Assembly (NCBI RefSeq): GCF_963675165.1
Contig: NC_087389.1
Location: 5,814,621 to 5,878,620, forward strand
From: Halichondria panicea
Taxonomy: Eukaryota > Porifera > Demospongiae > Suberitida > Halichondriidae
DNA length: 64,000 nucleotides
Reading direction: 5' to 3'
In this document: positions 1 through 64,000 of the stretch, one piece after another
How the letters are laid out: the number at the start of each line of letters is the position of its first letter
How positions within the stretch are numbered: position 1 is the first letter of the stretch
The notes under the pieces: model-generated
What the model was told of the DNA's origin: nothing
Databases searched by the model: none
Seen by the model: the letters and a program-made list of their open reading frames with translations, nothing else
Position numbers and translations under genes: made by a program

Positions 1-300
1 CCTGGTCCTCCACTGACTTGTGATAGAGCTACTCACCACACAGCATCATCTGACAACACACCTGAAACAAGGGACAACAATTTGTTATAATTATGTTGGA
101 GAACAATAAATACTGTAATAGTGCTGCTCACAAGCATCACTTACAGGAAGATAGAGCCTGCACTCAGTATCCTAGCTGTCTCTTGCTTTACTCTTCTCTT
201 TCTTCAGTGATCCACCATGTGGCATGATTTCCAGCCCAGCGAAGTAGTGGGAGGGGGAGGGGCTGGTGTTTTATTCATTTCCCTTGAAGATAGCTTGATC
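1..300 (-). other. 3'-exon relic module, partial copy
   Basis: Positions 1-28 are the truncated end of a short minus-strand exon-like module (LYHKSVEDQE...) seen complete at 51,799-51,897 and 41,436-41,534. It is followed by a shared 'accagcccctccc' region. The remaining spacer up to the Death exon at 646 contains no coding segment that I recognise. Confidence 0.5.
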
Positions 301-645
301 CACTGGCCATGGTAGTTGTATACTAAGCTATAGCTAGAAAGAAATATTCTCACACTCAACATTTTTTGTCTCTATCTCAAAATTACTTCTTTCAGGACAC
401 AATGAGCACACCAATAATCCTACGAAATCAAACGATCTGTACAAACACTGGGATCAACTAATGCAGCAAGAAAATATTGATTCAATAAAACCGTATTTTT
501 ATCTCGAGCTCTCTACCTAAAAGGGGCTGGGAATGTTTATTGTTCAAATAGATCTTCTCCTGTTGCACACCACATCACACATCATTGGTTTCCTGCATGT
601 GAAATAATTGCATGATGAAATTTAATTATAGGGCTATTGGTTCAC

Positions 646-3600
646 TTACGTAGCTGCTGTCTGACACATTTTAAAGGCCAATTCTTCCTTTCCCATTCTC
701 AACAGTATCTCCACCAGAGCTCTGTAAGTAGCGGCCCCTGGATTATGCTGTCTCCACAGTCTCAAGGCCTTGTCCATCGCTACTTGTGTGCCATTAGCAA
801 GTTGAGCAATTCTGACATCACTTTGCTCTGCAGGACTCAGTCCCAGTTGTACAGCATAGGTGTCCACATTGTCAAAGTGAGCTGCCAGAATGATCATGTC
901 AGTCTCTTTAATTTCAGTGTCAAGTTGAGAGTCTGTCACTTTTGCATGCTCCTTCAATTCTTCAATGGTCACAGTCCTCGGTCCACCAGCTCCTAGGAGA
1001 AGGAAAGGGGTGTGGTTAATGGGCGGAATCTCTGAGAGTGAACAGAACTGTTTGTCAATGACAGAGACATGAAATTCCTAGCTCTCTTAAAAGCAGAACA
1101 CATTAAATTTCTATATAGTTCCTATAAGAACATAATTAATTACCCCAAATTCAATTATTTTATGCATGCATGGTTAACTGTAATCACGTACTGATCCACA
1201 CATACCTGAGTGACTGGTGTGTGGATGTGAAGTGAGTCCTTCAGTGACATCAGATGGTACAGCATCTGTCATTGCTGCATGTATTAATAATAACTGCTAT
1301 AATTAATGCAGTGTAATATAATGTGTTCTGCTTTTAAGAGAGCTAGGAATTTCATGAATACGTAGATGTATATGGATTACCGACAAAGATGACTCACCTG
1401 TTGTATGTTGGTCTGTTCTGTGTGTAGACTGCAGGGCTGTAGTACAAGTAGCCTCGTCACTAGCTGTGGGGTGGTGCTCTACTGGTGATGCTTGAGAAAA
1501 GCTCTGTTCATTGATAAGAGTGTCTGGATCAGTGACATCACTAGGAGTGTCCACTGTATCAACAACCTCATAAACAATTCTGTTGTATTCCGCTGGTTCG
1601 TTAGCGGTTGACCATGAAAGGATACTGTCGAAAACAGCTGAAGATATCTATAATGGATAAGATCGCAGTAAAAAGTTAAAAATAATGATGTATTAATTGC
1701 TACACTCACCGTTTGAGCCTCATCAATCATCTTCGACAGTAGCGTATCCCAAAGAGAATGGAAAGTACGATTCATCTAGGAAATTATAAGATAATTTTTA
1801 TGCATGAATCAAGAATTCACCTCTTCATTTAGTGGAGGTAAACATGTTCTCTCCCACTCAGTCAGCACTGCAGAATTCCTTGATTCCCGTATGATCTGTG
1901 TATTAAGATAAATGCAACATAATCATGAACTATTGAGTGAGTACCTTCAACTGTTCATTGCACATGAGTATCAACTCCTCGTTCACAGGATTACCATAGA
2001 GTCTAACACCGTCCTCCAGGTAACTGAACCCCTCCAGACTAGGGAACAGCTCTGGTAGACACTCAGTGAGAGCTATCACTCCCTCATCATCAATGGAATT
2101 GTGGTTGAGATCCAACCTTTTTAAATTCTTACATATCACATTAGCGAACTTGAGATGGTGGATAAGCATTATGATGTCGGCAGAGGTGAGAGAATAACGC
2201 CACCAGTAAAGTTGTTCCAGATATGGAAATGCTTGAAGAAACTTTGCCAGTAAGAGAGTTCCAGCAGTTCCACTGAAATTGGAACCAGACAAGTCCATCA
2301 CAGTTAAACTGTTAGGGTTGATATTCAGCATCTCACAGGTGACTGTGTATTGAGATTCAGAGTGAAATGAAGTGGTGAGATGGGTAGCTGATAATTCAAT
2401 CTTAGTCAATCGTAACGGAATGTTCTCCACAACTGAACATAATCCAGGTAAACCAAGATTATTATCAGAGAGGAGTAATTTTACCAGATCAGGACAGTGA
2501 GGGGCAATCGACTGTAAGAGGGTGGTCAGTAGAGCTCCATTGACGTCAGCATCATCAGTGAGGGTTTTGGCTAGCTTCAGTACCTTCAGGTTGATAAGAG
2601 CATCAGACAGTACAGCTGTCTCTAATGACTGTATGCCAGACACTCCAAGAGGATTGTGGGATAAGTTCAGTGTTGTAAGGCTCATACAAGATGTGTGTAT
2701 GAATGACGACGTGACGTTAGTGAAGTTGTTATAAGACAACGAGAGGTAATCTAAAGTTGTAAAAGCAGCTGAGGCTCTCCTGAATAGATCAGCAACACCT
2801 TTGTCAGACAACTTAGTCTGCTGGAGGGATAATCGTGTGACTTGCAGTTTACCATTCGCATTGGAAAGTATGTCAGTTAGTTCCTTCAACAGTTTATCAT
2901 CGATTGCACAATGGGATATTATGATAACCATATCATCACAATTTACAGCATGACGAAGAACATAGAACCCAGCTACACAGTCAAAAGTGGTGCTGAAATT
3001 ATCGTCTAATAAATTTGCTCCATACAAATTACAAACTTTTGTGCAGAATCCAGAGTCAGAAGCTTCGAAAGCAGCATGACATAATAAAACCAACTTTTTA
3101 AGCTTTCCAGCGAAGACAAATTGATCCGTCAAACCATGATCCAAACTGATCACCTTATCGCTATGACTACCATTGTACTTACTAGCAATACCAAACATAA
3201 ATCTCCACACCATGTCAAACCGGCCACTGTCAGCATTAGTCTCAACAATCTTCAGTTTCTCATCATTGGGTAGAGTAGCAAGATGGAGGGCAGCCAAGAA
3301 CTCCTGGATGGTCAGGTGAGCAAAGTGAAAAGACAGGCCATGACCTACAGGTAGAAGTGATCGTGCAGACTGCAACAGACCAAAGCACAGCAACTTGTCA
3401 CCAAGTTCGGGTAAGCGAAAGGACAAATCATCTTCTGAGAAACCAGCTGATCTAATAATAAGCACTCGTAGGCAAACTCACACATCAACCAAAATGTGTT
3501 TTGTAGATCATTCGGAATCTTGTCAAAGCTATTGCAGCTAATAGGACAATCAGGGAACTTCTTTTTGACATTACGAAGGATAATGTTAAGAATAATTTGA

Positions 3601-4463
3601 GTGTACAGCTCAGTTAGCGTACGAGGAAGCTCTTGGTCTAAAGTGTGCCACAAGTTACAAACAATGGCACAATTGAGGGGCACAGAACACACACTCTGAA
3701 TGACTGGGTTGTTCTCAAGCTGCTTGATGAGAGAAGAAGCTTTCTCTGGAAATTGCTCAAACTCTGATTCTATGTATTGCTTGATATTCTCCTCATTGAA
3801 ACCAACTACCTCAACCAAACGGTTTACAGAGGGAAGGTCATGAAGAGGAGCTGAAGCAGAAGGTCGTGAGGTGAGGAGAACAGAAGCAAAAGGAAGAACA
3901 TCACCAAAGAGAAGGTCATATAGAAATGAGGTTTCTAATTGATTGTCTTCACTAAGCTCGTCCCAGCCATCAGCTATGATGAGGACACTTTTTCCTTCTC
4001 TTTCTTCCAACTCTTCTACAACAGATTGGCGAATCCTCTCATTGGCATGAAGAAGTTTGAACAGCTCAGCGAGACTTGTGGCAGAGGACACTCGATTCTC
4101 TCTCAGTGGAAGCAACAGAACACAGTTGAATTGTGTCAGGATCTTGCCCTCTGCCCACCCTTCAGCAAGCATGGTACACAGTGTCGTTTTACCAATCCCA
4201 GCATTGCCTTCAACGATGAGCTTCTTGACTGGTTTCTTGCTTTCTTCGACTTTGAATAGGTCACCATGGAGAATTGGAGTACGCTTGACCTTATCATCAG
4301 GTGCACCATGTTGTGGCAAGCCGGCTCTAAATCCTTCTTCTTTTTCAGCCTCCACTAACTGCAAGTTGATGAGCCTGTCTCCTCTAACTGGTGGCCATTG
4401 CTTTTGACGATTCAAGAGTCTTTCTATGTATTTCTGGCAAATGCTAGTAATGAATTTATCCAT
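646..4463 (-). pseudogene. NACHT-LRR-linker-Death gene (NLR type), copy A, one frameshift
   Basis: Model: complement(join(646..992,1206..1265,1398..1647,1710..1775,1821..1895,1945..4463)), with all intron phases compatible. The first exon encodes about 70 N-terminal residues and then a NACHT ATPase: Walker A GNAGIGKTT at about 86-94, Walker B VLIIADGWDEL at about 160-170, and a TSRPSA sensor. A winged-helix-like region and about ten leucine-rich repeats follow (LSLSYNNF, LNLSHNPL, LDLNHNSI). Small exons encode an acidic Ser/Thr-rich linker, and the last exon is a Death domain (TIEELKEHAKVTDSQLD...) ending in TAA. Family knowledge: NLRs sense intracellular danger signals and recruit Death-fold partners. 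The Death domain is C-terminal here, whereas effector domains in NLRs are normally N-terminal. Near 3,438-3,442 one A is missing relative to copy B, shifting frame between NACHT and LRR. An assembly or polymorphism error is possible. Confidence 0.88.
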
Positions 4464-5102
4464 GTTCTGATCAATTTTTAGGAATTGTTTACAGCAAATA
4501 CGAAATATTTGTATAGATTGGTTATTACTAATTTCAAGAGCGTAGTCGGAAGTGACCTGAGATGATGTAATAAAAGCAGCAACAACCTAGCAGAGGATAG
4601 AGAATTGAGATTTGATTACCGTACTTTATCTGACACAGTGTAGGATATGCCCCACCTACGAGGATGATATACGGGGTGCATAATTATCCTCCTCGTATAT
4701 GTGTAGTATATATCTGCATGACTTAATTATACATCTATATAGCTGCATGTTCCAATAAGAGGTGACGTATCAGTGTGGTAGGATTCGAATATTTCAGCGA
4801 ACACTCTGGTGCTTTAAACATATTCAGACATGAAAAGTTATAAGATACATTCCAAGCAACATAGCCAACAAGAGTGCTGTAGTTGTTAGTGTACTATTCA
4901 GTCACACACTGTTCTATTAAACTTAGCTATATCTTGCATTGCATATAGCTGCTTTCCCAGCCTCGTTGTCTCTATAACAATGGTAGCTAGGACACCAACT
5001 ATATAGGCCTGGTATTGATTGTATCTGGGCGTGCATGGTTATAGGAACCAAAAAACAAAAGCAGAGAGATTTTGCAAAAACAACACACCGGCAGTGTTAG
5101 TC
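4464..5102. other. NLR 5' flank, no gene seen
   Basis: This is the upstream region of NLR copy A. A hairpin of 'cgaggatgatatac' type lies near 4,657-4,700 (arms acgaggat / atcctcctcgt). I see no convincing upstream exon or promoter motif. It is conserved in copy B at about 56,320-56,950. Confidence 0.5.
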
Positions 5103-6568
5103 CATAGATACTATAGATTACATGGATATGAAACGACCGTAGTTTACAGTTAGTATGAAGACATTTTCTGGGACACTCACTGCCATGCTGTCAATGAGTT
5201 AGACAGAGTTGAAAAAAGAGCTATAGCTGTATGAAAAGAGCTGCAAATTCAACTAAAACACGACTGACTCTGCAACTAACTATCTGAAGTAAGTTTTGTC
5301 CGTGATTAGCTCGCTTAATCATGATGTTTTACTGTAATGGTGTGTTTCAACCTTTGTGACTCGAAATCTTAGCTTATAAGCGGATTGCTGTGTTTGTTTT
5401 ACATCAAGCAGTTAGCTAATATATATTGTTGTGTCTTCCATTATTATGGTTTGGTTTTGTATCTGCCGTAACTTTCTGTCACAATAGGTGCTGTCAAGTA
5501 GGTCTCTTTGTGTCACTTAATTTATATGACCATCAACCTTCAATGCCTACAATTGTTTTTATCAGGTAGTTTAAAGGCATCTTCATGCCTTGCAGAAGGT
5601 TTTAGTATTGCAGTTGTCTCATTGTGGCTAGAAATCATGCAGTACTAGATGTTTTTCACCTTCAATGAATATTTGTGGTTGATTTATAATTATTATGAAC
5701 TAAAGTAGATTATTCTTTCGTAATGTTACAATGTCATGCTGTTGACTTCGTTTATGTTTCCTTTTACAGCAGACTCTCGCCTCACAAGAAAAAAGAAGTT
5801 GGCGAGATTAAGAAAGAAGGAAAACCATTCATTGACCGGCAAAAGAACGACATGAGAAAGTGATGTCCACTGTCCATGTCGTTTGAGTTCAAAGCCTCTA
5901 CTCCATATCAACAATTACGACAGCCAAGCATACTCGTCATTCATTCATGTATAATAATTGTAGTAGAATCTCTGAGATCTACAGTGGCGTAGCCAGGATT
6001 TTGGGAAGGGTAGGGCTCAAATCCATTGAGCAGGGCCAGAGCAGGCGCTAAATAGCTTGGAATTTTACCTAAAAAAAAAGGTCATCATTATTTTTTTCAT
6101 CAGCAGTAAGCATGCGCAGTAGATGGCCCTGCCCACATTTCCATTGAATGACATCATTCTAGTAACTACGCATGCAGTACAGTGCAGAAAAGATTGACAG
6201 ATAAGGTGATTCAAGCTGGTTTGGAGTTGATGAAACACAAAGGGGGGGGGGGCTCTAGCCCCGTCAGCCCCCCTCTGCCTACGCCACTGATCTATATATG
6301 TAAAATGCATCCTTGTCATGACTCAAGGCTATCTTAGAGCCTCCATCATCATTATTCTCATTCATAAATTCGTCAAAACTCTCTCAAATAACGCTCTCAG
6401 TGCTGGAACAACTAGTGACTCTCTTTGAGTAGCCATTTTTATTTGGAATAATCGTATAATTATATACTATACTGTAAACTTCCGCTACATCCGATGCAAT
6501 GAGTGGGACAGCCAAAACACCGGAAACTACCGTCGTTTCATATCCATGTAATTTATAGTATCTATATG
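5103..6568. mobile_element. hAT-like non-autonomous element, 1.47 kb
   Basis: The ends are inverted copies of each other over about 45 bp: the left end starts near CATAGATACTATAG and runs into ATGGATATGAAACGAC, and the right end is its reverse complement. The flanks repeat GTTAGTC (5096-5102 and 6569-6575), 8 bp if the next C is counted. A 7-8 bp duplication fits hAT-type transposition. No transposase is encoded. A smaller element is nested inside at 5,982-6,289. The same element is in copy B, so insertion predates the duplication. Confidence 0.7.
5982..6289. mobile_element. CAGTGGCGTAG-type MITE nested in the larger element
   Basis: It begins CAGTGGCGTAGCCAGG and ends CTACGCCACTG, the inverted terminal repeat typical of a widespread class of hAT-like miniature elements. 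It includes a poly-G run near 6,241. The flanks share ATCTA. No coding capacity is visible. Confidence 0.75.
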
Positions 6569-7579
6569 GTTAGTCCTACTAGCTTGTACAAGGGGCAGTA
6601 CTTGAGAGCATAATACGAAGCTAAATTATTATACGGGGAAATAATTATGACAGGAAACAAAATGTGAAGAATCTCTGCATTTGTTTCCGGTTCCTGTCAC
6701 GCCCAGATATACAATCAATGTCAGGCCATATTTTTCAACTTCTTTCTATAACGGCTTGGGATCGAGGCTACTTGCATGCAGCTGCATGCTTGTTCTAATT
6801 ATTCCGGACATCTCACGTGCGCTACATCCATGTATAAAGCAATTATACCGGGTTATTGTACAGTATATCGTATAGCGGCCGGGTTAATTTCGTATATTAT
6901 TTTGTATGGAAGAGCATCATAATTATACAAACATTAAAACTACAACTGCATGCAATAGGTCCTGAGCTGTACGAATAATATTTAAATGGTTATTCATACG
7001 AACATTTGCACCAACGAAAATTACTCACCATACGATACTATAAAGTTATACCTCTATGGTTTAGATCACAGGTATCACATTGTCTCTCTACTGAGCAAGG
7101 TTAATGACAGCAAGGACACATTCTGTACACAAGACTTGACATTTATATACATGCCTATAGTCTCGTGGACCCAGACCCAGAAAGAGGGATGCAACATCTG
7201 CGGCTTGCAAGACTAATACATGCTGGTATAAAAACATACGCTATAAATTTATAAATTATAGACTATAGCTAAAGAGGTATCATGGACATGCATATAATTT
7301 ATAATCACTTCAAGTTCTAATTCTCTGTCTAATTTACTGGCTTACCAACTGGTCTCAGTGGCTCAGAATAAATTTTTCAGGGCTTGTTGTTTGTGTAAAC
7401 CTGGATAGGTGGGGCTCATCTGACAAATATTTGTAGAGTCTATACCATTATACTTCATTTGCTCTTTTTAATTCAGGACAGTAATACAATTAATTGTGAC
7501 ATGAAACACAGTAAAGGGGTAGAAACAAATAAAGTGTGGAAATTATGTTCAGTAAAAACGAGTTCAGCTAAAAATGAAG
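6569..7579. other. AT-rich spacer with Ginger1 empty site
   Basis: No gene is recognised. The sequence 'acatgctggtataaa' at about 7,220-7,234 is the unoccupied counterpart of the Ginger1 insertion site in copy B (catgCCGG...CCGGtataaa). The rest matches copy B on both sides of that element. Confidence 0.7.
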
Positions 7580-7680
7580 ATAATGTGTAGCAGCTGTACA
7601 GACTCTGACCAACTTCTTTGAGGAGGGCAGCTGGGTACTTTGTGAAGTGCACTGTTGGCAGAATATCATCCTGTGTGTGT
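7580..7680. repeat. 100-bp exon-like block, first of three
   Basis: The block 'cagactctgaccaacttctt ... gaatatcatcctg' occurs at about 7,590-7,675, 22,520-22,603 and 63,920-64,000. At the first two sites it runs directly into (TG)n; at the third the window ends. Both strands are open (plus QTLTNFFEEGSW, minus DDILPTVHFTK), but no family is recognised and no splice sites frame it clearly. Confidence 0.6.
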
Positions 7681-7816
7681 GTGTGGGGGGGGGCGCAGTC
7701 ATAGTGTGTGTGTGTGAGGGGGTGCAGTCAAAGTGTGTGTGTGTGGGGGGTGCAGTCATAGTGTGTGTGTGTGGGGGGGGGGGGTGCAGTCAAAGTGTGT
7801 GTGGGGGGGGTGAAGT

Positions 7817-7896
<80 letters not shown>

Positions 7897-7949
7897 AGTC
7901 AAAGTGTGTGTGGGGGGGGGGGGTGCAGTCATAGTGTGTGTGTGCGTGC

Positions 7950-7992
<43 letters not shown>

Positions 7993-8075
7993 GTGTGGGG
8001 GGGGGTGCAGTCATAGTGTGTGTGTGTGTGTGTGTGTGGGGGGGGGGTGTGCAGTCATAGTGTGTGTATAGGTAC
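7673..8075. repeat. (TG)n compound microsatellite
   Basis: Tracts of TG separated by 'gggggggtgcagtcatagtg' repeat units, about 400 bp in all. The unit resembles those at 31,785-31,850 and 46,330-46,575. Any long frames here (CVCVCV or HTHTHT) are low-complexity artefacts. Confidence 0.95.
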
Positions 8076-8460
8076 ACTAGTTATAATTCAAGCACAGACA
8101 TGTTGCAGTAGTTGAACATCTTTCAGCAGCCATAACTTTAGTACCGTGACCCCATTTTCAAAAATTTGATGATTTTCGAAAGCTTAGAAAGAGACCTTTC
8201 AAATGATGTATTTCAATCCAATATTTAGATGTGGCCATAATTCAACTTTGAACCATGGGCTATTATTACATGGTATCGTGCCAAAATTGTCATCTCCCAA
8301 ATATCTGGTACCATTTTAAAGGTCTTTTTCGTAAGCTTTCGGAAAATCATAAAATTGGATCCACGGAATTCAAGTTATGGCGACTGAACGAGTCCACTAA
8401 CCAATTGATTAAACGGGGGACATGTACATGTAGTACATACCTGCACATTAATTTATACTA
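8076..8460. repeat. Dispersed repeat with 'gccataactttag' core
   Basis: This block (acggacatgttgcag ... ggtaccattt ... gtacatacctgcac) recurs at 31,858-32,240 and, in part, at 46,600-46,680 and 47,140-47,270. In all three places it leads into the same exon (synphilin-like e5). It is noncoding as far as I can see. Confidence 0.75.
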
Positions 8461-8469
8461 TTCACTCAC

Positions 8470-8669
8470 TCTAACACTTCTTGGGGGGTGGCTGTTCGAT
8501 AGTCAATGGTATTATGGTCCTCCCCTTTATCTGCCGCCTCATGACCTCTGTCCTTTGACCCTCGCGACCTCTTCTTAGCAGCAAGATCTGGGGGTACAGG
8601 GGGACGATTGGAGGATCGTTAGGGGTAGTGGGTGGTTAAGGGGGCGCCTTCCGCACAGGTACTTGACCC
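8470..8669 (-). pseudogene. Solitary relic of synphilin-like exon e5
   Basis: The sequence is nearly identical to 32,248-32,448 and 47,280-47,483, including flanking splice sites. It encodes a proline/lysine-rich segment ending in EVLE in the best copy. Here a base is lost near the 'ggatcgttaggggt' stretch and a TTAA replaces TTCA, which breaks the frame. No neighbouring exons of that gene lie nearby, so this is an isolated duplicated fragment. Confidence 0.75.
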
Positions 8670-9480
8670 CTGCTGGGGGGAGGGGGTTGATAATTAGCAC
8701 AAGAATAATAAGAAGCACTAACAAGCTACGTACATGTAGCTAGCTGCTAGTAATAATTGTTTTTGGCTGCCACGTGCAGAAATGCTAGAGTCAATTGCGT
8801 CGTAACAAGAGTACAGTAGAGTACAGTATGCTTGGCATAATAATTAAAAGTCATAACTTGAGTTGGTGAAATCCATTTAATAAAACATGCGCTCTCTTTA
8901 TGTCCTACATGTATCACATGGTGTAATAAATCTACCACCTTTTTATCTGGTGGAAGAGACCTGGCTCTAGCCTTGGTCAAATTACCCATTTGGGTACAAA
9001 ACTATCTCTGAGATAATCATCTCATGTTATATTTCTTAGAGCTACAAAAGCTAATAACGAGCCTGTACCTGAATGAGATGTAGTCCTGGGTGGTTGAGGA
9101 AGGTGACGACTCTCTTACTGTCCTCCTTGGACACGCTACTTGATAATCTGTACCTATAGAGGAGGATACAGGCACTGAGGCATAAATATAGAACCTTTTT
9201 GCAGTGCCTTACTGGGAAACCTATAGAACTACATTACACAAATCATTAATAGTACAGTACGTGCACTTGCAACAGAGATTTGCCGAGCAAAACCACAATT
9301 ACATTGTTAGCTATGAATATCACATTATCTATAATAATTTCGGCCACTTCTACAAAGAACCTAATCTACCAAAAAAGGGTAAGTATAGAAACTTAATTTC
9401 ACAGAAACCCCAACTTGTATGTACTTTGAGAAGGAATATGATGACTTAAAAATTTAGGGAAATTACTAACTGATTTGTAA
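8670..9480 (-). other. Spacer with one unassigned exon candidate (9,069-9,153)
   Basis: Minus-strand 9,153-9,069 is an 85-nt open segment bounded by CTATAG and GTACAGG. It encodes about 28 residues (YRLSSSVSKEDSKRVV..., then NHPGLHLIQ). I do not recognise the family and cannot connect it to other exons. The rest of the spacer shows no gene. Confidence 0.35.
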
Positions 9481-9485
9481 AGAAA

Positions 9486-9560
9486 GTCCCCCAAGAGGGA
9501 ATTGAACCCACACCTTATCTATCATCTAATCTACTAAACCACCACCCTCTTAGTCATCAC
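9486..9560 (-). repeat. tRNA-like relic or tRNA-derived SINE piece
   Basis: On the minus strand an A-box-like TGGTTTAGTAGATTAG is followed about 25 nt later by a B-box-like GGTTCAATTCC. The cloverleaf does not close cleanly, because the T-stem and acceptor stem overlap. A decayed tRNA or SINE head is therefore more likely than a functional tRNA. Confidence 0.35.
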
Positions 9561-10101
9561 TGTTGTACTCCTCAAAACAGGAAATGGGTGTAGTCTGAAA
9601 CCACCTCCAGCCTAGAGAGAGGTCATGTGACTTGAAAATTCTCTTTGCCCAGTGATGCTTCTTTATTGGAACTCTTATGTACCTCATTCTCCCCTCCCCC
9701 GGCCCCACCAGCACCGGCTAGCAGGGGTCAAAGTGCATCACACACTCACACCTGCACAACAGAAACAGAAGAACAATTAACTTAGTAAATCGATCAGCTC
9801 TGAAACTAGAGTTCAGATCACGAGCTCTTGAGACGGACCAAGTTTCTGGACCTGGTACTGTAGTCTTCCTAGCTTCCTAGCTTCAATGTAAGTTTGTTTA
9901 GGCTAGCCACCATTGAACGTGAAGAGAGTGTCTGCCGATACGACCTCATACTGCAGATTACACTATATTGAATCTGAATTCTGAAAGCTCTCGTTCAGAT
10001 GGTATGCTCAAAACACAAATTTGAACAGGCTATTTTCGGATAAAGACTATGGCCATGGCATAACAGGCACACACAATTCTTCTGAAATGGACTCTTTGCT
10101 T
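9561..10101. other. 3' flank of the eIF4E3-like gene
   Basis: No coding segment is recognised. A minus-strand AATAAA (gttccAATAAAgaag, near 9,665-9,672) could serve as the polyadenylation signal of the eIF4E3-like gene upstream of it. Short repeats of the 'gagttcagatcacgagctc' type echo those in the gene's last intron. Confidence 0.4.
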
Positions 10102-12012
10102 TCAGAAAATATTGTTATCGCACTCTTCAAACAGCTCCACCACAGAGCTCATCTTAACATCCTTCATTTCTAGGGTACTATAATCTGCTCTGTAACTAGA
10201 GTTCTGATGGTCTAAATTGAAAGGGTTTTCTGATTGATCTTAACACATTATCAAAAGGCCTCTTTCTAAGCTTTTAGAAGATACTGAAATTAACATTATT
10301 ATACCAACGCACCCTTCCAACAATTCCACCCTAGAGCTGATCTCCTCAGTGTTGATAAAGTTGAGGACCATTTCCAGTCCAACAAAACATGAGAGAATAC
10401 TAAATCCTCGAGCTCTCTTCATTCCAGATCTGTACGATGTCTTGATCGAACCCTCTTATCCTCACACCCACACCACACACACAGTCACCACCGCCCACAC
10501 ACTCTGAGAACTGCTCACCCACAGCAGCCAACAACAGCTCCTGCCATACCTTGGTCTGAGGGGGCGGGGGATTATGACATGATTATGATTGTGATTTCAA
10601 GTGTAAAATTTTTTTGTATTTTATGCATCCGCTAACCTGTATCTAAGCACACCATTGGAAAAGTAATTCTGAGCTACATGTATCAGGGTTTCATACAGAG
10701 GGGGGATTTCCCACCCCAGCCAAAATCCCTCCCCTATATAGAACTCTGAAAAATTTATGATGTCATATAAAACAAAATGTACTAAGAAGTATACTAGTAA
10801 AACGTCATGATTTGAAACACACAAAAAGCCCAAATTGTACCTCACATGATCATTTCGTAAATTTTTTCCAGGGAGCGGCCTCCCTGAAATAAACGTTTCC
10901 CCCTCACAGCTAAAAATCCTGTATGAAACCCTGGGTCTATTGAATACAGCAAATTGGACAATATGAACACAAATTACGGTCTCTCAAAGATAGCTACCAA
11001 AACGACTGAAATTTGGAAAACAGTGTAAGGCTATCATAACATAGCCGTTGCTTATCACAGAACTTGTATACTATAATCATGGCGCCTCACTGTGTGCATC
11101 TTTCTGACTTTGAATGACCACAATCCACCATGAGCATTATCAGAGTCCTCCCAAATAGGTCTCCTATTCTCATTCCTCGTAAGATGGTAGCTCTCTCTCT
11201 CGTCCAACTGCTCTATGGGACGAATATTGTTGACCACACCCCAAAATGCCTGTTGGTAGGTAGGGGGCGATGTATTGATATTATAATGAACGTGATGGAC
11301 ATCACCTTGATGGTCTTGACTGTACACAAAGGTTTTAGATTCTCAAAGAAATCTTTGGCAGTTGCTCCTCTTCGTGTACTGTATGAATAATGAGCACATT
11401 CACAATATAATTATAATAACACGCACACACCATATTATAGTACAGGAGCACAGCACAAAATACACTATAGAGTACAACACTAGTAGTAGATACAGCATGG
11501 GACAGAGGGCCAGTTGCCTGTATGACTATTCCATAAAACACGAGGATTCTCATGCTACATCTCTGTTTTATATCACGATGATCCCGTACCAAATCATGCC
11601 TCGAGGCTATACGTAATATAACAGGGAAGGGAGTGTATGACTTGACTGCACCTTGTTACCTGGATACAGCACAACGATACTTTACAAGGAGGGGGACAGC
11701 ACAAACACAGAACTGGCATAACCAGCTACACACACACAATGGCCACCACCAGATATATAACTACACCATTTTGTCCCCCTCTCAACTATCCAGTTTCTAC
11801 ACACACACACACGTACGTACACACACTCACGCGTCATGCCAAAACGTCCACGGTGAGTTAAGGAGATAATTATCAGGGTCCCCCCCACTAGGCTCATTCA
11901 CAGCCACGGCATCTTCCCTTGCCTTCCTTGATAGCCTGGGAGAGCTGGTCCGCATCTCTTCACCACCTTGCCCTGTTCTCAGAGTGTCTTCTGCCACTGT
12001 ACCGTCAGCCAT
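10102..12012 (-). CDS. EIF4E3: eIF4E family, class III (eIF4E3-like) cap-binding factor
   Basis: Model: complement(join(10102..10177,10401..10555,11091..11249,11306..11378,11831..12012)), 645 nt, 214 residues, all phases compatible; human eIF4E3 is of similar size. Exon 1 ends NSPWTFWHD; exon 2 has ATAKDFFENLKPLCTVKTIK; exon 3 has AFWGVVNNI and RRPIWED...GGLW; exon 4 has VWQELLLAAVGEQF and VQIWNEES. These are hallmarks of the eIF4E fold. The Trp of PIWED, one partner in the cap sandwich, is present. The first sandwich Trp position aligns with Phe here, in line with class III proteins, which lack that Trp. The start is MADGTV at 12,012; an upstream in-frame Met sits at 12,027. The last exon (...SSVVELFEEC) is the least certain, since a degenerate look-alike lies at about 10,315-10,350. 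Confidence 0.8.
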
Positions 12013-12324
12013 CTTGTAGGGAAACAAGTGGGAGAAACTAGCAAAACACAGATGTAGTTTATTAGACTAACGACCTTTTCCTAGCTTAACAAACAGTTTG
12101 TTCCTTGGATGACCTTTACCATTATTTTTGCACACTGGGCGAAGCAATGGGCAATTTTTTTTAAAGAATTCACACAAATAGCACAGATCAAGGAATTAAC
12201 TAAAACAGTGCAAGTATGACATGCACAATAATGAGTTAGGTTCTATTGCACACCACAGGTTCAGGTTTTCTGTGTGTGAAATAATTGCATAATTATACTG
12301 AAACACGATGACAGCATGATTCAC
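12013..12324. other. Spacer between eIF4E3-like and Roc-COR genes
   Basis: About 310 bp separates the start of the eIF4E3-like gene from the stop of the Roc-COR-Death gene, both on the minus strand. Promoter, 5' UTR and 3' UTR signals must lie here, but no specific motif stands out. Confidence 0.5.
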
Positions 12325-15300
12325 TTACCTAGCTGCTGACTGACAAATGTAAGTGGCCAATTCTTCCATTCTCATATCCAGTACAATGTCCACTAGTGCT
12401 CGGTACGTGGCTGCACCTGGATTATGCTGTCTCCACACCTTTAGAGTATGAAACATTGCTGTTTGCATGTCATTGAGAAACAAAGCATATTTAACATCTT
12501 TCTGTTCAGCAGGGCTCAGCCCCAACATAGCAGGGTAGGTCTCCACATTGTCAAAGTGATCTGCCAGGTCCAACATGTCTGTCTCTTCAATTTCAGTATC
12601 AAGTTGAGAGTCGGTCACTTTTGTACGCTCCTTCAATTCCTCAATGGTCACAGTCCTCGGTCCACCAGCTCCTGGGAGAAGGAAAGGGGTGTGGTTAATG
12701 GGTGGAGTCTCTGATACAATATTTATTATGTTTTACATAATTATAGACATGAAATTCCTATAGCTGTACAGAACACTACCTTGTATCGGGTACTAATTTT
12801 AGCAAATTTGTAATTAACGCTAAATTAAGTCCCCACTAATAATAAACGCATTTAGTTCTTTTTTTCAAACTCTTGCGTGTACATCTTTTGACAAATATTG
12901 TGCTAATGAATTTGCTATAAATCTGCCAAAATGAGTACCCTAAAAACTTAAAACGTTCAAATTACTACTGTCTATAAATAAGTTATATATATACAATGTA
13001 TGCACATACCTGAGGGAATGGTGTGTGGATATGAAGTGAGGACATCTTGTGAGGTATCTCCTTCAGTGACATCAGATGGTACAGCATCAGTCAGTACAGT
13101 AGAGGCTGTGTGTATTCATTAATAATATAACTGTCATTGTGAAAATACACTATACATCCTGCGTGCAAGTATATAGATTGCCGACAAAGATAGCAACACT
13201 CACCTGTTGTATGTTGGTCTGTTCTGTGTGTAGACTGCAGGGCTGTAGTACAAGTAGCCTCGTCACTAGCTGTGGGGTGGTGCTCTACTGGTGATGCCTG
13301 AGAGAAGCTCTGTTCATTGATGAGAGTGTCTGGATCAGTGACATCACTAGGAGTGTCCACTGTATCCACAACCTCATCTATTGGATGGTGCTCTACTGGT
13401 TCGTTAGTGGAATACCATGAATCAATGCTGTCATCATCATCATCATCATCAGAAGAGATCTACAATAAGATCACGATAAGTGTTAAAGAATGATATGACA
13501 CAACACTCACTTGAGTACGCTCCTTCAATTCCTCAATGGTCACAGTCCTCGGTCCACCAGCTCCTGGGAGAAGAAAAGGGGTGTGGTTAATGGGGCGGAA
13601 TCTCCGACAGTGAACAGACATTGAATTACCTAACTCTCTAAAAGTACACCCAGATATAGAACACTACAAATTCAATTTGAATTAACAGAAGCATACTTTA
13701 CATCATTATAATAATTATTGTATACTGTATAGCGCGAAATTTTCAAGGTGCTTAATTTTCGCTGATTTCATGGGTTAGCAATCCTACACAAAAATGAACT
13801 CCAAGAAAATTGTTAGAATTATCTGCTATAACGTGCAAAGATTAAAGGCGTGGTAAGCAGTTATTTCCACGAACATTGTGCAACGAAATGCTTTAAGATC
13901 TATAGGCTATTCCACGATATATAAGTGCCTCAAAAATTTCACACTATATATACGGTACGTAATCCACACATACCTGAGGGAATGGTGTGTGGATATGAAG
14001 CGAGGACATCTTGTGAGGTATCTCCTTCAGTGACATCAGCAGCTGTGTCTAATATTGAGATACAGTATTCAGCTGTATCTATATACACTACAACTACGTA
14101 TAAGAATACCAATAATCTGTTACCAACGGCACTTCCTTACTGGTATATAGCTGTTGATCACTCATCACCGTCTTCTTAATACACACATGTTCCATTGCAG
14201 GAGACAATTTGTCTGAGGAGGGAATATTTATAATACAAAAGTGATTACAAAACAAAGCTTACCAGAAGTAATGAGCTGATCATGATCATGTACTTCCGTC
14301 TTCAAGCACACATCTTCCATTGCAGAATTACCTGAGGAAAAGCAGACACAGCAGTTACGCTCATGTATAGTACGTTAGTCAATTAACATGCTCACTCAAA
14401 CAAGGCTGTTGATCACTCATTCCAGATCCAGTGCTACTAACAACATTGGCCAGAGTCCCACATTGATTGACTGAAAACAACAAGAAGAATCACAAAAATT
14501 AATGACAACATGCATAACAGCGTAAAACCATCACGTTATACATAATAATAGAGCTACATTATAATTATAGATTAATACATTATGCTCCTACCCTCCCTGG
14601 CCTATAAGTTACAAGTTGATTCTTGAAAGGATATATAAGAGAGAGAACCATACAGTAATTATTATTGAATGGTAATAATGACTCACCATCCGCAGCCGTA
14701 CCTAACCAAACAGTATGACTCGTCTTGAGATCCCCATCTAGATCAAAATCTTCAGAACAGCACCACAGTTTTGTCGATACATGGATATCAGCAAAATGGC
14801 GTTTGCCTTGTTGTGTTGCTCCTTTGTGAGGGCAGAAGATGCTAATGACTGGCTTGTCGTTGTTGTAGTGAAGTGCATCAGAAGCAGCATCTACACCTTC
14901 AAGGACACTGGCTCTAACTAGAGGACACACGGTCAGAAGTACGTGTGGTCGGGCTTTGATATGGACCTCCATATAAGAGAAGGAATCAATCAGTGTAACG
15001 CTACCAGGAGAATCGGGTAACCGAAACTTGACACAGTTCCTAGCTAAAAGAACCGGCTCTCCAGAAGGAAGACACACTATCCACCCACACTTCTTCATGA
15101 GGAACACCACTAGACAACAGAAGACCCCACATCGAATACAGCCACTGACGAATCGGATGAGAAGAGGATCAGCTGAGGAAGTGAACACACGATGGTCCTC
15201 TAGCTCAGAGGGTGGAACAGATCTGAGGAGACTGGGCATGAGAAACTCCACTTGAGAGAAAGAGCAATCAACTCGACCAAGTAGTGGGATGGTGAGAGGG

Positions 15301-16753
15301 GCTATTACCAGAAGCTCCATCATGATTGCTATCATATCAGCAGGTGTGAAAAGGCCGTCTTCGTAATGCTTCTGGAACTCTTCCGATTCGAGCATATCAA
15401 TAGTGAAAATGCCTTGATCTCTGAACTTGAGCCATTTTGCAGCCTTGGCAGAAGGAGGTTTCCTTTGATCCCTCAGGGAGACAGCATGTTGTGTTAACTC
15501 ACTGACTTTGTCTAGTGGGACTTGAGGATCCACAAACACAGTGTGGGGCAGGATGTGTGGGTAGTAGTGGACAATGCACATGTCATTGAAGTAGTCGAGA
15601 GCAGCATCCAATGCAGATGGAACGAATCCAAGCTGTTGAGCCAAAGCGATACACTCACTCTTACTAAGGATACCTCTTTTCATGATCTTGCAGAGCTTTT
15701 GTAGAGCTAACTCGAGGATGAACCACCACAGGGGAACTTTGAGGTCGAATGTAGGCGAGTTTTCTACAGCTTTCCGAATTTCTTTGGCAACCTCTTGTGC
15801 ATTTTTATCACGACTGCAAGCGTTGACGGCGAATATCACCTGTTTCAATGGTAGATTGCTGTAGATGACTTCTTGTTTCAGTTCAGGAGGCAAAGCATCA
15901 AGCAAGGCTTGGTTTTTCTTGTCGATAACTTTTTGATCTTTGATTTTATCGGAGAAAGTGCCCACAAAGATGGGGCGTGGCGTTTTCCCATCCCTCGTGC
16001 AGGAGAGAAAGGATCGCAGTAAACTCATATTGGTTTCCAGATAGGAAAGGTGAGATGGAGATGAGGGACCGACTGGCTTTCCATCCTTGTACAAGTCGTC
16101 GTGGGGATAATCTGCAAAATCATCAGTGAGCCTGGAAACAAACAGCCCTGCTGAAGCATGTCGAATGAAGAGAGGGGCCACATCGTGAAACTGAGGCTGT
16201 CCTCCATTGTCGGTCACACGCATCGTTTTCGTACCAAACAGTTCTTTGCCTTCAGTTGAGGAGATTGAGGCTTCTTGTTGTGACGGTGTTGACACCATAG
16301 CTTTAACGACTAACGTGACAACATCTTCAATTGCTTGCTGCACAGGAGACACACTTTCTTGAGAAGGTGGGATTGAAGTAGCTTCGGTTGCTACACTGGT
16401 ACTGGCCTCAGTGGACAATTCCTTGAGCCTGGTCTGAAGGTCACTAGGTAGCTTGTCACGAGAGCCCTGGGGTAGATGCTGAATGGCCTTAGCCAACATG
16501 TTGATCAAATCCTCTTCACTCACTTCCTCCCATTTGTTCTCGGAAGTCTGGAAACGGAGATTGGTGACTGGTCGAACGTGGGCTATTCTATCTCGACAAG
16601 GAGTACTGTTTCGTACTTCTGAGGGTGGATTGCCAAGCAAGAGATTCTTTGTAGCTGATTTACCGCTACCAGCTGCACCCATGAGTAGGAGATTGATGTT
16701 GCGAAGAATAACGTATCCATCCTTCATGGCCTCATCAAAGAGATGCTGAGACT
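12325..16753 (-). CDS. Roc-COR GTPase with C-terminal Death domain (ROCO type), 5' end missing
   Basis: Model: complement(join(12325..12671,13010..13105,13204..13459,13511..13563,13974..14048,14141..14212,14263..14331,14396..14470,14687..16753)); every junction keeps frame. The large exon has a Ras-of-complex P-loop (GAAGSGKSA), a switch-II-like DNGGQPQF and a COR region (VPLWWFILELALQKLCKIMK...). It starts at a strong acceptor (ttttaatcacag), so an upstream exon is missing from this model. Small exons encode an acidic linker with a run of seven Asp and two Death-derived shards. The terminal exon is a Death domain (VTIEELKERTKVTDSQLD...) with a TAA stop. Family knowledge: Roc-COR proteins are nucleotide-switch scaffolds, and Death domains recruit apoptotic or immune adaptors. 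The linker and Death exons are near copies of those in the two NLR genes. Confidence 0.83.
13511..14331 (-). repeat. Tandem derivatives of Death-domain and linker exons inside the Roc-COR gene
   Basis: Exons 14,263-14,331 and 14,141-14,212 both encode variants of 'SAMEDVC.K..V.DQQL', resembling the first helix of the Death domain. Exon 13,511-13,563 is a 53-nt head of the Death exon (GAGGPRTVTIEELKERTQ). Exons 13,974-14,048 and 13,010-13,105 are two copies of a 'DVTEGDTSQDVL.SYPHTIPS' linker. All keep phase, so each could be spliced in without breaking the frame. Confidence 0.7.
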
Positions 16754-19368
16754 CTGTGATTAAAAAATTGCACAACTATAGCTGAATACTACGCCATACC
16801 AATATTTGATTACTTTTTTAGAACCGAAGCAGGTAGGAAAAATAAGCGCTCATGCATGAGGTCAATAGCAGATGCTTATATTCGAGAATGCGCCTATAAT
16901 GCAGTCATATTCTAGCCCCACCCAGTAACCGGATGTCTCTGTGACGAGTGATGTTTCGAGGCAAGCTAACTCGATCTATATCATAATTATATGTTATAGT
17001 TCATTTTACAGTTCATTTTAAATTCATAATTATTATAATTTATTATAAAAATATTCATAAATATTGACCAAGAACTTGGAACAAAAGGACGTCTCACATT
17101 CTCTCAGCATGATCAGACAAGGTAACAGCATGCCCAGAGAGTCCTTCCAGATGGATATCACCAGCTATAATTATAGCTACCATGCACTGTACAAGCTAGC
17201 TCATAGGAATCAATTCAAAATGTTCACCAAATAATATATTATCTTTCGCATGCCATGTAAACGTAGCGGGTAATTTTTGTGGGGTAAAAATTCGTTCCAC
17301 TCGAACATGGTGATGTTCGTGAGTCAAAATGTTCATTGCCTGCACTGCATTGCATGAGTTCCAGTAAACCACGCCTAGGTCAGCTTGCCACGAAAATAAT
17401 TTACCCCACAAAAATTATCCGCTATAATTATGGTAGTCTGTCAATTGGCTTGGCATAATCAACCCTACAGGTTAGGTAGTCCATTGGTTTGGATATAGCC
17501 TCAACAAAACAAGTTATTAGTGTTTCAGATTTTGATGTTAAAATCCCCCACACGCCTCAGGGTTAATTGTATTGACATTCTGCGCAACCAAGACAGTGTG
17601 AAAACACAATACAATAACAGTACTTGTGATCACACATACATGTTGTATTGTAAACAAAATTAGATCAAATTATACGTAACTTGGTGCGTGTAACAATAGA
17701 GTACATTGAGTGTGGAAGGCAACTAGGTAGCTCTAGTTATACAATAGAAAAGCATTTAATGGAAGGACCGGCATCAATCTGCTACAAACAATGGATACAG
17801 CAGCTGTATGTACATAAACCTTTAAAGCTTGCTAAGTGAGTGACCCACCAATGACAGGGAATGTGGCTGATCATTACAGGAATGTGCTATGAATGAATTA
17901 ACATGATGATGTCACTAAGTACACAGTACAACGTTACCAACCCAATCACTCAATCACAGTGACTGTACATGTATGTGTGCATATATTGATGCAATGTCCG
18001 ATAAACAGTATCCATAATTAATTATAACACATGTACCACAGTGTGTGGAATATAGTCAAAGGAACAATGCTCTAGCTTGATCAAACCAGGACCACATGGA
18101 AGGGAGTAAGCAACTAATACACACCATATAAATACATGTCAGGTATGTCAAACACACTTGTAGTAATGTAATTTGTGTGTGTTGACCAAGGCTAGGCGGG
18201 CTAATCATAGATTAAGTCTACGCATGTGCTTGTGCAATTAATCCATGATTTGAGTGGTTGCATACAAACCTTATTAAGGTAATGAAAGAGGTGAAGCTAA
18301 CAGTTTAATAAGAGCGGGATTACCAACATTGAAACATTGAGACAGCGAACAACAGCTGTACGTACACACTACATGTATACAGTAGAGGACAAATTAAAGT
18401 TTATGATGCGTTTGTTAACCCGAGGCACTCCACGGGCTATAGTAGTCAATCTGTGTGTCTGTGGATATGAGTCTATACTCACCCGGATGTGATAGCACTG
18501 TATTGGTAGCATGGCTAGCCTCAACACAACAAGGTTTTATAATATTAAAGGTTAAAGCTTTGTTGTCGAGCAAAAGCTAAAAAGCATGAACTGCACGTTG
18601 GCCTATATGTACACGTGACTTTGATTCGAGGCTGTAAACGTATAGACCTCAAACTAACGCCGAGGGTTTGCACTTCAGTTTGATTCTGTTGCACAAACAA
18701 AATAATTGTTTTTGTGCGTGTGCGCTCAAGCTTGCAATATATAGGTACTGAGAGCAAAAACATTTTAACTTTCCTCGTAAATAATTGGAAAATGCAGAGC
18801 GGGATTACAAACATTGTACAATGGATTTTGTACGTACAGTCTACTAATAACTATAGTCACGGTAGAGGACAAATTAACGTTTCTGTTCTGTTTGCATATA
18901 ATTATAGTCTCTGCATTTGTGCTGATTCTGTTGCACAAGCCAGTGGGAAATGCAGTAGCTAGGAAGGTACTGAGAGCGAGCGGAAAACATTTGAACGCCC
19001 AAGCACAGGAAGCCACACCCACTTTCCTGCGCATGACAGGTGTGGTCACTAAACGTACAAAAGCTCAATCTGAATACCTAGTGCTGCTCACTGCTTATGA
19101 ATAGCTCCACTTTAGCTTATACTATAAGGCCTAGAGGGGTGCTCATCTCATAGCTGGATAAGCAAAACAATTGTTTTTGTGCATGTGCAATCAAGCTTGC
19201 AATATCAAACCACTAATCATATTCATAGTAATTAAGGCTGATAATGTAAACACAGTAATCACTAAACCATGCACAGGTGGTACAGTCAAATTCCTCAGTC
19301 ACCAAATATTCCAGTTATATGGTACTATAATTATGCGAACGAAACAGAAACTTTAATTTGGCAAGTTG
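16754..19368. other. 2.6-kb region without recognised gene
   Basis: The 5' exon and promoter of the Roc-COR gene are expected here but I could not place them. The region contains a small inverted-repeat element (17,264-17,424). It also has a local repeat pair (18,300-18,420 and 18,790-18,900, sharing 'agcgggattac' and 'gtagaggacaaatta') and a second pair (18,700 and 19,160, 'caattgtttttgtgc'). No convincing coding exon. Confidence 0.5.
17264..17424. mobile_element. MITE, TAGCGGGTAATTTTTG ends
   Basis: The left end TAGCGGGTAATTTTTGTGGGG is matched by the reverse complement of the right end (CCCCACAAAAATTATCCGCTA), with about 100 bp between. It belongs with the related elements at 43,198, 44,411 and 48,169, but its CCGTA outer tip is lost. 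Confidence 0.7.
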
Positions 19369-22256
19369 CTACAGGTACGAGTGATTGCAACTATGAGCAT
19401 CAACACTCACTGTACTATAAAGTTCCTTGCTCCCCTCACCTTCCTTTCTCTGCCTCTCTGGTCTTCCTCGTATCTCAGCAATCCTATTCTCATTGATATG
19501 TATCCACCTCTCATACCCTTGTATCGTTGAGACACAGTCCTTGATCTCCCCCTCCACCTCCTCCAGCTCTCCCTGCAGTTGTCTCCGGTCCTGGTCAGTG
19601 ATGTCACCAGACAGTCTCTGTTGGAGGGTAGCTCTTCTCTGGGGGGAGTAAAGAATATATATACGACTGAATGAACATTCCACCAAATAGAACATGCAGC
19701 TGATACAAATCACTACTGCACGTTATAAGGTTAACAAATTGCGTACAATCCACATAACAAAATATAAAGGTCAGCAACCACTAACCTATTCAATCAGTAA
19801 AAGTGGACTTATAAAACATACACAAAGGTAGACAAAAAGCAACCATTCATCATACAATGGACAGTACATGTACACACATTGTCGTTCTGCTAGACTACGT
19901 GTACCACTCTTACCACGAGAGTAGTAAGTGCAACTGTCAACACTCACCGTCTCGTGACTCTTCAGTTCACTCTCCTCCTTAGCCTTCCACTGGACAAGGT
20001 GAACAAGACAAGAGTGATTAGACTGTGTGTTTGTGGTCACACATTATGAGTTGTCTATAGGTGTAGCTACAAGGGTCAGGTAAGGATATGAGACTATACA
20101 AACTGAATGCACATGAGGTATACGGTATGTTTGCCAACATTGTTTGACTCACTTTCTATTGTTCCAGATATTCAGTAACCATGGAAATGTGTGGAGAGAG
20201 ACAGTACATAATCACAAACTTGTACACTATGAGTCACGGCATGTCAATAATTTATATTACACATGTACACATACAACTCAAACATTACTGACACAAGTAC
20301 AGTCACAAGTCAGTGCAGTGTCCCGCTCACCTTCTGTTTAGTCCAATGAGACACCAGCGTAAGACACACATGGAAACAGAGAGAGGGGGATGATGGTAGG
20401 AGCAGTGAGTGCATTCATACATGTCTGTATACTGTAACTTACATTCTGTTGTTCCAGTAATCATTAGCAGTAGTCACATTAACAAGTAGTAGGACACGGA
20501 CATGTAGAGAAATGAACATGTTCAAATACAGGAATGCATTCACACATGTATACATCAATTATTGCAAGTACACGTCTGTACAGCATGAAACTATCAAGAG
20601 CAGTACCAATCCTAAATAAAGCCACACAATTTCTGCCTTCATGCAGTAGTACATGTACACAAGTCAGTCTAGTTTGCCATTAAATATACAATGCTCAGCT
20701 AGCGCACACTGACAATAATAAACTCACGCGCTGTTGTTGAGTAACAGTCCACAGAGGGTACATGTGAGGAGAGAGGATATGAACACACTGGTAGTAAATC
20801 AGTACACACTGGCTAGTACACACACAGGTACTTAGTACTAGCAATGGCAGATAATGGAAAGGTCAGTGGGTGGGTCAGTGGAAGGGACGGTAAACGGTAC
20901 AACAAGCATCTTACATGTACAACTTTGATACGTATGATTTTGTTTGTCGTACAATACAACACATGACACACACACACAATCACAACACACCTTAATGAGA
21001 TCCTGAGACACATCAAATGGTACATGTGAGGGAGAGATTTAATCTTAACACACATACAAGACATCAGATCAGTTAAACGCTGGTGTGTATGGGACACATA
21101 GCAACAAGTGGAATACATCTAGACCTATAAGAAGCTCACCTCCTACAGTAGTCCAAATCAGTGTGAGGTCCAACATAGGAATGAGTATGTGCATGGGAAG
21201 AGACAAACACGATAATGTACCAACTTAGATGCATATTCTATGAACCAACAAAAGTATTAAAAGTACAACCTAATAAGTTTTGTGGGCCTCGGCTAATACC
21301 AAGTTGGCAATATGCAAATTAAGAGATAAAGACATTTTACGATTTCCTACAATTAGTGTAGGAGTTCCTATAGTAACCATTAAAATAAGTGTACACGTAC
21401 AAACACAACTTACATGCTGTTGATCCAGAGAGGGAGAGTCCACAGGGCAAACACGTGGGAAGATAGTAAATGAATGATTACGAGGTTGAATGTGATCATA
21501 CTAAAATATTAATATTTCCCTATATAAAACACTATGGCACTGCACACACACAAGAGTAATAATGGGGAAGTAGAAACATCACAGAATATGCAACAGACAC
21601 TAAATACTCTGACAACACACACAAACTTACAGCCTGTTGTTTCAGAGGGTCAGTCAAAGGTGAGGTGGAGATGCATGAAATGGAAGGAAGAGAACATTAG
21701 TACAGTGATACAGTACACTAGTGATGCATGACACAGGGGAGGGGAAACAATTATTGTGGACAGCCAAACATGCAGACTGAAACACTTGATTAACCATGCA
21801 TACTTTCAAGTACTACTATACGAGTAGATCTACTGGTCTCAATTAAGGAATAGTATCACATTCAGTTATCCGTATGTGCTCTTCTTTACACTGTCTACCT
21901 CCTAACAACAAGTGCTCAGACCACAAGCATGTCAGCTTGGTAGAATGTGATTGCACACAACGTACCTCAATGGCGCTCTGTTGTCCATCCAGAGAGAGTG
22001 GTACATGTGGAGAGAACAACAACATGAGATAAAACACCTCACACTGACAGGGTAGAGTGTAGGCACTATACTGTGATGAATGAATGATGCCAAGTGTGTT
22101 TATGGGTGGTCAACAAGTACATCTAGGCACTAGGAGAATGCACTGATCATTGAGTGTCTATCTATCATGTGAATATCATACCCTGTCATCATCAGTCAGT
22201 CCATCCTCCTTCAACTGTGGGGAACTAGCAGCATTCAGTGTTGTAGATTCAGCCAT
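19369..22256 (-). CDS. Coiled-coil protein gene with a serial micro-exon array
   Basis: Start ATG at 22,256 (MAESTTLNAASS...). Predicted exons, 5' to 3': 22182..22256, 21966..21977 (SAIE), 21631..21633 (A), 21414..21416 (H), 21140..21142 (E), 20991..21002 (DLIK), 20728..20730 (R), 20443..20445 (N), 20331..20333 (K), 20153..20155 (K), 19948..19989 (14 residues, WKAKEES...), 19440..19638. Every exon before the last is a multiple of three, and each is bounded by an AG acceptor and a GT donor, mostly GTAAGT or GTGAGT. The long exon is a charged heptad-like coil (RRATLQQRL..., GELEEVEGEIKDCV). The 3' end is unclear: reading through the donor at 19,440 gives a stop at 19,369. I do not recognise the family, though the coil resembles kinesin-type stalks. 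If the micro-exons are not used, the array is a decayed tandem intron duplication. Confidence 0.55.
20140..22060 (-). repeat. Tandem intron/micro-exon units (about 8-9 degenerate copies)
   Basis: On the plus strand a recurring motif (cttac-NNN-CTGTTGTTCCAG or close variants) is followed by 'gtacatgtgaggagaga'-like sequence, at 20,150, 20,330, 20,440, 20,725, 20,990, 21,140, 21,410, 21,630 and 21,960. Spacing is about 110-330 bp. The units look like diverged tandem duplicates of one intron segment holding an acceptor, a tiny exon and a donor. Confidence 0.65.
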
Positions 22257-22500
22257 TATCAATCTCAAATTAGTTCTTTGTTGTTCAAGGCTAGTCAAAG
22301 AGGGGCGTAGCTTGTAGGTTAAATGAGGGAATTCCCCACAGCAGCCAATTATGTAAGGGAATTTCCCAGCAATTAAATTTGATTTGCAAAAACATTTCAT
22401 GATCATGTACATTAAAATTGTAGACCACAGTCAATAATTGTATCAAATGATCATTTGAGGACAACACAATGAATGAGGTATAATTATACAAAAACAAAGT
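22257..22500. other. 5' flank of the micro-exon gene
   Basis: Upstream of the ATG at 22,256; AT-rich, no recognised exon. A promoter is expected here but no TATA-like or initiator signal can be singled out. Confidence 0.4.
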
Positions 22501-22598
22501 GTGTTCAAGTCCAGGAAGCAGCTGTCACAGACTCTGACCAACTTCTTTGAGGAGGGCAGCTGGGTGCTTTGTGAAGTGCACTGTTGGCAGAATATCAT

Positions 22599-22634
<36 letters not shown>

Positions 22635-22640
22635 GGGGGG
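22501..22640. repeat. Exon-like 100-bp block plus (TG)n, second of three
   Basis: The copy here has 'gctgtcacagactctgaccaa' and 'gggtgctttg' where the other two copies have 'gctgtacagactctgac' and 'gggtactttg'. It again enters (TG)n immediately after 'atcatcctg' (22,603-22,632). Confidence 0.75.
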
Positions 22641-23121
22641 GGATCCATTAATTAATGAACGTCTGAACATACGTAACAGTACATACATGACTGTACATGT
22701 AGACACGGCTTATAATAATCATCTGTTGGAATCTACAGGTAGGCAGTGGTATCCATTAGTATGTGTTACTGAGGTATGCACTAGAATAGCCTAGCGTATA
22801 TAGACTAACAGGGAATTAGTATCTGTGAGGTATGCAACGGAATAATAGCCCATACACTGCATGTAGCAAACAGCCTTATTCTATACACTACTGCAATTAC
22901 TAGCTAAAGCAGAACAGGGAGTTAGATACGTGTGCAATCCTGTACAATGGTAACAAGTATACAAAAAATAGATAAATTGACCAAGGAACAATGTAGGGCT
23001 GATACAAGGATTGTTGTCATAGCAACAATGAGAATTGCCTGATAGTGTTAGCTAGTACCAACCAATCAACTGATAGTGTTCTATTAGAGAAACATGGTCG
23101 AATAAGCACACGCCCACTCAC
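22641..23121. other. Spacer, nothing recognised
   Basis: No coding segment, known repeat or inverted repeat was identified in this stretch. Confidence 0.5.
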
Positions 23122-23193
23122 CCACGCAGATGTTCTCTTCCATCCTGTAGCCACTCTTACACTCATCACAGCCCTCGCTCCAGAGCAGCTCAG
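23122..23193 (-). pseudogene. CRELD/EGF-like cysteine-rich exon fragment
   Basis: A 72-nt minus-strand segment between a CTTGTCAG acceptor and a GTGAGT donor encodes EGCDECKSGYRMEENICV, a cysteine pattern typical of the furin/EGF-like repeats of CRELD proteins. It is solitary: neighbouring exons belong to other genes, and the best CRELD N-terminal exons lie 10 kb away at 33.7-34.7 kb. A (TG)n tract abuts it at about 23,206. Confidence 0.5.
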
Positions 23194-24291
23194 CTGACAA
23201 GAGACGCTGTGTGTGTGTGTGTGTGTGTGGGTGTCCTAAAATCACCACAAAATCACCATAGAATGTTGCTATTCTAACAACATCCTGAGCAATGATGGCT
23301 TCCAGAACTTGTATGGTACTTTTTGAGGGCTAATATTTTCTGGCTAATCTGCGAGATAAAATTAGACCCTCGACAATTCCCCGCTATAAGGTGGTATCAA
23401 TGGTAGATGCTCTTATCTACTCTTGGTGGTATGGAAACTCACATACAAATTATGGTAAGGATTTGAAGTAGAGAATGGACTGGGACTAGCTTGCATATAC
23501 AAGCAGATATACCTGTATAGCTACTAATCTGTCCACTGCATGTATGGAAAGCAGTGTGAAGGCTGAACAGCATGCAAGTCTCAGCATAAAGCGTTAATTG
23601 GTAGATCCCCAGTGTTCTATGAGTTCCCATAGTCTAGTTCTAGAAGCCATCATTGCTCTTCTTATTTATAACTATACTACATGCATGTACATGTATTTAT
23701 ACTATTGCATAGCAACATTGTATGGTGGTTTGTGGTAATGCAGTGAATGATTTAGCAAGGTCTGTGCTAACATAGGGATTGGAAACGGACGTAGCGTCAC
23801 GTGACATTTTACATTGAATTTGCAGCATGGCACCAGAGAGCCTTTGATGTCAATCTGTGTTACGGTTGCTCAACACGCGGGAAACAATGTTTCATGAATT
23901 ATGATCACTACAAGATATTCAGAGCCCCCTTAAAACGTCATTCTCATGCCCCCTAATGATGAGCATCAGTTGGAAAAGAAAAATACATTTTTGACTTTTG
24001 TGAAGATAGCTAGAGGTACAAAATGTTCTTCGTCACTCTTTATGTACCTAGAATGCTTCCAATATAGCTAAGACTGTGCAACTCATCGGTGTACTGTGTC
24101 CCACCCTATATGGTCTCAAGTGTCAGTTGGAAGTGCAAGTTTTAGTACAAATGTAGTAGCAGACAGTCGAAGGTACTATCTAGCCTAGATTTTACTAATG
24201 TTAGATACACAGCCTCGATTGCGGATATAATTCGAGGAACTTCCGTTTCCAATCCCTGTCCCTATTCAATCTATGGTAGCACTCACTGTAC
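23194..24291. other. Spacer, nothing recognised
   Basis: About 1.1 kb with a short TG tract at the left edge. I see no exon supported by splice sites and no clear mobile element. Confidence 0.45.
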
Positions 24292-24350
24292 CTGTAGTCG
24301 TGCCTGCAGCTGTTGGGTCTGTCCTGCCAGACAAAAGCTCTCTTGTATCA
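24292..24350 (-). other. Candidate coiled-coil exon
   Basis: The minus strand encodes ELIQESFCLAGQTQQLQARLQ up to a GTACAG donor at 24,291. The heptad-like Leu/Gln spacing suggests a coil, but the acceptor is uncertain because an upstream TGA restricts it. It might be an upstream or unrelated exon of the coiled-coil gene at 19.4-22.3 kb. Confidence 0.3.
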
Positions 24351-24366
24351 GCTCCGGTCCTCCTCA

Positions 24367-24560
24367 CTATCTTGTGAGGGTGTGTGAGGTATGTGTTGAG
24401 TGTGAGGGTGTGTGGAGTGTGTGTGGGGGTGTAGGGTGTGTGGAGTGTGTGTGGGGGTGTAGGGTGTGTGTGGGGTGTGGAGTGTGTGGAGTGTGTGTGG
24501 GGGTGTAGGGTGTGTGTGGGGTGTGGAGTGTGTGGGGTGTGGAGTGTGTGAAGGTTACCA
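24367..24560. repeat. G/T-rich minisatellite
   Basis: Roughly eight irregular units of the form 'gtgtggagtgtgtgtggggg(tgtagg)' in tandem. Not coding. Confidence 0.9.
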
Positions 24561-24887
24561 ATTATATGACAGATTTTATCAAAAATTCATGGACCAGTAA
24601 AAAATAAAAATTAAGAGGGAGGTTTTAGATGGTATAGCTGGTTATTTTCGAGGCACGAAATTTTCGAGGTTTTCGAGGATTGACCCAGAAACAGGCTGGC
24701 TGGTAAAAAAATTAAATTAAAAGGGACATCGAGTTTTTAGATAGTTTCTGCACATAGAGAATGTGTTAGGCTTCCCTGAACATGTTGTGGTAACTAATAA
24801 GCCTTATAAGGAAGTAACAGTAGTTGTTGGGTTCACAAAAGGGACCCATGAAACTTGTAGCTTCCAAAACAGCTGCATTTCTATTAC

Positions 24888-25000
24888 TAATACGCACAAT
24901 TAGCGAGTGCTACAACAATACACAAACAAACAAACTAACAACAACACATTGCTACCAATCAGCACACACTCATCAATACCATATAGCTATTTCAAAGGGA
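24888..25000. repeat. 110-bp block duplicated at 33,485-33,598
   Basis: The block 'atacgcacaattagcgagtg ... agctatttcaaaggg' is essentially identical at both sites. It has no inverted ends and no coding potential. Confidence 0.85.
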
Positions 25001-25114
25001 GATTTGACAAAAATTACAGGCTACCAAAAACAGCTGAATTGTTGAAAAGCTATAGCCTTGTGCTTTTGTTACAATAGAGCACAACACTATAATTATGCAC
25101 ACGCTTAGGCTCAC

Positions 25115-25302
25115 CTGAATGTGTTGGCTACCACATCGTCAGTCCACTCGTGTGACACAGGGTACCAAACAGTTGAGCCTTAGTGACAGCCTTGGGGTTG
25201 ATGACTCTATAGCCTGTCTTGTTCTCTTCCATCTGTCACCTCTCATTGATTAGTGTGAGTGTGTCAGCTAGTACATGTACCTCTAGGACCTTGGTCTTGC
25301 CT

Positions 25303-25377
<75 letters not shown>

Positions 25378-26190
25378 GGGGGGGGGGTTACTACGGTAGA
25401 TGAATAGCAATGATATTGTATATAGGAGGGAGGTTGTTAAACACTTTAAATTCCACTACAACATGACCTTATAAAGCACAAGTGGTACTGTGGCTCTTTA
25501 AACGGCCATAACTTTAGTTGCAATTTCAAATTTTTGGGGATTTTCTGAAAGCTATGATTTGTTTAAATCCAAAATTTGGTAGGGGAATAGTTAGATCGCA
25601 AAGATTTTTTACCGGCAAAATATTCTAGCCATACGGTAGGCCTCTCCTAGCTTATAGTACCATACCTTGGGTAGGTTGACGTCCATGATGGATCTGAGCA
25701 GTAACACGTCTTCATGTTCATTAGGGTACTTCAGTTTCAGATAACCGGCTGCCACCAACACTGACTGGACTGCACGCATGCCTACAGTGTACAATAGTGA
25801 GTAGGTCGAGTATACAGTACAGTGGGTTGTACCTACCATAGTCAGAATGGAGTTGGCTGGAGAGTTGCTCTGAACACAGTCCATAGGTCATGACAATCTT
25901 GATGGCCAGATTACGAGCATCCACAAAACCATAACAGTAGAGAGAGATCTCTCCAATCATGGCATAGTCTGGCACCATCATGGCCACTGTACGAAACAAC
26001 ACATTATAGAGAGAAATATTGAAATGCATAGAGGCTAAATAGAAAGTACTGATAGTTACCTTTAGATTGTCTGGTAGTTCAGAGCAGCCAGCATAACCTG
26101 GGTTCATGGTTCATGGTGATGCAGACAAAGCACGATGGACGCAGGTTCAGAGTAGTGCCCTCAAATACAAATGTCTTTAGATGAGTTTTC
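25115..26190 (-). pseudogene. Axonemal dynein heavy chain fragment (DNAH3/7/12-like)
   Basis: Exons 26060..~26190 (FVFEGTTLNLRP, then [14 protein letters not shown]), 25837..25986 ([17 protein letters not shown]), 25666..25781 ([26 protein letters not shown]), a P-loop remnant at about 25281..25304 (PGKTKVLE) and 25115..25232 (INPKAVTKAQL, then SHEWTDDVVANTF). This order matches the AAA1-AAA2 part of axonemal dynein heavy chains, the ATPase motors of cilia. It is broken: a 7-bp tandem copy (atgaacc) shifts frame at 26,102-26,116, the segment before the AAA2 P-loop is missing and replaced by (TG)n, and another shift lies near 25,150. No further dynein exons follow, so this is a dead fragment. 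Confidence 0.85.
25304..25388. repeat. (TG)n microsatellite abutting the dynein P-loop exon
   Basis: About 35 uninterrupted TG units followed by poly-G. On the minus strand the (CA)n runs straight into the codons for the Walker A end (PGKT). Confidence 0.95.
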
Positions 26191-26291
26191 ACTGCTCTCA
26201 AGATGGACAAAATGTATAGAGTAATTATAGGGATTGTTGAACGGCCATAATAATTATATTTTTTTTTTATATAGATAATAAAATTATACTA

Positions 26292-26624
26292 CCGTAAGAC
26301 CTCGATTTAAGGCGACCCTCCAAATATGCGACCTTCAGCAATTTTCTGACCTCTAAAAGTAGCGACAGCTGCGTTGATAATTATTTTTTAATGTCGCGTT
26401 CTAAATAGAGGTAAATGTAGCCACTCCCTAGCCTCGATTGTAGCCCACTGGAAAATCAGTGTTTTTAAGCGGCCTGAAATCGAGGCAAGTAGACTCTGTA
26501 AAGTTACCTCCAATTAGATGCGACCCTCTAAATATGCGACACCAGGGCTTCAATATAATTTTTCAACCTCCAAAAGATGCAACCTCTGGCTTCGTAATTA
26601 TTAAAAAGTGTCGCGATCTTATGG
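26292..26624. mobile_element. MITE with CCGTAAGA ends and TA target duplication
   Basis: The left end is CCGTAAGACCTCGATTTAAG and the right end CGCGATCTTATGG, an imperfect inverted pair, with TA on both sides. Internal repeats of 'gcgaccctccaaatatgcgac' type are present. A Tc1/mariner-type origin is inferred from the TA. Confidence 0.6.
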
Positions 26625-26639
26625 TATGAACCTACAGCA

Positions 26640-26960
26640 TTCTCTAGGATGTTCCTCTCCTGGTCCTCCACTGACTAGACTTGTGATAGAGCTACTCACC
26701 ACACAACCTCATCTGACAACACACCTGAAACAGGGGACAACAATTTGTTATAATTATGTTGGAGAACAATAAATACTGTAATAGTGCTGCTCACAAGCAT
26801 CACTTACAGGAAGATAGACTCTTTAAGCCTGCACTCAGTATCCTAGCTATCTCTTCATTCTTGCTTTATTTTCGTTTCTGATCCATGTGGCATGATGTCT
26901 AGCTCGAGGTCTAGCTAGCAAAAGTAGTACAAGGGGGAGTGGGAGAGGGAGGGGCTGGTG
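26640..26960 (-). repeat. 3'-exon relic module, second copy
   Basis: It matches 1-300, 41,490-41,790 and 51,850-52,140 ('ctggtcctccactgact...acttgtgatagagctactcacc'). Here 5 extra bases (actag) interrupt the exon-like part. A 17-bp inverted pair 'accagcccctcccc' / 'gggaggggctggt' sits at 26,950-27,000. Confidence 0.7.
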
Positions 26961-27890
26961 GTTTACTCATTTCCAAAACACCAGCCCCTCCCCCTCTCAC
27001 TAGAAAAGGCCTGTACCTTACCTAGTCTGGCCCCAGACCACTCCCTTGCACTTAATCTTCTGACATGTCCCAGACCACTCCCTTGCACTTAATCTTCTGA
27101 CATGTGCCGGAGGAGTCTGGCCTCGAGACTATACCGTACCTTCGCAAAGGGGACTGGGCTTTTAAACCCTAACCTCTAGTTTTCATTCGAATCTCCCCCC
27201 CGGCCTCAAATCGAGGTATACACTTTGCTCTATATAATTATGATCATTTTATACATAGTATGAACATTTCATTGACAACAATGTTATAAACTAATGCATG
27301 AGTATGATTAAAGCATGATAAGAGAATGAACATGAAGAAGTGGACTCTGACTCTATTCGTTGCGTGTCACTTGTGTCGATGTCAGATGTAGCAGAAACTT
27401 CCCAAAGGATGGTAGGTCATACTCCTACAGAGCAGCTATCAGGTACTTTGTTTCAGAAAACAAGGCAAGGTAACCTGCAAAATTGGCCTGTGTGATAACT
27501 TTCTTGGACTTTGTGTTTTCTTTTCTCTGCATATAGGACTATTTGTTCCCTGCATATACATCTTCAAGGGCAAATAGATCCATACAGAGAAAGTTATATG
27601 TCTGATCTTGGTCCAGCAAGGAGTATAGTCGTACTAGCTACTACCTAAAACTTTCTTTCTTCACTAAAATTAATAGTCAACATGTGGCATTAAGCTACTG
27701 CGCATGCTCAAACTCTTCATTCTGGGTGGGCTTTAGAACTTCGAAGCAAAAGAGGGGATGGGCATTTATTCAAGATGGGCTTATACCGCAAGGGTACGGT
27801 ATAGTCTCTGGATCTATTTAGGCCTTTCTGTGATCTACAATTGCTCAACATTTTTAAATTGTCTCTCAAAAGTGATAGCTGCAAGAGAAT
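26961..27890. other. Spacer with a short tandem duplication
   Basis: 'ccagaccactcccttgcacttaatcttctgacatgt' is present twice in tandem (about 27,030-27,105). No gene recognised. Confidence 0.55.
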
Positions 27891-27894
27891 GCAG

Positions 27895-28050
27895 TCTGTC
27901 GCCTTTATGCAACTTACTGCATGCCTTTATGCAACCTACTGCCTTCATGCAACCTACTGCCTTTATGCAACCTACTGCCTTTATGCAACCTGTTGCCTTA
28001 TATGCAACCTACTGCCTTTATGCAACCTACTGCCTTTATGCAGTCTGTTT
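27895..28050. repeat. Minisatellite, 'ctgcctttatgcaaccta' unit, short allele
   Basis: About eight 18-19 bp units. A much longer homologous array is at 42,380-42,735, in the duplicated block. The repeating frames (MQPTA, LCNLL) are a by-product and not a gene. Confidence 0.9.
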
Positions 28051-29487
28051 ATGCAGCGCCGGGCGGACTGGCCATCCACTTTGTTTTTACTTAATACTTA
28101 TATAGGATCTTTTTTTTTTTAAAGGCTCCAGACATTAATAGAAGCTAATTATACACATAAATTTTATTTTAAGCAACCTGCCGCCTTGATGCAGTCTGTT
28201 GCCTTTATGTTTTTTACTTACGAATAGGATCTCTTTTTTTTTAAGCAGAATAGAAGCTAATACAAATCTGTTCCCTGTATAACTAACTCGATAACTTACA
28301 AAACAGAAAATGTACTACACTTAATTAACCTTCAATATAGCTGACTTTTAATGATACACCATTAAATTAGACTCTATACCAGGAGCACATTCTGTAATGT
28401 GCTCCTGTCTATATCTATGTCAAAACTTAATTGTTTCAAATTTCTGGAACACTTGAAAGTGTTTGACATCGAAAACAAGACCTAAAACTGAGTAGTGTTC
28501 AGGTGTCTTAACTGATAATGCTGATCTCTGTGAGTGTGTGTACTAGCAAGCATTTAATCAGCGGATTCGTCAACTAATAATGCACTGTAAAAAATGATGT
28601 GAGGTTTTCACGCTATATACACATTTATCACAATAGTCACGCTTATTTTTTTCAAATTAATTTTATGCAATGCAAAGGTCTAAGAAAGTAGCTATTATAT
28701 GGAGCTGCTAATAATTATTAATCTGATACCTGTAACAACACACAAATAATTACCATGCACTTAAACTACATTAATTTGTTGAAGAAACTGTGTCACAGAG
28801 TTCAAAGCGTTCGCATCGAATTTTAGTGAGTTCCATTCTCTAATTATTCTTGGGAAAAATCAAAGTAATAGTAGTAGTTCTTAATAATTCATATCTGTGA
28901 TGGTATTGGGCTCTCTGTATAATTATAAAACCAGTTTGTCTTCTTGCTTTCTTCGCAATTTCCCTTATGTGCAGTGACCAAGATAGATCTAAGTGCCGAA
29001 AAATTGATACCATGCAATTGCAAGGTAGCTACTAACCAGTGCAGTAGCTATATTCGGTTGTTATATATTATCGTGGAGTGGAATAGCTGATTGCAAAACA
29101 TTCAAAAAACCATGCCATGCACTTAACAGCATTATTTAGCATTTTCAATCGCATAAAGATAATAATACAGTAGATCTATTATAGCACACAATTTTGGAGG
29201 AAATGTTCTTAACAACAATCATGGTCATGCAATCATTACCCATGCACACTTTGATGCCTGGCATGGCATGCAGCAATTCAATTATGATATATAATGTGTA
29301 AAACTATATACCAGCTATATATAGTATAGCTTTATTTTATGTATCTATAATTATAGCTTTGACATATCCACCGAGGCATCAGCAACCACAGTGCTTTCAT
29401 TATAAGTGATTGTATCCTATTATACAACAATTCAGTATTAAACAAACAGTTGCTTTCTCTTTGGGAATGTCTCTAATCATTATTCAG
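28051..29487. other. 5' region of membrane-protein relic, duplicated at 42.7-44.1 kb
   Basis: Collinear with 42,735-44,130 with many small indels. This copy lacks the inverted-repeat elements found there at 43,198 and 43,496, so it supplies the empty sites. No coding exon is recognised, although an upstream exon of the membrane protein is expected. Confidence 0.6.
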
Positions 29488-30108
29488 ATAGTTCCGTCAG
29501 TGCTGAAAAATTTGTTAAAGTTGCTGAAGAGAAAATAACAACATGTGAAGAAAACAAGAGATCGCCTGATTGGTACACTGCGCTTGATTTGATCACGATG
29601 TTTATCAAGATCAACACCATCTATACTCGGAGGCTATTGTTGGGATGACACAATCCACTGATTTCCGCAGCAGCACTGAAGTTGCTGCAAGTTCAGTTTT
29701 CTTGTCCGTTTGTGTTCTACTGGGAATTGCTAGCGAGTTAATCCATTATTTCTATGCTTTGGACACGAATTTAAAGAGCAACAAAGAATACATCGACAAG
29801 TCATTCAATCAATTGGTAACTATCGGCATGATTCTTATTGTCACTATTTGCCTTCCCTTTTATTTACTGGCCGATAATTTCCAGCCTCTCGATTGTGCGT
29901 TCAGTTGTGACACTATTGTTGCTATAATGCGACCATCAGCACAACCACATGCAACCGGACGGCCAACAGTGGAGTTAGACTGGGGTTTACCCTAACCACG
30001 CTTATTATCGTCCTCATCTTCTCCGGTGTTTATTTCTGTCATGTTCGATTAGCTGAAATAAATCGAAAGAAGCTGAAGAGTAACATTGTTATAGCTAATT
30101 ACTGGTAA
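29488..30108 (+). pseudogene. Four-helix membrane protein relic, copy 1
   Basis: It begins at an acceptor (attattcag). The parts that align with copy 2 encode RSPDWYTALDLITMFIKIN, VFLSVCVLLGIASELI, LVTIGMILIVTICLPFYLL, a Cys-rich loop (PLDCAFSCDTIV) and a fourth hydrophobic stretch. Four membrane spans are predicted. Extra bases near 29,624-29,634 and at 29,924 (gctatAatgcg) shift the frame. Family not recognised. It does not contain the insertion that splits copy 2. Confidence 0.65.
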
Positions 30109-30849
30109 AGAAACAGTGGTGTAGAATTTTAAATTTTCCACAAGTTGTATTGTCATAATTATATGCTTTTTCTCAGAATTAACTATAATCAGGAGTAGCT
30201 ATACATAAAGCTAATTAAAATTAATGATTCAATAATTATGTATAGGTCTGCAGTGCGAGTGATATAGGTCTGAAGTGGTGTGGTCCATATTAATTGTGCC
30301 CATTGTATATCACTCCTAAAAGGGGTGGGGCTGGTCTTGCAGGTACACTGTTATAGGAATGCTATATATGAACTTTATACTTCCAACTTTAAATTATTAG
30401 GTATATATTGAAGAGTCTCACACTAGGCCCTGATAACATTATTTTTACCCATTAATTCTCGGATCGAAAAATGTGCCTATTATTAAAAATCCAAAAATGC
30501 GACATAATAATTATAGACAAAATTAAGACGTATACATAAACACAGCACACATGCAAGGCTAATTATAACTGACACATGTACACGACATTATTAATATAAT
30601 CATGATTCTCATAATATTATTTATGATAATCCTTCAAGCCATGAAAATGTCGTTATGCAAAACTTAATGTAATGATCTTTACCAAAAATGGACATTGATG
30701 CTATTTATCAACTAATTATGCTAAAATTATTCCGAGCATAATTTATCAGGGCCTACATTACACACTGTGCATATGGCAAATGACACTATCATTAGTAACA
30801 TACAAAATATAAGCAATAAAAATAATGAACAGTTTGTGCTATGCTAATA
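30109..30849. other. Spacer between membrane-protein relic and synphilin-like copy 1
   Basis: AT-rich. Partly collinear with 44,930-45,470 ('aatgatctttaccaaaaatgg', 'cctacattacacactgtgca'). No gene recognised. Confidence 0.5.
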
Positions 30850-33255
30850 ATTATTTATTTATTTCTGATGTGTTCCGAGTTTCACCTTTGACCCTCAGCG
30901 AGTCCCCATCCAACTTGCCATGGTGACTATGGGACGGACTTTGACCTGGGCTTGATACTGATTTGATCTCTGTCGGGTTGGCATAGCGACTGTAGTCTGG
31001 AAACTCGGTAATAGTTTTAGAGAACTTGACTTTCGGAGCCGATCTCCTAGCGTCTCTACAGTGTGTGGGCGTGTGTGGGTGGGGGGTAATTTATAAAGAA
31101 CAGAAATAATGCTGCAACTAAAGTGACTGCTATAGTGTACACACACGATTGGTAATACACAGTGACACTAGCAAGTGTATGCAATGGCCGAGTGGTCTCC
31201 CAGTAAAGTGTAGGGATAACTCACTCTGTGTGTCTCTGGCTCCTGGAGGACCTCTCACTCTTGCTATCAGCCTGGGCACAGAAATCAAACAATGTAGGTG
31301 GCTACTAAATAAGTGTATGCTGTTTGTTACATTGAAACCTGTCTATACCCTACAAGTACATGCAGCCTCTATAATACAGCCAGGTGGTCAGGTGGGCTCC
31401 ATAGCATGTGTTTGGACCTGTGTTAGCAGGCCACCCTCTATAATACAGCCAGGTTAATGAGCCCCAAAGTTTCCATAGCATGTGTTTGGATCTGTGTTAG
31501 CAGGCCACCCTCTATAATACAGCCGGGCCCCAAACCTCTGCCTGGTGCATGGCCACTACCAAACAGGTATGCTACAGTGCGTACGTAACTCTACTGTATT
31601 GCACACAAGCTACACACATGTACAGTGTCTCTCACCTCATCTGACTTGCTGTAGAGGCGCTGTATGATAGGAGTGAGGGGGGAGAAGGTTCGAGTCATAC
31701 TACCACCACGTTTACGAGCCTCTCCATTAGCATTCATACGCTGAGCTACTGACGTCATCTGCTTCCTGTGTGTGGTGGGAGAGGTGTGTGTGTGTGTGGT
31801 GGGAGTGTGTGTGTGTGTGTGTGTGGGGGGGGGGGTGCAGTCATAGTGTGTGTATAGGTACACTAGTTATAATTCAAGCACGGACATGTTGCAGTATTTG
31901 AACATCTTTCAGCAGCCATAACTTTAGTACCGTGACCCCAATATCAAAAATTTGATGATTTTCTGAAAGCTAAGAAAGAGACCTTTCAAATGATGTATCT
32001 CAATCCAATATTTAGATGGGGTCATAATTCAACTTTGAACCATGGGCTATTATTACATGGTATCGTGCTAAAATTGTCATCTCCCAAATATCTGGTACCA
32101 TTTGAAAGGTCTTTTTCTCGGATAATCATAAAATCGATCCACGGAATTCAAGTTATGGCGACTGAACGAGTCCACTAACCAATTGATTAAACGGGGGACA
32201 TGTACATGTAGTACATACCTGCACATTAATTTATACTATTCACTCACTCTAACACTTCTTGGTGGGTGGCTGTTCGATAGTCAATGGTATTATGGTCCTC
32301 CCCTTTATCTGCCGCCTCATGACCTCTGTCCTTTGACCCTCATGACCTCTTCTTAGCAGCAGGATCCGGGGGTACAGGGGGACGATTGGAGGATCGTTTA
32401 GGGTTAGTGGGTGGTTCAGGGGGCGCCTTCCACACAGGTACTTGACCCCTGCTGGGGGGAGGGGGTTGATAATTAGCACAAGAATAATAAGAAGCACGCT
32501 ACTTGTAGCTACGTACATGTAGCTAGCTGCTGGTAATAATTGTTTTTGGCTGACACGTGCAGAAATGCTAGAGTCAAAGTTCACTGAGGCTACTATTTGA
32601 GACTGAATATTGCTCAACCACGAATATTTAACCCCCCCGAAAATTACCGGCTATAATTATGGTAGACACTAGCAGTAGCAATTCTCCCAGTGACACACTC
32701 TCATACAGACTTGCACACACACCACCATACACACACACTACACAATCCCTAATTAAAGGACCTCCACTTACATAGCGAGCTGCTCGGCCATGTGTGTCAG
32801 TTCTCCGGAGAGTGCCCAACAAGTCTCGTACATCATGAGATAGCGGACACAGATATTCTGACCCATAGCATCGGCACAATCCACCGGCTTCTGGTTCTCC
32901 CTGTCCGTGTGGGTGTGTGTGTGTGTGTATGGTGTGAGCGGTGTGGGTGTGTGTGGGTAGAGGAGTGATACAGCTAGACTTAGAACCTAAAACCAAAAAC
33001 ACGATTGCAGTTATCGTTGCTACAGTAGCTATGCGATACACACGTTTCAGACTTGAGCAAGCACTTATTACACTAACAGCACACATCCACCCTCCCACTC
33101 ATACATCCGCTCACTCACCTGTAGACAGTCGAGGTGTCCTCCCTGTGCGGAAAAGTGGGCGGGGGTAAACAGCAGTATCTATGTCACTTCCGACTGTTCG
33201 TTCCTCTTCTTCACCGTCTTGAGAAGCCACTTAAGGCACTTGGCCTGTCATGTGA
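30850..33255 (-). pseudogene. Synphilin-1-like ankyrin gene, degraded copy 1
   Basis: Homologous to 45,473-49,086. Recognisable exons: about 30850..31055 (PKVKFSKTITEFPDYSRYDNP), 31225..31271 (ADSKSERSSRSQRHTE), 31636..31765 (QMTSVAQRMNANGEARKR, FSPLTPIIQRLYSKSDE), 32248..32448 (Pro/Lys-rich), 32772..~32905 (ICVRYLMMYETCWALSGEL) and 33119..~33255 (ankyrin, partial). The coiled-coil exon and the first ankyrin exon are missing, the 32.8-kb exon is cut off by (TG)n, and the 33.1-kb exon has internal deletions. This copy cannot encode the full protein. Confidence 0.75.
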
Positions 33256-33745
33256 CGAGCACGTATACCATATAAATATCATGTGACAAATAGAATAAGT
33301 TATGGATAGTCTAAGTTAGCAAATAATTATTTCGAAAAGTATAGTGGCTATTTTTATTTCTAAATCTCCCCTAAAATGTAGAGGCCGGTGGTTAGTACCA
33401 ACCACCACCACCGACCAGTGTGGGCACATCACTAGCAACCTATAACTAGGTATACACACACGCATGAACAGCTAGTCGGACAATACGCACAATTAGCGAG
33501 TGCTACAACAATACACAAACAAACAAACTAACAACAACACATTGCTACCAATCAGCACACACTCATCAATACCATATAGCTATTTCAAAGGGCTACAAAA
33601 TGAATCTGTTAATCGTGAAAATGCATAATTCAAGTTACGAGCACTCAAAGTTAGCTATGAAAACGCAAAGCTTCTAAACAGAAAAATCACCAGCTACAAA
33701 GGAAGTCAGCCCTTTCTAGTAACCACACTTCCTGTGTTAACTTAC
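33256..33745. other. Spacer with duplicated 110-bp block
   Basis: 33,485-33,598 repeats 24,888-25,000. No gene recognised in the remainder. Confidence 0.5.
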
Positions 33746-34669
33746 CATCGAGGTTAGTTGAGCACAACCACTGCTTTAGATCATCATAGCCCTCCTGCTT
33801 ATGTCTCCTGTCTCCTGTGTGCAGGGACACTACATTAGTCACACTAACTACAACCCCAGAGGAGGATCGTCAGGGGCAAAAGGTCTAGTCTTAATCATAA
33901 AACTGCTTCTGGGGGACTTTCCACTCAGCTATTGACCCTGACCTCTGCTACAACCGCATGTGCAAATTCAACAGTCTCCTGTACAACACTTAGTATAAGT
34001 CATTTAATTCAACACCAGTTTAACAACTTCCTTTCTTAAATTCAAGCGTTATTTTAACAACTTTACACACACAGGCAGAGTCACTTATTCAACACAACCG
34101 TTGTATTACTGGCTGTTGTAAATGTACTCACAGCTTGAACCACCATCTCTCAATCTCCTCCTCATAATTCTCCAGCAGTCGATGGCACTGCATTGAAACA
34201 CACACAGCTTTATACATTGCAGGCACTCGTGTATGTACGTATGTCACTATATAACTCCCTAGCAACCAATGAGAGCATGGATACATAGTGACAGAGCTTA
34301 CATCATAGTCTGAATGTTTACAAACATCGTCCAGCATCTCGATCAATCGAACCTCACTGCAAGAAAATAAAATCAACTTTTTGAGAGTGTTAGTTGGACG
34401 GAGGCTACCTGTTAGCGTAGGAGCCGAGTTTCTCCTCCTCCCAATTTATGTCCCCACCAGCAAAGTTTGACTTGGCCGTGTCGTCCATCCTCTGGGGGGA
34501 GGGGCAGCGTATGAATTACCCCATACACCTCACCACATTTTAATAGATGTTCACACTCACTTTGTTGAAGGCTTGGACAAAGTCTTTGCTTACATGATGG
34601 TTTGACAGCCAGAGAGTAGCTTGCCAGGAGGAGGACAATGAGTACCAATGATCTGTCTAGTGTATTCAT
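33746..34669 (-). pseudogene. CRELD-like N-terminal exons (signal peptide, DUF3456-type region)
   Basis: Exons 34561..34669, 34409..34491, 34302..34356, 34132..34187, 33746..33807. Exon 1 starts with a signal peptide (MNTLDRSLVLIVLLLASYSLA). The next exons encode AKSNFAGGDINWEEEKLGSY, EVRLIEMLDDVCKHSDYD, CHRLLENYEEEIERWWFKL and KQEGYDDLKQWLCSTNLD, closely following the conserved N-terminal block of CRELD proteins, endoplasmic-reticulum disulfide-related factors. Between the signal peptide and KDFVQAFNK the frame is off by an apparent 5-bp loss that also removes the second Cys of a CxxC. No EGF or membrane exons follow downstream, since the next block is the synphilin-like copy. I call it a truncated, probably inactive copy; a sequencing error at the CxxC is possible. 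Confidence 0.7.
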
Positions 34670-35069
34670 GCCCTTAAGCTGGCGTAGCTGTGATAGTCAC
34701 TCAACTCAGTTTAGAATGTGGAAAATGTGAAGATTGGTACGGGTCGTTTCACCCACCTGACTATTATAGCCTCGATCACAGGCCGCACTTCCTATGCGGG
34801 GCCATGCAGTGATAATGAAGGTACTCCAAACATGTGTTCAGTCTCTTGACTATAGGAATCAAGGTCTTAGTGATTAATCGTGTGGGCGTTGCTATAGTGT
34901 TCATAATAATGATTGCGCATGCTCTTTTCACATTCCATCACAATAATTATAAGCAGACACATAAAATAGCATCAATAAAACAAAACGTTAACGTAATTAT
35001 TTCAGTGTACGTTCAGTTCTGCAATGAATCTACAAATGTGTGTAGCAGTGTCTTCTCTTTGCTACACTC
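34670..35069. other. Spacer, nothing recognised
   Basis: Includes 'tatagcctcgatcacaggccgc' near 34,767, a degenerate half of the palindromic element at 43,496. No exon supported. Confidence 0.4.
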
Positions 35070-35285
35070 TCAATGCATGAGCCACTCCAGTTTGATTGCC
35101 TTCGTACTTTCTCTTTCGAGTATAGCATCGCTTTTTTCAGCAGTAGTGAGTTCGAGTCTTTCAAGCATGCCGGGTGTCATCTCAGCTACACAGTAGATGT
35201 CACTGTTGGGGATTTCTTGATCGAGCTGCTGATCAGTCACTCCAGTCTTCCTGCACACATCTTCCATTACAGAGGATGATTGCAA
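35070..35285 (-). pseudogene. Isolated Death-domain exon fragment
   Basis: The minus strand encodes MEDVCRKTGVTDQQLDQEI..., then VAEMTPGMLERLELTTAEKSDAI and a TGA after EWLMH. It resembles the first four helices of the Death domains in this window and its start matches the shard exons at 14.1-14.3 kb. The last two helices are absent. No NACHT or Roc-COR exon lies upstream, so it appears to be an orphan duplicate. Confidence 0.6.
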
Positions 35286-36880
35286 TTTACATGAAGTTCA
35301 AAATCACTTTAAAGTCCTCCAAAAATCGTAATTGACTATTTATTGAGCAATGTATATAGCGCTATGTACTTACTATGATCATACACGTACGCTGTATGTA
35401 CTTACCAGAGTATTGCTGCTGATCACTCCTTCTCTCAGTCTTTGTACAAGTTACCTCCCGTAAGCAGAGGATGGTTTTCCTAATCATGGGTAAGCAAGTA
35501 CGTACATGACATTGTAAGTACTTGTAATTGCTGTACAAGTACTTGTATAGTTTACTCATCATTTGAATCTCATATCTGCACAGCAGGTCAGGTTAAACAG
35601 CTAGCCACCATACCTATTTGCAAAGCACCATAATGCATATAATTATGTATGACCTGCATAATTATAGCTTCAACAAAAATTATACAACTAGCTTCATAAT
35701 TCCCAGCTCCTGAACCTATAAACATGCAGGACAAAGTTTATAGGCCTCTGAAGTGTTCTCTTCTAAGTATGAACTTCCCCCTGTGTTGCTACACCTAGCT
35801 TGAGGCATTATAATTAAGTGACTACCCACAGGCACTTGACTCAAGAGGTTGGTATAGTAGGTTGGTACACAATCATTATTGTAAGGAATGAGCAATATAA
35901 CTTGGTATAGCACGTACACTATATATGCAGACTAGCAACTTGATCTACTCAAGAAGTGAACAAGCAGTACATGTATAGCTATAGCAATCAAGCAACAACT
36001 TGGTAGGAAATTTAGGTGGTAGCAAATCCATCATACAAAACCAAGAGTTCATTAGGAAGAGTATGCAACTCCACTTAAAACTGTAGTATAGGTGTTTCTT
36101 CCAACCTACGTCACAACCACCTAATGAACCTCTTGGCAAAACTAACTTAGGAGCTAGACAATAATTATGTACCACTATAGCGTGTACAGTACTTGCATGT
36201 ACTATTGACGTGCTTGCAGTCAGTGCTCTAACAAGGTCATCAGTTATCATCAAATCTTACTCTACAGCCCACCCTAATCCTATACGTGTACAGTGCTTTT
36301 CAAGTAGGCATGCACAGACATGTTCAACCCATCAACAAAAACTTGGAAAGACAATCACCCATTAAATGTGGACTCTGAAATAGCACCTTCTATATAAATC
36401 TTACAGGACATTCCCTATTATAACTTATGCTAGTACCAGCACAGCACCCACTGAAATATCATTTATAGGCTCCCTGTACCGTATTGTTGTCATGGTGAGC
36501 ATATGGCCATGATGATTGCTGGCCCCATTCAGATCGTTACTACGTACATGTACGTGGTGACCCTCAAGCTGTAATGTCCAAGTACTTGCAAATCTGCAGA
36601 GGAACAAACAAAATGATGAATAGGCCTAGTAGGTTCAGCAAGAAAAATTGAGCACAAGTGATGACACGAGAACAAAGAGCACATGAGTGACTTGCAGACA
36701 GCCAGCTTCTTCTTCAGTTCTGTGCATTGATTGTCTGATTGCAGATAGCAGGATGAAACATACATTATTCTGTGTACAGCGGCACACCCACAAAATGATT
36801 GTGAGCGTATTTCAAGAAAAGAAGTGGCAGTACTGAGGAATTGGTGTGCCCACGATGTTATATACAGCCTGGAGCTCCCG
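35286..36880. other. 1.6-kb region without recognised gene
   Basis: AT-rich spacer. Several open frames exist on the minus strand but none shows splice-framed conservation, domain motifs or repetition elsewhere in the window. Confidence 0.5.
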
Positions 36881-37004
36881 TGATCGTAAGTAGCGCAAAA
36901 TTAAACTTAGCACGCAGTCTAAGTCGATTTATAGCTATTTTATGTCATGTGCATGCGTATGAAATAGTGTCGCTATGATAAAGCTTGTATTTCATTCCAT
37001 ACAG

Positions 37005-38132
37005 ATGAAGTTTACATGGAAAGATCCAATTGATACCAAGGATCATTTCTTTCGAACCGCCATGCATGCAGTCTTCATAAAGCACTTGAAGGAAGTTCAT
37101 AGTAAGTTTTGACTTTCATGGCAGATACTATAATGCCATTTCCATTACGCCGACTAATTACATGGCTGCAAGCGTTGCACTGCTGGCGTATATGCGTAGA
37201 CAACATTTTGAATTTCCCGCTTGCCATTTTTCTTTCTGCAAAGAGTCACGTGATGGTAGCTATAGCTAGATATAACGACAAATCCAGTTAATTTCAAGAC
37301 ATTGTATGTAAGCAAGCTTAGAGTGGTCAGGCCAACTTATGTCTAGGTATCAAGGCTAACTATTTTAATTACAAAATTGAAATTGACGATCATTACCAGG
37401 AAACCTGGCTACATGTATAGAATCTCGAATATATACAATTTTTGTCATTCCATCTTTTATACTAATAATGTATTTTCTCCCAGGAATTTCTGGATGCTTG
37501 TAAAACGGGTAATGTGGGTGTGGTTCTAGAGCTCATAATTTCAACAGTCTCAAGGCTAACTATTTTCATTAATCAATTACAAAATTGACGCTCATTACCA
37601 GGAAACCTGGCTATAGAATCTTGAACAGTATTATAACATGTACATACAATTTTTGTCATTGGGTGTTTACTAATAATGTATTTTCTCCCAGGCATTTCTG
37701 GATGCTTGTAAGACAGGTAATGTGGGTGTGGTTCTGGAGCTCATAATTTCAACATAATCACGACCATTACCTATGATGTCAGTAACGACTGCATGCAGTT
37801 GGCATCCATGTAAAGCCGTATTTGCTAAGTTTGTTATGCTTGACAGCCCACTCCTTTAATTGTATGTGGTTAAGGACTGATCAACTTCCGAGCCTTTTTT
37901 ATCCGTGATCTGTTTATCTATGATTCTTCAATTTACAGACGCCCTCGTACCCAGCCCCAACATAAAGTTTGTTGAAAATCAACTCCGAAACTTAGACTAT
38001 GCAATTTGGCTACGATCTACCAAATATCCCACGGACATAAAAGATCAAGGAGGTACGGACTTAGGCACGGCCGCGGGTTCGGGAGGGCAGGGACATAATT
38101 ATAACAACAGTAGAGCGGCTTCTCGAAACTAA
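37005..38132 (+). CDS. Small plus-strand gene of unknown family
   Basis: An ATG (37,005) follows a TTCCATACAG acceptor, and a likely 5' untranslated exon ends at gatcGTAAGTAG near 36,888. Exon 37005..37101 encodes MKFTWKDPIDTKDHFFRTAM...KEVH and ends in phase 1. It joins in frame to the exon from 37,939 (NALVPSPNIKFVENQLRNLD...STKYPTDIKDQG). Beyond a GTACGG donor at about 38,055 the next exon is unknown; reading through gives a Gly-rich tail and a stop at 38,132. I do not recognise the family. It is the only clear plus-strand gene in the centre of the window. Two copies of a 25-nt exon-like segment lie in its intron. Confidence 0.45.
37440..37755 (+). repeat. Tandemly duplicated 25-nt exon-like segment with flanks
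   Basis: Two copies of about 110 bp (about 37,440-37,550 and 37,650-37,755). Each holds 'ttctcccag', then a 25-nt segment (gaatttctggatgcttgtaa...), then a GTAATG donor. If spliced after the phase-1 exon at 37,101, each copy would put TAA in frame. Confidence 0.6.
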
Positions 38133-38455
38133 CGTAAGTTTATTACAGACATGATCGATTATTCATCACTATATATATAACAACAAGGCAAGATTACCAG
38201 ATTGAAGCAGAACAACTATATCCAAACTCGTCAGGGAGCCCCATACTACAACATTATAAAATTAAACATCAAACAACTAAAAATCATAAAATCAAGCATG
38301 AAAATTATGAGAGGGCAGGAAATTATTATCAAAATCTTTTTTGGGGGGAATCTTTTTTCCTTCTTTTTGCCTAGGCTTTTAAGGGGACCTCGAAATAATA
38401 ATAAAGTTCAAACCAGCTACACCAGTTAACGACAATGTTCAATCCACAGTAGTCA
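38133..38455. other. Spacer, nothing recognised
   Basis: AT-rich, no exon or element seen. Confidence 0.4.
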
Positions 38456-38745
38456 CAAGACATCTCAGGTTTCCAGGACAAAAAGACCAGTTAACACATC
38501 TCAGAGATACAAGAGGACAATAAGACCATGCAGCTAACAACGCTCATAAGAGGTTTCCAGGACAACAATACCGTTAACATATCTCAGAGGTTTCCAGGAC
38601 AATAAGACTGTTAACACATCTCAGAGGTTTCCAGGACAACAAAGACCGTTTAATAACTCAGAGGTTACCAAGACAACAAGACCGTTAACACATCTCAGAG
38701 GTTACCAAGACAACAAGACCGTTAACATATCTCAGAGGTAGTTTT
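38456..38745. repeat. Tandem repeat, 'catctcagaggtttccaggacaac' unit
   Basis: About seven imperfect units of 36-45 bp containing 'cagaggtt(t/a)cca(g/a)gacaa', 'aagaccgttaa' and 'catct'. Noncoding. Confidence 0.85.
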
Positions 38746-38924
38746 CAGTAATAGCACTATTATTAAATCATTTTACTTTAATGGCAGACCACACTACTGT
38801 AACTTAAAATAGTAAAAAATGGGTATTGACCCCATAAAAATTTTTGTTAATGGGTAGTGACCCCATAATACTATAAATAATAATGCGCATGGCAATTGAG
38901 ATGGTGAGATGCTGAGTCAGCTAG

Positions 38925-39055
38925 TAGATGTTGCCGTGCTCACGAGTTCAAGTTGTCTTCGCTTCAATCATCAGGGGAGGTGACCCAGTATTAGGTGTTG
39001 CCGTGCTCACGAGTTCAAGTTGTCTTCGCTTCAATCATCAGGGGAGGTGATGTTT
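38925..39055. repeat. Tandem duplication of about 66 bp
   Basis: 'gttgccgtgctcacgagttc ... caggggaggtga' occurs twice in a row (about 38,930-38,982 and 38,996-39,050). Confidence 0.9.
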
Positions 39056-40189
39056 ATCCAGCGAAATTGTTTATCCAGCGCAATGATCGACATATCCATA
39101 TTGTGGTGGTGTCAAAGATTTGAGACTTCCCACAGTATTAGTGACGATCGAGACATCAGGAGATAGCGAAAATTAAGCCCCTCGAAAATTTTTTCCTATA
39201 CGGTAGGCTTCTGCTTTACATCGGAGAGTGATCGAGGTCCGGTGGTAAGTTGTGTGTACTTCCACTAGCGTCAAGTTAATAAAATGTCCCAGTTAGCGTT
39301 GAGAAGTATTAGTGGCCATAGGTGGGAGGGGTCAGGGCTGCAATTGAGATTTATCCCAGGTGCACTGAATGATATAGCGGAGGTGGTCTTACATCTGGAG
39401 GAGGCTTTTGCAACATCGTAAGGAGATGGCAATTAAATATAGTTGCAAGGGGAGTGCATGCCATATCAGTTGAAAGTTGAAATTTGAGATGAATGTTACG
39501 GTCCGGTAGTTCCTGGCCTGACATCAGTTGAGCGATAGCATCGGAGAATGTCACCCAAGGAGAGTATGAAAGATGGAATGATATCACAAATGTGGAGAGC
39601 ATTAACATAATTATGACGAGGGGGGTGAAAGTAATCATGACTGTACAACGAATGCTGTGGTTTGCCTTCTATGGCGAGATACTTTTAGTTGACGTAAGAG
39701 ATAGAAATAGCTCTAGGTATTGCACGCAAATATCTAATTATAAGGATAATGTGGAAGACAACGTGACATCAGGGATAAAGTCATGACAACACAAAGTGTT
39801 AGAGACAAAAATTAACAACAAGCTTGAAATGATGTGGTTTATCACCAAATTACAAACTGATAATGTGGGTGAGTTAACGACAGTTAATGATGTAATGATG
39901 TGTAGACCACATTGGAATTAGTATCAAAATAATAATAATAACAATAATAACAATATTATAGCACATGGCCTGCCTTATTTTTTAGGGAGAAATTGAAGAT
40001 TCTATTTTATATCCACGATCCCGAGAAACACCAGTCCAAGAGACAGCTAAATTTAAGCAACCAGTCTAAGCTCGGCAATAAAAAGCATCTATCGTATAAC
40101 AGAGTACGTTACATCTATTCCAGTGAGTGTAATCAACTTCCCGTCAAACGATATTCCGCAATAAAAAGTACCCATAACCTAATACTTAC
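39056..40189. other. 1.1-kb region without recognised gene
   Basis: No splice-framed exon or element identified. Confidence 0.45.
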
Positions 40190-40670
40190 AAGCACAATCC
40201 ATACGTAGGAATAGAGAGATCCACCAAAGAAACTGCACAACCTATGTATTCCATCGAAACAATTTATAATTAAACTTAAAATTGGTCCCCTCCTAATTAT
40301 GAATAATAATATTTAGCCTGCCCTGAAATCAAACAACTTACAAACATCAATTGTCCCTCCCACAAGCACTGCTGTATATGTCCTTTGCGTGTATTCTTAG
40401 CGTGATATTGTTAGCGTGTATTATTCCGATATTTTTTTAAGTACAATCCGTACGTATAGCAATAGAGATCCATCAAAGAAACTGAACAACCTATGTATTC
40501 CCTATACCATCGAAATAAACTTAAAATTGGTCCCCTCCTAATTATGAATATTAACAAAAGCCTGCCCTCAAATCAAACAACTCACGAACATCAATTGTCC
40601 CTCCCACAAGCACTGCTGTATAATTATGTCCTTTGCGCGTATTCTTAGAGTGTATTATAATAAAATTATT
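40190..40670. repeat. Tandem duplication of about 240 bp
   Basis: 40,195-40,420 and 40,443-40,655 share 'agatcca(c/t)caaagaaactg', 'aaaattggtcccctcctaat' and 'tccctcccacaagcactgct'. Noncoding. Confidence 0.85.
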
Positions 40671-40683
40671 ATAATATAACACC

Positions 40684-40918
40684 CTAACAGTGATGCTTCC
40701 CCGGGGTGTTGAGACAGTAGGTACCATCAGAACAGATGGAGTCATCTTCTCTACACTCATCAATATCTGGTGGGCCAGGGTGAGTCACACTGTGTACTAG
40801 TACAAGCCAGTCTCCTCACCTGTACAAGATCCCTCCACCTCCTCATATCACAGGGCACACTCCTTACAGCTGTCAGCCCCCAGACCACCACACTCTGTCA
40901 GGCATGCCTTATCACACA
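40684..40918 (-). pseudogene. CRELD-like EGF exon pair, degraded copy
   Basis: Homologous to 50,000-50,226. Exon 40820..40918 encodes CDKACLTECGG...CKECALGYEE, and the exon starting at 40,766 encodes DIDECREDDSICSDGTYCLN. The end of the second exon is altered: the TPGCQ codons are replaced and no clean donor remains. A G-rich (TG)n tract lies just upstream. Confidence 0.65.
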
Positions 40919-41435
40919 CTGCATGGATGCATGTGTGTGTGGGGGTGTGTGCGTAGGGGGGGGGGGGGCTGTGAAAGTACATGTCACTGTGGGTCACATG
41001 TAAATTATGACATTATTATGTTGAAGAGCTTATGGTTGAGTCATGTGACCACCGCCTTAGGGTCCCGCCCACACCACAAGATCTGGTGCATGAGTGAGAG
41101 TTTGAAATAAAAGTATGCATTGCCGCCATGGCACAAAAAGTTAAGGGTTAGCTAATTTAAGGGGCTCTCCCTGCAAGTGCAGAAAATTACTGTTCGATTA
41201 GTTAATGCTTAACTACATTTTCTGGTGAGCATATACAGTCAGTGGAGATAGTCCGACCATAGGGAGAATACACGGATGACTGCAAACATGTTATTAGCGG
41301 AAATTCTAAGACTTTAACTATGGAAAGTGAACTGTTTATTGAAGTGTGTCTGCTAATTTCATGTGCTTCTATTGAGTTGGGACTTCCCCTGATTATAATG
41401 CCTGATTATAAGAGGTGTCTTTATTTCAAGGGTGG
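40919..41435. other. Spacer, partly duplicated at 50.6-51.8 kb
   Basis: Shares 'gttaagggttagctaatttaagggg' and 'atggaaagtgaactgtttattg' with the 50.8 and 51.68 kb regions. No complete exon. Confidence 0.5.
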
Positions 41436-41534
41436 TCAGTGTAGCCACACCCCCTCACCCGTAATGGCGTGCTGTATCTTCCTCTTCCTCTCTAGGATGC
41501 TCTTCTCCTGGTCCTCCACTGACTTGTGATAGAG
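41436..41534 (-). pseudogene. Terminal-exon-like module LYHKSVEDQE, third copy
   Basis: 99 nt from a TAG acceptor-like site to TGA, encoding (L)YHKSVEDQEKSILERKRK, then ITGEGVWLH and stop. An AATAAA (minus strand, 41,420-41,425) lies 11 bp past the stop. The protein of origin is not recognised, and there is no matching upstream exon. Confidence 0.45.
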
Positions 41535-41899
41535 CTACTCACCACACAGCATCATCTGACAACACACCTGAACGTGGAACAGGGGACAATGGCAATTTGA
41601 TTATGTTGGATTAAATAAATGCTGTACTAGTGCTGCTCATAGACCACACTTACAGGGTAGACTCTTTAAGCCTGCAATCAATATCCTAGCTGTCTCCAAC
41701 TCTTCATCCTTCATTGATTCTTGCTTCTTTTGTTTCTGATCCACGTGGCATATCGCACGATGCTAGCCAGCAAAAGTAGTGGGAGGGGAGGGGCTGGTGT
41801 TTTATTCTTCATTTCCAAACACCAGCCCCTCCCCTCCCACTAGAAAAGGCCTGTATAGATCTATTTCTCTGGATCTATTTAGGCCTTTCTGTGATCTAC

Positions 41900-42740
41900 A
41901 ATTGTTAATTGTCTCTCAAAAGTGATAGCTGCAAGAGAATGCAGTCTGCCGCCTTTATGCAGCTTTATGCAACTTATACTGCCTTTATGCAGCCTGTGCA
42001 TACGCAGCCACTGCCTTTATGCAGCCGGGTGGACTGGCCATCCGCTTTGTTTTTACTTACGTATAATTATACGATCTCTTTTTTATTTCAAAAAAGGCGC
42101 CAGACATGAATAGAAGCAACATAAATTTATTGTAAGCAACATGATACTGCCTTGATGCAGTCTGTTGTGCCTTATATATGCAACCTGCTGCCTTGATTGC
42201 AGCCTGCTGCCTTATATGCTTCTGCCTTGATGCAGCCTGTTGCCTTGATGCAACCAAATTTATTGTAAGCAACACGATACTGCCTTGATGCAGTCTGTTG
42301 TGCCTTATATGCAACTAGCCTCCTTCACAAGGCCTAATTATTAGAGGAAGAGCGGCCTGGGATCGAGGCTAATATGCAACCTGCTGCCTTATATGCAATT
42401 AACCTTCTGCCTTGATGCAGCCTGTTGCCTTGATGCAACCTATACTGTGATGCAACCTACTGCCTTGATGCAACCTACTGCCTTGATGCAATTAACCTTC
42501 TGCCTTGATGCAACCTACTGCCTTGATGCAACCTATACTGCCTTTATGCAACCTATACTGCCTTTATGCAACCTATACTGCCTTGATGCAACCTACTGCC
42601 TTGATGCAACCTATACTGCCTTTATGCAACCTATACTGCCTTTATGCAACCTATACTGCCTTGATGCAACCTACTGCCTTGATGCAACCTACTGCCTTGA
42701 TGCAACCTATACTGCCTTGATGCAGCCTGTTGCCTTTATA
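41900..42740. repeat. Minisatellite, expanded allele
   Basis: Some 18 or more units of 'ctactgccttgatgcaac' (18 bp) or 'ctatactgcctttatgcaac' (20 bp) at 42,410-42,735. More diverged units (cagtctgttg, cagcctgctg) run from 41,945. The homologous array at 27,895 has about eight units. Confidence 0.92.
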
Positions 42741-43197
42741 ATTAACTAGATAACTTATAAGACAACAGAAAATGTACTACACTTCAGTATAGCTGACTGT
42801 TAGTGATACACCATTATATCCATAGATACTGTAATTTATAGTATCTATATGATTATATCTATGGCAAAACTTCATTAATCCAAGTTTCCGGTAAGGTTTT
42901 CGCTATATATATATACATGCATGTATATAGTTACACATAATTAACATATAATTATTATGTTATTACAATAGTCACGCTTAGAAACAAATTTATGCAATGA
43001 ATAAAGTAGCTATTATAATTATATATCTGAGACCTGTAACAACACATTATTATAATAATTATTATTACCATACATGCACTTAAACTAGTTGAAGAAACTG
43101 TGTCACAGATTTCAAAGCGTTCGTATCGAATTTTAGTGAGTTCCATTCTCTAATAAATATTATTCTTGGGAAATAAGAGTAATCATTATAGTATATA

Positions 43198-43400
43198 CCG
43201 TATATAGCGGGTATATTTCGATGGTATAAATTTTCGCGGATGTGGCTTTAGAAAGGTTTTCGCGGATTTAATTTTCGTTGAATAGCGCCTTTTTTTTGCA
43301 GCATGCATGATGAAATATTAAATTCACGGTTATAAATGTTCGCAGTTCATGCCTAATCCGCGAAAACCACGAACATTTATACCGTCGAAATATACTATGT
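43198..43400. mobile_element. CCGTATA-family MITE
   Basis: The left part (CCGTATATAGCGGGTATATTTCG) and the reverse complement of 43,360-43,397 match over the 'gtatatttcgA.ggtataaat.ttcg' core. It is absent from the collinear position near 28,880. Confidence 0.7.
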
Positions 43401-43495
43401 TAGCATATCTGCATGTGATGATACTGGGCTCTCTGTATAATTATATAAAACCAGTTTGTCTTTTTGCACTTTCCCTTATGTGCAGTGACCAATTC

Positions 43496-43582
43496 TAGCC
43501 TCGATCCCAGGCCGAGTTTTCGCTTTTATAACGGTTAGGCGAACCGTTATAAAAGCGAAAACTCGGCCTGGGATCGAGGCTA
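43496..43582. mobile_element. Perfect 41-bp-arm palindrome with 10-bp target duplication
   Basis: Two perfect 41-bp arms (starting TAGCCTCGATCCCAGGCC) surround the 5-base loop AGGCG. TGACCAATTC is duplicated on both sides (43486-43495 and 43583-43592). The collinear site in the other duplicated block (about 28,978, 'gcagtgaccaagatag') has no insertion. Confidence 0.9.
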
Positions 43583-44130
43583 TGACCAATTCAAGATAGG
43601 TCTGCCGAAAAAATTATATCAAGGTACTACTAACCGTGCAGTAGCTATTCGGTTGTTATTATTGTCGAGTGGAATAGCTGATTCGAAAAACCATGCGCTT
43701 AACAGCATTTATAATTACCATTTTTTCAATCGCATAAAGATAATAATACAGTAGATCTATTATAGCACACAATTTTGGAGGAAATGTTTTTAACAACAAT
43801 CATGATCATGCAATCATTACCCAACCGAACTTTTAATAGTGAATGTGTTCGGCATGCACACTTTGATGCCTGGCATGGCATGCAGCAATGCAAAAATGCT
43901 CATTTATGATAATTATAATAATACAAAAAAAACCTATTGCTAATAATTATATATGCTAGCTATATATAATTATAGTAGCTTTATTTTTTTTAAATTGACA
44001 TCTCTACCGAGGCATCAGCAACCGTGGTGCTTTCATTATAAGTGATATATCCTACAACAATTCAATATTAAACAAATTAACATCTCTTTGGGAATAGCTA
44101 TATTATGTCTCTTTAGTAATCATTTTTCAG

Positions 44131-44928
44131 ATAGTTTCGTCAGTGCTGAAAAAGTTGTTAAAAAGTTGCTGAAGAGACGTGTGAAGAAAACGAGATCGCC
44201 TGATTGGTACACTGCGCTTGATTTGATCACGATGTTTATCAAGATCAACACCGTCTACTCGGCTATTGTTGGGATGACACAATCCACTGATTTCTGCAGC
44301 AGCACTGAAGTTGCTGCAAGCTCAGTTTTCCTGTCCATCTGTGTTCTACTGGGAATTGCTAGCGAGTTAATCGATGCTTTGGATACGAATTTAAAGAGCA
44401 ACAAAGAATACCGTATATATATATATAGAGAGTATAATAAAATTCGTGGTTTTCGCGGATTAAGCATGAACCGCGAATTTAATATTCCATGCATGCATGC
44501 TGCAAAAAAGGCGCTATTCCACAAAAATTAAATCCGCGAAAACTTTTCTAAAGGCACATCCGCGAAAATTTATACCCTCGAAATATACCCGCTAATATAC
44601 GGTATATCAATAAGTCATTCAATCAATTGGTAACTATCGGCATGATTCTTATTGTCACTATTTGCCTTCCCTTTTATTTACGGCCGATAATTTCCAGCCT
44701 CTCGATTGTGCGTTCAGTTGTGACACTATTGTTGCTAATGCGACCATCAGCACAACCACATGCAACCGGACGGCCAACAGTGGAGTTAGACTGGGGTTTA
44801 CCCTAACCACGCTTATTATCGTCCTCATCTTCTCCGGTGTTTATTTCTATCATGTTCCATTAGCTGAAATAAATCGAAAGAAGCTGAAGAGTAATTACTG
44901 GAAAAGAAACAGTGGTGTAGAATTTTAA
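44131..44928 (+). pseudogene. Four-helix membrane protein, copy 2, split by a MITE
   Basis: It starts at a TTTTTCAG acceptor. The N-terminal part is basic (EKVVKKLLKRRVKKTRSPDW), followed by a helix (YTALDLITMFIKIN) and VFLSICVLLGIASELIDAL. The 192-bp element follows, then LVTIGMILIVTICLPF, a Cys-rich loop with N-glycosylation sequons (NATISTTTCNRT), a last helix (LGFTLTTLIIVLIFSGVYF) and a basic tail. The element adds stops after SNKEY. A base is also missing at 'tttacggccg' versus copy 1 'tttactggccg'. Role unknown; a four-span plasma-membrane protein is inferred. Confidence 0.65.
44411..44602. mobile_element. CCGTATA-family MITE inserted in the membrane gene
   Basis: 192 bp, ends CCGTATATATA... 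/ ...TAATATACGG, flanked by TA (44409-44410 and 44603-44604). Copy 1 reads straight through this position (agaatacatcgacaag). Confidence 0.85.
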
Positions 44929-45154
44929 ATTTTTCATTATAATTATCAAGTTGTATTGTCATAATTATAATTATGCTTTTTCTCAGAATTAACTATAATC
45001 AGGAGTAGCTATACATAAAGCTAATTAAACTTAATGATTCAAAGTTCCTAATATGTAGGTATGCAGTGAAAGTGATATAAGGTCTGAAGTGGTGTGGTCC
45101 ATATTGTGCCACACATTATCACTCCTAAAAGGGGTGGGGCTGGTCTTGCAGGTA

Positions 45155-45235
45155 CAGTAGACTTTCGCTATTCCGGCTCTCTGGAGTAAGGCCACCTCGA
45201 TATACCGGCCATTGGCTTGGCAAGGAATGCTAGCT
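45155..45235. mobile_element. Tigger/pogo-like terminal fragment
   Basis: 'cagtagactttcgctattccggctctctgg ... accggccatt' is absent at the collinear position near 30,340. It resembles in reverse the sequence at 50,565-50,622 (aatggccggtatgttgaggt ... agcgagagtctactata). Confidence 0.5.
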
Positions 45236-45472
45236 ATATGTTTACTGCTTCAAGCCATGAAAAAATTGTTATGCAAAACTTAATGTAATGATCTTTACCA
45301 AAAATGGACATTGACGCTATTAATTTATCTACACCTATAATGCTAAAAATTATTCCTAGCATAATTTATCAGGGCCTACATTACACACTGTGCATATGGC
45401 AAATGACACTATCATTAGTAACATACAAATCTTGAGTATAAGCAATAAAAATAATGAACAGTTTGTGCTATG

Positions 45473-48400
45473 CTAATAATAATTTTTTTTTCTGATATGT
45501 TCCGAGCTTTCACCTTTGACCCTCAGCGAGTCCCCATCCAACTTGCCATGGTGACTATGGGACGGACTTTGACCTGGGCTTGATACTGATTTGATCTCTG
45601 TTGGGTTGTCATAGCGACTGTAGTCTGGAAACTCGGTAATAGTTTTAGAGAACTTGACTTTTGGAGCCAATCTCCTAGCGTCTCTACAGTGTGTGGGCGT
45701 GTGTGGGTGGGGGGTAATTTATAAAGAACAGAAATAATGCTGCAACTAAAGTGACTGCTACAGTATACACACACGATTGGTAATACACAGTGACACTAGC
45801 AAGTGTATGCAATGGCCGAGTGGTCTCCCAGTAAAGTGTAGGGATAACTCACTCTGTGTGTCTCTGGCTCCTGGAGGATCTCTCACTCTTGCTATCAGCC
45901 TGGGCACAGAAATCAAACAATGTAGGTGGCTACTAAATAAGTGTATGCTGTTTGTTACATTGAAACCTGTCTATACCCTACAACTAGCCTCTATAATACA
46001 GCCAGGTTAATGGGCCCCAAAGTTTCCATAGCATGTGTTTGGACCTGTGTTAGCAGGCCACCCTCTATAATACAGCCAGGTTAATGGGCCCCAAACCTCT
46101 GCCTGGTGCATGGCCACTACCAAACAGGTATAATACAGTGCGTACGTAACTCTACTGTATTGCACACAAGCTACACACATGTACAGTGTCTCTCACCTCA
46201 TCTGACTTGCTGTAGAGGCGCTGTATGATAGGAGTGAGGGGGGAGAAGGTTCGGGTCATACCACCACCACGTTTACGAGCCTCTCCATTAGCATTCATAC
46301 GCTGAGCTACTGACGTCATCTGCTTCCTGTGTGTGTGGGGGGGGGAGGGTGTGTGTGTGGGGGGGGGGTGCAGTCATAGTGTGTGTGTGGTGTGTGTTTG
46401 GGGGGGGGGGTGCAGTCATAGTGTGTGTGTGGTGTGTGCAGTCATAGTGTATGTGTGGTGTGTGTGGGGGGGTGCAGTCATAGTGTGTGTGTGGTGTGTG
46501 GGGGGGGGTGCAGTCATAGTGTGTGTGTGGGGGGGGGGTGCAGTCATAGTGTGTGTGTGTGGTGTGTGTGTGGGGGGGTACACTAATTACATTAATTAAT
46601 TCAACTTTGAACCCTGGGCTATTATTACATGGTATCGTGCTAAAATTGTCATCTCCCAAATATCTGGTACCATTTGAAAGGTTTTTATACCTCGGTGTGC
46701 ATGCGCAAGCGAGGTAACTTACGTACGGTAGTGTGTTTGTGTGTCTGTGTGTGTGTAGACTGCTACAGCTGCTCAAGGATGAATCAAGTGCAAGTAACAG
46801 TTTTAAGTTAGCCAAACTTGTTTACTGAGTGTTGCTACTCTACTTAGTAGTTAGCTCTGCACTAAAACGCTAGCTATTGGTAGCTACAAGAGTGAGAAGA
46901 GAGCTGCAAGGCTCTGCTGATGGCAGCCATTAATTTTAGGCTTGAACTTTTGGTATCGATCGTTTTTAACAACAATCATGGTCGATCATTACCCACTCCT
47001 TGAGTTTCCCTGGATTTTGCATGCAGTAAAATTAAATGATAATCATGATAGAATCAATGTGTGTAGCTTAGTAGCTTTATGTTATGTAGCTTTGGCACCT
47101 CCACCGAGGCATCACTATGACTGCGGTGCTTTCATTTTTTCTAAGCTTTCGGAAAATCATAAAATTGGATCCACGGAATTCAAGTTATGACGACTGAACG
47201 AGTCCACTAACCAATTGATTAAACGGGGGACATGTACATGTAGTACATACCTGCACATTAATTTATACTATTCACTCACTCTAACACTTCTTGGGGGGTG
47301 GCTGTTCGATAGTCAATGGTATTATGGTCCTCCCCTTTATCTGCCGCCTCATGACCTCTGTCCTTTGACCCTCGCGACCTTTTCTTAGCAGCAGAATCCG
47401 GGGGTACGGGGGGGGGGCGATTGGAGGATCGTTGAGGGGTAGTGGGTGGTTCAGGGGGCGCCTTCCACACAGGTACTTGACCCCTGCTGGGGGGAGGGGG
47501 TGGATTGATAATTCATTTTTCGCATCATTTGATAGGATATAAAGAGAGCTACAGAAAACTCTATTTATGACAATTACCGTATACGCTTGATCAGGAGCCG
47601 CGGCTACTAAATGTTTCATTTTGCTAGCAAGGGAGGCTACTATTTGAGTGCGGCCTTTATACAAGAGCGGCCTCTGATCGAGCATATACGGTAATACAAG
47701 AGTGCTCTTGTTTGATAAAATTGGGTCAAATAGACCACGGATAATTACTAACTTTGGGCACAAAATAATTTCTGAGATACACCCACGGTTATATATACGA
47801 ACACAAGGAAATAATTACGTGTGTAGAATAATCATTACAGAGTGATTGAACTTACTTCTTATTGTCTGATGGTGCAGTAGCCCCTCCCTCTCCAGTGGGC
47901 GGAGTGTCCTGGTTCATGTGCAGTTGATGCCATGAGGTCGACGTGATGTTCCCTCATCTTAGTCAGTCTCTCCTCGTGACTAGTCAGCAGTTTAGTAATG
48001 GCAGACTCATGCTCTTTCTCTAGACTGGAGAATGCATCTCGTAACTGTCCATTCTCCTTCTGTACACTGAGGGGGGGTGTGGGTGTGGCAAGGGGGAGGG
48101 GCTTATTACAGTAACAGTGCAGACAATTGAGTGGTGTAGTTAGGTTATCAACAATTAAATATCTAATACCGTATAGCGGGTAATTTTCGTGGGGCAAAAT
48201 ATTCGTGGTTTTCGTGATTGAACACTATAGCTGGACCACGAATATTTTACCAACGAATGAAGCGACCTTGACCACCTTTACCTGCAGTGAAAGCAGCAAC
48301 TAAGAACATACTATCCACAAAGTGACTAAATATTGCTCAACCACGAATATTTTGCTCCCCGAAAATTACCGGCTATACGGTAGACACTAGCAGTAGCAAT

Positions 48401-48659
48401 TCTCCCAGTGACACACTCTCATACAGACTTGCACACACACCACCATACACACACACTACACAATCACTAATTAAAGGCCCTCCACTTACATAGCGAGCTG
48501 CTCGGCCATGTGTGTCAGTTCTCCGGAGAGTGCCCAACAAGTCTCGTACATCATGAGATAGCGAACACAGATATTCTGACCCATAGCATCGGCCCAATCC
48601 ACCGGCTTCTGGTTCTCCCTGTCCGTGTGGACCATGCTGTAGCCAAAGTCTATAAGCAG

Positions 48660-48724
<65 letters not shown>

Positions 48725-49487
48725 GGGGTGTGTGTGTATGTGTGTGTATGTGGGTGGTGTGTGTGGGGTAGGGGAGTGATACAGCTAGACTTAGAAACTA
48801 AATATCTAAAAACATGATTGCATTTTTTCAGTTATCGTTGCTATAGCTATGCGATACACACGTTTCAGGCTTGAGCAAGCACTTATTACACTAACAGCAC
48901 ATACCCACTCACACATCCGCCCACTCACCTGTCGACAGTCGAGGTGTCCTCCCTGTGCTGCAAAGTGGGCGGGGGTCACACCAGACTCATCCAGTATCTC
49001 CGTCACTTCCGACTGTTTGTTCCTCTTCTTGACTGTCTTGAGAAGCCACTCAAGGCACTTGACATGTGACACTCCACTGAACCACCCTAGTGGAGGGGGA
49101 AATGGTAGTCAATTATTAGGAGACTGAACACAAAATTGCAAAATAATATTCTCAATTTTCAAACACAATTAATTTTATGATAGCGGGTTATTTTCAAGGC
49201 ATTAATTTTTCTCAGATTGCCCAAACTAAACATTCGATGATATACAGAAATGTCGGTGTCAAACGAACAACCAGTAACTGCCTATTAGTAAGTGTTCCCT
49301 GTACCTGTATAGCGAGCATGGCGGGTATGGTGAATGAGTCATCTGGTATCTGCAGTGCGGAGGAGGGCAGTCCACTCTCCACTAGGAACTGTATGATGGG
49401 CAGGCGGCCATGGAGGGCAGTCTTGTGGGCCAAACTGAAGTGGTGCTCATTACTACCGTACGTGTCCACCTCGTGACTGCTCAACAT
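45473..49487 (-). CDS. Synphilin-1-like ankyrin/coiled-coil protein, fuller copy
   Basis: Exons 5' to 3': 49305..49487 (HHFSLAHKTALHGRLPIIQF), 48929..49086 (VKCLEWLLKTV, GVTPAHFAAQGGHLDC), 48490..48661 (LLIDFGYSMVHTDRENQKP, RYLMMYETCWALSGEL), a coil at about 47860..48072 (SLEKEHESAITKLL), 47280..47483 (Pro/Lys-rich), 46197..46326, a short Ser/Arg exon near 45,850-45,900 and 45473..~45690 (last exon, stop TAG). The ankyrin-coil order and the RYL..YETC..L motif resemble vertebrate synphilin-1 (SNCAIP), an alpha-synuclein-interacting scaffold. The coil exon reads best with one frame change near 47,930, so the gene may be damaged. The 5' exons lie upstream or are lost: a stray eIF4E3-like piece sits at 49,505. 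Confidence 0.6.
46327..46580. repeat. (TG)n / 'ggggggtgcagtcatagtg' compound repeat
   Basis: At least seven 'gtgcagtcatagtgtgtgtg' units. Lies immediately upstream (minus strand) of the exon 46,197-46,326. Confidence 0.95.
46684..47140. repeat. Composite of dispersed repeats
   Basis: 46,684-46,930 begins TACCTCGGTGTGCATGCGCAAGCGAGGTA and runs through a 'gactgctacagctgctcaaggatga' body, a type that looks like a dispersed family. 46,965-47,140 is a partial copy of the 5' region of the membrane-protein block ('aacaacaatcatggtc', 'accgaggcatca', 'gtgctttcatt'). Confidence 0.55.
47577..47691. mobile_element. CCGTATA-family MITE, short
   Basis: 115 bp, ends CCGTATACGCTTGATCAG / reverse complement CCGTATATGCTCGATCAG, flanked by TA. 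Confidence 0.75.
48169..48380. mobile_element. CCGTATA-family MITE
   Basis: 212 bp. The left end CCGTATAGCGGGTAATTTTCG matches the reverse complement of the right end CCGTATAGCCGGTAATTTTCG. TA on both sides. A one-ended relative is at 32,600-32,670. Confidence 0.85.
48664..48775. repeat. (TG)n microsatellite at a splice acceptor
   Basis: About 30 TG units and a G run. On the minus strand (CA)nCAG directly precedes the ankyrin exon that starts at 48,661. Confidence 0.95.
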
Positions 49488-49504
49488 GTGATGCTATGTG
49501 GGTA

Positions 49505-49560
49505 GGACCATTTCCAGTCCAACAAAACACGAGAGAATAGTGAAATCCTCGAGCTCTTTG
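49505..49560 (-). pseudogene. eIF4E3-like exon/intron fragment
   Basis: About 55 bp match 10,375-10,435 ('gaccatttccagtccaacaaaacacgagagaat...cctcgagctct'), covering the donor end of the eIF4E3-like exon 4 and its intron. Nothing else of that gene is here. Confidence 0.7.
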
Positions 49561-49999
49561 AGAGGACAGACATCCAATTTAGCCCTCATACCTGCAGTGG
49601 GAAAACAAGAGTCTCAATTAAAGTGGATTAATCAATACATGTATAGGTACAGTGTAGGCAGGCCTTCATACTTGTGTACTAAGCAAAGCAATTAGTGAAG
49701 GAGCTTGTACATTAAAGAGCCCTAACAGATAGTTAACGCATGGAAACAGTACAGTACATGCACAGACTATAATTATGTAATACAATGTTTCTGGTACCAA
49801 TTAACAATTTCCAACAATATCCTTCAGCTCATGAGGACAGTGAACGTTGCATCAAATAAACAGGAAAGCTGGAGCCTCCAAAATGCACGATTTACATATT
49901 GATTATTTAGCCTACTTGAATAAACAGTATTGAACATGTCACTAGAGAATTAGCTGCTTCCTCTGAATGTGAGGTGACTTGTGTTGAGTTATTACTCAC
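49561..49999. other. Spacer, nothing recognised
   Basis: AT-rich, no exon or repeat identified. Confidence 0.45.
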
Positions 50000-50226
50000 C
50001 CTGACAGCCCGGGGTGTTGAGACAGTAGGTACCATTAGAACAGATGGAGTCATCTTCTCTACACTCATCAATATCTGGTGGGCCAGGGTGAGTCACACTG
50101 TGTACTAGTGCAAGCCAGTCTCCTCACCTGTACAAGATCCCTCCACCTCCTCATATCCCAGGGCACACTCCTTACAGCTGTCAGCCCCCGGACCACCACA
50201 CTCTGTCAGGCATGCCTTATCACACA
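50000..50226 (-). pseudogene. CRELD-like EGF exon pair, intact-looking copy
   Basis: Exon 50128..50226 (CDKACLTECGGPGADSCKEC, then ALGYEEVEGSC) joins in phase to 50000..50074 (DIDECREDDSICSNGTYCLN, then TPGCQ) with a GTGAGT donor. The first is a furin/EGF-like Cys repeat and the second a calcium-binding EGF start (DIDEC), the order found in CRELD proteins. The exons are sound, but no further CRELD exon was found within reach on this strand, so this is a fragment or a gene with distant exons. Confidence 0.6.
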
Positions 50227-51494
50227 CTGCATGGATGCAGGTGTGTGTGGGGGTGTGTGCGTAGGGGGGGGGGGGGGGGCTGTGAAAGTAAATAGTTAAT
50301 CAGTGCAGCTTGGCCGGAATAGCCACGTGGCTATTTTTCAGACAATATAGCCATGGCTAAAAAGCGGTCTCTACCTCGAATATAATGACTAATTTTGCAG
50401 TTCTGTCTCCAATGAACAATTAATTTATGCTCTCTATCTGCTAGACCTCACCTAAAATGTAATATTCAGCCGTATAAAATGACATCAAAAACCTAGTTTG
50501 GGCAGCCAGCACTGGCCAGTATACAGTGGCTGCATTTCAGAGTAGCAATCCGTGCCAGACCAAATTAATGGCCGGTATGTTGAGGTGGCCTTTAGAGAGC
50601 CAGAATAGCGAGAGTCTACTATATGTTGATTACCTTCGTGAATTGTGAGTTTAGTGCTCGGGTCATGTGACCACCACCTTAGGATCCCGCCCACACATAC
50701 TCATCATCCTTGTAAGTCTGGGCCGCAAGATCTGGTGTGTGTGTGTGTGTGGGTGGAGAGTGATGTAAGAGGAAATAAAGAATGCCATGGCACAGAAAGT
50801 TAAGGGTTAGCTAATTTAAGGGGCAAATGCACAAAATTACCGTGTTCGATACCGTGTTCGATAGCTAAACTAAAACTAGAGCACTAAAGTGCAAACCCTC
50901 GGCTGGTGACATGATAATAGAGTGATAATGCAGTGCATGTAGCATGTATGACTAGCAAGAGCAACTCAAAAGCAATAAAACTAAACCAGACTGGAGGCAT
51001 GCTGAAACATTAGACATGCACTGCGGACAGGGATCACAGCAAAGAAGCCTGGAGTCTTAGACTTAGAGAAGTATGGCTCAGGCCAGGCTGGAGTATAGGA
51101 TCCAGACAGCCAACAACCAGTCACAATTTTAGCTTTCTACTATAATTATATCTGGTAAGGATCACTTCAGCTGCAACTACGTAATCAAGGCCATGTGTAG
51201 CTAGCTAGCTGCCAACGTGCAAGTTCAAGCTTCTTAGCTTTTGCTCGACAATGAAGCTTTAACATCAAAATCTGCCACTATTTAAACCAAGATATTGTTC
51301 TGTGAAGGCTATCTGTGCTGTAAACGCAGCGCTGTGGCACCCAGGTGAGTAGATATACCTGTGACAAACAAACAAACAAACAGACCAACAGACTACTATA
51401 CCCGTGGCCGCCCACGCGCCTCGGGTAACAATACATTATCTGGTGAGCAATATACAGTCATGGTGTTTCAGTACTCACACTGGTTGTAGCTACT
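50227..51494. other. Repeat-rich spacer
   Basis: Poly-G/(TG)n at 50,240-50,280; Tigger-like right end near 50,565-50,622; 51,225-51,265 is an inverted match to about 18,550-18,590 (tagcttttgctcgacaa); 51,360-51,430 has the 'caaacaaacaaacagaccaacagactactatacccg' tail of a dispersed repeat. No gene recognised. Confidence 0.5.
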
Positions 51495-51600
51495 AGGAAG
51501 GGGTAGTAGAACACACCCTCTCATTCCTGGTGGTCACACTTGACGGTCTTCCTGATGGAGACTGCTTCTCCCCTGAGCTCAGTGGAGATAGTCTGACCAT
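51495..51600 (-). other. Unassigned exon candidate
   Basis: After a TGTGTGCAG acceptor the minus strand reads DGQTISTELRGEAVSIRKTV, then KCDHQE and a stop. Polar, with no family recognised. It lies about 200 bp upstream (minus strand) of the stop of the LYHKSVEDQE module. Confidence 0.3.
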
Positions 51601-51798
51601 CTGCACACACTGCATGGGGAGAATACACGGATAACTGCAAACACGCTATAGTGGAAATTATAATAATACGGACACTTTAACTAATGGAAAGTGAACTGTT
51701 TATTGTAGTGTGTCTGCTAATTTCATGTGCTTCTATTGAGTTGGGACTTCCCTGATTATAATGCCTGATTATAAGAGGTGTCTTTATTTCAAGGGTGG

Positions 51799-51897
51799 TC
51801 AGTGTAGCCACACCCCCTCACCCGTAATGGCGTGCTGTATCTTCATCTTCCTCTCTAGGATGTTCCTCTCCTGGTCCTCCACTGACTTGTGATACAG
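51799..51897 (-). pseudogene. Terminal-exon-like module LYHKSVEDQE, fourth copy
   Basis: 99 nt, encoding YHKSVEDQERNILERKMKI, then TGEGVWLH and TGA, with AATAAA (51,783-51,788) 11 bp beyond. This is the cleanest copy. Its position just outside segmental duplication copy B shows the module is part of a larger repeated unit. Confidence 0.45.
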
Positions 51898-52512
51898 CTA
51901 CTCACCACACAGCCTCATCTGACAACACACCTGAAACAGGGGACAACAATTTGTTATAATTATGTTGGAGAACAATAAATACTGTAATAGTGCTGCTCAC
52001 AAGCATCACTTACAGGAAGATAGAGCCTGCACTCAGTATCCTAGCTGTCTCTTGCTTTACTCTTCTCTTTCTTCAGTGATCCACCACGTGGCATGATTTC
52101 CAGCCCAGCGAAGTAGTGGGAGGGGGAGGGGCTGGTGTTTTATTCATTTCCCTTGAAGATAGCTTGATCCACTGGCCATGGTAGTTGTATACTAAGCTAT
52201 AGCTAGAAAGAAATATTCTCACACTCAACATTTTTTGTCTCTATCTCAAAATTACTTCTTTCAGGACACAATGAGCACCAATAATCCTACGAAATCAAAC
52301 GATCTGTACAAACACTGGGATCAACTAATGCAGCAAGAAAATATTGATTCAATAAAACCGTATTTTTATCTCGAGCTCTCTACCTAAAAGGGGCTGGGAA
52401 TGTTTATTGTTCAAATAGATCTTCTCCTGTTGCACACCACATCACACATCATTGGTTTCCTGCATGTGAAATAATTGCATGATGAAATTTAATTATAGGC
52501 CTATTGGTTCAC

Positions 52513-55500
52513 TTACGTAGCTGCTGTCTGACACATTTTAAAGGCCAATTCTTCCTTTCCCAATCTCAACAGTATCTCCACCAGAGCTCTGTAAGTAGCG
52601 GCCCCTGGATTATGCTGTTTCCACAGTCTCAAGGCCTTGTCCATCGCTACTTGTGTGCCATTAGCAAGTTGAGCAATTCTGACATCACTTTGCTCTGCAG
52701 GACTCAGTCCCAGTTGTACAGCATAGGTGTCCACATTGTCAAAGTGAGCTGCCAGAATGATCATGTCAGTCTCTTTAATTTCAGTGTCAAGTTGAGAGTC
52801 TGTCACTTTTGCATGCTCATTCAATTCCTCAATGGTCACAGTCCTCGGTCCACCAGCTCCTAGGAGAAGGAAAGGAGTGTGGTTAATGGGCGGAATCTCT
52901 GAGAGTGAACAGAACTGTTTGTCAATGACAGAGACATGAAATTCCTAGCTCTCTTAAAAGCAGAACACATTAAATTTCTATATAGTTCCTAAGAACATAA
53001 TTAATTACCCCAAATTCAATTATTTTATGCATGCATGGTTAACTGTAATCACGTACTGATCCACACATACCTGAGTGACTGGTGTGTGGATATGAAGTGA
53101 GTCCTTCAGTGACATCAGATGGTACAGCATCTGTCATTGCTGCATGTATTAATAATAACTGCTATAATTAATGCAGTGTAATATAATGTGTTCTGCTTTT
53201 AAGAGAGCTAGGAATTTCATGAATACGTAGATGTATATGGATTACCGACAAAGATGACTCACCTGTTGTATGTTGGTCTGTTCTGTGTGTAGACTGCAGG
53301 GCTGTAGTACAAGTAGCCTCGTCACTAGCTGTGGGGTGGTGCTCTACTGGTGATGCTTGAGAGAAGCTCTGTTCATTGATGAGAGTGTCTGGATCAGTGA
53401 CATCACTAGGAGTGTCCACTGTATCAACAACCTCATAAACAATTCTGTTGTATTCCGCTGGTTCGTTAGCGGTTGACCATGAAAGGATACTGTCGAAAAC
53501 AGCTGAAGATATCTATAATGGATAAGATCACAGTAAAAAGTTAAAAATAATGATGTATTAATTGCTACACTCACCGTTTGAGCCTCATCAATCATCTTCG
53601 ACAGTAGCGTATCCCAAAGAGAATGGAAAGTACGATTCATCTAGGAAATTATAAGATAATTTTTATGCATGAATCAAGAACTCACCTCTTCATTTAGTGG
53701 AGGTAAACATGTTCTCTCCCACTCAGTCAGCACTGCAGAATTCCTTGATTCTCGTATGGTCTGTGTATTAAGATAAATGCAACATAATCATGAACTATTG
53801 AGTGAGTACCTTCAACTGTTCATTGCACATGAGTATCAACTCCTCGTTCACAGGATTACCATAGTGTCTAACACCGTCCTCCAGGTAACTGAACCCCTCC
53901 AGACTAGGGAACAGCTCTGGTAGACACTCAGTGAGAGCTATCACTCCCTCATCATCAATGGAATTGTGGTTGAGATCCAACCTTTTTAAATTCTTACATA
54001 TCACATTAGCGAACTTGAGATGGTGGATAAGCATTATGATGTCGGCAGAGGTGAGAGAATAACGCCACCAGTAAAGTTGTTCCAGATATGGAAATGCTTG
54101 AAGAAACTTTGCCAGTAAGAGAGTTCCAGCAGTTCCACTGAAATTGGAACCAGACAAGTCCATCACAGTTAAACTGTTAGGGTTGATATTCAGCATCTCA
54201 CAGGTGACTGTGTATTGAGATTCAGAGTGAAATGAAGTGGTGAGATGGGTAGCTGATAATTCAATCTTAGTCAATCGTAACGGAATGTTCTCCACAACTG
54301 AACATAATCCAGGTAAACCAAGATTATTATCAGAGAGGAGTAATTTTACCAGATCAGGACAGTGAGGGGCAATCGACTGTAAGAGGGTGGTCAGTAGAGC
54401 TCCATTGACGTCAGCATCATCAGTGAGGGTTTTGGCTAGCTTCAGTACCTTCAGGTTGATAAGAGCATCAGACAGTACAGCTGTCTCTAATGACTGTATG
54501 CCAGACACTCCAAGAGGATTGTGGGATAAGTTCAGTGTTGTAAGGCTCATACAAGATGTGTGTATGAATGACGACGTGACGTTAGTGAAGTTGTTATAAG
54601 ACAACGAGAGGTAATCTAAAGTTGTAAAAGCAGCTGAGGCTCTCCTGAATAGATCAGCAACACCTTTGTCAGACAACTTAGTCTGCTGGAGGGATAATCG
54701 TGTGACTTGCAGTTTACCATTCGCATTGGAAAGTATGTCAGTTAGTTCCTTCAACAGTTTATCATCGATTGCACAATGGGATATTATGATAACCATATCA
54801 TCACAATTTACAGCATGACGAAGAACATAGAACCCAGCTACACAGTCAAAAGTGGTGCTGAAATTATCGTCTAATAAATTTGCTCCATACAAATTACAAA
54901 CTTTTGTGCAGAATCCAGAGTCAGAAGCTTCGAAAGCAGCATGACATAATAAAACCAACTTTTTAAGCTTTCCAGCAAACACAAATTGATCCGTCAAACC
55001 ATGATCCAAACTGATCACCTTATCGCTATGACTACCATTGTACTTACTAGCAATACCAAACATAAATCTCCACACCATGTCAAACCGGCCACTGTCAGCA
55101 TTAGTCTCAACAATCTTCAGTTTCTCTTCATTCGGTAGAGTAGCAAGATGGAGGGCAGCCAAGAACTCCTGGATGGTCAGGTGAGCAAAGTGAAAAGACA
55201 GGCCATGACCAACAGGTAGAAGTGATCGTGCAGACTGCAACAGACCAAAGCACAGCAACTTGTCACCAACTTCGGGTAAGCGAAAGGACAAATCATCTTC
55301 TGAGAAAACCAGCTGATCTAATAATAAGCACTCGTAGGCAAACTCACACATCAACCAAAATGTGTTTTGTAGATCATTCGGAATCTTGTCAAAGCTATTG
55401 CAGCTAATAGGACAATCAGGGAACTTCTTTTTGACATTACGAAGGATAATGTTAAGAATAATTTGAGTGTACAGCTCAGTTAGCGTACGAGGAAGCTCTT

Positions 55501-56319
55501 GGTCTAAAGTGTGCCACAAGTTACAAACAATGGCACAATTGAGGGGCACAGAACACACACTCTGAATGACTGGGTTGTTCTCAAGCTGCTTGATGAGAGA
55601 ACTGGAAATTGCTCAAACTCTGATTCTATGTATTGCTTGATATTCTCCTCATTGAAACCAACTACCTCAACCAAACGGTTTACAGAGGGAAGGTCATGAA
55701 GAGGAGCTGAAGCAGAAGGTCGTGAGGTGAGGAGAACAGAAGCAAAAGGAAGAACATCACCAAAGAGAAGGTCATATAGAAATGAGGTTTCTAATTGATT
55801 GTCTTCACTAAGCTCGTCCCAGCCATCAGCTATGATGAGGACACTTTTTCCTTCTTTTTCTTCCAACTCTTCTACAACAGATTGGCGAATCCTCTCATTG
55901 GCATGAAGAAGTTTGAACAGCTCAGCGAGACTTGTGGCAGAGGACACTCGATTCTCTCTCAGTGGAAGCAACAGAACACAGTTGAATTGTGTCAGGATCT
56001 TGCCCTCTGCCCACCCTTCAGCAAGCATGGTACACAGTGTGGTTTTACCAATCCCAGCATTGCCTTCAACGATGAGCTTCTTGACTGGTTTCTTGCTTTC
56101 TTCGACTTTGAATAGGTTGCCATGGAGAATTGGAGTACGCTTGACCTTATCATCAGGTGCACCATGTTGTGGCAAGCCGGCTCTAAATCCTTCTTCTTTT
56201 TCAGCCTCCACTAACTGCAAGTTGATGAGCCTGTCTCCTCTAACTGGTGGCCATTGCTTTTGACGATTCAAGAGTCTTTCTATGTATTTCTGGCGAATGC
56301 TAGTAATGAATTTATCCAT
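52513..56319 (-). pseudogene. NACHT-LRR-linker-Death gene (NLR type), copy B, one frameshift
   Basis: Model: complement(join(52513..52859,53071..53130,53263..53512,53575..53640,53686..53760,53810..56319)). Domains and splice sites are as in copy A, with few residue changes (for example E to K before GKSVLII, L to H in the last LRR exon). The NACHT-LRR junction that is shifted in copy A is intact here (LLLDQLVFSEDD). Instead, 10 bp are missing at 55,600/55,601 (gagagaACTGG against gagagaAGAAGC...CTGG in copy A). This breaks the frame after the NACHT sensor region, at ESEFEQFP. Neither copy can make the full protein as read. The start MDKFITS at 56,319 matches copy A. Confidence 0.88.
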
Positions 56320-56954
56320 GTTCTGATCAATTTAGGAATTGTTTACAGCAAATACGAAATATTTGTATAGATTGGTTATTACTAATTTCAAGAGCGTAGT
56401 CGGAAGTGACCTGAGATGATGTAATAAAAGCAGCAACAACCTAGCAGAGGATAGAGAATTGAGATTTGATTACCGTACTTTATCTGACACAGTGTAGGAT
56501 ATGCCCCACCTACAAGGAGGATATACGGGGTGCATAATTATCCTCCTCGTATATGTGTAGTATATATCTGCATGACTTAATTATACATCTATATAGCTGC
56601 ATGTTCCAATAAGAGGTGACGTATCAGTGTGGTAGGATTCGAATATTTCAGCGAACACTCTGGTGCTTTAACATATTCAGACATGAAAAGTTATAAAATA
56701 CATTCCAAGCAACATAGCCAACAAGAGTGCTGTAGTTGTTAGTGTACTATTCAGTCACACACTGTTCTATTAAACTTAGCTATCTTGCTTGCATATAGCT
56801 GCTTTCCCAGCCTCGTTGTCTCTAAAACAATGCTAGCTATAGGACGCCAACTATGTAGGCCTGGTATTGATTGATTCTGGACGTGCATGGTTATAGGAAC
56901 CAAAAAACAAAAGCAGAGAGATTTTGCAAAAACAACACACCGGCAGTGTTAGTC
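56320..56954. other. NLR copy B 5' flank
   Basis: Collinear with 4,464-5,102; no gene recognised. Confidence 0.5.
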
Positions 56955-58453
56955 CATAGATACTATAAATTACATGGATATGAAACGACCGTAGTTTACA
57001 GTTAGTATGCGCACATTTTCTGGGACACTCACTGCCATGCTGTCAATGAGTTAGACAGAGTTGAAAAAAGAGCTATAGCTGTATGAAAAGAGCTGCAAAT
57101 TCAACTAAAACACGACTGACTCTGCAACTAACTATCTGAAGTAAGTTTTGTCCGTGATTAGCTCGCTTAGTGCTTTTACAGCTGATTAATCATGATGTTT
57201 TACTGTAAAGGTGTGTTTCAACCTTTGTGACTCGAAATCTTAGCTTATAAGCGGATTGCTGTGTTTGTTTTACATCAAGCTGTTAGCTAATATATTATTG
57301 TTGTGCCTTCCATTATTATGATTTGGTTTTGTATCTGCTGTAACTTTCTGGATAAATTGTCACAATAGATGCTGTCAAGTAGGTCTCTTTGTGTCACTTA
57401 ATTTATATGACCATCAACCTTCAATGCCTATAATTGTTTTTATCAGGTAGTTCAAAGGCATCTTCATGCCTTGCAGAAGGTTTTTTAGTATTGCAGTTGT
57501 CTCATTGTGGCTAGAAATCAACAAAATGTACTAGATGTTTTTCACCTTCAATGAATATTTGTGGTTGATTTATAATTATTATGAACTGAAGTAGATTATT
57601 CTTTCGTAATGTTACAATGTCATGCTGTTGACTTCGTTTATGTTTTCTTTTACAGCAGACTCTCGCCTCACAGGAAAAAAAAAGTTGGCGAGATTAAGAA
57701 AGAAGGAAAACCATTCATTGACCGGCAAAAGAACGACATGAGAAAGTGATGTCCACTGTCCATGTCGTTTGAGTTCAAAGCCTCTACTCCATATCAACAA
57801 TTACGACAGCCAAGCATACTCGTCATTCATTCATGTATAATAATTGTAGTAGAATCTCTGAGATCTACAGTGGCGTAGCCAGGATTTTGGGAAGGGTAGG
57901 GCTCAAATCCATTGAGCAGGGCCAGAGCAGGCGCTAAATAGCTTGGAATTTTACCTAAAAAAAAGGTCATCATTATTTTTTTCATCAGCAGTAAGCATGC
58001 GCAGTAGATGGCCCTGCCCACATTTCCATTGAATGACATCATTCTAGTAACTACGCATGCAGTACAGTGCAGAAAAGATTGACAGATAAGGTGATTCAAG
58101 CTGGTTTGGAGTTGATGAAACACAAAAGGGGGGGGCTCTAGCCCCGTCAGCCCCCCTCTGCCTACGCCACTGATCTATATACATGTAAAATGCATCCTTG
58201 TCATGACTCAAGGCTATCTTAGAGCCTCCATCATCATTATTCTCATTCATAAATTCGTCAAAACTCTCTCAAATAACGCTCTCAGTGCTGGAACAACTAG
58301 TGACTCTCTTTGAGTAGCCATTTTTATTTGGAATAATCGTATAATTATATACTATACTGTAAACTTCCGCTACATCCGATGCAATGAGTGGGACAGCCAA
58401 AACACCGGAAACTACCGTCGTTTCATATCCATGTAAATTATAGTATCTATATG
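56955..58453. mobile_element. hAT-like non-autonomous element, duplicated copy
   Basis: Same element as 5,103-6,568 with the same GTTAGTC flanks (56948-56954 and 58454-58460) and the same nested CAGTGGCGTAG MITE (about 57,869-58,171). It contains an extra 'tgcttttacagctgat' near 57,171 and a shorter G run. Confidence 0.7.
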
Positions 58454-58460
58454 GTTAGTC

Positions 58461-59107
58461 CTACTAGCTTGTACAAGGGGCAGTACTTGAGAGCATATAC
58501 GAAGCTAAATTATTAATACGGGGAAATAATTATGACAGGAAACAAAATGTGAAGAATCTCTGCATTTGTTTCCGGTTCCTGTCACGCCCAGATATACAAT
58601 CAATGTCAGGCCATATTTTTCAACTTCTTTCTATAACGGCTTGGGATCGAGGCTACTTGCATGCAGCTGCATGCTTGTTCTAATTATTCCGGACATCTCA
58701 CGTGCGCTACATCCATGTATAAAGCAATTATACCGGGTTTTTGTACAGTATATCGTATAGCGGCCGGGTTAATTTCGTATATTATTTTGTATGGAAGAGC
58801 ATCATAATTATACAAACATTAAAACTACAACTGCATGCAATAGGTCCTGAGCTGTACGAATAATATTTAAATGGTTATTCATACGAATATTTGCACCAAC
58901 GAAAATTACTCACTATACGATACTATAAAGTTATACCTCTATGGTTTAGATCACAGGTATCACATTGTCTCTCTACTGAGCAAGGTTAATGACAGCAAGG
59001 ACACATTCTGTACACAAGACTTGACATTTATATACATGCCTATAGTCTTGTGGACCCAGACCCAGAAAGAGGGATGCAACATCTGCGGCTTGCAAGACTA
59101 ATACATG
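58461..59107. other. Spacer left of the Ginger1 insertion
   Basis: Collinear with 6,576-7,222 of copy A. No gene recognised. Confidence 0.6.
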
Positions 59108-59111
59108 CCGG

Positions 59112-59275
59112 TGTCATAGGAATGAATGACTCCCCTAAATAATGACTCCCGGTCACTCCTACCTAGGCACCAGTGACTCCCGGTCACTCACGCCTAGGAA
59201 TAAATGACTCCCCCGGTCACTGACTCCTAGTCACGAATGACTCCCCCCTGGAAAAAATGACTCCCCCGAAATTTA
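59112..59275. repeat. Ginger1 left terminal region with TGACTCC repeats
   Basis: Seven copies of TGACTCC(C) spaced about 15-35 bp occur within the first 165 bp, most within AATGACTCCCC. These are plausible transposase-binding repeats (inference). Confidence 0.75.
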
Positions 59276-59697
59276 TATATGAACACTGATCCATAGAGCT
59301 AAAGAGACTTCAGGGGCTATACTAAGTACATGCATCCTCAAAACCTGTCACAGTGTGACTATACAATCAAGCTCAAGACTGTTATCAGGACTGCATGCAT
59401 GCTATCTGTGAGAGACCTGTTTAATACATAGTATGACTATAATTACAGCTGTTCCTTATATACTGTAAACTGGTTCAGTTTAGCTATTAGTACCTATAGT
59501 ACTTATACTACATTGTACACTCTGTTCACATTTTCACACGTCTCACGGTCACTGTAAAGCAAAACTTATAATACAACAACATCCATCAAAATAACAAATA
59601 GATCTACAGTGCATGAAAAACAAACAAAACAACAGTGCAAATTAACAGTGTATAAACAAAAACAGCTAGTGGAAGATAACGAAATGCTAAAAAAATT

Positions 59698-62600
59698 CTA
59701 TCTAGATCTACAAGTAGGACAAAACCAATCTCCAAGTGGAGATACTTTAATACGAACACATTTATAATGATACCACACAGTACATGTGTCGCACTGGACC
59801 ATTTCATCATAACAGTCAGGGCGGAGACAAGGGCAGTATATCGTAATTACTATGCTGGAAAATCTTTCTGGTCTCTTGCGGCTACTAACATCTTTTGACT
59901 TTGGAAATCTTCTGAGTTTCTCATTTTCAAAGCAACGCACAAGATGTGGCCTCATTTTGTCTTCATTTAGGGTGATGGTATCCAGATTGTCTCCTTGCAA
60001 TGCGTGGTATGCAGCGGCAATTGCAAACAAACCACAGTTGTTACTGCCACTGCTCTGCTGTTGAATGGAGGCCACAGATAGTAACAGCCCATTGTGCGCT
60101 ATTAAAGGCTTATACATCTGTGCGATTTGCAGCTCAGCACTTGGCTCCAGGTCTTTCCCATATTGGAAGCAGCTATCAAAGAGGAAAAGTTCCCCCTTGA
60201 TGAGTGCTGTCGCAATCCAGTGATGCCTCTCTGTTACAAAGAATATCTGCACGGCTGTATAGGATATATATGATATAATTATTATACGGTACGGCCAAGG
60301 ATGAGGATGAGGTATAATTATACCAATACTATAATAATACTACTATTAATTTAAGTAGAAATTATACCTGTGGCTTCACTACTAGTGACTGCAGGAAAGG
60401 ACATCTTCTGAACCAGAAGAGTAGAATAACAGCCTTCAATATTTGGAAATTGCATTCGCATCAGTTTGTGCGCAGCATACATATGACGGTCAGAAAGCAT
60501 CCCGCTCTCAGCAAGAACTACATCCTTGTCTCCCGTCCTCAGGTCCAAATCCTTCACCCAGTAACTTGAATTCTGTCGAATGTGCACACAATAATTATAA
60601 TGAACGGTTTATAGTGTGCATGCACATAATTATTAATAATAATTGTAATTAACGATAGCTCCTGTTAACAAGTATATAACTATATACCTTTCTTGTTACA
60701 GATTGAGTAGTCCTTTGCTTCTTCAAAGGTGGCTCCATAGAGGATGCAGTCTTAACCTGAGAGAAGGGGGCGTCTCGCTTGCGAGAGGAGTGAGCATCTG
60801 GCTTGTGAGAGGAGGGGACGTCTGGCTTGTGAGAGGAGGGAGCGGCTGGCTTGTGAGAGGAGGGGACGTCTGGCTTGTGAGAGGAGGGAGCGGCTGGCTT
60901 GTGAGAGGAGGGGACGTCTGGCTTGTGAGAGGAGGGGACGTCTGGCTTGTGAGAGGAGGGAGCGGCTGGCTTGTGAGAGGAGGGGACGTCTGGCTTGTGA
61001 GAGGAGGGAGCGGCTGGCTTGTGAGAGGAGGGGACGTCTGGCTTGTGAGAGGAGGGAGCGGCTGGCTTGTGAGAGGAGGGGGCGTCTGGCTTGTGAGAAG
61101 AGGGAAAATCACAATTTTTTTCCCACAGCTTCTAAAAATGGAGTGTATAATTATAAAGAAACATGAAACATTAAATTAATATCGTAAAGAGAAATGTAAT
61201 GTAATTATAATTAGCTTCAAAATCTAGAGACACATGCATTATACCTTGCTTGGGTCTTTCATAGGAGTACTCGTCAAAGAAGGGTTAAACTGATCGAGAG
61301 ATTCATCGTGATGGTTGTCTGATAATTCGGAAGGATCCGAGAGAGAACTATGTTGATCAAAGATAGGTTTTTCGGAGTCTGAGCCATGGTAATGCTTTAA
61401 CCGCTGTTGGTTAACAGCCTTTTTTAAGGTCTTTCCAGTCTTAGGGTTGGCAATCTTAAAGACTCCCTTGTCCAAGCACTCCACCACCGTGTATGGGCCT
61501 AACCACCGAGGCTTCAGCTTGTCTCCCTTCTTACATTCCCTGGCTGAATTCCTCAGCCAGACCAAAGTCCCAGTCTTAAACACCTATATAATTAGAAAAA
61601 TGACATGGCTATGACATTAAACGAGTAATGAAAATAGCCATGCTACGCTCATACAATGATATAGCCTGCTCACCCTCTTGTCTGCATGCTTCCGATCATA
61701 GTACATCTTGTCCTTTTCTTGGGCATTGTCAATGTTCTTCTTGGCTTTGCTGTGGATATCATCCTTTAACTTTGTAACAGCTCGAGCATGGGTCATAATG
61801 GCACTAATGTCCCAGCTCTGCTCAAGTTCACCCTCGCTGCCTAACTCCAGTTGAATAGGGAGTACAGGTTTCCTGCATGTGGAATGTTATAACAATAATG
61901 CATGCATGCCAGATTATCATGTAATTATTATAATAATTATAATTATGAACAACTCACCGACAGAACATCAACTCGAAAGGTGAATACTTCGTTGCCTTTT
62001 GCTTACTCGTCCTATAAGCAAAGAGAATAGCGGGCAAGTGGTAGTCCCAGTCGGTCTGTGAGTCATTCACATATTTGAGTAGTGCTGTTTGAAGTGTTTG
62101 ATTGAAACGTTCAGTTAGCCCGTTGGTTTGTGGGTGGTAAGCTGAAGTGACCCTGTGCTCTGTTCCAGTGAATCGAAAAAGCTCTGTGTTGACCTGATTA
62201 ACAAACTCACGGCCTTGGTCCGATATCAGCACCTCACAAAACCCAAACCTGCGTGCATGTATAACCATAATCATTAAATACGTGTTATTATAATTATGTG
62301 TAGAGATGCATGTGATTACAATTTCACACACATGCATAGCTTACCGACAAAACAAGTTGTACAGGAACATTGCCACTCCAAATGCAGTTTTGTCAGGGAG
62401 TGGGGCTGCTTCAGCCCATTTGCTAAAATAATCGACCAATGTTACCACATATTTGCTGCCATTGGGTGTAATCGGCAAAGGTCCTATCAAGTCTATGCCA
62501 ACCTATAAAGTGAATTACATAATTATAATTAATATATGATTGTGCTCAAAACAAATAATTATTATGCAATGCCATAAAAATTATAGTGTACATATACCTG

Positions 62601-63109
62601 ATGCCAGACTTTGGGTTGTACAGATATCGGATGGAGTTTGGCATTTGTCTTTACAAATGCTGGGTTCATTCTCTGGCACTGGCTGCAGTTCTTTACATAC
62701 TCTCGAATCTCCTCCACCATCGACTTCCAGTAGAATCTAGAACATATCTTGTCTATAGTTCTATCTCTTCCAAAGTGGCCACCAGCTGTTCCTGCATGCA
62801 TCAATAGATTACAAGCATACATACATGCTCTATTACCTACTATTATCATTTTACCAAAGCCATAATAATTATTATACCTGCATGGCAATCTTCGAGGATT
62901 CTTGATTTCTCCTCATTGCTGCGCACACATATCCTCCAGTCAGCTGCATCAGCAGCTTTGGTGTGCTTCTTGTAATATAGGCTACCATTTTCAAACTTAA
63001 AGTTCTGCCTGCATTTTCTTCTAAAGTTTGCCTTCTCTGTTTTGCTGTTAATAGTAGGAGGGTATTCTCCTTTTCGTAAATAGTTTTCAATCTCTTGTAA
63101 ATTCTCCAT
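59698..63109 (-). CDS. Ginger1 transposase: integrase, Ulp1-like protease, PHD finger
   Basis: Model: complement(join(59698..60254,60368..60572,60688..61131,61245..61583,61674..61872,61958..62248,62345..62502,62598..62791,62878..63109)), 872 residues, no internal stop, every GT-AG junction in phase. Order: a YPPT...SLYY segment (residues ~15-45); HHCC zinc finger (H76, H83, C113, C116); integrase core with D146, D205 and E241, where D205-E241 have the DD35E spacing; GPY motif at 387-389; a tandem SSHKP repeat linker (about 475-590); C48/Ulp1-like protease with H699, D714, an upstream Gln and C761 (NNCGLF); C-terminal PHD finger (828-869). The integrase would cut and join element ends. The protease is expected to act on SUMO or a related modifier, and the PHD finger to bind histone tails. 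Start chosen at MENLQEIENY; an upstream ATG at 63,135 is in another frame. Confidence 0.9.
60775..61105. repeat. 24-bp tandem repeat inside the transposase gene
   Basis: About 13 units of 'ctggcttgtgagaggaggg(ga/ag)cgt/ggc'. On the coding (minus) strand they encode alternating SSHKPDVP and SSHKPAAP octapeptides. The unit length is a multiple of three, so copy-number change leaves the frame intact. The plus-strand and third-frame readings are shadows. Confidence 0.92.
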
Positions 63110-63424
63110 TTCTTGCTGCCTTCTTCAAATGACATGACTGTGAACGATCACTGGTTTTATACCATAGATCTAGCTGTCACTTGCTGTCAACTACAGGATA
63201 GAACAATTAACCTTGCAACTCTGCTCTTCACACATTTATAGGTCTACATTCCAGCTGTCACTTGCTGTCTACTACAGGATGAACACTTGCTTCATTGCTA
63301 CCTTGCATGCTACTACTAACCTTGCTCTTCATCCTGCATGGCTCTTCATTCTCTACTATATGTCTATGAGGAGTGCATGAATGTACTCTTGCTACTATAT
63401 ACTTACATTGATGGCAACATTGGC

Positions 63425-63535
63425 GGAACAAACATGCGCATAGGGGAGTCATTTATTCCTGGGGGAGTCACCCACACCTTAGGCAGGAATGACCGGGGAG
63501 TCACTCCCACCGGGGAGTCATTTATTCCTCTGACA
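63425..63535. repeat. Ginger1 right terminal region with GGAGTCA repeats
   Basis: Four inverted copies of the TGACTCC motif in the last 95 bp (read here as GGAGTCA), two of them inside GGGGAGTCATTTATTCC. Together with the left end this makes the terminal inverted repeat longer but interrupted. Confidence 0.75.
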
Positions 63536-63539
63536 CCGG

Positions 63540-64000
63540 TATAAAAACATACGCTATAAATTTATAAATTATAGACTATAGCTAAAGAGGTATCATGGAC
63601 ATGCATATAATTTATAATCACTTCAAGTTCTAATTCTCTGTCTAATTTACTGGCTTACCAACTGGTCTCAGTGGCTCAGAATAAATTTTTCAGGGCTTGT
63701 TGTTTATGTAAGGGAATTCCCCAACCTGGATAGGTGGGGCTCATCTGACAAATATTTGTAGAGTCTATACCATTATACTTCATTTGCTCTTTTTAATTCA
63801 GGACAGTAATACAATTAATTGTGACATGAAACACAGTAAAGGGGTAGAAACAAATAAAGTGTGGAAATTATGTTCAGTAAAAACGAGTTCAGCTAAAAAT
63901 GAAGATAATGTGTAGCAGCTGTACAGACTCTGACCAACTTCTTTGAGGAGGGCAGCTGGGTACTTTGTGAAGTGCACTGTTGGCAGAATATCATCCTGTG
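63540..64000. other. Right flank of Ginger1, segmental duplication resumes
   Basis: Collinear with about 7,230-7,675. It has one local difference, an added 'tgtaagggaattccccaa' at about 63,706-63,724. It ends in the third copy of the 100-bp exon-like block. No gene recognised. Confidence 0.7.

Follow-up and report, generated by a model that had tools for sequence, protein, structure and literature searches.

A Coding-Intact, Very Recently Mobile Ginger1 DNA Transposon in a Halichondriid Sponge

Introduction

The transposases of Ginger1 elements are closely related to LTR-retrotransposon integrases. An integrase gene found in a 64,000-nucleotide stretch of the sponge Halichondria panicea (hereafter the window) raises the question of whether it belongs to an intact DNA transposon, to a retroelement or to the host, and, if to a transposon, how recently that transposon has moved. 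The Ginger1 group was defined by Bao et al. (2010; PMC2836005), who describe CCGG or CCGT/ACGG target duplications and TGTNR ends, name hydra, Aplysia, lancelet and aphid as hosts, and state that the excision mechanism of the Ginger1-type enzyme is unknown. We consider it very probable that the locus is a Ginger1 DNA transposon of the cut-and-paste kind, autonomous and with its coding capacity intact, which has been mobile very recently in this halichondriid sponge. The results support the intact Ginger1 identity proposed by a first-pass annotation made from the sequence alone.

Element Ends and Target Sites

The element spans positions 59112-63535 of the window (4,424 bp) and has one copy of CCGG on each side (Table 1). 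Its termini, TGTCA...TGACA, were noted together with the CCGG copies in the first-pass annotation and are of the TGTNR type; 19 of 21 copies show the same termini where their ends could be located. The terminal inverted repeat (TIR) arms extend over 31 bp at 90% identity with the flank counted in; as a contiguous repeat, the TIR falls short of the 40-270 bp published for Ginger1. When the subterminal repeats are included, a longer comparison covers 108 columns at 73% identity. These repeats are copies of the 18-mer TGACTCCC, which occurs five times in the window (at most three mismatches) against 0.04 expected.

Table 1. Positions of the features discussed (window coordinates, except for family B)
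Feature	Position	Strand	Remarks
Paralogous unoccupied site	6723..7675	+	target reads CTGG at 7223-7226, uninterrupted there
Left target-site duplication, CCGG	59108..59111	.	flank reading, copy comparison, paralogous empty sites with one CCGG
Left TIR core, TGTCA...	59112..59135	+	
Subterminal TGACTCCC repeats	after left TIR core, to ~59266		
Exon 9	59698..60254	-	Ulp1-like His, Asp, Gln, Cys; PHD finger; stop codon
Exon 8	60368..60572	-	N-terminal part of Ulp1-like protease
Exon 7	60688..61131	-	linker carrying octapeptide repeats P..PSSHK; modelled at low confidence, probably disordered
24-bp units encoding octapeptide repeats	60758-61104		exon 7
Exon 6	61245..61583	-	GPY motif and C-terminal integrase domain
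Exon 5	61674..61872	-	long helix after core
Exon 4	61958..62248	-	integrase core, second Asp and Glu (DD35E)
Exon 3	62345..62502	-	integrase core, first catalytic Asp
Exon 2	62598..62791	-	H2C2 zinc finger
Exon 1	62878..63109	-	start codon and first part of H2C2 finger
Subterminal repeat copy, right side	63443-63460		
Right TIR core, ...TGACA	63512..63535	-	
Right target-site duplication, CCGG	63536..63539	.	flank reading, copy comparison
Family B (second Ginger1-type family)	L053:338-3978; L055:1633-4922		Ulp1-PHD and own TIR

Both ends could be located in 19 of the 21 copies, the window copy included; the left end of L049 and of L050 was not located. The first-pass annotation had named missing CCGG flanks at other copies as evidence against a Ginger1 assignment. 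Matching 4-bp duplications flank 16 of the 19 copies (nine CCGG, three CCGT, and one each of ACGG, CCGA, TCGT and TGGG), while the flanking 4-mers of the other three (L041, L046 and L051) are unlike, so that the expectation held for most copies and failed for these. Three paralogous unoccupied sites are available. The one already noticed within the window is an uninterrupted stretch around position 7225, where the target reads CTGG and not CCGG. The two outside the window each carry exactly one CCGG, which directly shows that CCGG is duplicated on insertion.

The insertion sits within a repeated stretch of contig C13, about 2.8 kb from the open frame of an NLR-like gene. Such genes are duplicated in tandem on the minus strand of the window (649-4586 and 52516-56331); in the six open frames scanned they show NACHT and LRR domains, together with a Death-like match that falls below its cut-off. 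Relatives of window positions 7500-10500 are repeated along C13 between about 5.0 and 6.1 Mb, and others occur on C1. A false haplotype duplication is an unlikely source of the empty paralogue, because C13 carries the stretch several times over, at graded identities. To read the empty site as a scar of precise excision is less simple, given that three paralogues are without the element and two of them keep a single CCGG.

A longer target palindrome, GTACCGGTAC, is tentatively suggested by the flanks. Its score over all 16 sites was reached by 3 of 20000 random draws of CCGG positions from the window, the consensus being refitted for each draw, but seven of these sites are without a CCGG core whereas the background is CCGG only. 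With the nine CCGG sites alone, the score was reached by 1177 of 20000 draws.

Copy Number, Intactness, and Age

The search with terminal sequences that the first-pass annotation had proposed found many further copies in the 131.5-Mb genome, 20 of which were fetched. It gave at least 41 match rows for the left end and at least 42 for the right; these are lower bounds because 40 of the 81 candidates for the left end and 40 of the 68 for the right were scored, and one copy may yield more than one row. The alignment comprises 18 copies, namely the window copy and 17 of those fetched, with L046, L048 and L051 omitted as heavily rearranged. Twelve of the 18, counting that of the window, are coding-intact: their frame is open and their 16 splice dinucleotides are all present. 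Six copies encode an identical protein. Five others (L042, L043, L045, L049 and L050) are broken by stops, frame shifts or damaged splice sites; in L047, as read from the alignment, the frame is open and one splice dinucleotide is flagged.

The comparison of copy divergence, also proposed at the outset, gave a mean of 0.075% among the 12 intact copies (66 pairs). Animal mutation rates lie between 1e-9 and 1e-8 per site per year, and at such rates the insertions of the near-identical copies would be well under a million years old. The flanks of the 12 copies (about 445 bp per side) are unrelated, apart from one shared Ginger1 end. The claim of recent activity is thus borne out by a dozen near-identical coding-intact copies in unrelated surroundings, two of them identical, and these results support the conclusion that the family of the window element moved very recently.

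Whether it is moving at present is a separate matter. The copies may record a burst of very recent date whose members still have their coding capacity but have been stopped from moving by host silencing. This account overlaps with very recent mobility and competes only with present activity; we give it a substantial chance, somewhat below even. Divergence from the window copy is 1.2-2.7% in the six aligned copies that do not belong to the young set (five are broken), which points to turnover. Against it, L032 and L034, on different contigs, agree letter for letter over 4437 bp, and the ten closest copies differ by a mean of 2.1 substitutions per pair (45 pairs).

The near-identity of the copies could also have come about by segmental duplication or by homogenization through gene conversion in place of transposition, and the window does lie in a tandemly duplicated region. 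Because the flanks of the intact copies have only one pair of Ginger1 ends in common and the target duplications vary from copy to copy, we regard this origin as very improbable, though gene conversion could have lowered divergence as a minor effect.

The Encoded Protein and Its Relatives

Splicing of the minus-strand gene reproduces the nine exons of the first-pass annotation, which are joined in phase across eight GT-AG introns to give 872 codons. All the signatures claimed for the product (HHCC, DD35E, GPY, Ulp1-like and PHD, with an octapeptide linker) were confirmed. The H2C2 finger, DDE core and GPY/F motif are seen by Pfam, alignment and structure search, and the Pfam domain SH3_Tf2-1 matches the exon 6 region only under its cut-off. 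Upstream of the H2C2 finger, where Ginger1 proteins have a YPYY motif, YP, F and LYY can be picked out by eye. Ginger1 elements carry a C-terminal OTU or Ulp1 protease, and the model predicts an Ulp1-like fold in this position; Pfam makes no Ulp1 call in the 872-codon protein, the fold being seen by structure comparison of the predicted model. We take the His, Asp, Gln and Cys of exon 9 to be the catalytic residues of this domain. With a pTM of 0.39 and a mean pLDDT of 72.9, the folds of single domains are usable while their arrangement is disregarded.

Isoform X3 of LOC135348618, a protein predicted for Halichondria panicea, matches the window protein at 100% but for two missing residues, and belongs to a cluster of 48 sequences. 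This 870-residue prediction, P0001, implies an exon 2 acceptor 6 nt downstream (62785 for 62791), which shortens the spacing of the H2C2 finger by two residues.

A remnant of a Gypsy LTR retrotransposon that has kept only its integrase might look similar at first sight. The integrase is indeed homologous to that of Ty3 (E 1e-30), and rve matches are many in the long open frames of the genome (150 of 389 candidates scored). However, the element has TIRs, is bordered by a 4-bp duplication at either end, and carries a C-terminal protease fold and a PHD finger. Comparing it with the window revealed no terminal direct repeats, and the Pfam scan of the spliced protein no reverse transcriptase (RT) domain, so the LTR or RT that was to count against the DNA-transposon reading is missing from the window element.

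Placement of the integrase within Gypsy was to count likewise. The tree has 24 rows, including 19 Ginger-type sequences labelled from their domains and four Gypsy sequences (Ty3 and three genome pieces labelled by eye), and was built without Ginger2, Maverick or named Ginger1 reference rows. The window protein falls in a Ginger1-type clade (98/98) with P0003 and P0010 of Ephydatia and one Oopsacas protein, whereas the four Gypsy rows form a group of their own (90/98). Several rows of the tree are on long branches, and the 19 Ginger-type sequences were not recovered as a single clade (two changes, 0% of bootstrap trees); separation from Gypsy stood, and unity of the Ginger-type sequences did not. 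A Gypsy fragment is, on these grounds, hardly tenable.

Among the best 120 of 586 relatives one, P0010 of Ephydatia muelleri, has an RT domain. In this protein a Ginger1-type integrase is followed by gag/RT-like sequence, an order wrong for Gypsy; since the integrase comes first, P0010 was judged by eye to be, probably, a fused gene model and was set aside as evidence for a Gypsy origin. In P0016 (Apostichopus japonicus) and P0033 (Strongylocentrotus purpuratus) a Ginger1-type integrase shares its protein with a protease of the ubiquitin-specific class (UCH, PF00443). From their sequences, these echinoderm fusions are a putative third protease class beside the OTU and Ulp1 classes listed in 2010 (PMC2836005).

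A domesticated host gene of the GIN1 kind, for which eight introns and prediction as an ordinary gene could be cited, is extremely unlikely in view of the 12 coding-intact copies, which occupy unrelated sites and have duplications, and of an empty target.

Other Ginger1 Families and Adjacent Insertions

A second Ginger1-type family, family B, resembles the window family in its TGTCATA ends, in the CCGG or CCGT at the ends read, and in its Ulp1-PHD exon, which is 47-48% identical. It differs in its TIR, TGTCATAAAATTTTGGGCCC, and in having another proline-rich linker. With the Ulp1-PHD exon of family B as query and 150 of 408 candidates scored, at least 11 full-length rows were found at 98-99% (query source included), at least 20 at 47-49%, which by their places are the window family, and at least 15 at 44-45%. 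Going by identity, the three groups of rows probably represent separate Ginger1-type families.

Four of the 19 copies with both ends adjoin another Ginger1 end, L041, L044 and L047 across CCGG and L051 across CCGT, and ends of family B adjoin window-family copies across CCGG or CCGT. In the genome, CCGGTGTCATA has 289 sites against 61 for its reversed control, and TGACACCGGTGTCA has 10 against 1. A binomial test of three abutting cases gives 1e-5 under an assumed one CCGG per kb, a density taken from the window only. We report the adjacency as an observation and not as an established insertion preference because of that density, because either of two abutting elements may have inserted first and because chromatin bias could produce the same pattern. 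At the right end of L041 (C2:3344688-3344703), two window-family copies stand head to tail 16 bp apart, and the gap holds a partial repeat of the terminus.

Mechanism and the PHD Finger

Following retroviral and Ty3 integrases, to which it is homologous, the transposase would cut the TG...CA ends, most likely after binding the TIR and the subterminal TGACTCCC repeats, and would join them to both strands of a CCGG-like target with a 4-bp stagger. Such a stagger would leave the 4-bp duplications, which are themselves directly seen. The protease, of Ulp1/NEDP1 type, would probably strip SUMO or NEDD8 either from the transposase or from host factors of chromatin or repair.

The PHD finger is a complete C4HC3 with Tyr, Met and Trp, presumably the residues of an aromatic cage. 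Its nearest solved relatives are the fingers of YNG2, ING and TAF3, which we take to be specific for H3K4me3. Across 39 aligned rows the Trp position is Trp in 17 of 20 letters; for the Tyr position the count of aromatic letters is lower, at least 7 of 16. The window finger resembles H3K4me3 readers and may read H3K4 methylation; owing to the Tyr position, this is tentative for the group. RAG2, a recombinase derived from a transposase, is an earlier example of an enzyme with a PHD finger. The finger studied here would probably steer the transposon to H3K4-methylated chromatin. The fullest version of this scheme, with elements now moving in living sponges, directed by the PHD finger to H3K4-methylated chromatin, and building end-to-end arrays through a preference for the CCGG duplications of resident Ginger1 copies, we think unlikely.

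With a dozen near-identical coding-intact copies, known ends and clean empty sites, excision by an integrase-type enzyme becomes directly testable, and the family also offers a way to assay what the attached SUMO/NEDD8-type protease and PHD finger do.

Comparison with Known Systems

Ty3 and foamy virus integrases share with the window protein the H2C2 finger, DDE core and C-terminal domain, but serve retroelements; we know of no TIRs, Ulp1 or PHD associated with them. P0003, a Ginger1-type protein of Ephydatia muelleri, has an integrase region that is 68% identical (284 columns), and its Ulp1 and PHD are both above Pfam cut-offs. It differs in having, by eye, no octapeptide linker, and in an Ulp1-PHD part that is 34% identical (82/241).

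The combination of Ulp1 and PHD is not new: in Table 1 of Bao et al. (2010; PMC2836005), Ginger1-9_HM of Hydra is given a transposase that joins integrase domains to Ulp1 and PHD, as in the window element. Going by that published listing, Ginger1-9_HM has two introns against eight, a length of 3,758 bp against 4,424 bp, and a 120-bp TIR against a short TIR core with subterminal repeats, and its host is Hydra and not a sponge. In the titles and abstract openings of the open-licence literature we found no description of Ginger1 in sponges, and a named family may exist in Repbase. What the present analysis adds is a sponge family with near-identical copies, a putative H3K4me3-type PHD finger, a tentative longer target, and insertions that abut other Ginger1 ends across one CCGG or CCGT.
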